From a virus, in the IMG/VR virus record IMGVR_UViG_3300024518_003231, positions 1-39,970 of that record: a DNA stretch of 39,970 nucleotides. The stretch is one strand, 5' to 3'. Of the stretch, positions 1 to 39,970 are shown one piece after another. Both the position numbers and the translations under genes were made by a program. The number at the start of each line of letters is the position of its first letter. Within the stretch, counting starts at the first letter, position 1. Under the pieces are notes generated by a model, which searched no databases, was not told the origin of the DNA, and was given only the letters and a program-made list of their open reading frames with translations.

Positions 1-98
1 TTGAACTGGAACGTGAGGATGAAGTCTCGACCGTCGAGTGACACCCGCTGCGCGTAGTTTGTCTCCGTCGTGCTGGTCGGGACTATCTCGATCGCCAT
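1..98 (-). CDS. Baseplate plug-like protein, N-terminal fragment (duplicate of the right-end gene)
   Basis: This is the first 32 codons of the gene given in full at 39519-39887, cut by the window edge because the contig ends overlap. The ATG at 98 overlaps the end of the Dit-like gene by 16 bases. It is not a separate gene. Confidence 0.85.
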   Translation of the reverse strand, partial: MAIEIVPTSTTETNYAQRVSLDGRDFILTFQF

Positions 99-181
99 GG
101 CACCACGCTCCCTAGTCCGGTGATTGATGAGAGCCACGAGGTTTCGACCTTGGCTGTCTCGTTCGCTGTGGGCTTCGTGGT
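1..181. repeat. Left copy of terminal direct repeat (contig closure)
   Basis: These bases are repeated at the right end of the window with one substitution (T at 128, C at 39917). The difference is synonymous in the Dit-like gene that crosses it (serine TCA versus TCG). The repeat lies inside tail coding sequence, far from the terminase genes. It is therefore more likely the overlap of a circular or circularly permuted genome than a physical packaging terminus, though a true short terminal repeat is not excluded. Confidence 0.95.
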
Positions 182-952
182 GGCCTTGCCTCCAAGCTTC
201 TTACGCTTGCGACGCAGTGACTCTGGGAAGCTGACGGTCTCGCTGTCGACGATCCGGATCTGCTGCAGGGTCACCTGGAACGCTGCGCCACTGCCCGAAG
301 CGCCAACGCGCGTTGTGTCGACCGTGCGGATCGTCATGTTGGTGTAGTCGCGCATGTAGGTCAGCACGCGAACCACGACGCCGGCGTTCATCAGGCGAAT
401 CAACTCCTCGTAGATGTCGTGCACGCGATCGAATTCGGCGTCGAACTGCAACGTGCGCGCTTGGAGGAACTGCGTGACGCCAGGGGAGATCGGTGACGGC
501 GTCGCGGTCGGCTTGATGCCAGGGATCCGTAGGCCGAGGAGCCTGGTTGCCGAGAACCCCGAGGTCACCTGTGGCCCCCCGAGGCGATGCTTGGCCGTCG
601 GGACCTTCAGCGTTAGTGGCTGGAGGGATCCGGTCGGCGAGCCCTTGGTGCGCGCACGGTAAGCCTCACGCTCGTCGGCGAGCTTGTTGACGGAGTTGTA
701 GGCGGTGTTCTGCGAGACCATCACGTTCGGCGGGAACCGCACGGGGGTGTTCGTGACGTGTACCTCAAGCACCAACCGCTCCGGGTCAGACCGCACGTGG
801 TCGGAGACATTTGACCCATCCTCCACCGGGTGGTCGGTGATCCGCACGCTCGAGGCATGCCCCTCGGTGATCGTCGCATCGAACTCCAAGAAAGCGAGCA
901 GCGCGCCAGGAGTCTGGGCAGGTCCCTCGAGCTCGTAGGCAATGACAGCCAT
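83..952 (-). CDS. Dit-like baseplate/tail protein
   Basis: The 289-residue protein has near its N-terminus the pattern of a Dit-like tail N-terminal domain: 'ITDHPVEDGSNVSDHV' followed by a beta-rich stretch with 'LVLEVHVTNTPV'. In contractile-tail phages such proteins sit at the tube-baseplate junction. The C-terminus is basic (RRKRKKLGGK), possibly disordered. The ATG at 952 directly abuts the tape-measure stop, and the 3' end overlaps the baseplate plug start by 16 bases, so it belongs to the tail operon. Family assignment is from motif recognition; the exact role is inferred from position. Confidence 0.75.
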   Translation of the reverse strand: MAVIAYELEGPAQTPGALLAFLEFDATITEGHASSVRITDHPVEDGSNVSDHVRSDPERLVLEVHVTNTPVRFPPNVMVSQNTAYNSVNKLADEREAYRARTKGSPTGSLQPLTLKVPTAKHRLGGPQVTSGFSATRLLGLRIPGIKPTATPSPISPGVTQFLQARTLQFDAEFDRVHDIYEELIRLMNAGVVVRVLTYMRDYTNMTIRTVDTTRVGASGSGAAFQVTLQQIRIVDSETVSFPESLRRKRKKLGGKATTKPTANETAKVETSWLSSITGLGSVVPWRSR

Positions 953-2527
953 CTATCCCCCCTGCGTGACAGCGCGCAGCGCGACGCGATAGTCGTTGGC
1001 CCTTGCCTCATCGAGGATAGCCTTGGTCCGTTGCGCCACTGCCTCGGCGTCGGTTGCCCCGTTGATGTTGACCGTGTTGGATCCGCCGTTGACCGTCGTG
1101 TTTCTGACGTTGCCAGCCTGGGGCGAGACGGCGAAGCGCTCGGTCCTCGTGGTCGTGGCTTGCGCTGCGCCCCTCACGCCCGTTTCTGGGGCCGCGTCAG
1201 TGATGCCCAAGAACCGCCCGACCTTCCCGGCAACTGCGCCCACTGCCCCAGCAGCGCTTCGCAACCGGGCAATGATGGCGTCCACAGCGCTCGAGATGGT
1301 GTTGACGATGCCGAGGAAGAGGTCCTTGAACCACTTCGCGATCTGATTGCCGAACTCGACGATCGAAAGCCAGATCAGCTTCAGGTTCGCCGGCAGCGAC
1401 TTCCAGATGTCGATCCAGTCGGCCGTGAGCATCTTCAGCGCCGTCATCACATCCCTGCCCGTGATTCCGAGCAGGCCGAGCTCGTTGATGAACTCGCCGA
1501 TCACGCTCTTGCCGCCCCGCATGAACACGAGGAAGTCCTCGACCAGCAGCACGATCGCGGCAATGCCGGCGAGGATGATGCCGAGGGGGATCAGGATCGG
1601 CGCCAGGGCGATCAGCCAGGCAGCCGCGAACTGTGCCGCAGCTATGGCACTGATTGCCACGGCCTTCAGCTGTGCGGCTGCGATGGCTGCGAACGCAAAG
1701 ATGGCCTTGCCAGCGAAGAAGGTAATGGCCGCGCCGAGGATCACCAGCGACGTCTTGAGAGCAAGCATCGCCTTTCGGTTCTTGGCCACCCATGAAACGC
1801 CGGCGGCCAGGGCGTTGGTGACGGCAGTGACGGCAGGGAGCAGCGACTCGGCCAACTTGCTCTTCAGCGACAGCGAAGCCACGCCATAGTCGGTGATCGC
1901 GTCCTGTGCCACCTCGGCCTTGCCAGTGAAGTCGGGGGACAGCCCTCCGCCGAGCTCTTTGAAGCGCTCGAACATCTCCTTAACGCCAGCAGCGCCCTTG
2001 CTGAAAAGCGGTGCCATCTTCGCGCCCGACCTCCCCATGATCGTCATGAGAGTCGCTGTGCGCTGCGTCGGATTCTGGATGCCCTTGGTGCCGTCGGCGA
2101 GCTCGAGCAGGAGGGTCTCGGCGTCCTTCAGCTCTCCCTTGCTGTCTCGGACCTTGACGCCTAGGCGCTTGAACTCGTCGCCATATGTCTTGTTTCCGTT
2201 CGCCGCATCGGCAGAGGCCCGCTGGAGTCGCATCAGCGATTGCGTGAATGCCTGAGAATCGATCCCAGCCCGGTCCGCGGCGAACCGCAAGCGCTGTAAT
2301 TGGTCGGCTGTGAGGCCCAGCTGTGAGGCGCTCTTGCCAACCTCGTCGCCCATCTTGATCGCTTCGGACGTGAAGTTCGCGAGGATCTTACCGGCGAACG
2401 CTGCAGCAACGACTGGCGCGGCCCTGCGCACGGTGTCGAGCAGGCCGTTGACGGATTTGTCGGCCTCTTTGATCTGCTTGTCGTCGACCTTGAAGCCAAA
2501 GATGGCGAGGATCTCGCGAAGGGCCAT
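953..2527 (-). CDS. Tail tape measure protein
   Basis: The 524-residue protein has an N-terminal region typical of phage tape measures ('FGFKVDDKQIKEADKSVNGL', then helical sequence with 'SQLGLTADQLQRLRFAADRAG'). Around residues 255-330 is a long Ala/Ile/Leu-rich hydrophobic stretch, as expected for a segment inserted into the host membrane during DNA ejection. Its place directly after the frameshifted tail chaperone is the canonical one. The start has a good AAGGTGAG ribosome site. At 524 residues it is short, implying a short tail (my estimate from the usual 0.15 nm per residue is about 80 nm). Confidence 0.9.
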   Translation of the reverse strand: MALREILAIFGFKVDDKQIKEADKSVNGLLDTVRRAAPVVAAAFAGKILANFTSEAIKMGDEVGKSASQLGLTADQLQRLRFAADRAGIDSQAFTQSLMRLQRASADAANGNKTYGDEFKRLGVKVRDSKGELKDAETLLLELADGTKGIQNPTQRTATLMTIMGRSGAKMAPLFSKGAAGVKEMFERFKELGGGLSPDFTGKAEVAQDAITDYGVASLSLKSKLAESLLPAVTAVTNALAAGVSWVAKNRKAMLALKTSLVILGAAITFFAGKAIFAFAAIAAAQLKAVAISAIAAAQFAAAWLIALAPILIPLGIILAGIAAIVLLVEDFLVFMRGGKSVIGEFINELGLLGITGRDVMTALKMLTADWIDIWKSLPANLKLIWLSIVEFGNQIAKWFKDLFLGIVNTISSAVDAIIARLRSAAGAVGAVAGKVGRFLGITDAAPETGVRGAAQATTTRTERFAVSPQAGNVRNTTVNGGSNTVNINGATDAEAVAQRTKAILDEARANDYRVALRAVTQGG

Positions 2528-2535
2528 GACTCACC

Positions 2536-3176
2536 TTAACGCTTTTTTGCTGCTCGAGCATCGGCGTCGTCGTAGGCAGCCATCACAGCGTGTGCCTGCC
2601 ACACATCGAAGACCGACCACTTGTTCCAGATTTCAGACGGAGACACATGAAATCGCGGGTGTGAGACGATCGACCAGACCTCGAAGTCTACTCCGTCGGG
2701 GATGTGGAGGGGGACGGAGTCGGGGTGCTTCGCGCGAGACCTGACACGAGCCCTCGCGTCAAAGACAAAAAATCCCCCACGTTGACCTTCACGTTCTCGA
2801 AGACCCACATGGCCCACTCGCCGATGTTCCCAGCGAAGTGGGTGTCCATGATCGTGTCGACTCGGGGCCAGGCCGTTCCCTTGTCTCCGATCTGCTTTAG
2901 CTCGGAGTGCTTGGCGATCAGGTTGGTGATCCGCTCCATCTCGTCGTCTGTCAGAACCTCGAGCGCTCCGGCCAGGACTGCGCCAAGGTCGGCGAAGCCG
3001 AGCGCCTCAAGGTTGACCTCGCCGCCCTTCATCAGTTCGCCGCCACGGACCCCCTTGGCCATGGCTGCAGCGATCTTGGCTGCGAAGCGCACGAGCTGCC
3101 GTCCCTTGGTGAACGGCAGCGTGCTGATCCGATAGGTGTTGTCGCCGATAGCGATCTCTTTCGTGTCCAGTGGCAT
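2536..3176 (-). CDS. Tail assembly chaperone, long form by -1 frameshift (GT-type fusion)
   Basis: The long product begins at the same ATG as the short chaperone (3176) and shifts to the -1 frame at the T TTT TTG heptamer (2772-2766), ending at 2536, about 213 residues. The downstream frame reads 'VFDARARVRSRAKHPDSV' and has no convincing start of its own, since its first ATG lies inside the upstream gene. This is the arrangement of the lambda G/GT chaperones, which hold the tape measure during tail assembly. The heptamer lies exactly in register (TTT at 2771 in the upstream frame, at 2772 in the downstream frame). The frameshift is inferred; its efficiency is unknown. Confidence 0.8.
2688..3176 (-). 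CDS. Tail assembly chaperone, short form (G-type)
   Basis: The 162-residue product starts at 'MPLDTKEIAIGDNTYRI', preceded by a GAGGAG ribosome site; the reading frame extends upstream but the longer start has no such site. Sequence such as 'STLPFTKGRQLVRFAAKIAAA' resembles phage tail chaperones. It lies between the tube and tape-measure genes, the standard position. The last 26 codons, after the slippery site, are a Ser/Thr/Pro-rich tail. Function is from family resemblance and synteny. Confidence 0.8.
   Translation of the reverse strand: MPLDTKEIAIGDNTYRISTLPFTKGRQLVRFAAKIAAAMAKGVRGGELMKGGEVNLEALGFADLGAVLAGALEVLTDDEMERITNLIAKHSELKQIGDKGTAWPRVDTIMDTHFAGNIGEWAMWVFENVKVNVGDFLSLTRGLVSGLARSTPTPSPSTSPTE
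2766..2772 (-). promoter_or_regulatory. Programmed -1 ribosomal frameshift site T TTT TTG
   Basis: The minus-strand heptamer TTTTTTG fits the X XXY YYZ rule exactly with the upstream codons TTT TTG in frame. It follows GGGGGAT. It links the two overlapping chaperone frames. Confidence 0.8.
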
Positions 3177-3210
3177 TGGTTTCTCCTCGGCTTTGCTCCT
3201 CGACAAAGAT

Positions 3211-3242
3211 GGCCCCTCCAACCCGCTAGAGCCGGAGGGGCC
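3211..3242 (-). terminator. GC-rich stem-loop between tail tube and chaperone genes
   Basis: GGCCCCTCC (3211-3219) pairs perfectly with GGAGGGGCC (3234-3242) around a 14-base loop in the 159-base gap after the tail tube gene. On the minus strand it is followed only by a weak CATCTTTG. It may act as a partial terminator or RNA-stability element that lowers chaperone expression relative to the abundant tube protein. No real T-tract is present. Confidence 0.45.
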
Positions 3243-3335
3243 GGTGCTCAGCAGCCGAGGAGCTTCTGGGCAAACCAACTTTGGCAATCGGAGAGCAAAA
3301 ACGCAAGGAGGGCGAGGCGGGAGACGGTGAGGAGC

Positions 3336-3764
3336 TTAGTTGCCGCCTACGTGGTTCTCGAGCTCGGCGCAGCGGAAGACCCACTCTCGTGGCGTCGCTT
3401 CGCGATCGTAGCTGACGTCCGGCTTCTTCGTGATCCACGCCTCTGGTGCCAAGTGCAGGGAGTTGCCCTGCAGGTCCTTGACCACCAGTGGAGCGACGCC
3501 AGCACCGTTCGGGGCGATGCGGTCGGCCTCGTGGATAGCGTTGAGGACGTCGTTACCATCGCTGGTCTGCATCAGCAGGACCGTGATCGTCGCGCGCTTG
3601 TCGTTGGACTTGCTGCGCGAGACCTCGCCGTCGGTGCCTGCGACGTCCGTGAAGAAGTCCTCACCCTCGATGCGAACGAACTCGCCATCGGCGAAGCCCC
3701 CATCCAGTGGCTGGCCCGCGAAGTTGATCATGATCTCGTTGGCGTCGTAGATTTTCAGGCCCAT
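3336..3764 (-). CDS. Tail tube protein (DUF3277-like)
   Basis: The 142-residue protein starts 'MGLKIYDANEIMINFAGQPL' and contains 'GEFVRIEGEDFFTDVAGTDGEVSRS', features of the DUF3277 tail tube family found with DUF3383 sheaths. It forms the inner tube of the contractile tail. It lies just downstream of the sheath gene and upstream of the chaperone, as in related phages. AGGAGAG precedes the ATG at 12-6 bases. The C-terminal 'REWVFRCAELENHVGGN' also fits the family. Confidence 0.85.
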   Translation of the reverse strand: MGLKIYDANEIMINFAGQPLDGGFADGEFVRIEGEDFFTDVAGTDGEVSRSKSNDKRATITVLLMQTSDGNDVLNAIHEADRIAPNGAGVAPLVVKDLQGNSLHLAPEAWITKKPDVSYDREATPREWVFRCAELENHVGGN

Positions 3765-3795
3765 CGAGCTCTCTCCTAGTTGCGGACAGACCGCT

Positions 3796-5100
3796 TTACA
3801 GGGTCAGGGTTCCAGCGATTGACAGACTGTGGACAGCTCCGGCCAGGGTCCCCGTGAAGAGGATGCCTGGCACGTTGCGCACAGCCTTCTCGGCCGTCAG
3901 GATGTCGGCGACCAGTGGCGGAGTGACGGTCGGCGCAGGATCTTCCGCCAGCAGGCCAACGGTGATCGCGTTGCGCAAGCGCGCATGGATCGTCTCGGCG
4001 ACACCGTTGATCCCCTTGTCGGTGTAGGGGATCTTCTGGTTGCCGAGCAGATCGGCGAACACGTCCTCCTGGATTCGCACGCCGAGCCAATCGATACCGC
4101 GAACGATGTCGATGTACTCGCCCGAAGCCGTCCAGCCCTCGCCGGTGAAGATGCTCGTGCCGATCCGATAGTAGTAGTTGCCCTTCTTGGCATCCATCGC
4201 GCTGCGATCGCCGGTGCGCAGGGCGTCGAACGCGATGCCCGCCAGGTTCTTGAACTTCCAGGTGGCCTTGCCCGGGTCCTGCGGCAACCGGTCACCGAGC
4301 CACGCGGCTGCCATGAAGGCACCGGTGTCGGAGTGGTAGGCGATCGCTGTGCGCGTGTAGCCCGCAGCGTTGGCCAGGTACATCACGTCGGTCGTGGAGC
4401 CTGGGTCGTAGGCGATGTCGTCCGCTGTGTCGGCCAGGAAGATCTTTTTACGGGTCTCCATGTTCACCGCGGCTGCGAGGATCTCCGCCGAGCTCTGTGA
4501 GTCGATCAGCAGCGCATACCAGTCATCGTCTTCGGCGATAACGGCTGTGAGCTCAGCGACGATGCCAGCATCTGCCGTCAGGTCCTCGAGCAGCAGCGCG
4601 CGGCTCTTGCCGAAGATGCGGATGTTCTCGCCGGCCGTGTCGTTGGTCACGGTCAAATGGGTTGTGTCATCGGAGCATGAGATGCCCACGATCGCGTCGA
4701 TCAGCGCCTGCATCGCTGTCACGATCGACGCCACAGTCGCAGCCGCCAGCACCGTGTAGGTGATCGCCGTTCCAAAGACGTTGATCGTGTAGACGAAGTC
4801 CTCGGTGGTGTCCGTCGGCGTCAACCGATAGGTCTTGGTGGAGGGCGCCGTCGTGCGCCGACCGACCTTGAACGAACTCGGCTTGGGGTTCTGCGAGACG
4901 ATCGACTGGGCGATCAGATACGCCGAATCGGTGACGAGGAAACCGTCAGCTACCATCTCGGCCAGGTCTCCATACTCCCGCACGAGATCGCTGACCCACG
5001 CCGTGTGATAGGCGAGGATCAGCGGCGTGCCAAAGCCTGCCCGCGAGGGAGACGTGGTCTGGGCGTCGATGGTGAGAGCAATCAGATCGTCTAGGCTCAT
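3796..5100 (-). CDS. Contractile tail sheath protein (DUF3383-like)
   Basis: The 434-residue protein begins 'MSLDDLIALTIDAQTTSPSR' followed by 'AGFGTPLILAYH', characteristic of DUF3383 sheath proteins. A C-terminal 'DWLGVRIQEDVFADLLGNQK' and 'KIPYTDKGINGVAETI' match the conserved sheath core. It polymerises around the tube and contracts on infection; its presence defines the phage as a myovirus. The ATG overlaps the stop of the upstream neck gene (ATGA). Confidence 0.9.
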   Translation of the reverse strand: MSLDDLIALTIDAQTTSPSRAGFGTPLILAYHTAWVSDLVREYGDLAEMVADGFLVTDSAYLIAQSIVSQNPKPSSFKVGRRTTAPSTKTYRLTPTDTTEDFVYTINVFGTAITYTVLAAATVASIVTAMQALIDAIVGISCSDDTTHLTVTNDTAGENIRIFGKSRALLLEDLTADAGIVAELTAVIAEDDDWYALLIDSQSSAEILAAAVNMETRKKIFLADTADDIAYDPGSTTDVMYLANAAGYTRTAIAYHSDTGAFMAAAWLGDRLPQDPGKATWKFKNLAGIAFDALRTGDRSAMDAKKGNYYYRIGTSIFTGEGWTASGEYIDIVRGIDWLGVRIQEDVFADLLGNQKIPYTDKGINGVAETIHARLRNAITVGLLAEDPAPTVTPPLVADILTAEKAVRNVPGILFTGTLAGAVHSLSIAGTLTL

Positions 5101-5675
5101 GGCATGACCTCGTCTGTCAGCTGCAGAGGCGATGGGAGGAGTACTCCCTCGGGATCTCTTAGCTGGCTGGTGACCTCGATGGTTTCGATGTACGTCGTTG
5201 GGCAGTTCGCGATCTCAGAGCCGGCGTGCATCTGGACCTCGAGCGCTGCAGCTGAGATCCAATGCTTCGAGTTTTTGTCCACGTAGTCGACACTGTGCAC
5301 GTCTCCAGACCGAATCACCGACAGATTACACGCTCGGACCTGCGCGAGAAAGTCTGATAGCACGAGCCGGCTCTGAGCACGCGAGAGATAGAACAGCGCC
5401 GACTTGTCTGGCTCGTGCGACTGGCTCTCCACCTTGAGCAACCAGTTGAACTTTCGAATGCCGCAGATCGTGTGTGTGATCTCCCTGCCAGCTGGTGCCC
5501 CAGCAGTCTCGGACTGGCGCTGATCATCGGTGCCTACGGTGACGAGATTGTTCAGGCTTTGGCGCCCAAACGGCATGCACAGATACGACGTCTTCTGACG
5601 CTCCCACGATGACTTGAGCTCGGTGAGGATCTCGAAGGCCTGATCCAGACATCGCTTGATGAACTCCCATTCCAT
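5097..5675 (-). CDS. Neck/tail terminator-like protein
   Basis: The 192-residue protein lies between a gp10-like head-tail completion gene and the tail sheath, the usual place for a tail terminator or neck protein. Its sequence ('TSYLCMPFGRQSLNNLVTVGTD', later 'AALEVQMHAGSEIANCPTTY') looks like the phage neck terminator (gp12-like) family, but I recognise it only loosely. It overlaps both neighbours by a few bases (TGATG upstream, ATGA downstream), indicating translational coupling. The role is inferred mainly from synteny. Confidence 0.6.
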   Translation of the reverse strand: MEWEFIKRCLDQAFEILTELKSSWERQKTSYLCMPFGRQSLNNLVTVGTDDQRQSETAGAPAGREITHTICGIRKFNWLLKVESQSHEPDKSALFYLSRAQSRLVLSDFLAQVRACNLSVIRSGDVHSVDYVDKNSKHWISAAALEVQMHAGSEIANCPTTYIETIEVTSQLRDPEGVLLPSPLQLTDEVMP

Positions 5676-6133
5676 CAGCTCACCTTATGCGTGATCGACT
5701 GCCGCAGCTGGCCGGTGTCGATCAGCGGTACGCTCGAGCCCTTGCGCTTGATGGTGGCCGGAGCGAGCGGAGGCGGGATGCTGGCGGCAATGCGACCCTG
5801 GATCGAGGCCACGAAGGCCAGGCCCAGGCGGTTGAGCTCGCGCTTGCTGGCCTTGCCCTGGTTGGCCGTCTTCAGGATCCGTTGTGCTGCCTTGGAGATC
5901 TCCCGGTTGATCGATCGCTTGTTGCCGTCGACCCAGGCTCGAAGCATCGAGCGCTCCGGGACGTTGCCCAGCCCAAATTCGTGGATCGCGAAGAGCTCGG
6001 CTGTGGTCAAGGGGCCGCCGCTGTGCGGCTTGGATTCGTGAACGCCTACGCTCAGCGTCTGGCCGTTGAAGGCCCTCATCTCGGCCACAGTGCGCCTGTA
6101 GCCCTTGTCTGTGTCCTTGATTTTGACAGCCAT
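5675..6133 (-). CDS. Head-tail completion protein, gp10/virion morphogenesis-like
   Basis: The 152-residue protein contains 'VGVHESKPHSGGPLTTAELF' followed by 'AIHEFGLGNVPERSMLR' and ends 'LIDTGQLRQSITHKVS'. The 'NVPERSMLR' and 'DTGQLRQSI' motifs are hallmarks of the HK97 gp10/Mu gpG-type completion family. The ATG at 6133 overlaps the previous stop (TGATG); a longer in-frame opening upstream is only the shadow of the preceding gene. It probably joins the head connector to the tail terminator. Confidence 0.8.
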   Translation of the reverse strand: MAVKIKDTDKGYRRTVAEMRAFNGQTLSVGVHESKPHSGGPLTTAELFAIHEFGLGNVPERSMLRAWVDGNKRSINREISKAAQRILKTANQGKASKRELNRLGLAFVASIQGRIAASIPPPLAPATIKRKGSSVPLIDTGQLRQSITHKVS

Positions 6134-6420
6134 CAGACCACTCGAACGGCGAACCCGCGTGCCTTGAGTGAGTCTAACATGGCCGAGTAGGACGAGGATT
6201 GGGTGTCCGTGGCGAGGCTGGCCGAGATGCCACAGGGCGAACTCGCTATCAGATGCGCCGCCAGGTACCCCCACGCGGCATCGGCGCTGGTCCCGTAGTA
6301 GTCGGCGTCGGTCATGTCTTCGGCGAGGGCAATCTTGGCAAGGACAAACGCCTCCTCTTTGCAGGCGATGTCTTCGAACTCCGGGAAGTCCCGGAGGAAG
6401 GTTTCGAGGGTTACGGCCAT
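6133..6420 (-). CDS. Head-tail adaptor, DUF4054-like
   Basis: The 95-residue protein starts 'MAVTLETFLRDFPEFEDIAC', then a helical segment ending 'AAWGYLAAHLIASSP', the usual pattern of short DUF4054 connector proteins with a 'F...FPEF' start and an 'YLAAHLL'-like helix. Such adaptors bind under the portal. It abuts the stop-start junction with the upstream acidic protein and overlaps the next gene by one base. Confidence 0.8.
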   Translation of the reverse strand: MAVTLETFLRDFPEFEDIACKEEAFVLAKIALAEDMTDADYYGTSADAAWGYLAAHLIASSPCGISASLATDTQSSSYSAMLDSLKARGFAVRVV

Positions 6421-6855
6421 CTACTCGGCGAGCTCGGCGATCCTCGAGGCGATCGCATCCCGAAGGGTCACACGCTCTTCAGCGTCGAGCCAGAGGCGCA
6501 GGAGGTGCGGATCGTCCGTCTCGTCGAGCAGGGGGACAGCCTTCGCCACCGTGAGGTCCGCGAGGGTCAGGGGGAGCACCGGGGTGTCCGTCTCGACCTT
6601 GCCTTCGACCTCGTCATCTCCAGCGTCCGTCTCCTCGTCCTGTTGGGGCTCCGGGGCAAAGCCGTCAACGGGTTCGAGGTCGCCGCTGCTGAACCAGTTA
6701 CGCACGACCTTGTTCTCGTCGAGGGCCATCAGGCGCTCCTCGTCGACAGGCGTAACGGCGCCAGGCTGGAGTGAAAGCATTGGCTGGCCAGTTGAGGTGC
6801 ACGGAGGAAGGCACTTGATTCCCTTCGATGCGTTTCTGATGTTGACCTTGCTCAT
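6421..6855 (-). CDS. Acidic protein of the head module, unknown function
   Basis: The 144-residue product starts at 'MSKVNIRNASKGIKCLPPCT', preceded by GAGGAG; an ATG seven codons upstream lacks a good ribosome site. Residues 65-90 are very acidic ('PEPQQDEETDAGDDEVEGKV') and probably disordered, followed by a helical C-terminus. It sits between the major capsid protein and the DUF4054 adaptor, so a minor head or connector role is likely, but I do not recognise the family. Confidence 0.7.
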   Translation of the reverse strand: MSKVNIRNASKGIKCLPPCTSTGQPMLSLQPGAVTPVDEERLMALDENKVVRNWFSSGDLEPVDGFAPEPQQDEETDAGDDEVEGKVETDTPVLPLTLADLTVAKAVPLLDETDDPHLLRLWLDAEERVTLRDAIASRIAELAE

Positions 6856-6874
6856 GGAAGCTCCTCGTTCGGGC

Positions 6875-6918
6875 AAAGAGATGCCCTGCTGGCGCGAGGG
6901 ACCAACAGGGCTCTTTTT
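6875..6918. terminator. Stem-loop after the major capsid gene, terminator-like in both directions
   Basis: GCCCTG (6883-6888) pairs with CAGGGC (6906-6911), extended by AAAGAGA/TCTTTTT with one bulged base. Reading plus it ends in TTTTT; reading minus it ends in CTCTTTG, a weaker run. It may reduce transcription from the abundant capsid gene into connector genes, or block transcription on the opposite strand. Confidence 0.55.
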
Positions 6919-6950
6919 ATCGGCCTAGCCTCGCCTCGCCGATTGGGGTC

Positions 6951-7907
6951 TTAGATGCCGTCCTGGTACGCGACAGCGAGCGGATACGGGCAGGTGACGC
7001 GACCGACGCGCGCATGGCACGGAACCTTGAACGCCAGGTTCTGAGGCTGCAGGGGCATCATCTCGAACTCCTGCGGCACGTCCATCTCGAGGACCTCGGG
7101 ATCCTTGCGGTACGCTACCGCACGGTCGACGCCAGCAGCGCCAGCGCCCGCAGCCTTGAACCACGGGATGACCTGCTTGATGTACGGCGTTTGCGCCAAG
7201 AAGACCTCGAGCGTGCTCCTGTCGGTGGTCGCATTGTTGGACGTCGCGATCAGGCTGTACTGCGGGACGGGCAGCACGATCGTGTCGGGGATCTCAACTC
7301 CCTTGGTGAGGGTGACGATGCTGTTCGCCAGCGTGTGCAGATCGACGAGGATCTGTGCGTGGGTCAAGCCGCTCCAGTTGCCAGTGGCAGCCAGGACGGG
7401 CGTGCTGGCCGAGAGGCCAAAGAACCCGGTCAGACCGGCTTCGGCATCGCCATACGCGATGATCTCGTCGATGCGGCGCTCGACGAACATGCGCGCTGCT
7501 CGAGCCTTGCGCAGATCCAGCTGGCTCCCCGTCATCGCGGCTCGCCGGAGGTCCTGGATGGAATACGAGAAGAAGCAACCGATGCTCTTCACCATCCCGG
7601 AGAACTCGCGGACGATCGCATCGACGGCCGGCAGATCGTCGGCGTGGTTGGCAAGCAACTTCGCTTCGCCGACCTCGTCCCACTGCTCGTAGACCACCGA
7701 CTCTGCGCCGGTGTTGACCTCGTTGCTCACGGGCACCAGCTCGCGACCCTTGAGGGCCGGATACTTGATGTCGTAGGTCCGAGACTTCACGTGCTCGAGC
7801 GCTCGAGTCACTGCCGCCGTCTCGTTCGCATCGAAGCGCTGATTGCAGCCCGCGAGAACACGCCCCACCTGATCGCAGCGCTGTTCAAATGATAGTTGAG
7901 GATCCAT
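6951..7907 (-). CDS. Major capsid protein (DUF2184-like)
   Basis: The 318-residue protein has features of the DUF2184 capsid family: 'SYSIQDLRRAAMTGSQLDLR' following an acidic N-arm, 'RRIDEIIAYGDAEAGLTGFF' and 'IPDTIVLPVPQYSLIA'. This family has the HK97 fold and occurs with DUF2213 proteases and DUF1073 portals, all present here. An AGGGAG site precedes the ATG. It is followed by a stem-loop and preceded by the cement protein gene. Confidence 0.9.
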   Translation of the reverse strand: MDPQLSFEQRCDQVGRVLAGCNQRFDANETAAVTRALEHVKSRTYDIKYPALKGRELVPVSNEVNTGAESVVYEQWDEVGEAKLLANHADDLPAVDAIVREFSGMVKSIGCFFSYSIQDLRRAAMTGSQLDLRKARAARMFVERRIDEIIAYGDAEAGLTGFFGLSASTPVLAATGNWSGLTHAQILVDLHTLANSIVTLTKGVEIPDTIVLPVPQYSLIATSNNATTDRSTLEVFLAQTPYIKQVIPWFKAAGAGAAGVDRAVAYRKDPEVLEMDVPQEFEMMPLQPQNLAFKVPCHARVGRVTCPYPLAVAYQDGI

Positions 7908-7963
7908 GAATGCTCTCCCTGTTTACGGTCTGCGTGAGTCGCCTCGATGCGCTCAAACGGTGT

Positions 7964-8425
7964 TTAGATGGTGGCGAAGAACTCGACCATAACCAACCCT
8001 GCGCCCGCGATGGTCTCGGCGAAGCGAGCTCCGGCCAGGATACCAGCGTTGCCACCGTCGACGTCGTTGCGAACCTCGCCGAGGTTCAGCGTCGTGTGAC
8101 GCACATACACTTGTGCGTGCTTGGTCGTCGCAGTCTCACTCACGACGTAGACGTATCCGCGGCGCAGGACCGTGACCATCTGCTCGTGGGCATAGCCAGT
8201 CGCATCGTATTCCTGCGAGATGTCCGCTACTGCGAAACCATGACCCGCAACAACTTCCGCGTCGCTGGTCGGCAGCTTCGCGGCTCGGTCGGTGGTGCCG
8301 ATGGCGACAAAGCGTCCAAAGGCAATGGCTGCGTCCGCGATCACCGAGATCTTCTCGGCGTCAGGGCGTGCAATCAGACCGGCAAACTTGACGGCTGGTT
8401 CATCGGGATATGTGGTCTGTGACAT
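7964..8425 (-). CDS. Structural cement / decoration protein (Gp24-like)
   Basis: The 153-residue protein contains 'AIAFGRFVAIGTTDRAAKLP', 'GFAVADISQEYDATGY' and 'VTVLRRGYVYVVSE', the pattern of capsid cement proteins that coat HK97-type shells. It directly precedes the capsid gene in transcription order, with an AGGAG site nine bases before the ATG. Assignment is from family resemblance and position. Confidence 0.75.
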   Translation of the reverse strand: MSQTTYPDEPAVKFAGLIARPDAEKISVIADAAIAFGRFVAIGTTDRAAKLPTSDAEVVAGHGFAVADISQEYDATGYAHEQMVTVLRRGYVYVVSETATTKHAQVYVRHTTLNLGEVRNDVDGGNAGILAGARFAETIAGAGLVMVEFFATI

Positions 8426-8443
8426 TGCCTGTCTCCTGAGTTG

Positions 8444-8809
8444 TTAGGCGAGCGATGGGTGTACTGTAAAGCACGTGACGTGTGTGTGCCAAGTCCCCGC
8501 ACCCAGGACGATCTTGGCCTGGCGCTTCCACTGGCCTGGCGTGTCGAGGAATCCTGCCTCGGCGAGATACTGAATCTTCCCATCCGTGCCGTCGGTGGTG
8601 AAGACAGCATCCTTCGTAACCACAGTCTGATCAGGCTTTTGGAAGTGGATCACCTTCTCGCCAGCACCGGCAGCCGCCGAGACGTCGAGGATGGGTGGGT
8701 CACACTGAGCCTCCGGATCGAACGACGAGCTGCTCATGTCGTGGATCTCGAACACGAAGGCCGTGTCGACATCGCCGACTCTGATCTCGGGCAGGAGGGA
8801 GGTGCTCAC
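8444..8809 (-). CDS. Ig-like/BppU-type beta-sandwich protein, virion-associated
   Basis: The 121-residue protein ends with 'DGTDGKIQYLAEAGFLDTPG' and then 'QWKRQAKIVLGAGTWHTHV', the pattern of small beta-sandwich domains at the start of phage upper-baseplate (BppU-like) and head-fibre proteins. The likely start is GTG at 8809 without a strong ribosome site. It is the last gene of a cassette of surface-type proteins inside the head operon. A role in decorating the head or carrying a fibre is inferred. Confidence 0.55.
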   Translation of the reverse strand: MSTSLLPEIRVGDVDTAFVFEIHDMSSSSFDPEAQCDPPILDVSAAAGAGEKVIHFQKPDQTVVTKDAVFTTDGTDGKIQYLAEAGFLDTPGQWKRQAKIVLGAGTWHTHVTCFTVHPSLA

Positions 8810-8852
8810 ATGCTGGTTTTACACCGGGGAGGTGGGTCCGTCCACCCATGGG

Positions 8853-10244
8853 TCATATGCCGACATCGCTCTCGGTGTCAGGCGTCGCGCCGATGGCCTC
8901 GGCGTCCTCTTGCGTCACGCCGGCGTTTCTCGACGCTTCGGAGGTCACTGCAACCTGCTCGAGGCTGTCACTGGCCAGGCCAGCAGCGCTCGAGCTGTCA
9001 GCCACGACGGACACGACGGACACGACGGGCCGTTCAGCGGGGGCCACCGACGGCGCGGTGATCCACACGGCCCCCATGTTGCGAGGACGCCAGGTGACGA
9101 TCAGCCGTGGCTGAAATGCGAGAACCCCCTCGTACGGGTCAAAGATGCGACTGACACCGAGAGCGCCAGAGGCTGTTTTGTAGGTGATCCCGAACGTGCC
9201 GTCACCGTCGTACTCAGCCGGATCGTTCACGTATTCCTGGACGATCGAGGCTATGTCTAGCGTGTCGAATTCTGTCCATGCAGTTGTGGCAGGTGGGGTC
9301 CAGAGGACATCCGAGCCTGTTTGCGCAGCGCGCAGTGCCGCAAGGTTGAAGTCCTGCGGATAATTCTGATCGTCGAAATCGTTACCGCTGCCGTAGGTGT
9401 TTCCGCGTCCACCTGAGTACGGACCGCCGAAACCAACATTCTGGCCAGACCAACTAATCCAGTTGCCGCCGAACGGCGCAGCATATGAGGCGCGCAGAAC
9501 GATCGCGTATTTTGTACCTGCGACCAGCGTGATCTGATCGCCACCGCTGAAAGTGAATTGTGTGGGAGGGATAGCCAGAAGGCTGGCGCTAACGCTGCTG
9601 GCGTCTATTGGGTCTGATGTTGCTAGCAGGGTGCCAGGCTCATCATTAAAGATCGGGATAGGTGGCGGATCGATAGAGTAGATCTCAGCCCACAAGTTGA
9701 GTGTGCCTGCAACCGCGCCGGTACGTCTGATCGTCAGCTGGGCAAAGCCTAGCGTGCCGCCAGTGACTATCGTTACGGACTGGCTGAGGCGTTGAAACCT
9801 GCCTGGGGCGCTTGCATTGTCGCCGTGCAGTTCCCAGTCAACGCCAACTTGCGCTGATAGCGGGTCCGTGATCGTTTCAACCATCGTGCCGGATGCAGTG
9901 GTTTCAAGGCGCACCTTATGATCGCGATCCGGCATTACGCGCCACTGCGCCGGCGACGTATCAGGGTTCCAAACACCGTCACGGTGCAGCATTCCGATGT
10001 TGACCGTAAATGCCGTCGCGTCTGTCGTTTGCGCTCTGTGCCTCACGACTGCGCTGAGGATGCGAGCTCGCGCCGGAATGGGGAGGCCTACCCACTTCAT
10101 TTGCGCATATCGGAAAAGACCAAATTTTCCATCTCGGCCGATCGCTATCAGGCCAAGGTCATAGTTGTTCCGATTCTGGAAAGCGAAGCCCCCAGTATCT
10201 GCAACGCCTCGAGCCGTGCCAACGGTTGTGGTGGTCAGCGCCAT
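8853..10244 (-). CDS. Putative virion surface protein with DNRLRE-like and anchor-type beta domains
   Basis: The 463-residue protein opens with 'GLPIPARARILSAVVRHRAQ' and around residues 320-390 reads 'FDTLDIASIVQEYVNDPAEY...GVLAFQPRLIVTWRP', resembling DNRLRE carbohydrate-binding-type beta domains. Between them lies a second beta domain ('LAEIYSI'-like strands, 'VAGTKYAIVLRASY') like the choice-of-anchor type. The C-terminus is Ser/Ala/Val-rich and acidic. It may be a head fibre or decoration protein that binds sugars. Its ATG overlaps the previous stop. Domain names are from pattern memory only. Confidence 0.55.
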   Translation of the reverse strand: MALTTTTVGTARGVADTGGFAFQNRNNYDLGLIAIGRDGKFGLFRYAQMKWVGLPIPARARILSAVVRHRAQTTDATAFTVNIGMLHRDGVWNPDTSPAQWRVMPDRDHKVRLETTASGTMVETITDPLSAQVGVDWELHGDNASAPGRFQRLSQSVTIVTGGTLGFAQLTIRRTGAVAGTLNLWAEIYSIDPPPIPIFNDEPGTLLATSDPIDASSVSASLLAIPPTQFTFSGGDQITLVAGTKYAIVLRASYAAPFGGNWISWSGQNVGFGGPYSGGRGNTYGSGNDFDDQNYPQDFNLAALRAAQTGSDVLWTPPATTAWTEFDTLDIASIVQEYVNDPAEYDGDGTFGITYKTASGALGVSRIFDPYEGVLAFQPRLIVTWRPRNMGAVWITAPSVAPAERPVVSVVSVVADSSSAAGLASDSLEQVAVTSEASRNAGVTQEDAEAIGATPDTESDVGI

Positions 10245-10804
10245 CAGGGACGCTCCAGCACGACGATCTGCCGGGAACCTACGCTCGGGTCATCTCTCTT
10301 CGTGACCCTGAGCGAGCGACGGCCATCGACGGCCCTTTGCAGCGCTGCAGCTCGTGCGTCACGAGCTGTCACTCCACCCAGATGCAGGTGATAGGTCATA
10401 CTGACCACTCGCAGTGTACCCCCTCCCACAAGCCTCAGGGCCTCCTGCAAAATGTGCTCAGCCCAATCGACTGTTAGCTCATGGTCATCGCCTCTGAGGA
10501 CTCCTGGCATAGGGCGACAGGTGACGGAGTAGCCGCCTCCAATGAACTCGCCGATGCGAATCTTTCCAAGCCAGAACCCACCAACCCGTTCGCCTGAGAC
10601 CACATCGTCGATTACAAACGAAATCGGGTAGGCGTCTCCCTCATGGCCCACACCCACTGTGTCTGACCTCACCTCAGGCTGAGTGAGCGCGAGCAAGCGA
10701 AGCATCGTTGATTGGGCTCGCTCCAGCTGTTCGCCTTCGAGCGTGCTCAGGTCCGTCCAGCGACGGCCAGCGACGATGAAAGGATTGACTTGCAGGTGAA
10801 TCAT
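10244..10804 (-). CDS. Head-cassette protein, unknown function
   Basis: The 186-residue protein is not recognised. It contains 'AYPISFVIDDVVSGERVGGF', suggesting a beta-rich fold, and a basic C-terminus ('DGRRSLRVTKRDDPSVGSRQ'). It overlaps the preceding gene by four bases (ATGA) and the following gene at a stop/start, so it is co-translated with the LamG-like and DNRLRE-like proteins and may be part of the same surface structure. Confidence 0.65.
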   Translation of the reverse strand: MIHLQVNPFIVAGRRWTDLSTLEGEQLERAQSTMLRLLALTQPEVRSDTVGVGHEGDAYPISFVIDDVVSGERVGGFWLGKIRIGEFIGGGYSVTCRPMPGVLRGDDHELTVDWAEHILQEALRLVGGGTLRVVSMTYHLHLGGVTARDARAAALQRAVDGRRSLRVTKRDDPSVGSRQIVVLERP

Positions 10805-11133
10805 TCGGCGATGGAAACAGCGAGCGAATCGACGGTGCCCGATTGCGCCGTTGTCACGAGCCAGATGTAGTTATTGGCCGGAACCGTGGGGTTGTTCAGA
10901 ACGCTGACCACGTCCCCCGTGGTTGTGTCCGTGGTAGTTGTGCCACCCGTGACGACCTCGGTACCTGCAGCGCTCCGGTCTGGCCCGAAGCGAAGGCTCC
11001 AGGTGACGGACGGCGTTGCACTTCCCCGCAGCACGGCGACGAGGCTGGCGATCGTGATGCCTGTCCCAAGACGGGCCGAGGGGTCGTTCTCGGAGGCGCC
11101 AGGGTTCTCAACGAATAGGGTGGGTAGGATCAT
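10801..11133 (-). CDS. Small beta-rich structural protein
   Basis: The 110-residue product starts at 'MILPTLFVENPGASENDPSA', whose ATG overlaps the preceding stop (ATGA). Sequence 'VTWSLRFGPDRSAAGTEVVT' and Thr-rich 'GGTTTTDTTTGDVVSV' suggest a single beta-sandwich domain, as seen in small virion accessory proteins. Function is unknown. Confidence 0.65.
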   Translation of the reverse strand: MILPTLFVENPGASENDPSARLGTGITIASLVAVLRGSATPSVTWSLRFGPDRSAAGTEVVTGGTTTTDTTTGDVVSVLNNPTVPANNYIWLVTTAQSGTVDSLAVSIAE

Positions 11134-11969
11134 GGAGGTCCACTGAGCAGCATCGCATTCCGCGCGGCGATAGCAGCAGCCCATTTCGACTGCTGCAGAA
11201 GTGACGAATCGGTCGGCTTAAACCAGCCCGCCCACGACACCGTCACCTGACCGCCTCGTGCTCCGTCCGGGCCATAGCGACCAATGTTCAGCAAGCCACT
11301 CGGAGCGCTCATTGCCATGTCGTTGGGCGGGGTCGTAAACACTGCTCCGGTGGGTGCGCCGTTGAGCCAGATCTGTCCCTGGCCTGCGTCGAAGTCGTAG
11401 GGCAGATGCATCAAATACCAGGTTCCTGCGACGAACGCGCCAACCGCAGAAAGCGCGAAGTTGTAGGTGTTGTAATTCACCCTCCCTTGGCCAGACAACG
11501 CTAAGCCGTACCAAAACCCGAGAGAGCTGCCTGGGTCGAACTTGGTAAACGGCATCTGGTATGTGCCTGCGATGCTATTGAACTTGAACAGAAGCTCTCC
11601 ACACCATGCGCCGGGTCCTGGGTCGAAGGGTGCGCCGGTCGGCGCCTCGAAATACCCGCTGTTACTGTACTGCCCATAGAACTTGACGCCAGAGTCCAAC
11701 TCCGGGTGGAGGGTGTTGCTGGGTCCGGCTTCGCCAACCGTCGGCGGGAAATTCCCGGCTTTGATTAGCGTCTCGTTCGGCGCGACAAGTGGCGAGCTTG
11801 GCCATGTAGCGACAGTAGCTTGTTGTCCGCTGTAGAACTCGCCGTCGACGCCGAGCCAGTGGGTAAGGCTGTCAGGCGGTGCAGCGGCCTCATGGCCGTC
11901 GACGCCCGACGGGTCGATGTACTTGTCGCGATTGCACCACGACGGAAGGATGATGTTCTTGGCGGTCAT
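11130..11969 (-). CDS. LamG/concanavalin A-like lectin-domain protein
   Basis: The 279-residue protein has the signature of a jelly-roll LamG-like domain: 'GAWCGELLFKFNSIAGTYQM', 'FVAGTWYLMHLPYDFDAGQG', 'QIWLNGAPTGAVFTT', then 'LLNIGRYGPDG'. Such domains bind glycans. In the head operon it probably decorates the capsid, although a tail-related role is possible. A short Ala-rich helix forms the C-terminus. AGAGG precedes the ATG by about eight bases. Confidence 0.7.
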   Translation of the reverse strand: MTAKNIILPSWCNRDKYIDPSGVDGHEAAAPPDSLTHWLGVDGEFYSGQQATVATWPSSPLVAPNETLIKAGNFPPTVGEAGPSNTLHPELDSGVKFYGQYSNSGYFEAPTGAPFDPGPGAWCGELLFKFNSIAGTYQMPFTKFDPGSSLGFWYGLALSGQGRVNYNTYNFALSAVGAFVAGTWYLMHLPYDFDAGQGQIWLNGAPTGAVFTTPPNDMAMSAPSGLLNIGRYGPDGARGGQVTVSWAGWFKPTDSSLLQQSKWAAAIAARNAMLLSGPP

Positions 11970-11984
11970 GCCCGACCTCTGTTG

Positions 11985-12767
11985 CTACGTGAGGCCTGGC
12001 GCCTTGCGCGACAGCCAGGCTTCGAAGGCTCCGACCGTTCCACCTGTCGAGGCGAATCTAATCCGAACCCAGTTCCAGCCGAAGCCGTGCAGCCCCCACG
12101 CATCGGTGAACGCCGTAGACGCCACGACGGTGAAGCTTGCTGCGCCTACGAGAGGCACGTCGTCATACTGCGCGAACTCCTCGTCGCTTTCTCCGATCCG
12201 GGGATCATTCGACGCCTGCAGGAACAGGTCCCCTGCGCGCGTCGCGAGCAGCACCACGATATGGTCGTCGTACTGTTCTTTGATCTGGTTTAGGAGCGCC
12301 TGCGCCTCGACGAACGTTGACGCTGCGGCGAGAGCGATGACCTCTTGCCCATCGGCCGACACGTGCCAAATATCGGCTGTCTCTATGTGTCCGACATAGC
12401 CCCCACGCAGCACGTTCGCCGCTGCGATTACGTCTTCCTCGGTGACGGGGACCGTGACGGCCATCGTATTGACTGCGTCCGCGTTTGCGTGGATTCCACC
12501 CGTCGTGTTGCCGAAGTGGGTGTTGAGCTTCGCAAACAGGTCGGCGACCAAGGTGATCGACGTCGGAAGGTCAGTTGCATCTGCAGCAGCTGTCGCATCT
12601 GCGATGCCTGTCGCCCCATGCACCTCCTCGCCCCCACGGAGCACGATTCCGCCCTCCGTGTACTCGTGCATGCGGAACCAGTCCGAGAAAAAGCTCGCGC
12701 TGGCGTCCTTCGCCGTGAGCATGGGCGCGTTCGGGCGGAGGGCCTCGGGTTTTGTTTCAGTGGCCAT
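11985..12767 (-). CDS. Head-module structural protein, unknown family
   Basis: The 260-residue protein starts 'MATETKPEALRPNAPMLTAK', with GAGAGG upstream. A middle region reads 'HIETADIWHVSADGQEVIAL', then a C-terminal beta region ('FTDAWGLHGFGWNWVRIRFA'). It is the first gene after the protease/scaffold and may be a head protein that anchors the lectin-like genes that follow. I do not recognise the family. Confidence 0.65.
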   Translation of the reverse strand: MATETKPEALRPNAPMLTAKDASASFFSDWFRMHEYTEGGIVLRGGEEVHGATGIADATAAADATDLPTSITLVADLFAKLNTHFGNTTGGIHANADAVNTMAVTVPVTEEDVIAAANVLRGGYVGHIETADIWHVSADGQEVIALAAASTFVEAQALLNQIKEQYDDHIVVLLATRAGDLFLQASNDPRIGESDEEFAQYDDVPLVGAASFTVVASTAFTDAWGLHGFGWNWVRIRFASTGGTVGAFEAWLSRKAPGLT

Positions 12768-12811
12768 GAGCGGAACCTCTCAGCGGCGTTACGAGGCTGG
12801 ATGGATGGGCG

Positions 12812-13372
12812 CTAGTTGCTGGGGCCTTCCCAGAGCTGCCGGTTGCGCTTCATCATCCGTTCGCGCGCTGCGCCGGAGTCGTTGGGATCGTCGACGACGT
12901 CGGTGCGTGCCTCTTTGCCGTCGGTGGTGGCACGCCGCACGTTCTCGATCGAGCGCTGGGGCTTGCTCTTGGCCGGCAGCGAATCGAACTGGCCCTGGAC
13001 ATACTCGTCCGTGCGACCGTCGAGCTTCACGTCCTTGTTGACGGCTGCGATCGCGGCCTCTCTCACCTGGCGGTCGGTGAGGCCATCGAGTTTGGTCTCG
13101 TCGGCGAGGTGCACGCGAGCTGCCGTCTCGAGGGCAACGCGGTCGGCGATCGCTGTCTGCATCGTCTTGGGATCGATGGCGGTGTCGAGCTTCTTCTGGA
13201 TCGATGCGTTCTCGGTCTTCAGACCGTCGCGCTCGCCCTCGGCGGCATCGGCGCGCTTACGCTGGGCGTCACGATCGGCCGTGATGGCATCGAGGTGCCG
13301 CATGATGTGAGGGGCTGCTGAGGCCTCGACCTTGTACTCGACGCCATCGATGCGGATCGTGATCGTTTCCAT
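12812..13372 (-). CDS. Nested scaffold protein (internal start in the protease gene)
   Basis: An in-frame ATG at 13372 ('METITIRIDGVEYKVEASAA') follows a GGGAG ribosome site with six-base spacing and would give a 186-residue scaffold alone. This matches the lambda Nu3/C arrangement, where a scaffold is made from an internal start in the protease gene. The internal initiation is inferred from the site and domain boundary. Confidence 0.55.
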   Translation of the reverse strand: METITIRIDGVEYKVEASAAPHIMRHLDAITADRDAQRKRADAAEGERDGLKTENASIQKKLDTAIDPKTMQTAIADRVALETAARVHLADETKLDGLTDRQVREAAIAAVNKDVKLDGRTDEYVQGQFDSLPAKSKPQRSIENVRRATTDGKEARTDVVDDPNDSGAARERMMKRNRQLWEGPSN

Positions 13373-13975
13373 CTTCTTCTCCCGTGTGGCGGGGGGACCT
13401 TCATCCTCCCGAATTTCAACAGCCCATGGTGCGGGCTGGTCATCGCTGTCGGTTCTGATCGCTACCTCGGGGCCTGATCGCCCCCAACCCTTCGGGCCAG
13501 TGGCCAGGTGATTGTAGCGAATCTGGCGCTGCACTGCATCGTACTGCTGACCCTCGAACACTCCGGGCGTCATGTCCAGAGCGACGGTGTAGCCCGGAGA
13601 CAGCTCCTTGCGCTCACCTGCCTCGACGGCGTCGATGAGTTGGGCGTCCTGGATGAGCAGAGACCCGCTGACAAACCTACCGTCAGGCTCCGCACTCCGG
13701 ACCATGCCTCGCTGGAACTTCCGCACGTTGTCAGGCCCCAGCATGCGCCGCGGGTGCAGGTCGGTGACTGGCGCGTCCTCGAGCGTTCGGAGGCTGTCGT
13801 GGTTGAAGACCTCCTCGGGGGGCCGCAGCTCGCGACGTGTCGTGCCGTCCGGGAGCTTGTAGCTGAGGACCCCTGTGCGCGTGAGGTTCGCCTTGTCGAT
13901 GCGCAGGAACCCTTGCGAGGTGCGCTTCGAGGCGGGGATCGTCACAACGTCAAAGCGGTACTCGCGATCAGCCAT
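12812..13975 (-). CDS. Prohead protease with C-terminal scaffold (DUF2213-like)
   Basis: The 387-residue protein has an N-terminal protease-like domain ('NHDSLRTLEDAPVTDLHP', 'GSLLIQDAQLIDAVEAGERK', 'ELSPGYTVALDM') typical of DUF2213 capsid maturation proteases. Residues 200-387 are a separate, largely helical scaffold region with coiled-coil sequence ('DAQRKRADAAEGERDGLKTE'). The enzyme would cleave head proteins during maturation. It lies after the Mu F-like gene. The ATG has no strong ribosome site. Confidence 0.85.
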   Translation of the reverse strand: MADREYRFDVVTIPASKRTSQGFLRIDKANLTRTGVLSYKLPDGTTRRELRPPEEVFNHDSLRTLEDAPVTDLHPRRMLGPDNVRKFQRGMVRSAEPDGRFVSGSLLIQDAQLIDAVEAGERKELSPGYTVALDMTPGVFEGQQYDAVQRQIRYNHLATGPKGWGRSGPEVAIRTDSDDQPAPWAVEIREDEGPPATREKKMETITIRIDGVEYKVEASAAPHIMRHLDAITADRDAQRKRADAAEGERDGLKTENASIQKKLDTAIDPKTMQTAIADRVALETAARVHLADETKLDGLTDRQVREAAIAAVNKDVKLDGRTDEYVQGQFDSLPAKSKPQRSIENVRRATTDGKEARTDVVDDPNDSGAARERMMKRNRQLWEGPSN

Positions 13976-14019
13976 GCTGAATTAGTACCACGGCACGGAG
14001 GGAGTCAGCTAGGGGAGGG

Positions 14020-14877
14020 CTAGATGCTGATGTCGGAGAAGACGGGGATCGGCACGCATCGGCAGTTGATCTCCTCGCCTGGGTGGCCAGTTGCGGGCGG
14101 CGAGCTCCACGAGAAGACCTGGCCCTCGTTGGCTGCATGGGTATCCCTGACACGTTCGTCGCGCGATGTAGACCATCGATATTGTGTCACTCCGACGGCA
14201 GCCTGACGTTGCGCGGCCAGTTCGCCGTTGAACTTGTTGACCTGGTCCCTGGCGATGAGGCGAGCTCGCGACCTTGCAACGCCGAGGCGCTCCTCGAGCT
14301 CGCCGGCGAGGGTCTCCGCCCGAGCGCCACGCAACACTCCTGCCTCGAGCACCTCCTCGACCTGGCCCAACAGCTTCTGCGGGATGGACTTGATCAGCGC
14401 CACGTTGCGCTCGACGGCACCGCTGATGATGGCCTCCGAGACCTCCGGCGAGATATCAACCCCGATGCTCTGCAGCAGCTGGCGCTTGATTTGGTCCCGA
14501 TTGTGGTCGTTGACCTCCCCGATCATCTCCTCGGCGAGGGCCTGCATCCGCCGAAGGGTGAAGATCTGGCCGGATTTGCGCCGCAGTGCCACCAGGATCG
14601 CGTTGATTCGAGAGTCGCTGGCGTCGGCGCGCTCTGGCTCGAGGGCCTTCACGCGGGCTGTCAGGCTGCGCAGGGCGAAGGCAACTAGACTGTCCACCAT
14701 GGAGATCAGCGCAGCCTCGTAGGCTCGCTCTGCCCGATCGGGGTTCTCCTGGCGGCTGGGTTCCCGCACACGAACACCACGTCGGCGTCTGTCCCGCCTA
14801 CGGGTCTGGCGGTCGGCCAACCGGGCCTGCCGAGACTTGCGGCGTTCAGTGCGCCGCTGTGCGGTCTGTGAGGGCAT
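14020..14877 (-). CDS. Phage Mu F-like head morphogenesis protein
   Basis: The 285-residue protein carries the Mu F C-terminal signature: 'RARLIARDQVNKFNGELAAQ', 'YRWSTSRDERVRDTHAANEG' and 'GHPGEEINCRCVPIP'. The N-terminus is strongly basic. MuF-type proteins are minor head proteins injected or placed near the portal. The ATG at 14877 abuts the portal stop, the usual order. Confidence 0.85.
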   Translation of the reverse strand: MPSQTAQRRTERRKSRQARLADRQTRRRDRRRRGVRVREPSRQENPDRAERAYEAALISMVDSLVAFALRSLTARVKALEPERADASDSRINAILVALRRKSGQIFTLRRMQALAEEMIGEVNDHNRDQIKRQLLQSIGVDISPEVSEAIISGAVERNVALIKSIPQKLLGQVEEVLEAGVLRGARAETLAGELEERLGVARSRARLIARDQVNKFNGELAAQRQAAVGVTQYRWSTSRDERVRDTHAANEGQVFSWSSPPATGHPGEEINCRCVPIPVFSDISI

Positions 14878-16305
14878 CTACTCTGCTGGCGGTGCCGGAG
14901 GAGTGGGAGGGGTGATGCCACCCTGGGCCTCGGCGAGCTCACGGGCCTGCTCGAGCGCCAGGATCTTCTTCTTCTCCTCGGTGTCGATCACCGTGTCCGG
15001 TGACCATCCGGTGACAGGGTACCGACTGGTCGCCACTTCCTCGGGCAGGAGCACGTTGGCGTTGATCAGCATCACGTCGGTCTCGGCAACCGTCTTGCGC
15101 AGGTCAGCAGTCTCGACGTCGCTGAGTGCTCGCAGCGATCTGAACTCCACGCGCCAGGACTCCGGCTCCTGGCCGGTCGGTCCGTTGCTGGCGATGAAGC
15201 CCATGAGGATCAGGCGCTCGAGCTGTGGCCGGAAGTCGGCTTCGCGGATCTGCTCCACCTGGTCGTACCAGATCGTCAGGTCCGATTCGCCAGTGGCGTT
15301 CATGCCAGCGGGTGACTGCCCCATCAGCACGGTGACGGGCATGCGGGCCGCTGCAGCCAGGCGGTGGGCGAACTGCTGGGCGAGGCCGTCGATGCCGGCG
15401 AAGTTGTGGGGCTCGCGCTTGAAGTCCTCGTTATCGGCGTCGACGAGGATCGCTCGCGCGGTCGACCTGCTCATGTCGGTCAGCGCCATGCGCGTGTTGA
15501 GCTCCTCCTTGTTCCCACCGGCGAGGATCGAGCAGAGGTTCTTGAGCTTGAACACGGCCTGGCTGGCGTCCTGCGTGAGATGGGTAACCGACTGCCAGAA
15601 GACGTTGAACCCGCGGAGGGCGTTGTACGTGCGCTGCAGCACGCTGGCCCCTCCCCATCCGTTCTCCGGGAGGCTTGCGATGGTTCGCGGCTCGGCGACG
15701 CCCTCAAAGAGGATCAGCCGGCTCTCGTGGATCAGCACGCTCTGGTTGGCCAGCGCACGACTGGCCGTGATTGCCTGCAGGCGGAAGATCTCCGGCTGTC
15801 CGAAGTTCGCCTCGAGCGGATCCTCGTAGTAGGTCTGCACGAAGAGCTCGCGGCGCTCGAAGACCTGGAACCCGACCAGTCTCCCACCCTTCTCCGTGTT
15901 GAGGGGCTCGTCCTGCTCGGCGTCGTCGAAGATCGCCCAGACTGCGCCACCACCAAAGAGCCTGCCCCAGATCCACGCCTGCGCGAGAGACCGGAGACCG
16001 TTGAACTCGGCGAGGAAGTCCATCTGCTTCTGGCCATCGGCGATGCCCTCGACCGGCTTCTCCTCGTTCGCGATCACCAGCTTCACGCCAGGCCGCAGGG
16101 CGTCGAGGGGGACCTGGTCGACGATGCGCGCAGCCATATCGTCGGAGCGGTACATCCCGCCGAGGGTGACGTCGACGAGCAGGGGATCGACCTCGAAGTC
16201 GGTCGAAAGAACCTTGTCGCGCCCGAGGGTGCCGAGGCCCGTGAAGGCATTGATCCAGCCATCGAGGCGCTTCGTTGTGCTCTCGACGATTCCACGAATG
16301 CTCAT
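14878..16305 (-). CDS. Portal protein (DUF1073-like)
   Basis: The 475-residue protein has the DUF1073 portal features: 'MYRSDDMAARIVDQVPLDAL', 'LAQAWIWGRLFGGGAVWAIF', 'VLIHESRLILFEG', and 'VTVLMGQSPAGMNATGESDL' followed by 'TIWYDQVEQ'. It forms the ring at the packaging vertex. The ATG 'MSIRGIVESTT' overlaps the stop of a small upstream gene (ATGA) and has GGAG; a GTG four codons earlier is less likely. Database annotations sometimes label this family as anti-CBASS Acb1, but here synteny fits a portal. Confidence 0.85.
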   Translation of the reverse strand: MSIRGIVESTTKRLDGWINAFTGLGTLGRDKVLSTDFEVDPLLVDVTLGGMYRSDDMAARIVDQVPLDALRPGVKLVIANEEKPVEGIADGQKQMDFLAEFNGLRSLAQAWIWGRLFGGGAVWAIFDDAEQDEPLNTEKGGRLVGFQVFERRELFVQTYYEDPLEANFGQPEIFRLQAITASRALANQSVLIHESRLILFEGVAEPRTIASLPENGWGGASVLQRTYNALRGFNVFWQSVTHLTQDASQAVFKLKNLCSILAGGNKEELNTRMALTDMSRSTARAILVDADNEDFKREPHNFAGIDGLAQQFAHRLAAAARMPVTVLMGQSPAGMNATGESDLTIWYDQVEQIREADFRPQLERLILMGFIASNGPTGQEPESWRVEFRSLRALSDVETADLRKTVAETDVMLINANVLLPEEVATSRYPVTGWSPDTVIDTEEKKKILALEQARELAEAQGGITPPTPPAPPAE

Positions 16306-16517
16306 GTCACACTCCACGTAAGGGGCCCTCTAGAACTCGTTCGGCGAGCTCGCACAGCGCCAGCCCTCTCAAGCTCGAATAGGGCGTTCAGGGCGCACCC
16401 TTCGGTTCGGTCGATCGCCTTGGCCAGGGCTGGTGTGCTCGCCGGCTTGCGACGCAGCGCTGCAAGCACTCGGCATGTTAGCCCTTCCTGCTCGCTGCTC
16501 TCATTGCTTCCAGCCAC
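16302..16517 (-). CDS. Small winged-helix-like protein between terminase and portal
   Basis: The 71-residue product begins at GTG with an excellent GGAGG site seven bases upstream, and its stop overlaps the portal ATG (ATGA). 'LTCRVLAALRRKPASTPALA', 'KAIDRTEGCALNALFELERA' and 'GAVRARRTS' have the spacing of a winged helix-turn-helix. It overlaps the last 40 bases of the large terminase gene. It could be a regulator or a packaging accessory; the function is unknown. Confidence 0.6.
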   Translation of the reverse strand: MAGSNESSEQEGLTCRVLAALRRKPASTPALAKAIDRTEGCALNALFELERAGAVRARRTSSRGPLTWSVT

Positions 16518-17962
16518 TGCGATCCTCCGCCCGTCAAACGTATCAGCGCCTGAGTCGTGGCGTCCACCCGGTCGTCTGCGGCTCCGAGGGGGAACGCTAG
16601 GATCTCCTCCTCGTATTCGTCGATCCAGGGCGCGATGGTCTTGTGGGGTAATAACACATCGCCGGCCTCGAACGCTGGCTCCACGGCGTGCGCTCGAGCC
16701 TCCTTGCCCCCCTGCGGCTCGACAAGCACCAGGCCCGGGATGTTGTTCTCGAGGTAGTTCACGACGGCTGGCCCGTTCGCCTTGTTTTCCACCAGCTTTG
16801 TGTAGGCCTTCGGGTATCGCTTGCTCAGGTCCTTCACGGCGTAGACGGTCTCAACGAAGTTCATCTGGCCGCGGATCTCAGCGAGGAGGATGCAGAAGGT
16901 CTGCCACTTGGCCCACACCTCGCCGACAACCCAGTCGCTGTCGTCGTTGCCCTTAAACGCCATGTCCCACGACTGGATCACCAGCATGTTGCCGCGCTTG
17001 GGGAGCTCGGGCAGAGCACTGCCTGGCACGCCCCAGTATCGGAACCACTTCTTCTTGAAGATGGTCCCCTCGGGTGGGCTGGGTCGCTGCTGGAACTGCG
17101 CGTGCCAGATGCGCGATCCCATCGTGCGACGCTTGGCCGTGAGGTTCTCGTTGCTGAACCGCTCCGGCCAGAGCAACTCGCCCTCCTTGGTGCGCGGATC
17201 CTCCCAGCCGAGCGACGTCGTGCACTTGCGCTTCGGCTCGAACTCCATCGGCAGGCAGAGAACCTCGTAGTCACCCGTGGCGATACAGCGAGCAGCGGTG
17301 TCCTGGTAGTGGAGGCGCTGCATGATACCGACCTTGCGCGTCGTCGCTGGGTTCGCCTCCCTGGTTGGCATGACCTTTTCCCAAAACTCGTTGGCCTTGG
17401 TGATCGCTTTGTGATCGACGGCGCGACGCCCCTGCGCATCCTGGGCCTTGACCAGATCATCGAACACGATGAGGTCGCCATGGCGCCCTGTCGCCTCACC
17501 GTCGACGGATGTCGAGAACCGCAGGCCCTTGGCCGTGTTCTCAAAGAGGCCCACCTGCTTGGCGCTCTCGGCGGCCAGCGTGACCTTGTCGCCCCAACGA
17601 TCCTGGTACCACTCCGACGTGCAGAGGTTCCGATGCTGGCGCGCTGACTTGTAGGAGAGCGACTGACCGTACGAGCTAAACACCCACTTGGTCTCTGGCT
17701 CGAACGACCACATCCACGCAGGCCAGAAGACGGCGACAGCCAGCGACTTCATGCAGCCCGGTGGCACAAGGATCAGCAGGTTGGTGATCTCGCAGCGGGA
17801 GACGGCCTCGAGGTGCTCGCAGATGGCGTCGAGATGCCAGTTCCACTGCAGGCGCCTTGGCTCGACCTGGTGCCAGGCGAGGGCAATGAATCGGGCGAGA
17901 CCTTTGCGGTTGACCTCCTCGCGATCGAGGTCGGCCTCTGTGAGCTCGCCGAGATTGGTCAT
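16478..17962 (-). CDS. terL: Terminase large subunit
   Basis: The 494-residue protein is a packaging ATPase/nuclease. A Walker A motif 'PPGCMKS' is at residues 67-73 and a Walker B 'DLIVFDD' at about 163-169. The C-terminal RNase H-like nuclease has 'QSWDMAF' near 333, 'VENKANG' near 391 and 'DDRVDATTQAL' near 464-474. It cuts and pumps DNA into the prohead with the small subunit and portal. The ATG at 17962 has only a weak GGGA site, adjacent to one arm of an inverted repeat. Confidence 0.95.
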   Translation of the reverse strand: MTNLGELTEADLDREEVNRKGLARFIALAWHQVEPRRLQWNWHLDAICEHLEAVSRCEITNLLILVPPGCMKSLAVAVFWPAWMWSFEPETKWVFSSYGQSLSYKSARQHRNLCTSEWYQDRWGDKVTLAAESAKQVGLFENTAKGLRFSTSVDGEATGRHGDLIVFDDLVKAQDAQGRRAVDHKAITKANEFWEKVMPTREANPATTRKVGIMQRLHYQDTAARCIATGDYEVLCLPMEFEPKRKCTTSLGWEDPRTKEGELLWPERFSNENLTAKRRTMGSRIWHAQFQQRPSPPEGTIFKKKWFRYWGVPGSALPELPKRGNMLVIQSWDMAFKGNDDSDWVVGEVWAKWQTFCILLAEIRGQMNFVETVYAVKDLSKRYPKAYTKLVENKANGPAVVNYLENNIPGLVLVEPQGGKEARAHAVEPAFEAGDVLLPHKTIAPWIDEYEEEILAFPLGAADDRVDATTQALIRLTGGGSQWLEAMRAASRKG

Positions 17963-17964
17963 AG

Positions 17965-18041
17965 TCCCACGTCAAACAGCCCAGGCAGGCAATCGATCCG
18001 AGCGTTCTCGTCGGTCGGTGTTGCCTTGGTCCTACGTGGGA
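17965..18041 (-). other. Inverted repeat flanking the terL leader
   Basis: TCCCACGT (17965-17972) and ACGTGGGA (18034-18041) are perfect complements around a 61-base spacer upstream of terL. The arm next to the terL start contains its GGGA site, so pairing could limit ribosome access. No protein-coding gene is seen in this 94-base gap. Confidence 0.4.
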
Positions 18042-18056
18042 AAACACGGATGCGGT

Positions 18057-18365
18057 TCACGCCATAGCCTCCTCTTGGTGGCGAGTAGCGCGACACTTGC
18101 GCTCGATGCCGATCATGCCGCTGATCATCTGGCCGGCTGTGCGCTTGGTCAGCTTGCCGTTACCCGACGCCTTGGCGCAGAGGCGCCCCCATGTCGGTGG
18201 GAGGTCTACGCTCTCTGATAGCTCGTTGAGCTTCTGCAGCTGCTTGTGGGTGGCGAGTTCGTTCAGCGCAGCCATGTGGTCACGCCGAGCGGTGCCGATC
18301 CTATTGCTCTGGGTCTTTTGGTTGGTGTTGCTTGTCTGGTCGTTGTACTTCAGCCGCTTGGCCAT
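18057..18365 (-). CDS. Small basic protein, unknown function
   Basis: The 102-residue protein starts 'MAKRLKYNDQTSNTNQKTQS' with GAGGAG ten bases upstream, overlapping the 3' end of the small terminase gene by 65 bases. It is Asn/Gln-rich at the start and basic and Cys-containing at the end ('IERKCRATRHQEEAMA'). Position between the two terminase genes suggests a packaging or DNA-binding accessory, but I recognise no family. Confidence 0.6.
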   Translation of the reverse strand: MAKRLKYNDQTSNTNQKTQSNRIGTARRDHMAALNELATHKQLQKLNELSESVDLPPTWGRLCAKASGNGKLTKRTAGQMISGMIGIERKCRATRHQEEAMA

Positions 18366-18927
18366 CTGTCGCTCCTCGGTGTTTGACTTTGTCCATCAGC
18401 GTTCGCGCCAGGGCGAGCTCCTCGTCTGTCAGGCCTGATAGGTCAGGCTTGCTAGTCGTCACGTTCACATCGGCGCGCAAGTAATGCATCCCGAACTCCT
18501 TGGGCCAGCGGCGCTCAAGTGCCCAAGCCGCTGCGCGCCACTTCCCTGCCTTCGCCGCCCTGTGGATAGCCTGTAGATATTCGATCTTGTCGCGCCCCTC
18601 GGCCTTCTGTAGGTCGTCGAGAAAGCTGGTAAAAGGCTCCTCGCCCTCGCCACCCCGTTTTATCCACTCCCACAGCGTCTGCCTGCTGATCCCCGCCTCC
18701 CTGCACGCGGCGTCGCGGCCAGCACCCACGTTGATCACGCCGAGGAAGAGCCCGCGCATCTTGCCCTTGTTCTCCTCGATGTCGATCTCGAGCTTCGTGC
18801 GGTGCTTGACTGGCGCTGTGTGGTGGGGGCAACGGTCGGTGCCCTTCTTGGCCTGGCCTCGGCATCTCTTACCCTTGGCTGTCTTGCCCTTGCAATACGT
18901 GCGCGATGGTCTTGTTTTGCGTGCCAT
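18301..18927 (-). CDS. terS: Terminase small subunit with N-terminal Cys/His cluster
   Basis: The 208-residue protein has an N-terminal 'CKGKTAKGKRCRGQ...DRCPHH' cluster that may bind zinc, then a helix-turn-helix ('GRDAACREAGISRQTLWEWI') typical of small terminases, then 'AGKWRAAAWALERRWPKEFG', another terminase-like segment. It would recognise the packaging site and present DNA to TerL. It is two genes upstream of terL. Assignment is confident at the level of HTH terminase; the zinc site is inferred. Confidence 0.8.
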   Translation of the reverse strand: MARKTRPSRTYCKGKTAKGKRCRGQAKKGTDRCPHHTAPVKHRTKLEIDIEENKGKMRGLFLGVINVGAGRDAACREAGISRQTLWEWIKRGGEGEEPFTSFLDDLQKAEGRDKIEYLQAIHRAAKAGKWRAAAWALERRWPKEFGMHYLRADVNVTTSKPDLSGLTDEELALARTLMDKVKHRGATDGQAAEVQRPDKQHQPKDPEQ

Positions 18928-18957
18928 CTCATGAGCCTACCAGAGACGCGGTGCACA

Positions 18958-19254
18958 TCACCGTCCTCTCTCCTCGTACGAGCGGATCCGCTCCTCGATG
19001 ACCACCTGTGCACCGCGGTTGGCCTTCTCCTCTTCGATGGACCCGCACCAGCTCGCCGCTTTGCGGAGGCGTTTGAGCATCGCGTTGGCCTGGCGGAGTT
19101 CGTCGTCGCACGCGATCGCCATCGAGGGGTCCCACTGGTTTGACTTCGACGCTCGCCGGCCGCCAGCGCCAGGGATGATGGCTTGCGCACGTCCGCTCGA
19201 GCCACCGAGCATGTTGTGCACGCTCCGCTGTTGCTGCTTTCTTTTCTGACTCAT
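18958..19254 (-). CDS. Small basic protein upstream of terminase, unknown
   Basis: The 98-residue product starts 'MSQKRKQQQRSVHNMLGGSS', with an ATG overlapping the previous stop (ATGA). The C-terminal half is helical and charged ('DDELRQANAMLKRLRKAASW', 'EEEKANRGAQVVIEERIRSY'). I do not recognise it. A longer reading frame upstream is a shadow of the preceding gene. Confidence 0.65.
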   Translation of the reverse strand: MSQKRKQQQRSVHNMLGGSSGRAQAIIPGAGGRRASKSNQWDPSMAIACDDELRQANAMLKRLRKAASWCGSIEEEKANRGAQVVIEERIRSYEERGR

Positions 19255-19742
19255 TTGATCAACTCCAACATGCCGGTGACGGCGTCTTCGATTTGCACTT
19301 TGCTTACCTCGCCGTCGGCCATCTCTTCGGAGAGCATCCTCAGGCGTGTCCCTGTCGCGTAGGGTTCGGTCTTCGTGAGTAAGTCGCTGATTGCTCTGGG
19401 GGCTGACACGATGCGGACGCCTGCGCTGGCTGACCACTTCACGGTGGACTCACAACGGAGGCAGTCCCACATCGAGGTCGCTGGCGTTGTCTTGTAGCGT
19501 TTCTCGAAATAGCGGACGAGTCGCCCGCCGCAAGGACATGACATAGGATCAACCCTCGCCCAGCTCGCGTTGTTCACCGCAAGCTCTCTGTCGAGCCGGT
19601 CCAGGATCGGTATTACGATCTGTGCCCGGACCGATCCGTCGCGCAACGATTCCTCGACGAGCCCACGGAGAGCCCCGACCGCCATGTCGGTTGCAATGGC
19701 AATACCGGTGCTCGCTCGCTTCATTGGTCGCTTGTCGGTCAT
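19251..19742 (-). CDS. Zinc-ribbon-containing protein, unknown function
   Basis: The 163-residue protein has two cysteine pairs, 'SCPCGG' (about residue 68) and 'DCLRCES' (about residue 93), spaced as in a zinc ribbon. The N-terminal region is helical and may bind DNA ('IVIPILDRLDRELAVNNASW'). It overlaps neighbours by four bases at each end. It could be a late regulator or nucleic-acid-binding protein. Confidence 0.65.
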   Translation of the reverse strand: MTDKRPMKRASTGIAIATDMAVGALRGLVEESLRDGSVRAQIVIPILDRLDRELAVNNASWARVDPMSCPCGGRLVRYFEKRYKTTPATSMWDCLRCESTVKWSASAGVRIVSAPRAISDLLTKTEPYATGTRLRMLSEEMADGEVSKVQIEDAVTGMLELIK

Positions 19743-19936
19743 CGTTTCGATTCCTCACGGGCCTCTCGCTCGAGCCGCGAGCGAACCTCGTCGAGCATGC
19801 CGGCCAGTTGGTGCTTGGTGAGGCGAGGGTGTTCCCGCAGGTAGTTGAAGATCAGATTGTCGAGACGTGCGCAGAAGAGATCAGCGAGCCTCGACGGATC
19901 GAACGCCTCGCCAGTGGTTGGTCCAAGCGTCGTCAT
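19739..19936 (-). CDS. Small protein after the methyltransferase, unknown
   Basis: The chosen start gives 65 residues ('MTTLGPTTGEAFDPSRLADL') and overlaps the methyltransferase end by 56 bases. An alternative ATG at 20026 has a stronger GGAGGGG site but would overlap by 146 bases. The C-terminal sequence 'LIFNYLREHPRLTKHQLAGM' resembles a small helix-turn-helix. The start is uncertain. Confidence 0.5.
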   Translation of the reverse strand: MTTLGPTTGEAFDPSRLADLFCARLDNLIFNYLREHPRLTKHQLAGMLDEVRSRLEREAREESKR

Positions 19937-20519
19937 CGTCGCCGTATGGCGGCGCTGCTTCAGGCGAAACGGGAACACGTTCGGTCTCCTCATCAGTACA
20001 CCCCGGTGCTTGGTTGCCCCAGACATCCCACCCCTCCCGCTGGATCCGCGCGAACATCTCCAGCCGCGGCCCTGGCGAGATGCGCTCGATCAGGCGGTAC
20101 GACTCGGCAGGCTTGGCACTGTGCCTACCTCGCTTCGCCGTGATCCAGTTGACGACGTTGCGAGCTCGCGGAGGCAGTTGCCCTCGTGTGCAGAAGATCA
20201 GCTGCTCGGTCGCGTTGCGCATCCAGTGGCCCATGCCCATCTGGCATTTGATCCAGGTGGCGAGCTGCTTGGGCTTGAAGCCCCATTGCCTGGCGACGAG
20301 TTGCGCGGAGCCGTCGAGCACGAAGCTGTTGGGCGCCCAAAGCCAGAGGTGCGCGTTGCGGGCCACGTGAGCTCGCACGAAGTCACCGAGGCCGATGATT
20401 GCGGCGAGGGACATCGTCGGGTAGTGCTTGCCCTTATGGTCGGGCGCGATGCGCGAGCCGCGGTCGTCGAAGCGCCAGGGCGGGTCGGCCAGCAGGCAGG
20501 GATAGGGCGGTGCGCTCAC
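19881..20519 (-). CDS. MT-A70-family adenine DNA methyltransferase
   Basis: The 212-residue protein has the catalytic DPPW motif at residues 12-15 ('CLLADPPWRFDDRGS') and typical MT-A70 sequence 'HLWLWAPNSFVLDGSAQLVA', 'QWGFKPKQLATWIKCQMGMG' and 'NATEQLIFCTRG'. It is predicted to make N6-methyladenine using S-adenosylmethionine, probably on phage DNA. It starts with GTG at 20519, overlapping the upstream stop (GTGA). The acidic C-terminal tail reads 'PYGDDDDAWTNHW'. The target site is unknown. Confidence 0.85.
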   Translation of the reverse strand: MSAPPYPCLLADPPWRFDDRGSRIAPDHKGKHYPTMSLAAIIGLGDFVRAHVARNAHLWLWAPNSFVLDGSAQLVARQWGFKPKQLATWIKCQMGMGHWMRNATEQLIFCTRGQLPPRARNVVNWITAKRGRHSAKPAESYRLIERISPGPRLEMFARIQREGWDVWGNQAPGCTDEETERVPVSPEAAPPYGDDDDAWTNHWRGVRSVEAR

Positions 20520-20809
20520 GACGCGTCCCCGACCATGGCCTTCGGATCCTCTGGTACTTTGAAGTAGATCGCCGAGGAGTCCTCGTTCTCGCTAACTTCT
20601 ACCTGGTACACGCCGAGAGACGGCGACAGGTGATTGAACTGAAACCAGCCCTCCGAGAAGTTCAGCGACTCCCAGCCAGCACCGACCTTGTCTGGCACGA
20701 CGACGAAGTCGGGGGTCAGCCCCTCCTCTTCGATTCGCCAGATGTCGCACTTGAAGCTGCGCGTCTGGCCGCAGTAGGCGCGTAGGTAGTGTCTCACGGC
20801 GTCCTCCAA
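20516..20809 (-). CDS. Small hypothetical protein upstream of the methyltransferase
   Basis: The 97-residue protein contains 'YCGQTRSFKCDIWRIEEEGL' and 'GWFQFNHLSPSLGVYQVEVS', a mixed alpha/beta sequence I do not recognise. It is coupled to the methyltransferase by GTGA and is probably co-expressed with it. Confidence 0.6.
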   Translation of the reverse strand: MEDAVRHYLRAYCGQTRSFKCDIWRIEEEGLTPDFVVVPDKVGAGWESLNFSEGWFQFNHLSPSLGVYQVEVSENEDSSAIYFKVPEDPKAMVGDAS

Positions 20810-20866
20810 TGATGCGCCCAGCTAGTCGACGTCACTGGGTGCGAACCTCGACATCGGGGATTCAAA

Positions 20867-20894
20867 CACAGCACCCGAATGCAAACCTGCTGTG
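20867..20894 (-). other. Small stem-loop in the 110-base intergenic gap
   Basis: CACAGCA (minus 20894-20888) pairs with TGCTGTG (20873-20867) with a 14-base loop, followed by TTTG on the minus strand. It could be a weak terminator or stabilising hairpin. No recognised gene is present in the 20810-20918 gap. Confidence 0.3.
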
Positions 20895-20918
20895 CTCCGA
20901 TGGCCGACAGGCAAAACA

Positions 20919-21368
20919 TTACGGGCTGTGCTGACCCGTGACTTCGTATGTGATCGTTTCCAGCTTCCCGACCCGTGCTCGGATCGAGCCCTCCTCGTCC
21001 TTGTGCGAACCGAGCTCCGTCTGGATCGCGATGATCGCGTCGCGCAGTGGCATCACATCTGGCGTAGCCTTCTCGACGATCACCTTGGTCAGCTGCATGA
21101 TCGAGGCGGTCAGCATGTTGTGCGCCGACAGCTGGCGCTCCATGACCGACAGCGCCCAAAGCTCGCCAGGGTTCACGATCGCCACTCGCCCCTGGTCCTT
21201 GAGGCGCATGAGAGCTTCGAAGAGGCGCTGACCGAAGCGCTTAGTGTTACCCGGCTCGACCTGCCCGCCGAAGACGGCCTCGAGCACCTGCAGCGTCGTC
21301 GCCGGCTCGCTGCGCTTCCATAGGGCGTTCATAATGTTCTGCTCGGTGATGTGTGTAAGTTCGAGCAT
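20919..21368 (-). CDS. Helical protein of the replication block, unknown
   Basis: The 149-residue protein starts 'MLELTHITEQNIMNALWKRS', has a winged-helix-like N-terminal half ('LFEALMRLKDQGRVAIVNPG') and a helical C-terminal half. It follows the possible annealing protein (TGATG overlap) and may be a DNA-binding accessory. Confidence 0.6.
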   Translation of the reverse strand: MLELTHITEQNIMNALWKRSEPATTLQVLEAVFGGQVEPGNTKRFGQRLFEALMRLKDQGRVAIVNPGELWALSVMERQLSAHNMLTASIMQLTKVIVEKATPDVMPLRDAIIAIQTELGSHKDEEGSIRARVGKLETITYEVTGQHSP

Positions 21369-22600
21369 CAGCCCTCCTCCCCTGGTTCGCGTGCTTCTTC
21401 TTGCGGTGCTTCGGCTTCCTGCTCGGGCAGCTCACTAGGGGGCAAGTCGATGCCGTCGTCCTCGGGCAGGTCGACCTCTGGCGTAGGCTCGGGCTCGACC
21501 GCAGCACCGCAGGCAGCGCAGCGCCCATCGTCGCCGAGGTAGATGTGCGCAGGCGGCGCATCGGGATCGTTGTACTTGTTGTTGACCAGCTTCATCTTGA
21601 GAGCTTCGATGGCATCGCATGCCCAGCCTCGGTTCAGCTTCGCGGGCTCCTCGCGCCAGTCGGCGAGCTTCTTCTGGACCCACGCACGCTGATCGTCGCT
21701 GAGTCGGCTGTCGGTCGCGTAGCGGCACATGGCGTCGCGCTGCTCGTCCGACCAGGCCTCCTTGCGCCAAGGCTTGGCGTCGTCGCGCTGCTTGCGCTTG
21801 CGCTCCTGGTCCGACGCCTTGCTCCCGCTGGCCTGCTTCCCCTGGCGCTCGTGCTTGTCGACGTTGGCGCGGAGCTTCTCCGGATCCCCGTCCTCCATGT
21901 CCTGCGTGAACACGTCGGTCAGCATCGGAAAGGCGACCAGCACGCTGTCGACCCTGGCGCGTTTCTTCGCGACCTTGGTGCGGCTGTTTGCCGTGTGGCG
22001 CTTGTTCTCTCCTTCCTCCACGCTGCCGTGACCGACGCCAACGATCTCGCCAGTTGCGCGCGCAGTCAGCGTGCACTTGAGGCAGACGTGGCCCTGCTTG
22101 CTGCCGTGCATCTTCCACGCCTCGGTGTCGTAGTCGTAATGATCGGAGAGCATGAAGAGGTCCATCATCAGCCGAGCGCCGGCGTCGTAAAACGACCGCC
22201 TCTTCGTCCACTCCTTCGGGTCAGTCCTGTCTCCTGGTCGGTTCGTTCCAGGGGGGAAGCCGTAGTGGACGCCCTCTTTGAGCTTACTCATTAACCAGTC
22301 GAAGAAGTGGGTCCGGCGACGATCCCACTCGACGAGATGGCGCTCTTGCTCTTCGACGCTGGCGAGCTGCATCGACAGGGAGAAGAGAGGCGACACGGTG
22401 CTCGGCTGCGGGGAGCTCGCGACCAATGCCGACTCGTCGTCGTCCTCGGGCAGCACGATGAGTGCTGAACTGATCTCCTCCTCGACCTTCTCGCCCTCGG
22501 CTTCGGCTGCTCTTGCATCGGCCTCGAGCTTTGCCTCGCGTACTGCGTCGAGCGCTTTCTTCTGCGCACCCTTGGCGCTGTCTTGTTGCTCGGTGTTCAC
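21368..22600 (-). CDS. Possible single-strand annealing/recombination protein
   Basis: The 410-residue protein has a coiled, charged N-terminus, then a core 'GARLMMDLFMLSDHYDYDTE', 'KCTLTARATGEIVGVGHGSV', 'NSRTKVAKKRARVDSVLVAF' and 'TDVFTQDMED'. The pattern 'KMAKKRA.VDAVL...FTQD' is one I associate with phage recombination/annealing-type proteins near resolvases. The C-terminus is very acidic (Glu/Pro). It begins with GTG at 22600 after GGAGG. It lies next to a RusA-like resolvase, which fits recombination. The assignment is tentative. Confidence 0.45.
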   Translation of the reverse strand: MNTEQQDSAKGAQKKALDAVREAKLEADARAAEAEGEKVEEEISSALIVLPEDDDESALVASSPQPSTVSPLFSLSMQLASVEEQERHLVEWDRRRTHFFDWLMSKLKEGVHYGFPPGTNRPGDRTDPKEWTKRRSFYDAGARLMMDLFMLSDHYDYDTEAWKMHGSKQGHVCLKCTLTARATGEIVGVGHGSVEEGENKRHTANSRTKVAKKRARVDSVLVAFPMLTDVFTQDMEDGDPEKLRANVDKHERQGKQASGSKASDQERKRKQRDDAKPWRKEAWSDEQRDAMCRYATDSRLSDDQRAWVQKKLADWREEPAKLNRGWACDAIEALKMKLVNNKYNDPDAPPAHIYLGDDGRCAACGAAVEPEPTPEVDLPEDDGIDLPPSELPEQEAEAPQEEAREPGEEG

Positions 22601-22620
22601 CGGCGTCCTCCAGATAAAGT

Positions 22621-22681
22621 GGCTCGGTCATCCCCCCGTCCAAGCGGAAGGTGTCAAGCCCCGCAAGGGGATGACCGAGCC
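22621..22681 (-). promoter_or_regulatory. Perfect 15-bp stem-loop upstream of the annealing-like gene
   Basis: GGCTCGGTCATCCCC (22621-22635) and GGGGATGACCGAGCC (22667-22681) are perfectly complementary with a 31-base loop, which itself holds a competing CCCC-TTGC-GGGG hairpin. The structure ends a few bases before the GGAGG ribosome site of the downstream gene. It may be an attenuator, RNase III site or protein-binding leader. Confidence 0.6.
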
Positions 22682-22747
22682 ATAAATGTGCGCTGTGAAC
22701 TTGGACGGCGCGTGTGCTTGACAGGAAGGGTGATAGCGGAGGGTCGA

Positions 22748-23350
22748 CTAGGAGTCAAACGGTAGTTTCAGCCTCTGCGCCTCAATGGAAGAGACCCGGA
22801 TCCAGACACCCTCCGGAAGCCCCCAGCGCACGAGGCGGAATCCGCCCACAGCCTGGCAGTCGTCCTCGAACATGACGCCGTGGACACGAGCGTTTCTCCG
22901 CTTGCTGGCCACCTGCAGGGCATCGAACACGCCACGGAGGAGCTTGTCCTCGTCGCCGGTGCTGTTGGTGCAGGGGAACGGAGCACGTGTTGACTTCGGT
23001 CGGCCAAAGAAGAAGACCGTATCGATCATCACCGCGCCGATCAGCGGCGATGGGGGCTTGTTCGGCACGCTGGCCGCGACGATCGTCTCCATCCACTTCT
23101 GCAGTCGCTTGCCCTGATCAGAGCGGAAGTCCTCCGTTACGAACGGGCGATCGCATCGCTTGTACCGACGCGCATCCTTGGTCGCCGCATGGGGGCAGAC
23201 AGGGTGCAGGTTGCCCTTTGGAACCGGCCTGCCCTCGACGAAAAAAGAGGCCTGCCACGACGGCTCCGGGATCGGCGCAACACGCATGCCGTCGGGCAGG
23301 CCGAGCATCGACGCACCATCACAGATGCCCTGGTAAAGGAACTCCCTCAC
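22748..23350 (-). CDS. rusA: RusA-type Holliday junction resolvase
   Basis: The 200-residue protein contains 'SFFVEGRPVPKGNLHPVCPH', 'GDEDKLLRGVFDALQ' and 'MFEDDCQAV', the conserved motifs with acidic residues of the RusA family. It resolves branched DNA before packaging. The start is GTG at 23350, overlapping the preceding stop (GTGA); a later ATG at 23308 is possible. The first conserved motif sits near residue 36, with a somewhat longer N-terminus than usual. Confidence 0.85.
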   Translation of the reverse strand: MREFLYQGICDGASMLGLPDGMRVAPIPEPSWQASFFVEGRPVPKGNLHPVCPHAATKDARRYKRCDRPFVTEDFRSDQGKRLQKWMETIVAASVPNKPPSPLIGAVMIDTVFFFGRPKSTRAPFPCTNSTGDEDKLLRGVFDALQVASKRRNARVHGVMFEDDCQAVGGFRLVRWGLPEGVWIRVSSIEAQRLKLPFDS

Positions 23351-23790
23351 GAAGCGCCCTCGAGCTCGAGCTGCTTGGGCGTCAACGTCACGATGCATCG
23401 CATGCGCGCATGGCGCACAACGTCGATGAGGTCCTTCTCTTGCCAGGCATACTCGCATTGGAAGCTGAACCGCGGTGCCTTGTCGCCATCGGCGATCACT
23501 TCGGCCTTGATCGGCTGAACCTCGACGAGGTTGATCTCGTGCTCGTCGTTTTCCGGCAGCTGCACAACGATGCGCAGATCCGAGTCGGCGCCATGGCTGC
23601 CACGCAGGCCGCGCGGTGCTTTGTCGAGCTCGCCGTCCTCGAGACACTTGCGCAGCGCGCCGAGGACGCCCTCGGTGCCGTCGGCGACCGTGCCCGTGAA
23701 CTTCAGGCGCAGCATGTTCGTTCTGTGGTGGTGCTCGTCGATGGGCGTCGGGGTGACGGTCTCGAGCGTGCAATCGATTTGATTCATCAT
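23347..23790 (-). CDS. Replication-block protein, unknown
   Basis: The 147-residue protein starts at 'MMNQIDCTLETVTPTPIDEH' with GAGGAG upstream and overlaps the helicase stop (ATGA). The sequence is mixed ('LRIVVQLPENDEHEINLVEV', 'CIVTLTPKQLELEG'), with a beta-rich core that I do not recognise. Being between helicase and resolvase, a DNA metabolism role is likely. The first or second of two adjacent ATGs may be used. Confidence 0.65.
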   Translation of the reverse strand: MMNQIDCTLETVTPTPIDEHHHRTNMLRLKFTGTVADGTEGVLGALRKCLEDGELDKAPRGLRGSHGADSDLRIVVQLPENDEHEINLVEVQPIKAEVIADGDKAPRFSFQCEYAWQEKDLIDVVRHARMRCIVTLTPKQLELEGAS

Positions 23791-25094
23791 GACTTCTTGC
23801 TCCTCGTTTGCGTTTGCAGCCGGCGAACGATGTCCTCGGCAGCGGTATCGAAAAAGACGGATGGGGCCTCCCAGTACAGGGGCACCGATCCGACCCTCCC
23901 GTTCTTGTTCTTCCTCACGTGGCAGATAGCAGCAGGGATCTCGCCCTCCGTGTCGACCCAGTCCTTGCGCCTCTCGAGCATCCACACCGCGTGCGCGTCC
24001 TGCTCGAGCGAGCCGCAATCGCGCAGGTGGTGCAGCTGCGGCGGTTCCTTCTCCGCCTCGCGCGACAGCTGTGACGCCACGACCAACACTGAATTCGTTT
24101 GTGCCGGGATGCGCTTTAGCGCTTGAGACACCCGGGTCAGCTCCTCGTTGCGGGTGACCCTACCAGCTGACGGATCGCTGAACAGCTGGAAATAATCCAC
24201 GCAGATCAGCTTGGTTTTCCTCTTTTCGGCGTTCGCCCGAGCCACCACCACGAACTGCTCGAGCGTGGTCGGGATGTCATCGCTGATCAGCAAGTTCTCG
24301 CCGATCCCCTCGTAGAGCTCCTTCATCCCGACATGGGATCGATCCAGGTCACGTTGGTCGAGTTTGCCTTGCACCAGGTCGTGGAGGTCAACCCTGGCCG
24401 TCTGGGCGAGCAGGCGCGAGGCTGTGGCCTCCTCGGTGTCCTCGAGCGTGTAGTAGTCCACCGGGTGGTGGGCTGACACCTTGCGCGCCAGGGTTGCCAG
24501 GAGCGAGCTCTTACCGATCGAAGGCCTGGCGCCGATCACGTACATCACGCCGAACTGCATCGAGCCTATCTTGTGATCGATGCCGTCGATCCCCGTCAGC
24601 AGGCCGGGGGTCTCGTCGCCGGACTGCACGCGTTCGAGCTTGCTGGCGAGGGAGGGGATCACCTGCATCAGCGTGCGCCCCTCGCGGATGTGGGGCAGCC
24701 GGAGCGCCGCAAGTTCCTCAAGTGCGTGGGCCAATCTGGCCTCACCGTCGAAGTCCTTGGTGATCAGGCAGGCCTCTAGCCGCTTGCGCGTCTCGCGGTC
24801 GAGCCACTGATCGATCACCTGGCTCATGTGGTACCGCGCGTTCTCAGCGGTTCCAACGCGTGCAGCGCAGTCGATAACCAGCTGATTGTACTGGCGCCCT
24901 ATCTGGTCGGTGATCATCACCGGGTCCGGCTGATCGCCTCCGCGGTAGATGCGCAGGCACGAGCCCCAGACCTTCCCGAGCCCCATGTGGCGGAAGTGGC
25001 TCGGGTCAAGCTCGGCGCAGCGTGCGCAGGTTGCGCCGTCCATCAGGGCAGCGCCGACCACATATGCTTCGTTTGGGACGTGTTGGAGATCCAT
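23787..25094 (-). CDS. DnaB-type replicative helicase
   Basis: The 435-residue protein has an N-terminal DnaB-like helical domain (first 130 residues) and a RecA-type ATPase: Walker A 'GARPSIGKSS' at 188-197 and Walker B 'LICVDYFQL' at about 296-304, followed by 'SQALKRIPAQTNSVLVVASQ' and 'LRDCGSLEQDAHAVWML'. It would unwind DNA 5' to 3' at the fork and recruit the host replisome. It directly follows the initiator-like gene, like lambda O and P. Confidence 0.9.
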   Translation of the reverse strand: MDLQHVPNEAYVVGAALMDGATCARCAELDPSHFRHMGLGKVWGSCLRIYRGGDQPDPVMITDQIGRQYNQLVIDCAARVGTAENARYHMSQVIDQWLDRETRKRLEACLITKDFDGEARLAHALEELAALRLPHIREGRTLMQVIPSLASKLERVQSGDETPGLLTGIDGIDHKIGSMQFGVMYVIGARPSIGKSSLLATLARKVSAHHPVDYYTLEDTEEATASRLLAQTARVDLHDLVQGKLDQRDLDRSHVGMKELYEGIGENLLISDDIPTTLEQFVVVARANAEKRKTKLICVDYFQLFSDPSAGRVTRNEELTRVSQALKRIPAQTNSVLVVASQLSREAEKEPPQLHHLRDCGSLEQDAHAVWMLERRKDWVDTEGEIPAAICHVRKNKNGRVGSVPLYWEAPSVFFDTAAEDIVRRLQTQTRSKKS

Positions 25095-25097
25095 GGG

Positions 25098-25958
25098 TTA
25101 CCAGTTGTCGAAGTCGAGGTTCCGGCCGGCCAGGCTGTGGGGTGGTGCCTCCTTGGCTGGACGTCCTGCCCCATCCTTGGCCATGGCGTCAACGTGGCCA
25201 ATCAACTGGCCAGCCGTGGTGATCTTCCGCTGCCAGTAGGGCCGCGAACGTAGCGCCGTCAGCGCCGATTCTAGGCGTTGGAGATTGACCCCCTCCGACT
25301 GGGCGCGGACGAGGTCGCGACGCCAACGGGGCGCAATCCTGGCCCACGCCGCGGTGCCACAGGTGTGTTGGGGATCCACCTCCAGCATGGCGGATCGGAT
25401 CTCGCCCAAGAACCTCTCCCAGTCAGCCGGGAGGTCGGTCCCGCCGAGTGACTGTTGCTTTGGCTTTCGAGGGGGACGTTTCGGGCGCGTGTTCACACGT
25501 GCCACAGCTGTCTTCTTTGTTCCTTGTTCCTTGTTCTTCTCTATAAGGATTGCCCGGGAGTGCGCGGTAGGTTCGCTGGAGGTCTGTCGGGTGGTTAGCC
25601 CAGTAGCCACCATCTCGCTCTGGTAATACTCGTAATTTATTAGAGTAATCAGCGTACCGCATCTGCCCGGGAGTGCGCGGCACCTAATCGTTAGGTTTGT
25701 CTGGAGGTATGCCAGCGTTTTTCGCATCACCCGATATGGAACGCGACATATATCCGCGAATTCGCGTTGTTGGCATGTAAACGATCCGCGCGGCACAGGT
25801 TGCGTTTTTCCCATCACATACTCAAAACCGTCCTTCCACCGAGCCCTCCAGAAGATCTCGATCAGGATTACGCGTTGGTCATTTGTAAGCTGATCCCAGA
25901 GCCCATTTTGGGCAAAGAGCTTCCTGGCGATGGCGAACCAGCCGACGGGATCAGGCAT
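25098..25958 (-). CDS. Replication initiator-like protein (lambda O-like position)
   Basis: The 286-residue protein has an N-terminal winged-helix-like region ('NGLWDQLTNDQRVILIEIFW', 'GSFTCQQREFADICRVPYRV'), a basic, disordered linker ('RVNTRPKRPPRKPKQQSLGG') and a C-terminal helical region with 'RSRPYWQRKITTAGQLIGHV'. This layout is that of phage replication initiators such as lambda O. It precedes the DnaB-like gene, and its own coding DNA contains repeats that could be the origin. The ATG at 25958 is preferred over a longer start at 25991. Confidence 0.75.
   Translation of the reverse strand: MPDPVGWFAIARKLFAQNGLWDQLTNDQRVILIEIFWRARWKDGFEYVMGKTQPVPRGSFTCQQREFADICRVPYRVMRKTLAYLQTNLTIRCRALPGRCGTLITLINYEYYQSEMVATGLTTRQTSSEPTAHSRAILIEKNKEQGTKKTAVARVNTRPKRPPRKPKQQSLGGTDLPADWERFLGEIRSAMLEVDPQHTCGTAAWARIAPRWRRDLVRAQSEGVNLQRLESALTALRSRPYWQRKITTAGQLIGHVDAMAKDGAGRPAKEAPPHSLAGRNLDFDNW
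25551..25708. other. Candidate replication origin inside the initiator-like gene
   Basis: TGCCCGGGAGTGCGCGG occurs twice (25551-25567 and 25664-25680) in direct orientation, 113 bases apart, so in different reading frames of the host gene. Between them lies an AT-rich stretch (25621-25655) with three GTAAT repeats and an imperfect palindrome. Next to the second copy is the palindrome ACCTAA-TCG-TTAGGT (25682-25696). CTGGAGGT follows each copy (25576 and 25701). This resembles lambda ori within gene O. Confidence 0.55.
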
Positions 25959-25997
25959 TGAAACATCCACCGACCGCACGGGCGCGCACACGAGATT

Positions 25998-26063
25998 GAC
26001 TAGATGCCCTGTGCGGCACCCATGCGATCGGCTTCAGGTTTTATCTTGGTGGAGCATCTAGTC
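25998..26063. other. 10-bp inverted repeat in the intergenic gap before the initiator gene
   Basis: GACTAGATGC (25998-26007) and GCATCTAGTC (26054-26063) are perfect complements separated by 46 bases. The gap 25992-26103 contains no recognised gene. It could be a protein-binding site or RNA stem controlling the replication genes. Confidence 0.45.
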
Positions 26064-26103
26064 GCGGCTGTAGTCGCACAGCTCGCGAGGGACGTCAAGG
26101 GCG

Positions 26104-26181
26104 CTACTTGCGGATCATCATGAGGACGCACAGGGCGATCGCGGCCAGGCCAAACCAGTTGATGGGATCGGCGAGGAACAT
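26104..26181 (-). CDS. 25-residue single-pass membrane peptide
   Basis: The ATG at 26181 overlaps the preceding stop (TGATG), and the 25-residue product 'MFLADPINWFGLAAIALCVL' plus 'MMIRK' is almost entirely one hydrophobic helix with a basic end. It is too short for routine gene calling. Its coupling to the upstream gene supports it being translated. Function is unknown. Confidence 0.45.
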   Translation of the reverse strand: MFLADPINWFGLAAIALCVLMMIRK

Positions 26182-26528
26182 CACGCGGCCTCCACCGCGG
26201 CCAGCGTGCGCTCGAGCAGCTGGATCGCCTCGTCGAGCTCGGTCACATCGAGGTTGGTCAGGGCTGCGAGGCCATTGGCCTCGCGAAGATCCTTGATGCT
26301 GGTCAGCGCATTGCCGAGCTGCCGTCGGTGCGTCACCAGGCCAGTGGCGAGGATGAGCAGGCTCTCGCTGGCCCGCGAGAAGGAGGCTGCTCGCTTGTTG
26401 CGCCGACCACGCCGCCAGCTGTCGATGCGCTTCGCGAGGGCAGAGGTCATGCGTACGGTCTTGGCTACTTCGGTCACGGTTCCCTCCTCCGGATGTCCGT
26501 CCAGTTTCCACTTTGGTGTCTTGCCCAT
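26181..26528 (-). CDS. Possible ribbon-helix-helix regulator
   Basis: The 115-residue protein contains 'TVTEVAKTVRMTSALAKRID', 'SWRRGRRNKRAASFSRASES' and 'LLILATGLV', the pattern of CopG/Arc-type ribbon-helix-helix DNA-binding domains (strand, two helices), followed by a helical C-terminal part ('LTNLDVTELDEAIQLLERTL'). It may regulate early transcription. It is coupled to both neighbours by TGATG. The family assignment is from pattern only. Confidence 0.55.
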   Translation of the reverse strand: MGKTPKWKLDGHPEEGTVTEVAKTVRMTSALAKRIDSWRRGRRNKRAASFSRASESLLILATGLVTHRRQLGNALTSIKDLREANGLAALTNLDVTELDEAIQLLERTLAAVEAA

Positions 26529-26893
26529 CAGCCACCACCGAATCGTGCGAGGACGAAGTCGGCCAAGACGGCCAGGTGGCCAGTGTGATCGTCACCGCAT
26601 GCTTCGCGGGCCACACGGGCTGACTTAAGGGCGGCTTCGGGAGATGGACCTGAATGATCACGGCGAGGACTATCGCGATCTGTCCAGTTGGCACGGAGCT
26701 CATTGAGGAAAAGCTCCGCCGTGGGCAGGACTAAGTTTGCTGCGGCCTTGCCGAGTTCGGCATAAAGATCCACCGGAGTGGTGCCGGTTGTTGGCACAGC
26801 CAGGGTTTTCGTTGTCAGAATCTCGGCATCCTCACCACAGCCTGGGCTGTAGATGTGCACCTCGACATAGAATGTTCGTTCGCAAGTTTTCAT
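26528..26893 (-). CDS. Early hypothetical protein
   Basis: The 121-residue product starts at 'MKTCERTFYVEVHIYSPGCG', with an ATG overlapping the preceding stop (ATGA). No family is recognised. The C-terminal part is charged ('WTDRDSPRRDHSGPSPEAAL'). It belongs to the chain of small early genes. Confidence 0.6.
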   Translation of the reverse strand: MKTCERTFYVEVHIYSPGCGEDAEILTTKTLAVPTTGTTPVDLYAELGKAAANLVLPTAELFLNELRANWTDRDSPRRDHSGPSPEAALKSARVAREACGDDHTGHLAVLADFVLARFGGG

Positions 26894-27171
26894 CCCTCGT
26901 CCCTCCCCATCGCGCGGAGTTGCTCCTGCGCATCTTCGAGCGCCGTTGCCGCGGCAGTGACCGCCTCGAGCCACTCGCCGAAGGTCAGATCGTTGTCCAG
27001 CGGGAACCGGGACGAGGCCCTCATATCGGTCAGCCAGCGATCCTCCATGCCCTCCTCATCGAGCAGGATCGCTGCGAGTTCGGCCAGTTCGCGCCCGCAG
27101 CACTCAGCGGCGAAGCCGACCTTCTGCACGTGCGCGAGGTTCTGAATAGCCATGCGTTGCAAGACGGTCAT
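26890..27171 (-). CDS. Early hypothetical acidic protein
   Basis: The 93-residue protein 'MTVLQRMAIQNLAHVQKVGF...' is helical and acidic, with a Cys pair (ECCGREL). It is coupled by ATGA on both sides. No family is recognised. Confidence 0.55.
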   Translation of the reverse strand: MTVLQRMAIQNLAHVQKVGFAAECCGRELAELAAILLDEEGMEDRWLTDMRASSRFPLDNDLTFGEWLEAVTAAATALEDAQEQLRAMGRDEG

Positions 27172-27497
27172 CGTGGTCCCTCCGCCAGCAGGCTGTGAAG
27201 GCTGGTCAGCGCACTGAGAGCATCGGCGAGGGCGGCATTCGCAGCGCTGGATCCGTTGGCGTCCTGCTCCTCGACAAAGTCCATCGCGACCTCGATGTTC
27301 AGGCGGATCGCGCAGAGGTCGTTGTTGGCCGCATGGACGAATTCGAGCACAGCCTTCGCGAGGGCGAGGGCATCGGGGGGCTCGGGTTGGGTGTCACGTT
27401 CAAGGATCGCTCGGGCCAGGTCGAGCATTTGGCCGCCTTGAATACTGCGCAGGCGAATCTTGGCCAGCCATTCGGGTACCTCTCTGTCCGCGGTCAT
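27168..27497 (-). CDS. Early hypothetical helical protein
   Basis: The 109-residue protein starts 'MTADREVPEWLAKIRLRSIQ' and is largely helical and Ala/Leu-rich. It overlaps the next gene upstream by four bases (ATGA). No family is recognised. Confidence 0.6.
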   Translation of the reverse strand: MTADREVPEWLAKIRLRSIQGGQMLDLARAILERDTQPEPPDALALAKAVLEFVHAANNDLCAIRLNIEVAMDFVEEQDANGSSAANAALADALSALTSLHSLLAEGPR

Positions 27498-27709
27498 CGG
27501 GACACCTCCACCTCGAACGCCTCCGCCATCGCGTCACGCGCGTTCTGCAGGTAGCTGTCGGCCATCGAGATGGCGTCGCGCTCCTCTCGCGTCATGTGGA
27601 TGTTGTCAGACAGCTGCGCTGTGGCAAAGATGGAGCTGTCGATCAGCGAGAGAACCGATCGGGCGACGATGCGCTTTGCGATGGTCCCGGCTTTCGTGGG
27701 TCTGGACAT
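27494..27709 (-). CDS. Early hypothetical small protein
   Basis: The 71-residue protein starts 'MSRPTKAGTIAKRIVARSVL' and is helical. It lies three bases after the first early gene, with ATGA overlap to the next. No family is recognised. Confidence 0.55.
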   Translation of the reverse strand: MSRPTKAGTIAKRIVARSVLSLIDSSIFATAQLSDNIHMTREERDAISMADSYLQNARDAMAEAFEVEVSR

Positions 27710-27712
27710 TGA

Positions 27713-27955
27713 TTACTCCTCCAGTTTTTCGAGGTTGCGGATCGTGTCGGCGATCGTGTCCGACCGATCCAGGTATGAGTGGTTCGTGTCGAGAGCGCAG
27801 ATGATGTGCGCGTACCAGGAGTTTTTCGCATGGGATGCCGTCTGGGCGTCCTCGTCGCGGACGATGTCAAAAGCCTCCTGGACCAGGTCTTTGATCTCGT
27901 CGCGGATGTCGCTGAGGCGCTGTAGCGATTCGCCTGAAATAGCTTTCTCGGTCAT
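27713..27955 (-). CDS. First gene of the early minus-strand operon
   Basis: The 80-residue product starts at 'MTEKAISGESLQRLSDIRDE', just after the divergent control region, with a GAGGAG site nine bases upstream. It is helical and acidic. A longer frame upstream runs into the control region and is not likely coding. No family is recognised. Confidence 0.65.
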   Translation of the reverse strand: MTEKAISGESLQRLSDIRDEIKDLVQEAFDIVRDEDAQTASHAKNSWYAHIICALDTNHSYLDRSDTIADTIRNLEKLEE

Positions 27956-28059
27956 GATGGGGCTCCTCGGTTGAAGATCATTGTGATGCAAAAGTGATGC
28001 AAAAGTATGCAGAATCGACCAACTAAGAACCACACAAGTTCGCAGCCTTGGAGGAGCGC
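27956..28059. promoter_or_regulatory. Divergent control region with 11-bp tandem repeat
   Basis: This region separates the early minus-strand genes from the plus-strand ParB/Mom island. It contains GTGATGCAAAA twice in tandem (27983-27993 and 27994-28004), followed by a diverged third copy GTATGCAGAA (28005-28014). The 11-base period places copies on one face of the helix, as for an operator. A single GATC is at 27976. I see no unambiguous -35/-10 pair. Confidence 0.65.
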
Positions 28060-28674
28060 ATGAAAACAAACCCAGTGATTGAGTCGGTGGCAATCGCCAA
28101 GCTCAAGCCCTCGCCCTACAATCCGCGGTCAATTTCTCGGGCTGCGCAGAAGGGGCTGGCGGCCAGCATGCGCCGCTTCGGTGTCGTGGAACCCATCGTG
28201 TGGAACCGCCGATCGGGCCACGTCGTGGGGGGTCACCAGCGGCTCGATGTGCTCCGAAAGGAGGGGGTTGAACAGTTGTCCGTGGTGGTCGTCGAGCTCG
28301 AGCCGGCCGAGGAGAAGGCACTCAACCTGGCGTTGAACCACCCCGGGATCCAGGGCGACTTCACCGAGGCACTGCAGGACGTTCTCGCCGATGTGAAACT
28401 CGACCTGCCGGACATCATGAGCGATCTGCGGTTCGACGATCTGGCATGCCTGGGGGAGCCAGATGATCCATGGGGGCGCCTGCCTGACGGAGACAAACCG
28501 CCGTTTCAACAACTGGCCTTCACGCTCCACGACGAACAGGCTGCCGTGGTCAGGATGGCGATCGAAATAGCCAAGAGGAGGAGCACCTTTGACGGACCCA
28601 ACAAAAACACAAACGGAAACTCCATCGCAGCCATCTGCAAGCGATACGTCGACGAGTACGGTAAAAAGCCTTGA
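28060..28674 (+). CDS. ParB/Srx-fold protein
   Basis: The 204-residue protein has a ParB N-terminal fold: 'AIAKLKPSPYNPRSISRAAQ', 'GLAASMRRFGVVEPIVWNRR' and 'GHVVGGHQRLDVLRKEGVEQ', where GGHQR is the conserved motif. ATG follows GGAGGAG. The C-terminal part is helical and may bind DNA. In phages such genes are common beside DNA-modification genes. Here the next gene, a Mom-like modifier, overlaps it by 86 bases. Whether it acts as a nuclease, CTPase or regulator cannot be told from sequence alone. Confidence 0.8.
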   Translation: MKTNPVIESVAIAKLKPSPYNPRSISRAAQKGLAASMRRFGVVEPIVWNRRSGHVVGGHQRLDVLRKEGVEQLSVVVVELEPAEEKALNLALNHPGIQGDFTEALQDVLADVKLDLPDIMSDLRFDDLACLGEPDDPWGRLPDGDKPPFQQLAFTLHDEQAAVVRMAIEIAKRRSTFDGPNKNTNGNSIAAICKRYVDEYGKKP

Positions 28675-29359
28675 GGTGCGACCAGTCGTCTCGAAGGATG
28701 CGCGGGCTCTGTGCCGCCGTCTCCACTACAGCGGGAAGGTGGTCAATAACTCACAGGTCCATCTCGGCGTGTTCTGGGCGGGACGCTTTGAGGGGATTAT
28801 GCAGTTCGGGCCACCGATGGATCGATCGAAAATCCTCGGCTTGGTGGAGGGGTCCCGGTGGTGTGATGTCCTCGAGCTCAACCGGATGGCCTTCAGCGAT
28901 CGCCTGCCGCGGAACAGCGAGAGCCGAGCGCTGTCGGTGGCGATGCGACTGCTCAAGCGACACGCGCCGCAGGTGAAGTGGTTGACCAGCTTTGCCGATG
29001 GCACCCAGTGTGGAGACGGCACGATCTACCGCGCAGCGGGTTGGCTGCTGACGCAAATCGTCGAGAACAATCAGATCATCGAGTTCCCAGACGGGGAGCG
29101 TGTAGCTCGTCTCACGATGGACAGCAACGCTGCCACTTATGCGCGGTATGCGAGAAAATGGGGGATCGAAATGACCTCGGCGAAGTCCTGGAAGGCGTTC
29201 AAGCCAATCGGTGCACGCATGATCCCGGGCTTCATGCTTCGGTACATGTATTTCCTCGACAAGGCCGCACGCACGCGCCTGACGTGCGACGTGCTCCCGT
29301 ACTCGGAAATTGACCGACGTGGAGCACGAATGTACCTTGGGAACGCGCCGGAAGCATAG
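28589..29359 (+). CDS. Mom-like adenine modification protein
   Basis: The 256-residue protein matches the Mom family (phage Mu Mom converts adenine to N6-carbamoylmethyladenine): 'ALCRRLHYSGKVVNNSQVHL', 'VFWAGRFEGIMQFGPPMDRS', 'WCDVLELNRMAFSDRLPRNS', 'KWLTSFADGTQCGDGTIYRA'. It begins with the rare TTG after a strong GAGGAGGAG site and overlaps the ParB-like gene by 86 bases. It should protect phage DNA from restriction. The first 35 residues are Thr/Ser-rich and disordered. It ends inside the tRNA-like element. Confidence 0.8.
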   Translation: MTDPTKTQTETPSQPSASDTSTSTVKSLEVRPVVSKDARALCRRLHYSGKVVNNSQVHLGVFWAGRFEGIMQFGPPMDRSKILGLVEGSRWCDVLELNRMAFSDRLPRNSESRALSVAMRLLKRHAPQVKWLTSFADGTQCGDGTIYRAAGWLLTQIVENNQIIEFPDGERVARLTMDSNAATYARYARKWGIEMTSAKSWKAFKPIGARMIPGFMLRYMYFLDKAARTRLTCDVLPYSEIDRRGARMYLGNAPEA

Positions 29360-29422
29360 CTGGCGATGTGCCTGCCCCTCCAGGCAGGAGAGGGCGGTTC
29401 AACTCCGACCTCGGCGCTTCCA
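29345..29422 (+). tRNA. tRNA-like element (degenerate, Gly-like), overlapping the Mom gene end
   Basis: GCGCCGG (29345-29351) pairs with TCGGCGC (29411-29417) as an acceptor stem. A D-arm GCAT/ATGT with loop AGCTGGCG, an anticodon arm CCTGC/GCAGG with an eight-base loop CCCTCCAG, a T-arm with loop TTCAACT and a terminal CCA follow in order. It lacks U8, U33 and A21 and has extra bases in the anticodon loop and at the 3' end, so decoding is doubtful. It starts inside the last codons of the Mom gene. Confidence 0.55.
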
Positions 29423-29441
29423 CGACTTCGCCACGACAACG

Positions 29442-30122
29442 TTAGAGCGCGGCGTCCAGGTACTCGAAGATGTGGAGGCCGGGATCGAGCTTGCGCCGCG
29501 AGACGTGGAAGTGGCCGAGGATGCCGCTGAACTGCGCGAGCTCGCGCTTCGACATCGTGCGGGCAAGCGGTTTGCCCCACGCGTTCCTCGGGATCTGCAG
29601 GGGCAACGTCGGGATCGCTGCGGATAATGCCACGGCTAGTGCGAGAAAACTCGCGAGCTGTGCGGGGTAGAACTTGGCGAACAGCTGTCGCTCCCGGTTG
29701 ATCCTGCGCCACTCGTGCTCCCTGGCGAGCGCTGCCGTCGGCACGTCGTCCTGCTTGCGGCGAAACCCGTAGCTGACGATCTCCACGCCGGCGGAGCGCC
29801 TGTTGGCAATGCCCGCGTCGAACGTGTCGGTGATGGCGGGATCGGCGAACTGCCAGACGTCGCCCGAGGCGCCTATGCAGAACTCGACGCCGAGGCTGCG
29901 AGCTCGCAGCGTCTTGAACACTCGCTCGGGTCCACGCTCGCTGCCCGTCCAGTGGCCAACCAGGAGGTCGATCCGACGGCGCCGAGGGCGAGCTCCCTCG
30001 CCTGGCACGACCAACATGCCATGATCCGACCAGTTTCTGACGGGGACGGCGCAGGGGCAGAGGTCGCCGTCTACAACGAGTCCGGAGGCCGATTGATCTT
30101 CTTTCGCCTGATCGTTAGCCAT
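29442..30122 (-). CDS. N-acetylmuramoyl-L-alanine amidase endolysin
   Basis: The 226-residue protein has an amidase_2-type fold: 'VGHWTGSERGPERVFKTLRA', 'VEFCIGASGDVWQFADPAIT', 'GVEIVSYGF' and near the end 'GHFHVSRRKLDPGLHIFEYL', with the zinc-binding histidines of the family. It cleaves peptidoglycan to lyse the host. The ATG at 30122 has a GGGAGG site. The N-terminal 40 residues are acidic and low-complexity. It is the last gene of the late operon, convergent with the Mom island. Confidence 0.9.
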   Translation of the reverse strand: MANDQAKEDQSASGLVVDGDLCPCAVPVRNWSDHGMLVVPGEGARPRRRRIDLLVGHWTGSERGPERVFKTLRARSLGVEFCIGASGDVWQFADPAITDTFDAGIANRRSAGVEIVSYGFRRKQDDVPTAALAREHEWRRINRERQLFAKFYPAQLASFLALAVALSAAIPTLPLQIPRNAWGKPLARTMSKRELAQFSGILGHFHVSRRKLDPGLHIFEYLDAAL

Positions 30123-30592
30123 GACTGGCCTCCCGTGACGTGTCGTGTGTCGGTCTGCGCGTAGGCAGACCGCTCGTGCTCGCTGTCGCGATAGAAGTGC
30201 CCTCCACGGATCCAGGAGGTCAGCCAGTTCAGCAGCAGCCATGTACCCCCGGAGGTCCAGATGCCCAGGCCCAGCCAGGGCGACCCGTCGATGGCCACGA
30301 CAGCTCCGACGGCCAGGGCGTGCAGCATCACGTCCTGGACCTGGCGGCAGTGCACGAACTCGTGCTGGATCACCCGCGGCACCCCGACGGAGCTCGGGTG
30401 CAGCCCCCCAGCGTACCCCCAGAAAGTGGAGTACTTCCATCTGCGTGCAAACCATGGGCGCCAGACGCCGGTCACCATGCCGCCGTTGTGGCGGAGGTCG
30501 GTCAGCAGAAAGAGGCGCGCCAGGAGGATCGCTGGGTAGCTGATGGCGAACGTGAAGGGCAGGCAGACCAGGAAGAGCAGGAGCTTTCTCAT
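30071..30592 (-). CDS. Membrane-anchored HExxH metalloprotease-like protein
   Basis: The 173-residue protein has an N-terminal transmembrane helix ('LLLFLVCLPFTFAISYPAIL'), a zincin motif HEFVH at residues 77-81 in 'GVPRVIQHEFVHCRQVQDVM', a second hydrophobic segment, and a downstream 'HFYRDSEHERSAYAQ' that may supply the third ligand. It is in the lysis region, overlapping the amidase start by 52 bases and coupled by ATGA upstream. It could process envelope or lysis proteins. The activity is inferred from the motif. Confidence 0.6.
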   Translation of the reverse strand: MRKLLLFLVCLPFTFAISYPAILLARLFLLTDLRHNGGMVTGVWRPWFARRWKYSTFWGYAGGLHPSSVGVPRVIQHEFVHCRQVQDVMLHALAVGAVVAIDGSPWLGLGIWTSGGTWLLLNWLTSWIRGGHFYRDSEHERSAYAQTDTRHVTGGQSWLTIRRKKINRPPDSL

Positions 30593-31017
30593 CGCATCAC
30601 CACCACAGCTGTCACGCCAGCGCTCACGCCGACGGCCAAGCCCATCACCCCCCAGAACCACGGCGAGCGATACCAGGCCTTCGCTCGAGCGACCAGGTGA
30701 GCCTGGGCTTCGACCCTCTGCATCAGAGCGCCTGACGTGCGCTGTGAGGCCTTGACGGCCAGAGCCAACCGAGCGCCGCGGGACTTTCGCTTCGCCAGTT
30801 CCTGGGCCTGCTGGCCGGCCAGCTTTGCGCATTTGCGCCCGACCAGGAGTTGCTTGACGGTACACCGCCTGATTTCGGCATGGATCCAGGTCCCAGGCTC
30901 GCCCTCGTGGTCCATCTTGACCTTGCGGACGACCAGGTGGGGGGCACACTTCGGCTCGGCATTCGCCGTTCCAGGTTCCAGAATGCAGAATGCCAGCAGG
31001 CTAAAGACCCAGCGCAT
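30589..31017 (-). CDS. Exported protein with C-terminal membrane helix (lysis region)
   Basis: The 142-residue product has a signal peptide ('MRWVFSLLAFCILEPGTANA', then EP), a Cys-containing basic middle domain and a C-terminal membrane helix ('WFWGVMGLAVGVSAGVTAVV'). A lipobox is not convincing. It overlaps the coiled-coil protein by 17 bases. It may be an outer or inner membrane partner in lysis; the exact role is unknown. Confidence 0.55.
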   Translation of the reverse strand: MRWVFSLLAFCILEPGTANAEPKCAPHLVVRKVKMDHEGEPGTWIHAEIRRCTVKQLLVGRKCAKLAGQQAQELAKRKSRGARLALAVKASQRTSGALMQRVEAQAHLVARAKAWYRSPWFWGVMGLAVGVSAGVTAVVVMR

Positions 31018-31324
31018 CGAACTCCGCCTCCACCTCGTCACGGGACATGCCGTCGACGCGGCGCACCATGTTGACCGTTTCTCGCTTGGTGCGAATGACC
31101 TGGGCCTCGAGGAACTGGGCCTCCTTGAGATCGGCATCGGCCTGCCCGAGCTCGTTCTCCAACTCGACCTCCCAGCGCTCCACCTCGATGCGCGCCTCGG
31201 CAACCTCCGCCCGTTTCTCAGCATCGAGAGCGACGCGGCGCTGCCACATCCAGAGGATCGACAAGCCGAAGACGCCGGCAATCACGGCCAGCACAGCCGC
31301 GGCCTGTTCGCGGAGCCAGCGCAT
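31001..31324 (-). CDS. Inner-spanin-like protein (Rz-type topology)
   Basis: The 107-residue product has one N-terminal membrane helix ('AAAVLAVIAGVFGLSILWMW') followed by a long coiled coil ('DAEKRAEVAEARIEVERWEV', 'ELENELGQADADLKEAQFLE'). This is the layout of inner spanins, which link to an outer-membrane lipoprotein. ATG overlaps the preceding stop (TGATG). No clear outer spanin is found, though the next gene overlaps it by 17 bases. Confidence 0.6.
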   Translation of the reverse strand: MRWLREQAAAVLAVIAGVFGLSILWMWQRRVALDAEKRAEVAEARIEVERWEVELENELGQADADLKEAQFLEAQVIRTKRETVNMVRRVDGMSRDEVEAEFDALGL

Positions 31325-31656
31325 CAGCGTTCGCCGAGCTCGGTGCGCTCCTTCATTCGGCGCTGGATCAGCGTGTACAGGTACACGCACAGGACTCCGC
31401 TGCAGGCGAAATACAGACACTTGGCAGCGACCGTTTCGACGCCAGCGCTGGCTGGCATGCCTGGGATGAGGCCGACTAGCGCACCGAGGCCAACGGGGAT
31501 AGCGGGCAGCCACTTGCGGCCCCACCACCAACCACGATGCGCGCGAGCTCGCTCGGCCGAGAAGACAGTGGCCTTCCCGAGCTTGGTCAGCAGGCCAGCG
31601 ATCAGGCCGAACGCGATGAACGGCCAGTGAAGGATGAGGAAATCGAGCAATGCCAT
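31324..31656 (-). CDS. Multi-pass membrane protein, holin candidate
   Basis: The 110-residue product has three hydrophobic segments ('FLILHWPFIAFGLIAGLL', 'LPAIPVGLGALVGLIPGMP', 'KCLYFACSGVLCVYLYTL') and a charged C-terminus ('IQRRMKERTELGER'), the size and topology of a class I holin. The ATG at 31656 follows GGAG; a TTG four codons earlier is less likely. It lies upstream of the amidase among other membrane genes. Confidence 0.6.
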   Translation of the reverse strand: MALLDFLILHWPFIAFGLIAGLLTKLGKATVFSAERARAHRGWWWGRKWLPAIPVGLGALVGLIPGMPASAGVETVAAKCLYFACSGVLCVYLYTLIQRRMKERTELGER

Positions 31657-31705
31657 CTGAGTCTCCAAGTGTTTGACGACGTGTCGCGCCTGCCTCGAGG
31701 TACGG

Positions 31706-32179
31706 CTAGCGAATCCTGCGGCCAGACATCCGGCGACGAAGGCGATCCCACTGTCGCTGCTGGCGCTGCAGCTGGTCTTGCTGACGGTCTACCTTGTTCA
31801 TGACCGACGCCCGATCGGCTGCAGCAGCTTTGCGCTCGGCCTTCATCTCGATCGAGAACCTGTCTAGCAGCGCCGTGTGCTGCTCGCGAGCCTGCTCGCG
31901 CGTCTGCAGGCTGTCCCGGTCCTTCGCACTGAGGTGCGTGTGCTGGTTCTCTATGTGCAGTGTGGTGCGGTGATAGAAGTAGATCCCAGCCCCACCAAAG
32001 CTCACGAGCACCGCGAGGATCGGCCCGATAAGGCGAGTGATCGCAGACCAATGCAGGGTGATCGGAACGGGTTTCATTTGAACTTCGCTGCTGACTGTCG
32101 TGGCAATCGGGGGGCCAAGCGGAGCCATGGAGGCTGTGCCGTGTGATCTGGTTTTCTTGGTGCCGTTGCCGGTGCTCAC
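31706..32179 (-). CDS. Membrane/coiled-coil protein in the lysis region
   Basis: The 157-residue product has one membrane helix around residues 48-70 ('LIGPILAVLVSFGGAGIYFY') followed by a long, Gln/Arg-rich coiled coil ('MNKVDRQQDQLQRQQRQWDR'). It starts with GTG in a TAGTG overlap with the tail fibre stop. It may be a spanin-like or tail-related membrane protein; not identified. Confidence 0.5.
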   Translation of the reverse strand: MSTGNGTKKTRSHGTASMAPLGPPIATTVSSEVQMKPVPITLHWSAITRLIGPILAVLVSFGGAGIYFYHRTTLHIENQHTHLSAKDRDSLQTREQAREQHTALLDRFSIEMKAERKAAAADRASVMNKVDRQQDQLQRQQRQWDRLRRRMSGRRIR

Positions 32180-33405
32180 TATGGAGCGATTCTGAGTGAT
32201 TTCCAGATCAAAGGCAATTGAACGGCTGCGTCGGAGTTGCCACCGCTGACGGTGTAGGTTCCGTCATGATGAACGATGTCCCACCCTTGAGTGACACTCT
32301 CGCCGAACGGAACCGTGATCATCTCGATGTCGTTACTGGCCGCATTGGTCTGGAGGGCCAGCGCAGACTGCCCACGGGCGCTGGGGAATGTCGTGTCGCC
32401 ACCGATGGCTGTAACGAGCCCAGCGGCGTCGACAGCCATGCGCCTCCAAAGAATGGAGGCCGTCGGAGGCATTGCACCGCTCGTGGTGCCCAGCGTCCAA
32501 ACCGTGCCATCGGTCGAATACCAGAAACCGTTGCCTCCCGCAGTTGACCCGACGGCCAGCCAGCGGCTCTGCGCCGCGCTGTATTTGACGGCGTGGATGA
32601 ACCCAGGGCCAGCAGGCGGTGCGATTGTGCTCCAGTTGGCACCGTTGTCGGTGGAGCGGATGACGCCGCCCGCTGCGGGGATCAGCCAGTCGCCATTGCC
32701 ATACTCTGGTCGGCCGATGAACGTGTCGTTACCGATCACCGGCGTCACCGCCAGCCCCCATGGCGTGGTCAGTGGATTGACCGTGATAGCAACTTCGATG
32801 TCTGCATCGCTGGCGCGCTTGACTGCGACGAACAGGCTATTGGCTGCGCCGAGGCGTTGATCGGTAACGGTGCCACTCCACCCAAGGCCACGTGTCGTTA
32901 CCGCTGTTGCAAACGCATCACCGCTAGCTCGCGAGTTGCTGTCGTCGCAGAGGCCGCAGAACTGGCTGACGTCGAATGCCACATCTATCACCTGGCGAAA
33001 TGCGCCGGTCGATAGAGCACCGGATGCTGGATATGCCCAGCCGAAGCCGCCATCAGGATCCGAGACGAGGAACATCTGGAGGCCGCTGGCCTGCGCTGTC
33101 AGGCCCGACACCATTTGGGCACGAGTTGCCCCATCGGACTCGATGCTGTTCTGCGTGAAATAGGCACCGGTGAAAGCGTCAGCCATGAGCAGACGCTGGA
33201 AGTTGCGGCGCTCGATGTCGGCATAGACACCAAAGGCCGAGATGTACTGGCCGACGGCGTTCTTCCACCAGTTCCACCAGTGCGCCGGAGGCTGCTCGTC
33301 GTCGTTCCAGCCGAGCGCCTGCTTGACGGCTCCGGGATCGATGACCTGGCCAGCGGTGCCATCGTCGGCCCACGTGGGGAATCTGACTGTTGGTTTGCTG
33401 CCCAT
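32179..33405 (-). CDS. Tail fibre/tip protein with BNR-like repeats
   Basis: The 408-residue protein starts 'MGSKPTVRFPTWADDGTAGQ', a typical phage tail-tip N-terminus. The C-terminal part has BNR/sialidase-type blades ('GGVIRSTDNGANWSTIAPP', 'GFWYSTDGTVWTLGTTSG'), suggesting a beta-propeller that binds host glycans. It ends the tail block next to the lysis genes. GGAGG precedes the ATG. Confidence 0.7.
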   Translation of the reverse strand: MGSKPTVRFPTWADDGTAGQVIDPGAVKQALGWNDDEQPPAHWWNWWKNAVGQYISAFGVYADIERRNFQRLLMADAFTGAYFTQNSIESDGATRAQMVSGLTAQASGLQMFLVSDPDGGFGWAYPASGALSTGAFRQVIDVAFDVSQFCGLCDDSNSRASGDAFATAVTTRGLGWSGTVTDQRLGAANSLFVAVKRASDADIEVAITVNPLTTPWGLAVTPVIGNDTFIGRPEYGNGDWLIPAAGGVIRSTDNGANWSTIAPPAGPGFIHAVKYSAAQSRWLAVGSTAGGNGFWYSTDGTVWTLGTTSGAMPPTASILWRRMAVDAAGLVTAIGGDTTFPSARGQSALALQTNAASNDIEMITVPFGESVTQGWDIVHHDGTYTVSGGNSDAAVQLPLIWKSLRIAP

Positions 33406-33407
33406 GG

Positions 33408-34178
33408 TTATCCTCCAGTAGGTCCGAACACTGCGGTCATGTGGCCGCCCGTCGTCTGGCCGTCGTTGGCGAAGCCCTTTCGGTTGCTTATCACGACTGC
33501 GTCACCGGGAGGGGCAAACGTGAACGTGTCGGCATCGGCTGTGGGGTTGTATTGGAAGGAGAAGTGGATCCCGGCAATGCGAGCATCGTCGAGGATCCGA
33601 AACATCTTCTCCCCTGGCCACGTCGCGCCCATGCCTGGCCCCGAGACGATCATCTGCAGCGTCATCGGCTGCAGCTCGTTGAACGCCACGAAGTGGGTGC
33701 CAACTTCAACCGCCTCACGAATGCACGTGAGGAGCTCGGGTGGAGTGCCGTGCGAGTTGTTGGCGATGATGCGCGCGCAGACGAACGTACGGTAGAGGGC
33801 GTCGGCCAGGCCGTCTCGCGACTCACCGACCAGCTCGCCGATATCCGTCAGCCACTGATCGGTCGCGGCGTTCTTGTCGCGCGTTCGCAGCATCAAGCAC
33901 AGATGGTCCTCGAGCTCCTGGACCTGAGCTAGGTAGGTAGCCAGCAGGGCCTTCAGCAGGACCGAGTCTTCGAACTGCTCGAGCAGCCGATCCTCGCCCT
34001 CGCCGGCGACGTCGTAGATGCAGCCGAGGGGGTAGTAGTCGCCGGTCTCCGTGGAACTCACCGAGATCAGCGGCGGGGTTGGCGTCGTGAGGTCATCCTC
34101 GTCAACCGCGCCCTGCGCCGTCGGATCGGGAGTGCCCCAGTATCCGGTTCCCCAGTAGAATGTGCCAAAGCTGGGCAC
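33408..34178 (-). CDS. Baseplate protein, DUF2612-like
   Basis: The 256-residue protein begins at GTG after AGGAG ('MPSFGTFYWGTGYWGTPDPT'). Sequence 'LLEQFEDSVLLKALLATYLA', 'QVQELEDHLCLML' and 'WLTDIGELVGESRDGLADAL' fits the DUF2612 family of baseplate wedge-type proteins; in this module type it connects fibres to the wedge. It lies between the fibre paralogs and the BNR fibre. Confidence 0.7.
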   Translation of the reverse strand: MPSFGTFYWGTGYWGTPDPTAQGAVDEDDLTTPTPPLISVSSTETGDYYPLGCIYDVAGEGEDRLLEQFEDSVLLKALLATYLAQVQELEDHLCLMLRTRDKNAATDQWLTDIGELVGESRDGLADALYRTFVCARIIANNSHGTPPELLTCIREAVEVGTHFVAFNELQPMTLQMIVSGPGMGATWPGEKMFRILDDARIAGIHFSFQYNPTADADTFTFAPPGDAVVISNRKGFANDGQTTGGHMTAVFGPTGG

Positions 34179-34186
34179 CTAGACTC

Positions 34187-35005
34187 CTAAAAAGGCATTT
34201 CGTGAGAGGTAGACAGGAGGTACTTATCACGCCAGCCACCACACATCACGCTGACGTCGACTGGACCCACTCTGGTGGTCCAGTAGTGCTGAAGCAGTGC
34301 ATCTCGAAGTGGTACCCATCGGCTCGCGTTGGCCTGTCTATTGCCAGCGATGCTCGTGATCAGCGACCCACCCAAAGAAGCAAGCGCGGCTGTCGGCGTG
34401 TACGGCGGAGGCGCTCCGCCATCGATCCATAGCACGTGATTTCCACCCGGATCGCCGTCAAGAAAAGCGTGGAGATGGACCGCGCTAGCGATGGCTAGCG
34501 GAGTGCTCCACGTGAGTGCTGCGCCTGCCAGGCTGACCCAAGCGCCAATGCCCGGGGAAGCTGCGGTGATCGCGTAGACGTAGCTCTGAGTGTCTTCGTG
34601 CTCTCGATTCTCGAAAGTGGCCGGCCCTAATTGAACGAACTCGCGAAGCGCAGCGCTGCCTTTGTTGAACGCGGCGCCGAGATACCGCCAGATCGCATAG
34701 CCTATCGGGCCTGCGCTGGGATCCTGCAGCGAACCTACGCAGTCAAACTCGCCAGCGACAGCGCCAGGGACGGCATAGAAATAATACCAAGCGTTGGCAG
34801 ACTCGACGCCGTTGTCGCGACCTCCCAGTCCAGGTCCCGTTGCCAGGTCAACAGTCACACTTGTAGCGATTCGCCGGAAGCCATCAGAGAGGACGACGGA
34901 CATCTCCGCGCCGGTCCCCGGTGGCGGAATCACGTCGATCAGGTCGGCGACGTTCCACGCGAGGTGCGGGACGTTGAGCTTGGGCAGTTGGTCTAGCTGA
35001 AACAT
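34187..35005 (-). CDS. Tail fibre-type protein, paralog B
   Basis: The 272-residue product starts at 'MFQLDQLPKLNVPHLAWNVA' (ATG in TGATG overlap with the upstream gene). It shares with its neighbour 'VTVDL..G.GLGG', 'A.WYY.YAVP', 'GP.GYA.WRY.GA', 'F.Q.GP..F', 'GGN...WIDGG' and a C-terminal 'WRDKYL'. The two are tandem duplicates. It may bind a receptor or form a fibre tip. Confidence 0.7.
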   Translation of the reverse strand: MFQLDQLPKLNVPHLAWNVADLIDVIPPPGTGAEMSVVLSDGFRRIATSVTVDLATGPGLGGRDNGVESANAWYYFYAVPGAVAGEFDCVGSLQDPSAGPIGYAIWRYLGAAFNKGSAALREFVQLGPATFENREHEDTQSYVYAITAASPGIGAWVSLAGAALTWSTPLAIASAVHLHAFLDGDPGGNHVLWIDGGAPPPYTPTAALASLGGSLITSIAGNRQANASRWVPLRDALLQHYWTTRVGPVDVSVMCGGWRDKYLLSTSHEMPF

Positions 35006-35832
35006 CAGATCCCTGCTGTCGCGAGATACTTGTCGCGCCAAGCTCTACCAAGAATCGAAACGTCACTGTTTGCTGTGTGGATATCCCACCAGTGAGAGAT
35101 CGTCCCTGCAGGAACGGGAACCCACCGGCTCGCGTTGTTTGACTGCAGTGCCGGTGCGGTGACAGTCAGAAACGACCCGCCGAATGTCCCCAGAGCGCCC
35201 GTGGGGTTGTACACGGGGGGGTTCCCGCCATCGACCCACAGCTGGTTGCTTCCAAGGCCAACGTTGTCTAGGTAGCCCTCCACATAGACCGCATTGGCCA
35301 CCGAGTGGGGGATCACGACCTGAAGCGCAACGGAGTCGTTGATCCAAGCTCCGACGCCTGGGCCTGCCAATGGTGCAGCTGCATAAATGACAATTTCAGC
35401 GTCCATCGGGTCTGCCGAGAAGAAAGCGTCTGGCCCAATCTGATCGAAGATGCGGATGTTGCCTGCGGCGTCGTTTCTGATTGCGCCCATGTAGCGCCAA
35501 GACGCGTAACCCACTGGACCGAACGCTGGCGTGCTGATCGATGCGACTACATCGAAAGTGTTTCCACCGGGCACTGGAACGGCATAAATGTAATACCAGG
35601 TTGCTGGGATCTCGGCGCCAACGTCTAGCCCGCCAAGCCCAACGCCTGCGGACAGATCGACCGTTACAGGCGTTGCAGCAGTGCGACTAAATAACTCCGG
35701 GATCCCACCATTGCAGACCAGACTCAGCGTCGAACTGGCGCCAAAGCGTGCCGCTAGCCAGGCAGTGGTCGGCGAGAAATAGGCAAGGATCGGACTGTTC
35801 AGATCTCCGAACTGGTCGCGCTTGAACGTCAT
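35005..35832 (-). CDS. Tail fibre-type protein, paralog A
   Basis: The 275-residue protein is clearly homologous to the downstream gene ('VTVDLSAGVGLGGLDVGAEI', 'TWYYIYAVPVPGGNTFDVVA', 'GPVGYASWRYMGAIR', 'NQLWVDGGNPPVYNPTGALG', ending 'AWRDKYLATAGI'). Only the N-termini differ clearly. GGAG precedes the ATG. It was probably produced by a tandem duplication and later divergence. Confidence 0.7.
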   Translation of the reverse strand: MTFKRDQFGDLNSPILAYFSPTTAWLAARFGASSTLSLVCNGGIPELFSRTAATPVTVDLSAGVGLGGLDVGAEIPATWYYIYAVPVPGGNTFDVVASISTPAFGPVGYASWRYMGAIRNDAAGNIRIFDQIGPDAFFSADPMDAEIVIYAAAPLAGPGVGAWINDSVALQVVIPHSVANAVYVEGYLDNVGLGSNQLWVDGGNPPVYNPTGALGTFGGSFLTVTAPALQSNNASRWVPVPAGTISHWWDIHTANSDVSILGRAWRDKYLATAGI

Positions 35833-35834
35833 GG

Positions 35835-36320
35835 CTAAACTCCAAACACGACGACGAAGTCCTCGCCGCCAGCCTGAGCAACCACGTTGATTTTAGTCAC
35901 TCCGCCGGATTGCGAGTACTCGCCACCGAGGGTCGGCGCAGCGTTGTAGACACTGCGCTTCCCCTCGCGGAACACACCAAGGATGTTTCTCCCCGACAGC
36001 GTGTTGGCGTTTACAGCCGGCGTCGTGGACAGCGTAAATTCCTTCGCGCCAGGTCCTGCAGACGCCGTGAAAGCTTCTTCATAAGCAACAAATCCGCCAC
36101 CGGGGGCAGCCTCAAGGAGCGCCAAACGCTCACGCACCGAACCGACTGCCGGAGCAGCAGTCTTGCCCACCTCGGTCTGCACGGCGATCAGGCCATCGCG
36201 CATCTTGTTGAGGTCGGCAGCAACGGCGAGCTCGCCGACTGGCGGGAACCCATCGCGGAGAGCTGTCCAGTTGACTGTGTTGTCGAGAGCAGCCGGATAT
36301 AGAGTATTTCCCCAGGCCAT
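35835..36320 (-). CDS. Baseplate/fibre-connecting protein, unknown family
   Basis: The 161-residue product starts 'MAWGNTLYPAALDNTVNWTA', a pattern used by fibre-adjacent phage proteins, and has a helical segment ('ADLNKMRDGLIAVQTEVGKT') before a beta C-terminus ('GEYSQSGGVTKINVVAQAGG'). It lies between the J-type baseplate gene and the fibre paralogs. The longer in-frame extension upstream is a shadow of the J gene. Confidence 0.65.
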   Translation of the reverse strand: MAWGNTLYPAALDNTVNWTALRDGFPPVGELAVAADLNKMRDGLIAVQTEVGKTAAPAVGSVRERLALLEAAPGGGFVAYEEAFTASAGPGAKEFTLSTTPAVNANTLSGRNILGVFREGKRSVYNAAPTLGGEYSQSGGVTKINVVAQAGGEDFVVVFGV

Positions 36321-36322
36321 TG

Positions 36323-37507
36323 CTACACCTTCGCGATGACGATGCGCCCAGTGTCGAGGTCGGCGACCTCCCTGGGCGTCATGACAAGGTTGGTCTCGAG
36401 CACGCCGAGGGCTGTCCGGCCTGCCTTCTTCGAGACGATATCGGTCACGCCGCTGATGCCGAAGATCACCGGGCAGAGGCGCTCGATCACGACATCGTCC
36501 CCCGAGCGGTAGTTGGCATCGCCGAAGTCGGCCAGCGCTGTCTTCAGCTGATCGTCGCCGTCGATCGGGTAGAGCGAGACGTCGATCTGGATGATCAGGT
36601 CGAGGTAGACGTCGACAACGGCTGGCCGGGAGAAGAGGACCGTGTGGTTTGCGCCCTCGTCGTCTGTGGCCACGCCGCTCGAGGTCCCGTAGGTGCCAAC
36701 CCCGCCTCCGTGATTGTCCCAAATGACCTGCGCGATATCGTTGTCGGCGACCGTCGGCACCGTGCCATCGAAGATGATGCACTCGATGGTGTAGGGCGGC
36801 TGGCCGTTGACCGTGACGCCAGTGGGGTTCTCGACGATGCGGGCCGTGATAACGCCGGTGATGGCCTGGAGTGCAGGCTTCAACCCGGGGATCGTCGCCT
36901 TGCCCGCTGCGCCGACTTCCGCCCGCCGGCGAACCCTGAATGCCTCGTCGCTCTCGGCGAGCTCGCCCTCTGTGGCGTCCTCCGCATTGGTCACAGCCGT
37001 CCAGCCAGCGACAGGCGTTACGATGACCGTCAGCGTGCCAGCGTTCGCGACGACACGGCCATACTCCTCGGCCAGGCACGTCACGTCCATGTCGGCAGCG
37101 CCAGGCCCAGGATTGAACACAGCGGCCTGTGTCTCGAAGCGAGCGTCGGTGTTATCGACGACGGCGACGACAGATCCGGCGGGGACCGTAACGCCGGAGT
37201 TCAGCGACAGGGTAGCCAAAACAGAGGACTTCGTTGCGCCGTTGCGAGAGATGCCGGCGATCGCAGAAACCAGGTCCTGTGGCCAACCGCTAGCGGTCTC
37301 CGTCGAGCCAGCGGCATAGATCGCCTGGCCGAGCTCCCACAGGTCCCGCATGGCGTTGCCATAGATGCCGTTCAGCTGGCCCAGGACCGATGCGCTCGCG
37401 GTGTTGACGGTCGGGGAGATGGCAGCGCGCTGCGCAGCCTTCAGTTCGTCGAGGATGTCCTCGAGGGACTTCGCGAGGAACCCATCGCTGGTAACGCCGT
37501 GTGCCAT
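36323..37507 (-). CDS. Baseplate J-like wedge protein
   Basis: The 394-residue protein belongs to the baseplate J family: an N-terminal 'SLEDILDELKAAQRAAISPT', 'SVLGQLNGIYGNAMRDLWEL', then a beta core with 'AEVGAAGKATIPGLKPALQA' and 'ITGVITARIVENPTGVTVNG'. It forms the wedge of the baseplate. It follows the gp25-like gene by one base. The C-terminus reads 'LVMTPREVADLDTGRIVIAK'. Confidence 0.9.
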   Translation of the reverse strand: MAHGVTSDGFLAKSLEDILDELKAAQRAAISPTVNTASASVLGQLNGIYGNAMRDLWELGQAIYAAGSTETASGWPQDLVSAIAGISRNGATKSSVLATLSLNSGVTVPAGSVVAVVDNTDARFETQAAVFNPGPGAADMDVTCLAEEYGRVVANAGTLTVIVTPVAGWTAVTNAEDATEGELAESDEAFRVRRRAEVGAAGKATIPGLKPALQAITGVITARIVENPTGVTVNGQPPYTIECIIFDGTVPTVADNDIAQVIWDNHGGGVGTYGTSSGVATDDEGANHTVLFSRPAVVDVYLDLIIQIDVSLYPIDGDDQLKTALADFGDANYRSGDDVVIERLCPVIFGISGVTDIVSKKAGRTALGVLETNLVMTPREVADLDTGRIVIAKV

Positions 37508-37508
37508 T

Positions 37509-37904
37509 TTACACCTTGATCAGGAAGGGTCCGAAGTCCGCAGACGATAACACGCCCTCGGTGGTGACTGCTTCGAATGTGATAACAGCGCTCCGAGTCG
37601 CTGCAGTGAGGACAAATTCCATGAAATTGAGGGAGGTCACGCCAGGGGTGCCGAGGATAGCCTGGCGAAAGATACTCTGCACGGCCTGCTCGCTCCGGAT
37701 CTTGGTGAAGACCTCCCGCATGAACGGGATCCCCTCGCGCCTATCGAGAAACCACTCGTTGAGGAAGAACTGGAGTCGAACCCGAGCGTGCTGGGCGATC
37801 GCATCGATACCCTCGACCCACGACAGATCCCCAGTCGAGTCCAGGTGCAGGTCGTGCACGACCGGGTTGTCTCCGTCGATGACTGTGGCGAGCTTGAGGT
37901 CCAT
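37509..37904 (-). CDS. gp25-like (GPW/DUF2634-type) baseplate wedge protein
   Basis: The 131-residue product starts at 'MDLKLATVIDGDNPVVHDLH' (TGATG overlap), with 'GIDAIAQHARVRLQFFLNEW' and 'FLDRREGIPFMREVFTK', the signature of gp25-like proteins ('RL....GEWFLD...G.P'). It bonds the sheath to the wedge, upstream of the J-like gene as expected. Confidence 0.85.
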   Translation of the reverse strand: MDLKLATVIDGDNPVVHDLHLDSTGDLSWVEGIDAIAQHARVRLQFFLNEWFLDRREGIPFMREVFTKIRSEQAVQSIFRQAILGTPGVTSLNFMEFVLTAATRSAVITFEAVTTEGVLSSADFGPFLIKV

Positions 37905-38662
37905 CACTCCCCCTTGATCTTCTGGCTGAGCCAGGTCAACGCCTTTCCGAGAAACGTTGGTATCCCAAGCGCGAGCGCTGCACCGGGAGCTGCCACCAGG
38001 CCTGCGGCCGTAGCGGCTGCAGTAGCGGGACCAGCAGCTGGCGGAAGGGCCGCAGCAACGGCAGCCCACGCTGTTGCATCAGCCGCGGCCTTCGGCGTCA
38101 TGGCTGCAAAATACGCAAGCATGAGACCCATCAAAGTGCTTTCTTCAGCGTTGTAGGTGTCGCCGAACAGCATGGGATGTGCCGCCGATGAGCTTCCCAA
38201 CTTCAGCTGCGGCGCACCAATCACCATCGCAGAGGCGTCGGTGTCGCCTCCCACGTTGCCGCTATGGCGAAGGCCTGGGTAGAAGCTGGCTCCGCTGAGT
38301 TCGTGCATTCCGAGATCGCCAGGGTCTCCACCTTCGCCGGTCTCCTGCCACTGGCCGATGTTGCGCTCGGCGAAGTCGATCCATCCGGTGTCACCCTCCT
38401 CGATCGGCCAGGTGATCACGAAGCTCCCTGTCCCTGGGAACTTGACAGGGACGTTGAAGATCTGCGGCATGGCCTCGACGACCTTCTCGTCGTTGTCATC
38501 GTCGAGGATTCGAGCGAGCTGGGGAAGCACGTCGACGGTCTTGGCGTCTGCGTCGTACGAGGTCACTACAGCGGGCTGGCCAGTGTGCACATCGAGCAGG
38601 CGGTGCTCGACCGCAGCACCGATGATCTCCTCGAGCGTTGGTGTGGTTGGCTCCTTGCCCAC
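37904..38662 (-). CDS. Baseplate spike protein, Gp138/Mu gp45-like
   Basis: The 252-residue product (GTG start in a TAGTG overlap with the hub, GGGAG site) has 'GQPAVVTSYDADAKTVDVLP', 'FNVPVKFPGTGSFVITWPIE' and 'EGDTGWIDFAERNIGQW', typical of OB-fold Gp138 spike proteins. It is the central spike that pierces the host membrane. The Ala/Gly/Pro-rich hydrophobic C-terminal region ('AAALPPAAGPATAAATAAGL') is unusual for a spike. An ATG 11 codons upstream lacks a proper ribosome site. Confidence 0.8.
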   Translation of the reverse strand: MGKEPTTPTLEEIIGAAVEHRLLDVHTGQPAVVTSYDADAKTVDVLPQLARILDDDNDEKVVEAMPQIFNVPVKFPGTGSFVITWPIEEGDTGWIDFAERNIGQWQETGEGGDPGDLGMHELSGASFYPGLRHSGNVGGDTDASAMVIGAPQLKLGSSSAAHPMLFGDTYNAEESTLMGLMLAYFAAMTPKAAADATAWAAVAAALPPAAGPATAAATAAGLVAAPGAALALGIPTFLGKALTWLSQKIKGE

Positions 38663-39519
38663 TAGATCTCCCTGGCCTCCATGTTGATCGCCCATTCCTG
38701 GCCGGCTGTGTCGCCGACGTACTGTGCGGTCTCCACCCGATAGAAACCCTCCACCTCGCGGGTGTCAAACAGCACGCGAGCCCCTGGGTAGATGTCGGGG
38801 ATCAGCAGCGAACTCGCCTTGACGATACCTGCGCTGCTGCGGGTCGGTGACTTGAGCAGCCCAGTATCCGCGGAGAGCTTGACCGCTGTTTCGTTCAGCG
38901 GTCGTCCGCGACGCAAGAACTGGGCTTTCCCATCCTGCACGCTGAACTCGAAGCCGCTCGACTTTGCGAGGCGGGCCATCAGGTCGGCGCTGCGGCCCGA
39001 GAGTGTTACTCCGCCAGCGAACTTAGTGGAGACCCCCTCGAGCCCTGCGCTGGCAAGCAGGGTGGCCACGTTGCCCTTCCCGACGCCGATCGAATCGATC
39101 AGGGCAGACGCCACGGTTGCCACGGACGTTCCTTTGCCGAAGGCCTTGTTGGTGCGCGACTTGCGGTGCGCTTTCCCGCCATCGCTCGTGCTGATCATGG
39201 TGATGATGTCGGGGCCATCGCGAACGATGCGCGCCTCCTGCATATCACCGAGGAAGATCATCGTGGTCTCGTCCTCGTACCCTGCCTCGAGCTTCACGAC
39301 CGGGTTCTTGCGCTCGGTGATCGCCGCTCGGTTGCTCTCGTTGAGGTTCCAGATCGCGATCTCCGCCGAGTTGGGCTTCGAGGTAAGCGTCTTTGAGGCC
39401 TTGAACGACAGGTCCAGCCCGGTGAGTCCTGACGGTGAGACCTTGGACTCGATGCGGAGGCCCTGGCCTTCGCCGGTCTCGATGATCACGATCGCCTTGC
39501 GTCGGAAAAGGGTCGGCAC
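38662..39519 (-). CDS. Baseplate hub protein, gp27/gpD-like
   Basis: The 285-residue protein starts at GTG in a TAGTG overlap with the plug gene. It contains 'SAEIAIWNLNESNRAAITER', 'PVVKLEAGYEDETTMIFLGD' and 'MARLAKSSGFEFSVQDGKAQ', the patterns of baseplate hub proteins that form the trimer connecting tube and spike. It lies between the plug and spike genes. Confidence 0.75.
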   Translation of the reverse strand: MPTLFRRKAIVIIETGEGQGLRIESKVSPSGLTGLDLSFKASKTLTSKPNSAEIAIWNLNESNRAAITERKNPVVKLEAGYEDETTMIFLGDMQEARIVRDGPDIITMISTSDGGKAHRKSRTNKAFGKGTSVATVASALIDSIGVGKGNVATLLASAGLEGVSTKFAGGVTLSGRSADLMARLAKSSGFEFSVQDGKAQFLRRGRPLNETAVKLSADTGLLKSPTRSSAGIVKASSLLIPDIYPGARVLFDTREVEGFYRVETAQYVGDTAGQEWAINMEAREI

Positions 39520-39887
39520 TATGCGACCTCTGCCAGCAGCTCCGCGATCGTCTCTTCCTCGATGTAGATCAGTTTGATCAGCTCGCCGAGTTGCTCAGCG
39601 CCAGGATCACGCGGCTCGATGGGTGGGTCTGCCTGGCTGGGCAGGTGCTGAACGACCAACGCGCCAGGAGGCGCTCGCTCGTCGACGACTATGCGCAGGA
39701 CGTCCTCGTTGGCCTGGAGCTTCACGCCGCTGACGATCTCGAGACCGTCCTGGTCGGCCAGGTCGAGGTACCAGCGCCACTCGCGGAAGTTGAACTGGAA
39801 CGTGAGGATGAAGTCTCGACCGTCGAGTGACACCCGCTGCGCGTAGTTTGTCTCCGTCGTGCTGGTCGGGACTATCTCGATCGCCAT
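39519..39887 (-). CDS. Baseplate plug-like protein (DUF6983-type)
   Basis: The 122-residue product starts at 'MAIEIVPTSTTETNYAQRVS' and contains 'GRDFILTFQFNFREWRWYLD' and 'LVVQHLPSQADPPIEPRDPG', the pattern of small baseplate plug proteins (beta-sandwich, DUF6983). It sits between Dit-like and hub genes. An ATG 13 codons upstream would lie within the Dit-like gene and is less likely. Its N-terminus is duplicated at the left end. Confidence 0.8.
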   Translation of the reverse strand: MAIEIVPTSTTETNYAQRVSLDGRDFILTFQFNFREWRWYLDLADQDGLEIVSGVKLQANEDVLRIVVDERAPPGALVVQHLPSQADPPIEPRDPGAEQLGELIKLIYIEEETIAELLAEVA

Positions 39888-39970
39888 GGCACCACGCTCC
39901 CTAGTCCGGTGATTGACGAGAGCCACGAGGTTTCGACCTTGGCTGTCTCGTTCGCTGTGGGCTTCGTGGT
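39790..39970. repeat. Right copy of terminal direct repeat
   Basis: This matches bases 1-181 except at 39917. It shows that the genome is complete and that the plug gene continues into the Dit-like gene across the junction. Confidence 0.95.
39872..39970 (-). CDS. Dit-like protein, C-terminal fragment (duplicate of the left-end gene)
   Basis: These are the last codons of the gene given in full at 83-952, present again because the contig ends overlap. One base differs (synonymous). It is not a separate gene. Confidence 0.85.
   Translation of the reverse strand, partial: TTKPTANETAKVETSWLSSITGLGSVVPWRSR

Follow-up and report, generated by a model that had tools for sequence, protein, structure and literature searches.

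The locus and its replication module

The stretch of DNA analyzed here (the window, 39,970 nt) is the whole of IMG/VR record IMGVR_UViG_3300024518_003231. Its ends, positions 1-181 and 39790-39970, repeat each other with one mismatch, so that a closed map of approximately 39.8 kb is likely; the record, which itself carries no completeness estimate, thus appears to be complete, as either a circular or a terminally redundant map. It encodes genes of a contractile-tailed phage, including a tail sheath, a portal, and a terminase.

A gene on the minus strand (25098-25991), encoding 297 amino acids from a GTG codon, is directly followed downstream by a gene for a DnaB-family replicative helicase (23787-25094, minus strand; Pfam DnaB_C, E = 1.8e-46; phrog_19, E = 3.2e-58), for which the top NCBIfam match, TIGR03600 (phage_DnaB), was under its cutoff. 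The same replication module contains a RusA-like Holliday junction resolvase (22748-23773, minus strand; phrog_140, E = 1.5e-9). A 16-bp perfect inverted repeat, TGGCTCGGTCATCCCC (22620-22682, arm starts 47 bp apart), is located between the RusA-like gene and its neighbor and is possibly a terminator or a binding site. Rfam and tRNA scans were both empty. No close relatives of the initiator or the helicase were found in the viral, genome, phage, and plasmid collections searched; no near DNA match was detected among phages, and the terminase relatives had nothing matching either protein.

An AT-rich divergent intergenic region at 27983-28006 holds an exact 11-bp tandem (GTGATGCAAAA twice, then GT) and separates the leftward genes from rightward ParB-like and Mom-like genes; it is possibly an operator. 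The gene with the ParB-like domain overlaps the Mom-like DNA modification gene (phrog_1384, E = 4.8e-48), the pair spanning 28048-29359; the presence of the Mom-like gene suggests that the DNA of this phage may be modified.

The protein encoded at 25098-25991 was described as initiator-like in the initial annotation, which agrees with a DnaD-like winged helix found beside a DnaB helicase. It matched the DnaD-like helicase loader family phrog_2514 (E = 2.7e-5), a winged-helix profile built from 82 family members (E = 1.3e-6, residues 17-124), a six-member family alignment (hhalign, E = 4e-6), and, by BLASTP, a Listeria phage DnaD-domain protein (E = 5e-6). NCBIfam returned nothing relevant. A lambda-O type initiator was considered and rejected, as no Pfam match was found at E ≤ 1, RepA_N (PF06970) included, and the significant PHROG matches were DnaD-like only. 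The true start is probably the ATG at 25958 (residue 12), which we prefer because the homologues begin M..GW.

Structure prediction with AlphaFold2, using 32 homologues, gave a winged helix at residues 18-125 (pLDDT mostly above 90) with a recognition helix at 86-98 and wing strands at 102-106 and 113-117, a disordered linker at 130-164 (pLDDT below 50), and a helical C-terminal domain at 189-273. An N-terminal winged helix ending in the wing motif [IV]NYxxYQ, as found here, is the mark of the phrog_2514/186 family. The top PDB fold match was weak (4pt7, 'structure of initiator', E = 0.015), and 4pt7 is listed among RepA_N structures (PMC7145576). Several of the viral fold matches were named 'replisome organizer', and MarR and CodY proteins were also present. 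Judged from its sequence matches, the protein is a DnaD-like winged-helix phage initiator by descent, and not a lambda O or a RepA_N protein.

A 50-bp unit is repeated within the initiator gene

Two exact copies of the 17-bp sequence TGCCCGGGAGTGCGCGG lie at 25551-25567 and 25664-25680; their start-to-start spacing is 113 bp, and a direct repeat of this length and spacing had been reported in the initial annotation. Since 113 mod 3 = 2, the copies lie in different frames of the minus-strand gene. There are only two copies of this 17-mer in the genome, and it is absent from all other IMG/VR contigs searched. Only one other 17-bp exact repeat in the genome has its copies within 1 kb of each other, and it is a 9-bp tandem at 9003. 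Across 60 order-2 Markov genomes, no exact repeat within 300 bp was longer than 15 bp, and across 2,000 resampled copies of the initiator gene, no exact repeat exceeded 16 bp.

Ungapped extension carried the repeat beyond the 17 bp noticed initially: 25551-25600 and 25664-25713 are identical at 36 of 50 positions, in the form of 17/17, a variable 12-nt middle, and 17/21. It is the only repeat in the genome with at least 35/50 matches at offsets of 20-300. The upstream, or outlying, copy (25664-25713, minus strand; gene nt 279-328) codes for the last part of the recognition helix together with the first wing strand, while the downstream copy (25551-25600, minus strand; gene nt 392-441) encodes the disordered linker after the wing. 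When the gene was shuffled synonymously 3,000 times, keeping the protein and the codon usage of the phage, no shuffle contained an exact repeat of at least 13 nt, nor did any contain a 36/50 match. Taken with the difference in frame, this indicates that protein constraint is not the cause of the repeat, as the initial annotation had held.

The AT-rich segment that had been noted between and beside the copies proved to be exceptional. By nearest-neighbor stability, the least stable 40-bp segment of the genome (25612-25651) lies between the copies and encodes the wing strand LITLINYEYYQ, and the second least stable (25511-25550) adjoins the copy at 25551-25600. The 30-bp segments that rank first and second genome-wide are 25619-25648 and 25516-25545, the latter beside the same copy. 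The tract at 25511-25550 is purine-rich on the gene strand, codes for disordered linker, and is a candidate unwinding element with a lambda-like placement. Within it, 7-bp direct repeats of GAACAAG are found on the gene strand at 25517-25536 (genome fraction 0.003).

Other signals carried less information. The GTAAT repeats are present, at 25623, 25632, and 25645, but they belong to the codons for the conserved wing motif LITLINYEYYQ, and so have no weight as evidence alone. The palindromes also exist (25682-25696, 25590-25611, and 25755-25766) but are short, weak, and unremarkable; a lambda-like row of four palindromic iterons found no support, the repeats here being direct. No promoter-like or terminator-like matches were found around the repeats. 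Cumulative GC skew, which had been put forward as a check, reached its minimum at approximately 24.3 kb, with an amplitude that was not significant (range of 214 versus a block-shuffle mean of 180, p = 0.18).

A two-site repeat layout recurs in homologous initiator genes

Because close relatives of the initiator and helicase were not found, distant homologues were compared: 12 genes from annotated phages and 160 IMG/VR loci, which gave 82 non-redundant genes. In several of them, a gene for a DnaB-type helicase or a DnaC-type loader follows the initiator. The segment after the wing had its best self-offset at 11 bp in 63/82 genes and at a multiple of 11 in 70/82, and an 11-bp tandem array scoring at least 33/44 was detected there in 73/82, compared with 0.5% of control windows. 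As 11 is not a multiple of 3, these arrays are repeats at the DNA level. In leave-one-out profiles, the array was the top site in the gene for 11 of 11 annotated-phage genes.

The post-wing repeat also recurred as a direct copy upstream, 40-77 nt before the end of the wing, in 42/82 genes when a 10-nt exact match was counted and in 55/82 with 9 nt. The background was approximately 0.01 per gene per 50-nt bin, there were no inverted copies, and when random 70-nt segments were substituted for the array, only 0-3 genes had an outlying copy. The spacing between the outlying copy and the array was 66-125 bp, with 74/93 of the spacings equal to 11n+1 or 11n+2 and all three frames occurring. The sequence of the repeat itself differs among the homologous phages; it is the positions that recur.

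Repeats within replication genes were also observed in two other phages. The replication initiation gene of Aeromonas phage 56 (L011:8999-9081) holds a 38-bp repeat with 45-bp spacing and CACCCCCGCAGA repeats spaced 22-23 bp in different frames; judging by this arrangement, it is probably another embedded origin, with a different initiator. The initiator gene of Flavonifractor phage Cormatin (L012:2014-2078), upstream of DnaB, has ACCCCTCCTGACAAAA repeats with 24-bp spacing, also a probable embedded origin.

The repeats of the window occupy the same two positions as those of the homologues. Counted from the end of the wing, the first positions of the two 17-mers are -61 and +52, compared with family medians of -62 for the outlying copy and +31 for the array (5-95% range, 3 to 63). 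The first copy is thus inside the family zone 40-77 nt before the wing end, and the second is inside the zone of the post-wing array. The spacing of 113 is in the family range but corresponds to 11n+3. The window itself shows a degenerate form of the 11-bp phasing, with a score of 31/44 and p values of 0.013 when compared with genome windows and 0.017 when compared with synonymous shuffles, for a period and place that had been set beforehand from the family of homologues. It is possible to divide each 50-bp unit into five boxes at approximately 12/11/11/12 bp, a reading made post hoc. The local AT profile correlated with the family mean (r = 0.62), a value equalled at 0.02% of genome positions and by approximately 4% of the synonymous shuffles; the AT profile is therefore partly coding.

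The repeats of the window showed no clear agreement with the iteron consensus of the family. The full cross-phage iteron profile had its top site in the gene elsewhere, in an A-rich tract at gene nt 433-450, which is probably an effect of base composition. With a core-only profile of 11-12-bp spacing, both copies ranked high (genome fractions 4e-5 and 3e-4), a result that is only suggestive because this profile was selected after viewing the window. Iteron profiles derived from Tuc2009 and r1t gave weak support.

Comparison with known embedded origins

Among proven cases, SPP1 oriL and the origins of the lactococcal phages TP901-1 and Tuc2009 come nearest. In the latter two, the gene for the replisome organizer contains repeats that this protein binds, and these were determined to be the origin (PMC8965321). 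Their initiator genes are orf16 (Rep2009) of Tuc2009 and ORF13 of TP901-1, with ORF11 of r1t as a homologue; the records annotate DnaD-like or conserved C-terminal domain proteins, and that of Tuc2009 states that the gene 'contains origin of replication'. As a control, the genes of Tuc2009 and r1t were found to carry mid-gene 11-bp arrays (37/44), and the TP901-1 gene, a proven origin, showed no clear 11-bp array. The three proteins belong to another subfamily and did not match the profile of the winged-helix family. No outlying upstream copy was found in the three genes, although Tuc2009 has one downstream, and the clean tandem of Tuc2009 and r1t contrasts with the two 50-bp units of the window. 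In SPP1 oriL, repeats in gene 38 lie beside an AT-rich unwinding element and are bound by gp38 (PMC6316719). Unlike the window, SPP1 (gp38/gp39/gp40) possesses oriR as a second origin and uses a separate loader.

The initial annotation had drawn an analogy with lambda, whose origin within gene O comprises four iterons, each an 18-bp inverted repeat, and a 39-bp AT-rich region (PMC6022878). The analogy holds in principle, since iterons bound by O and an AT-rich region are likewise placed inside the lambda initiator gene. It fails in kinship: the repeats of the window are direct and 113 bp apart, repeats in the family are direct with 11-bp phasing, and the protein has no lambda-O family match. 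By analogy, then, the locus would resemble the lambda origin in function and not in kinship. Plasmid pSK41 of the RepA_N group provides another parallel, with Rep boxes central in rep, an N-terminal winged-helix domain resembling DnaD, and a linker encoded by the origin (PMC5703833). The window protein shares the winged-helix N-terminal domain and has 4pt7 as its top fold match, but it is a phage protein beside DnaB and lacks a Pfam RepA_N match.

Interpretation of the locus

We conclude that 25511-25713 is very probably a phage replication origin embedded in its initiator gene, of the SPP1/TP901-1/Tuc2009 kind. The elements of such origins are found together here: direct repeats within the initiator gene, adjacent AT-rich DNA in the form of the two least stable segments of the genome, and a helicase gene (23787-25094) in the same module. 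The candidate origin of the initial annotation is therefore supported by gene context, by unwinding-prone tracts, and by repeats at the same positions in homologues. As far as sequence comparison can indicate, the most decisive support is that the homologues have out-of-frame repeats at these same two positions.

It seems unlikely that the repeat is a functionless local duplication, in which a 50-bp piece of winged-helix coding sequence was copied 113 bp downstream into a tolerant linker, frame-shifted, and left to decay. The copy at 25664-25713 does lie in conserved codons and that at 25551-25600 in disordered linker, divergence has affected the middle 12 nt but left 17 nt identical, and maintenance was not seen in any close relative, none being found. 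A chance duplication, however, does not explain why both positions coincide with those of repeats of unrelated sequence in homologues, or why the two least stable tracts of the genome lie beside the copies.

We consider it less likely still that the repeats are regulatory sites, at which the protein or a repressor would bind to control how the initiator-helicase operon is transcribed or translated, with replication starting elsewhere. Winged-helix proteins are often regulators, as the MarR and CodY fold matches recall, and the AT-rich region at 27983-28006 with its exact 11-bp tandem could hold an operator or an origin. Against this, the sites are mid-gene in surroundings free of promoter-like and terminator-like matches, and repeats in the comparable initiator genes of Tuc2009 and TP901-1 were shown to be origins (PMC8965321). 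Finally, a protein-level repeat or coding constraint as the source of the DNA identity is refuted to near certainty by the frame and by the shuffles, even though part of the AT-rich wing DNA follows from the conserved INYEYYQ.

For an embedded origin at this locus, we infer binding, melting, helicase recruitment, and use as an origin, as a proposal only. The winged-helix N-terminal domain would bind both repeat clusters, that is, the DNA coding for its own wing and the DNA coding for the linker, and binding at two sites would bend or loop the DNA. The flanking AT-rich tracts would then melt, and the C-terminal domain may assist in placing the DnaB-type helicase, the product of the adjacent downstream gene.

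We lean slightly toward a broader reading, in which the outlying repeat in the winged-helix codons would be a conserved functional element of this whole class of phage origins, the initiator binding a site in its own wing-coding DNA and an array 11n+1 or 11n+2 downstream. The window would be a highly divergent, GC-rich variant whose two sites have expanded into 50-bp units. If the initiator binds a site inside the wing-coding DNA together with the downstream array, then site, wing, and array would co-evolve under overlapping coding constraint. Embedded origins as such are already known; for the outlying copy that recurs in homologues, no description was found in the open-access literature searched, the search having covered little of the subscription literature.

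These results assign a probable origin to an uncultured phage for which no close relatives were found. The two-site layout recurs in dozens of phage initiator genes, some of them annotated merely as 'DnaD-like helicase loader' or 'hypothetical protein'. It would provide a sequence-only rule for locating the origin in such phages, together with a testable prediction of where and how the initiator binds.
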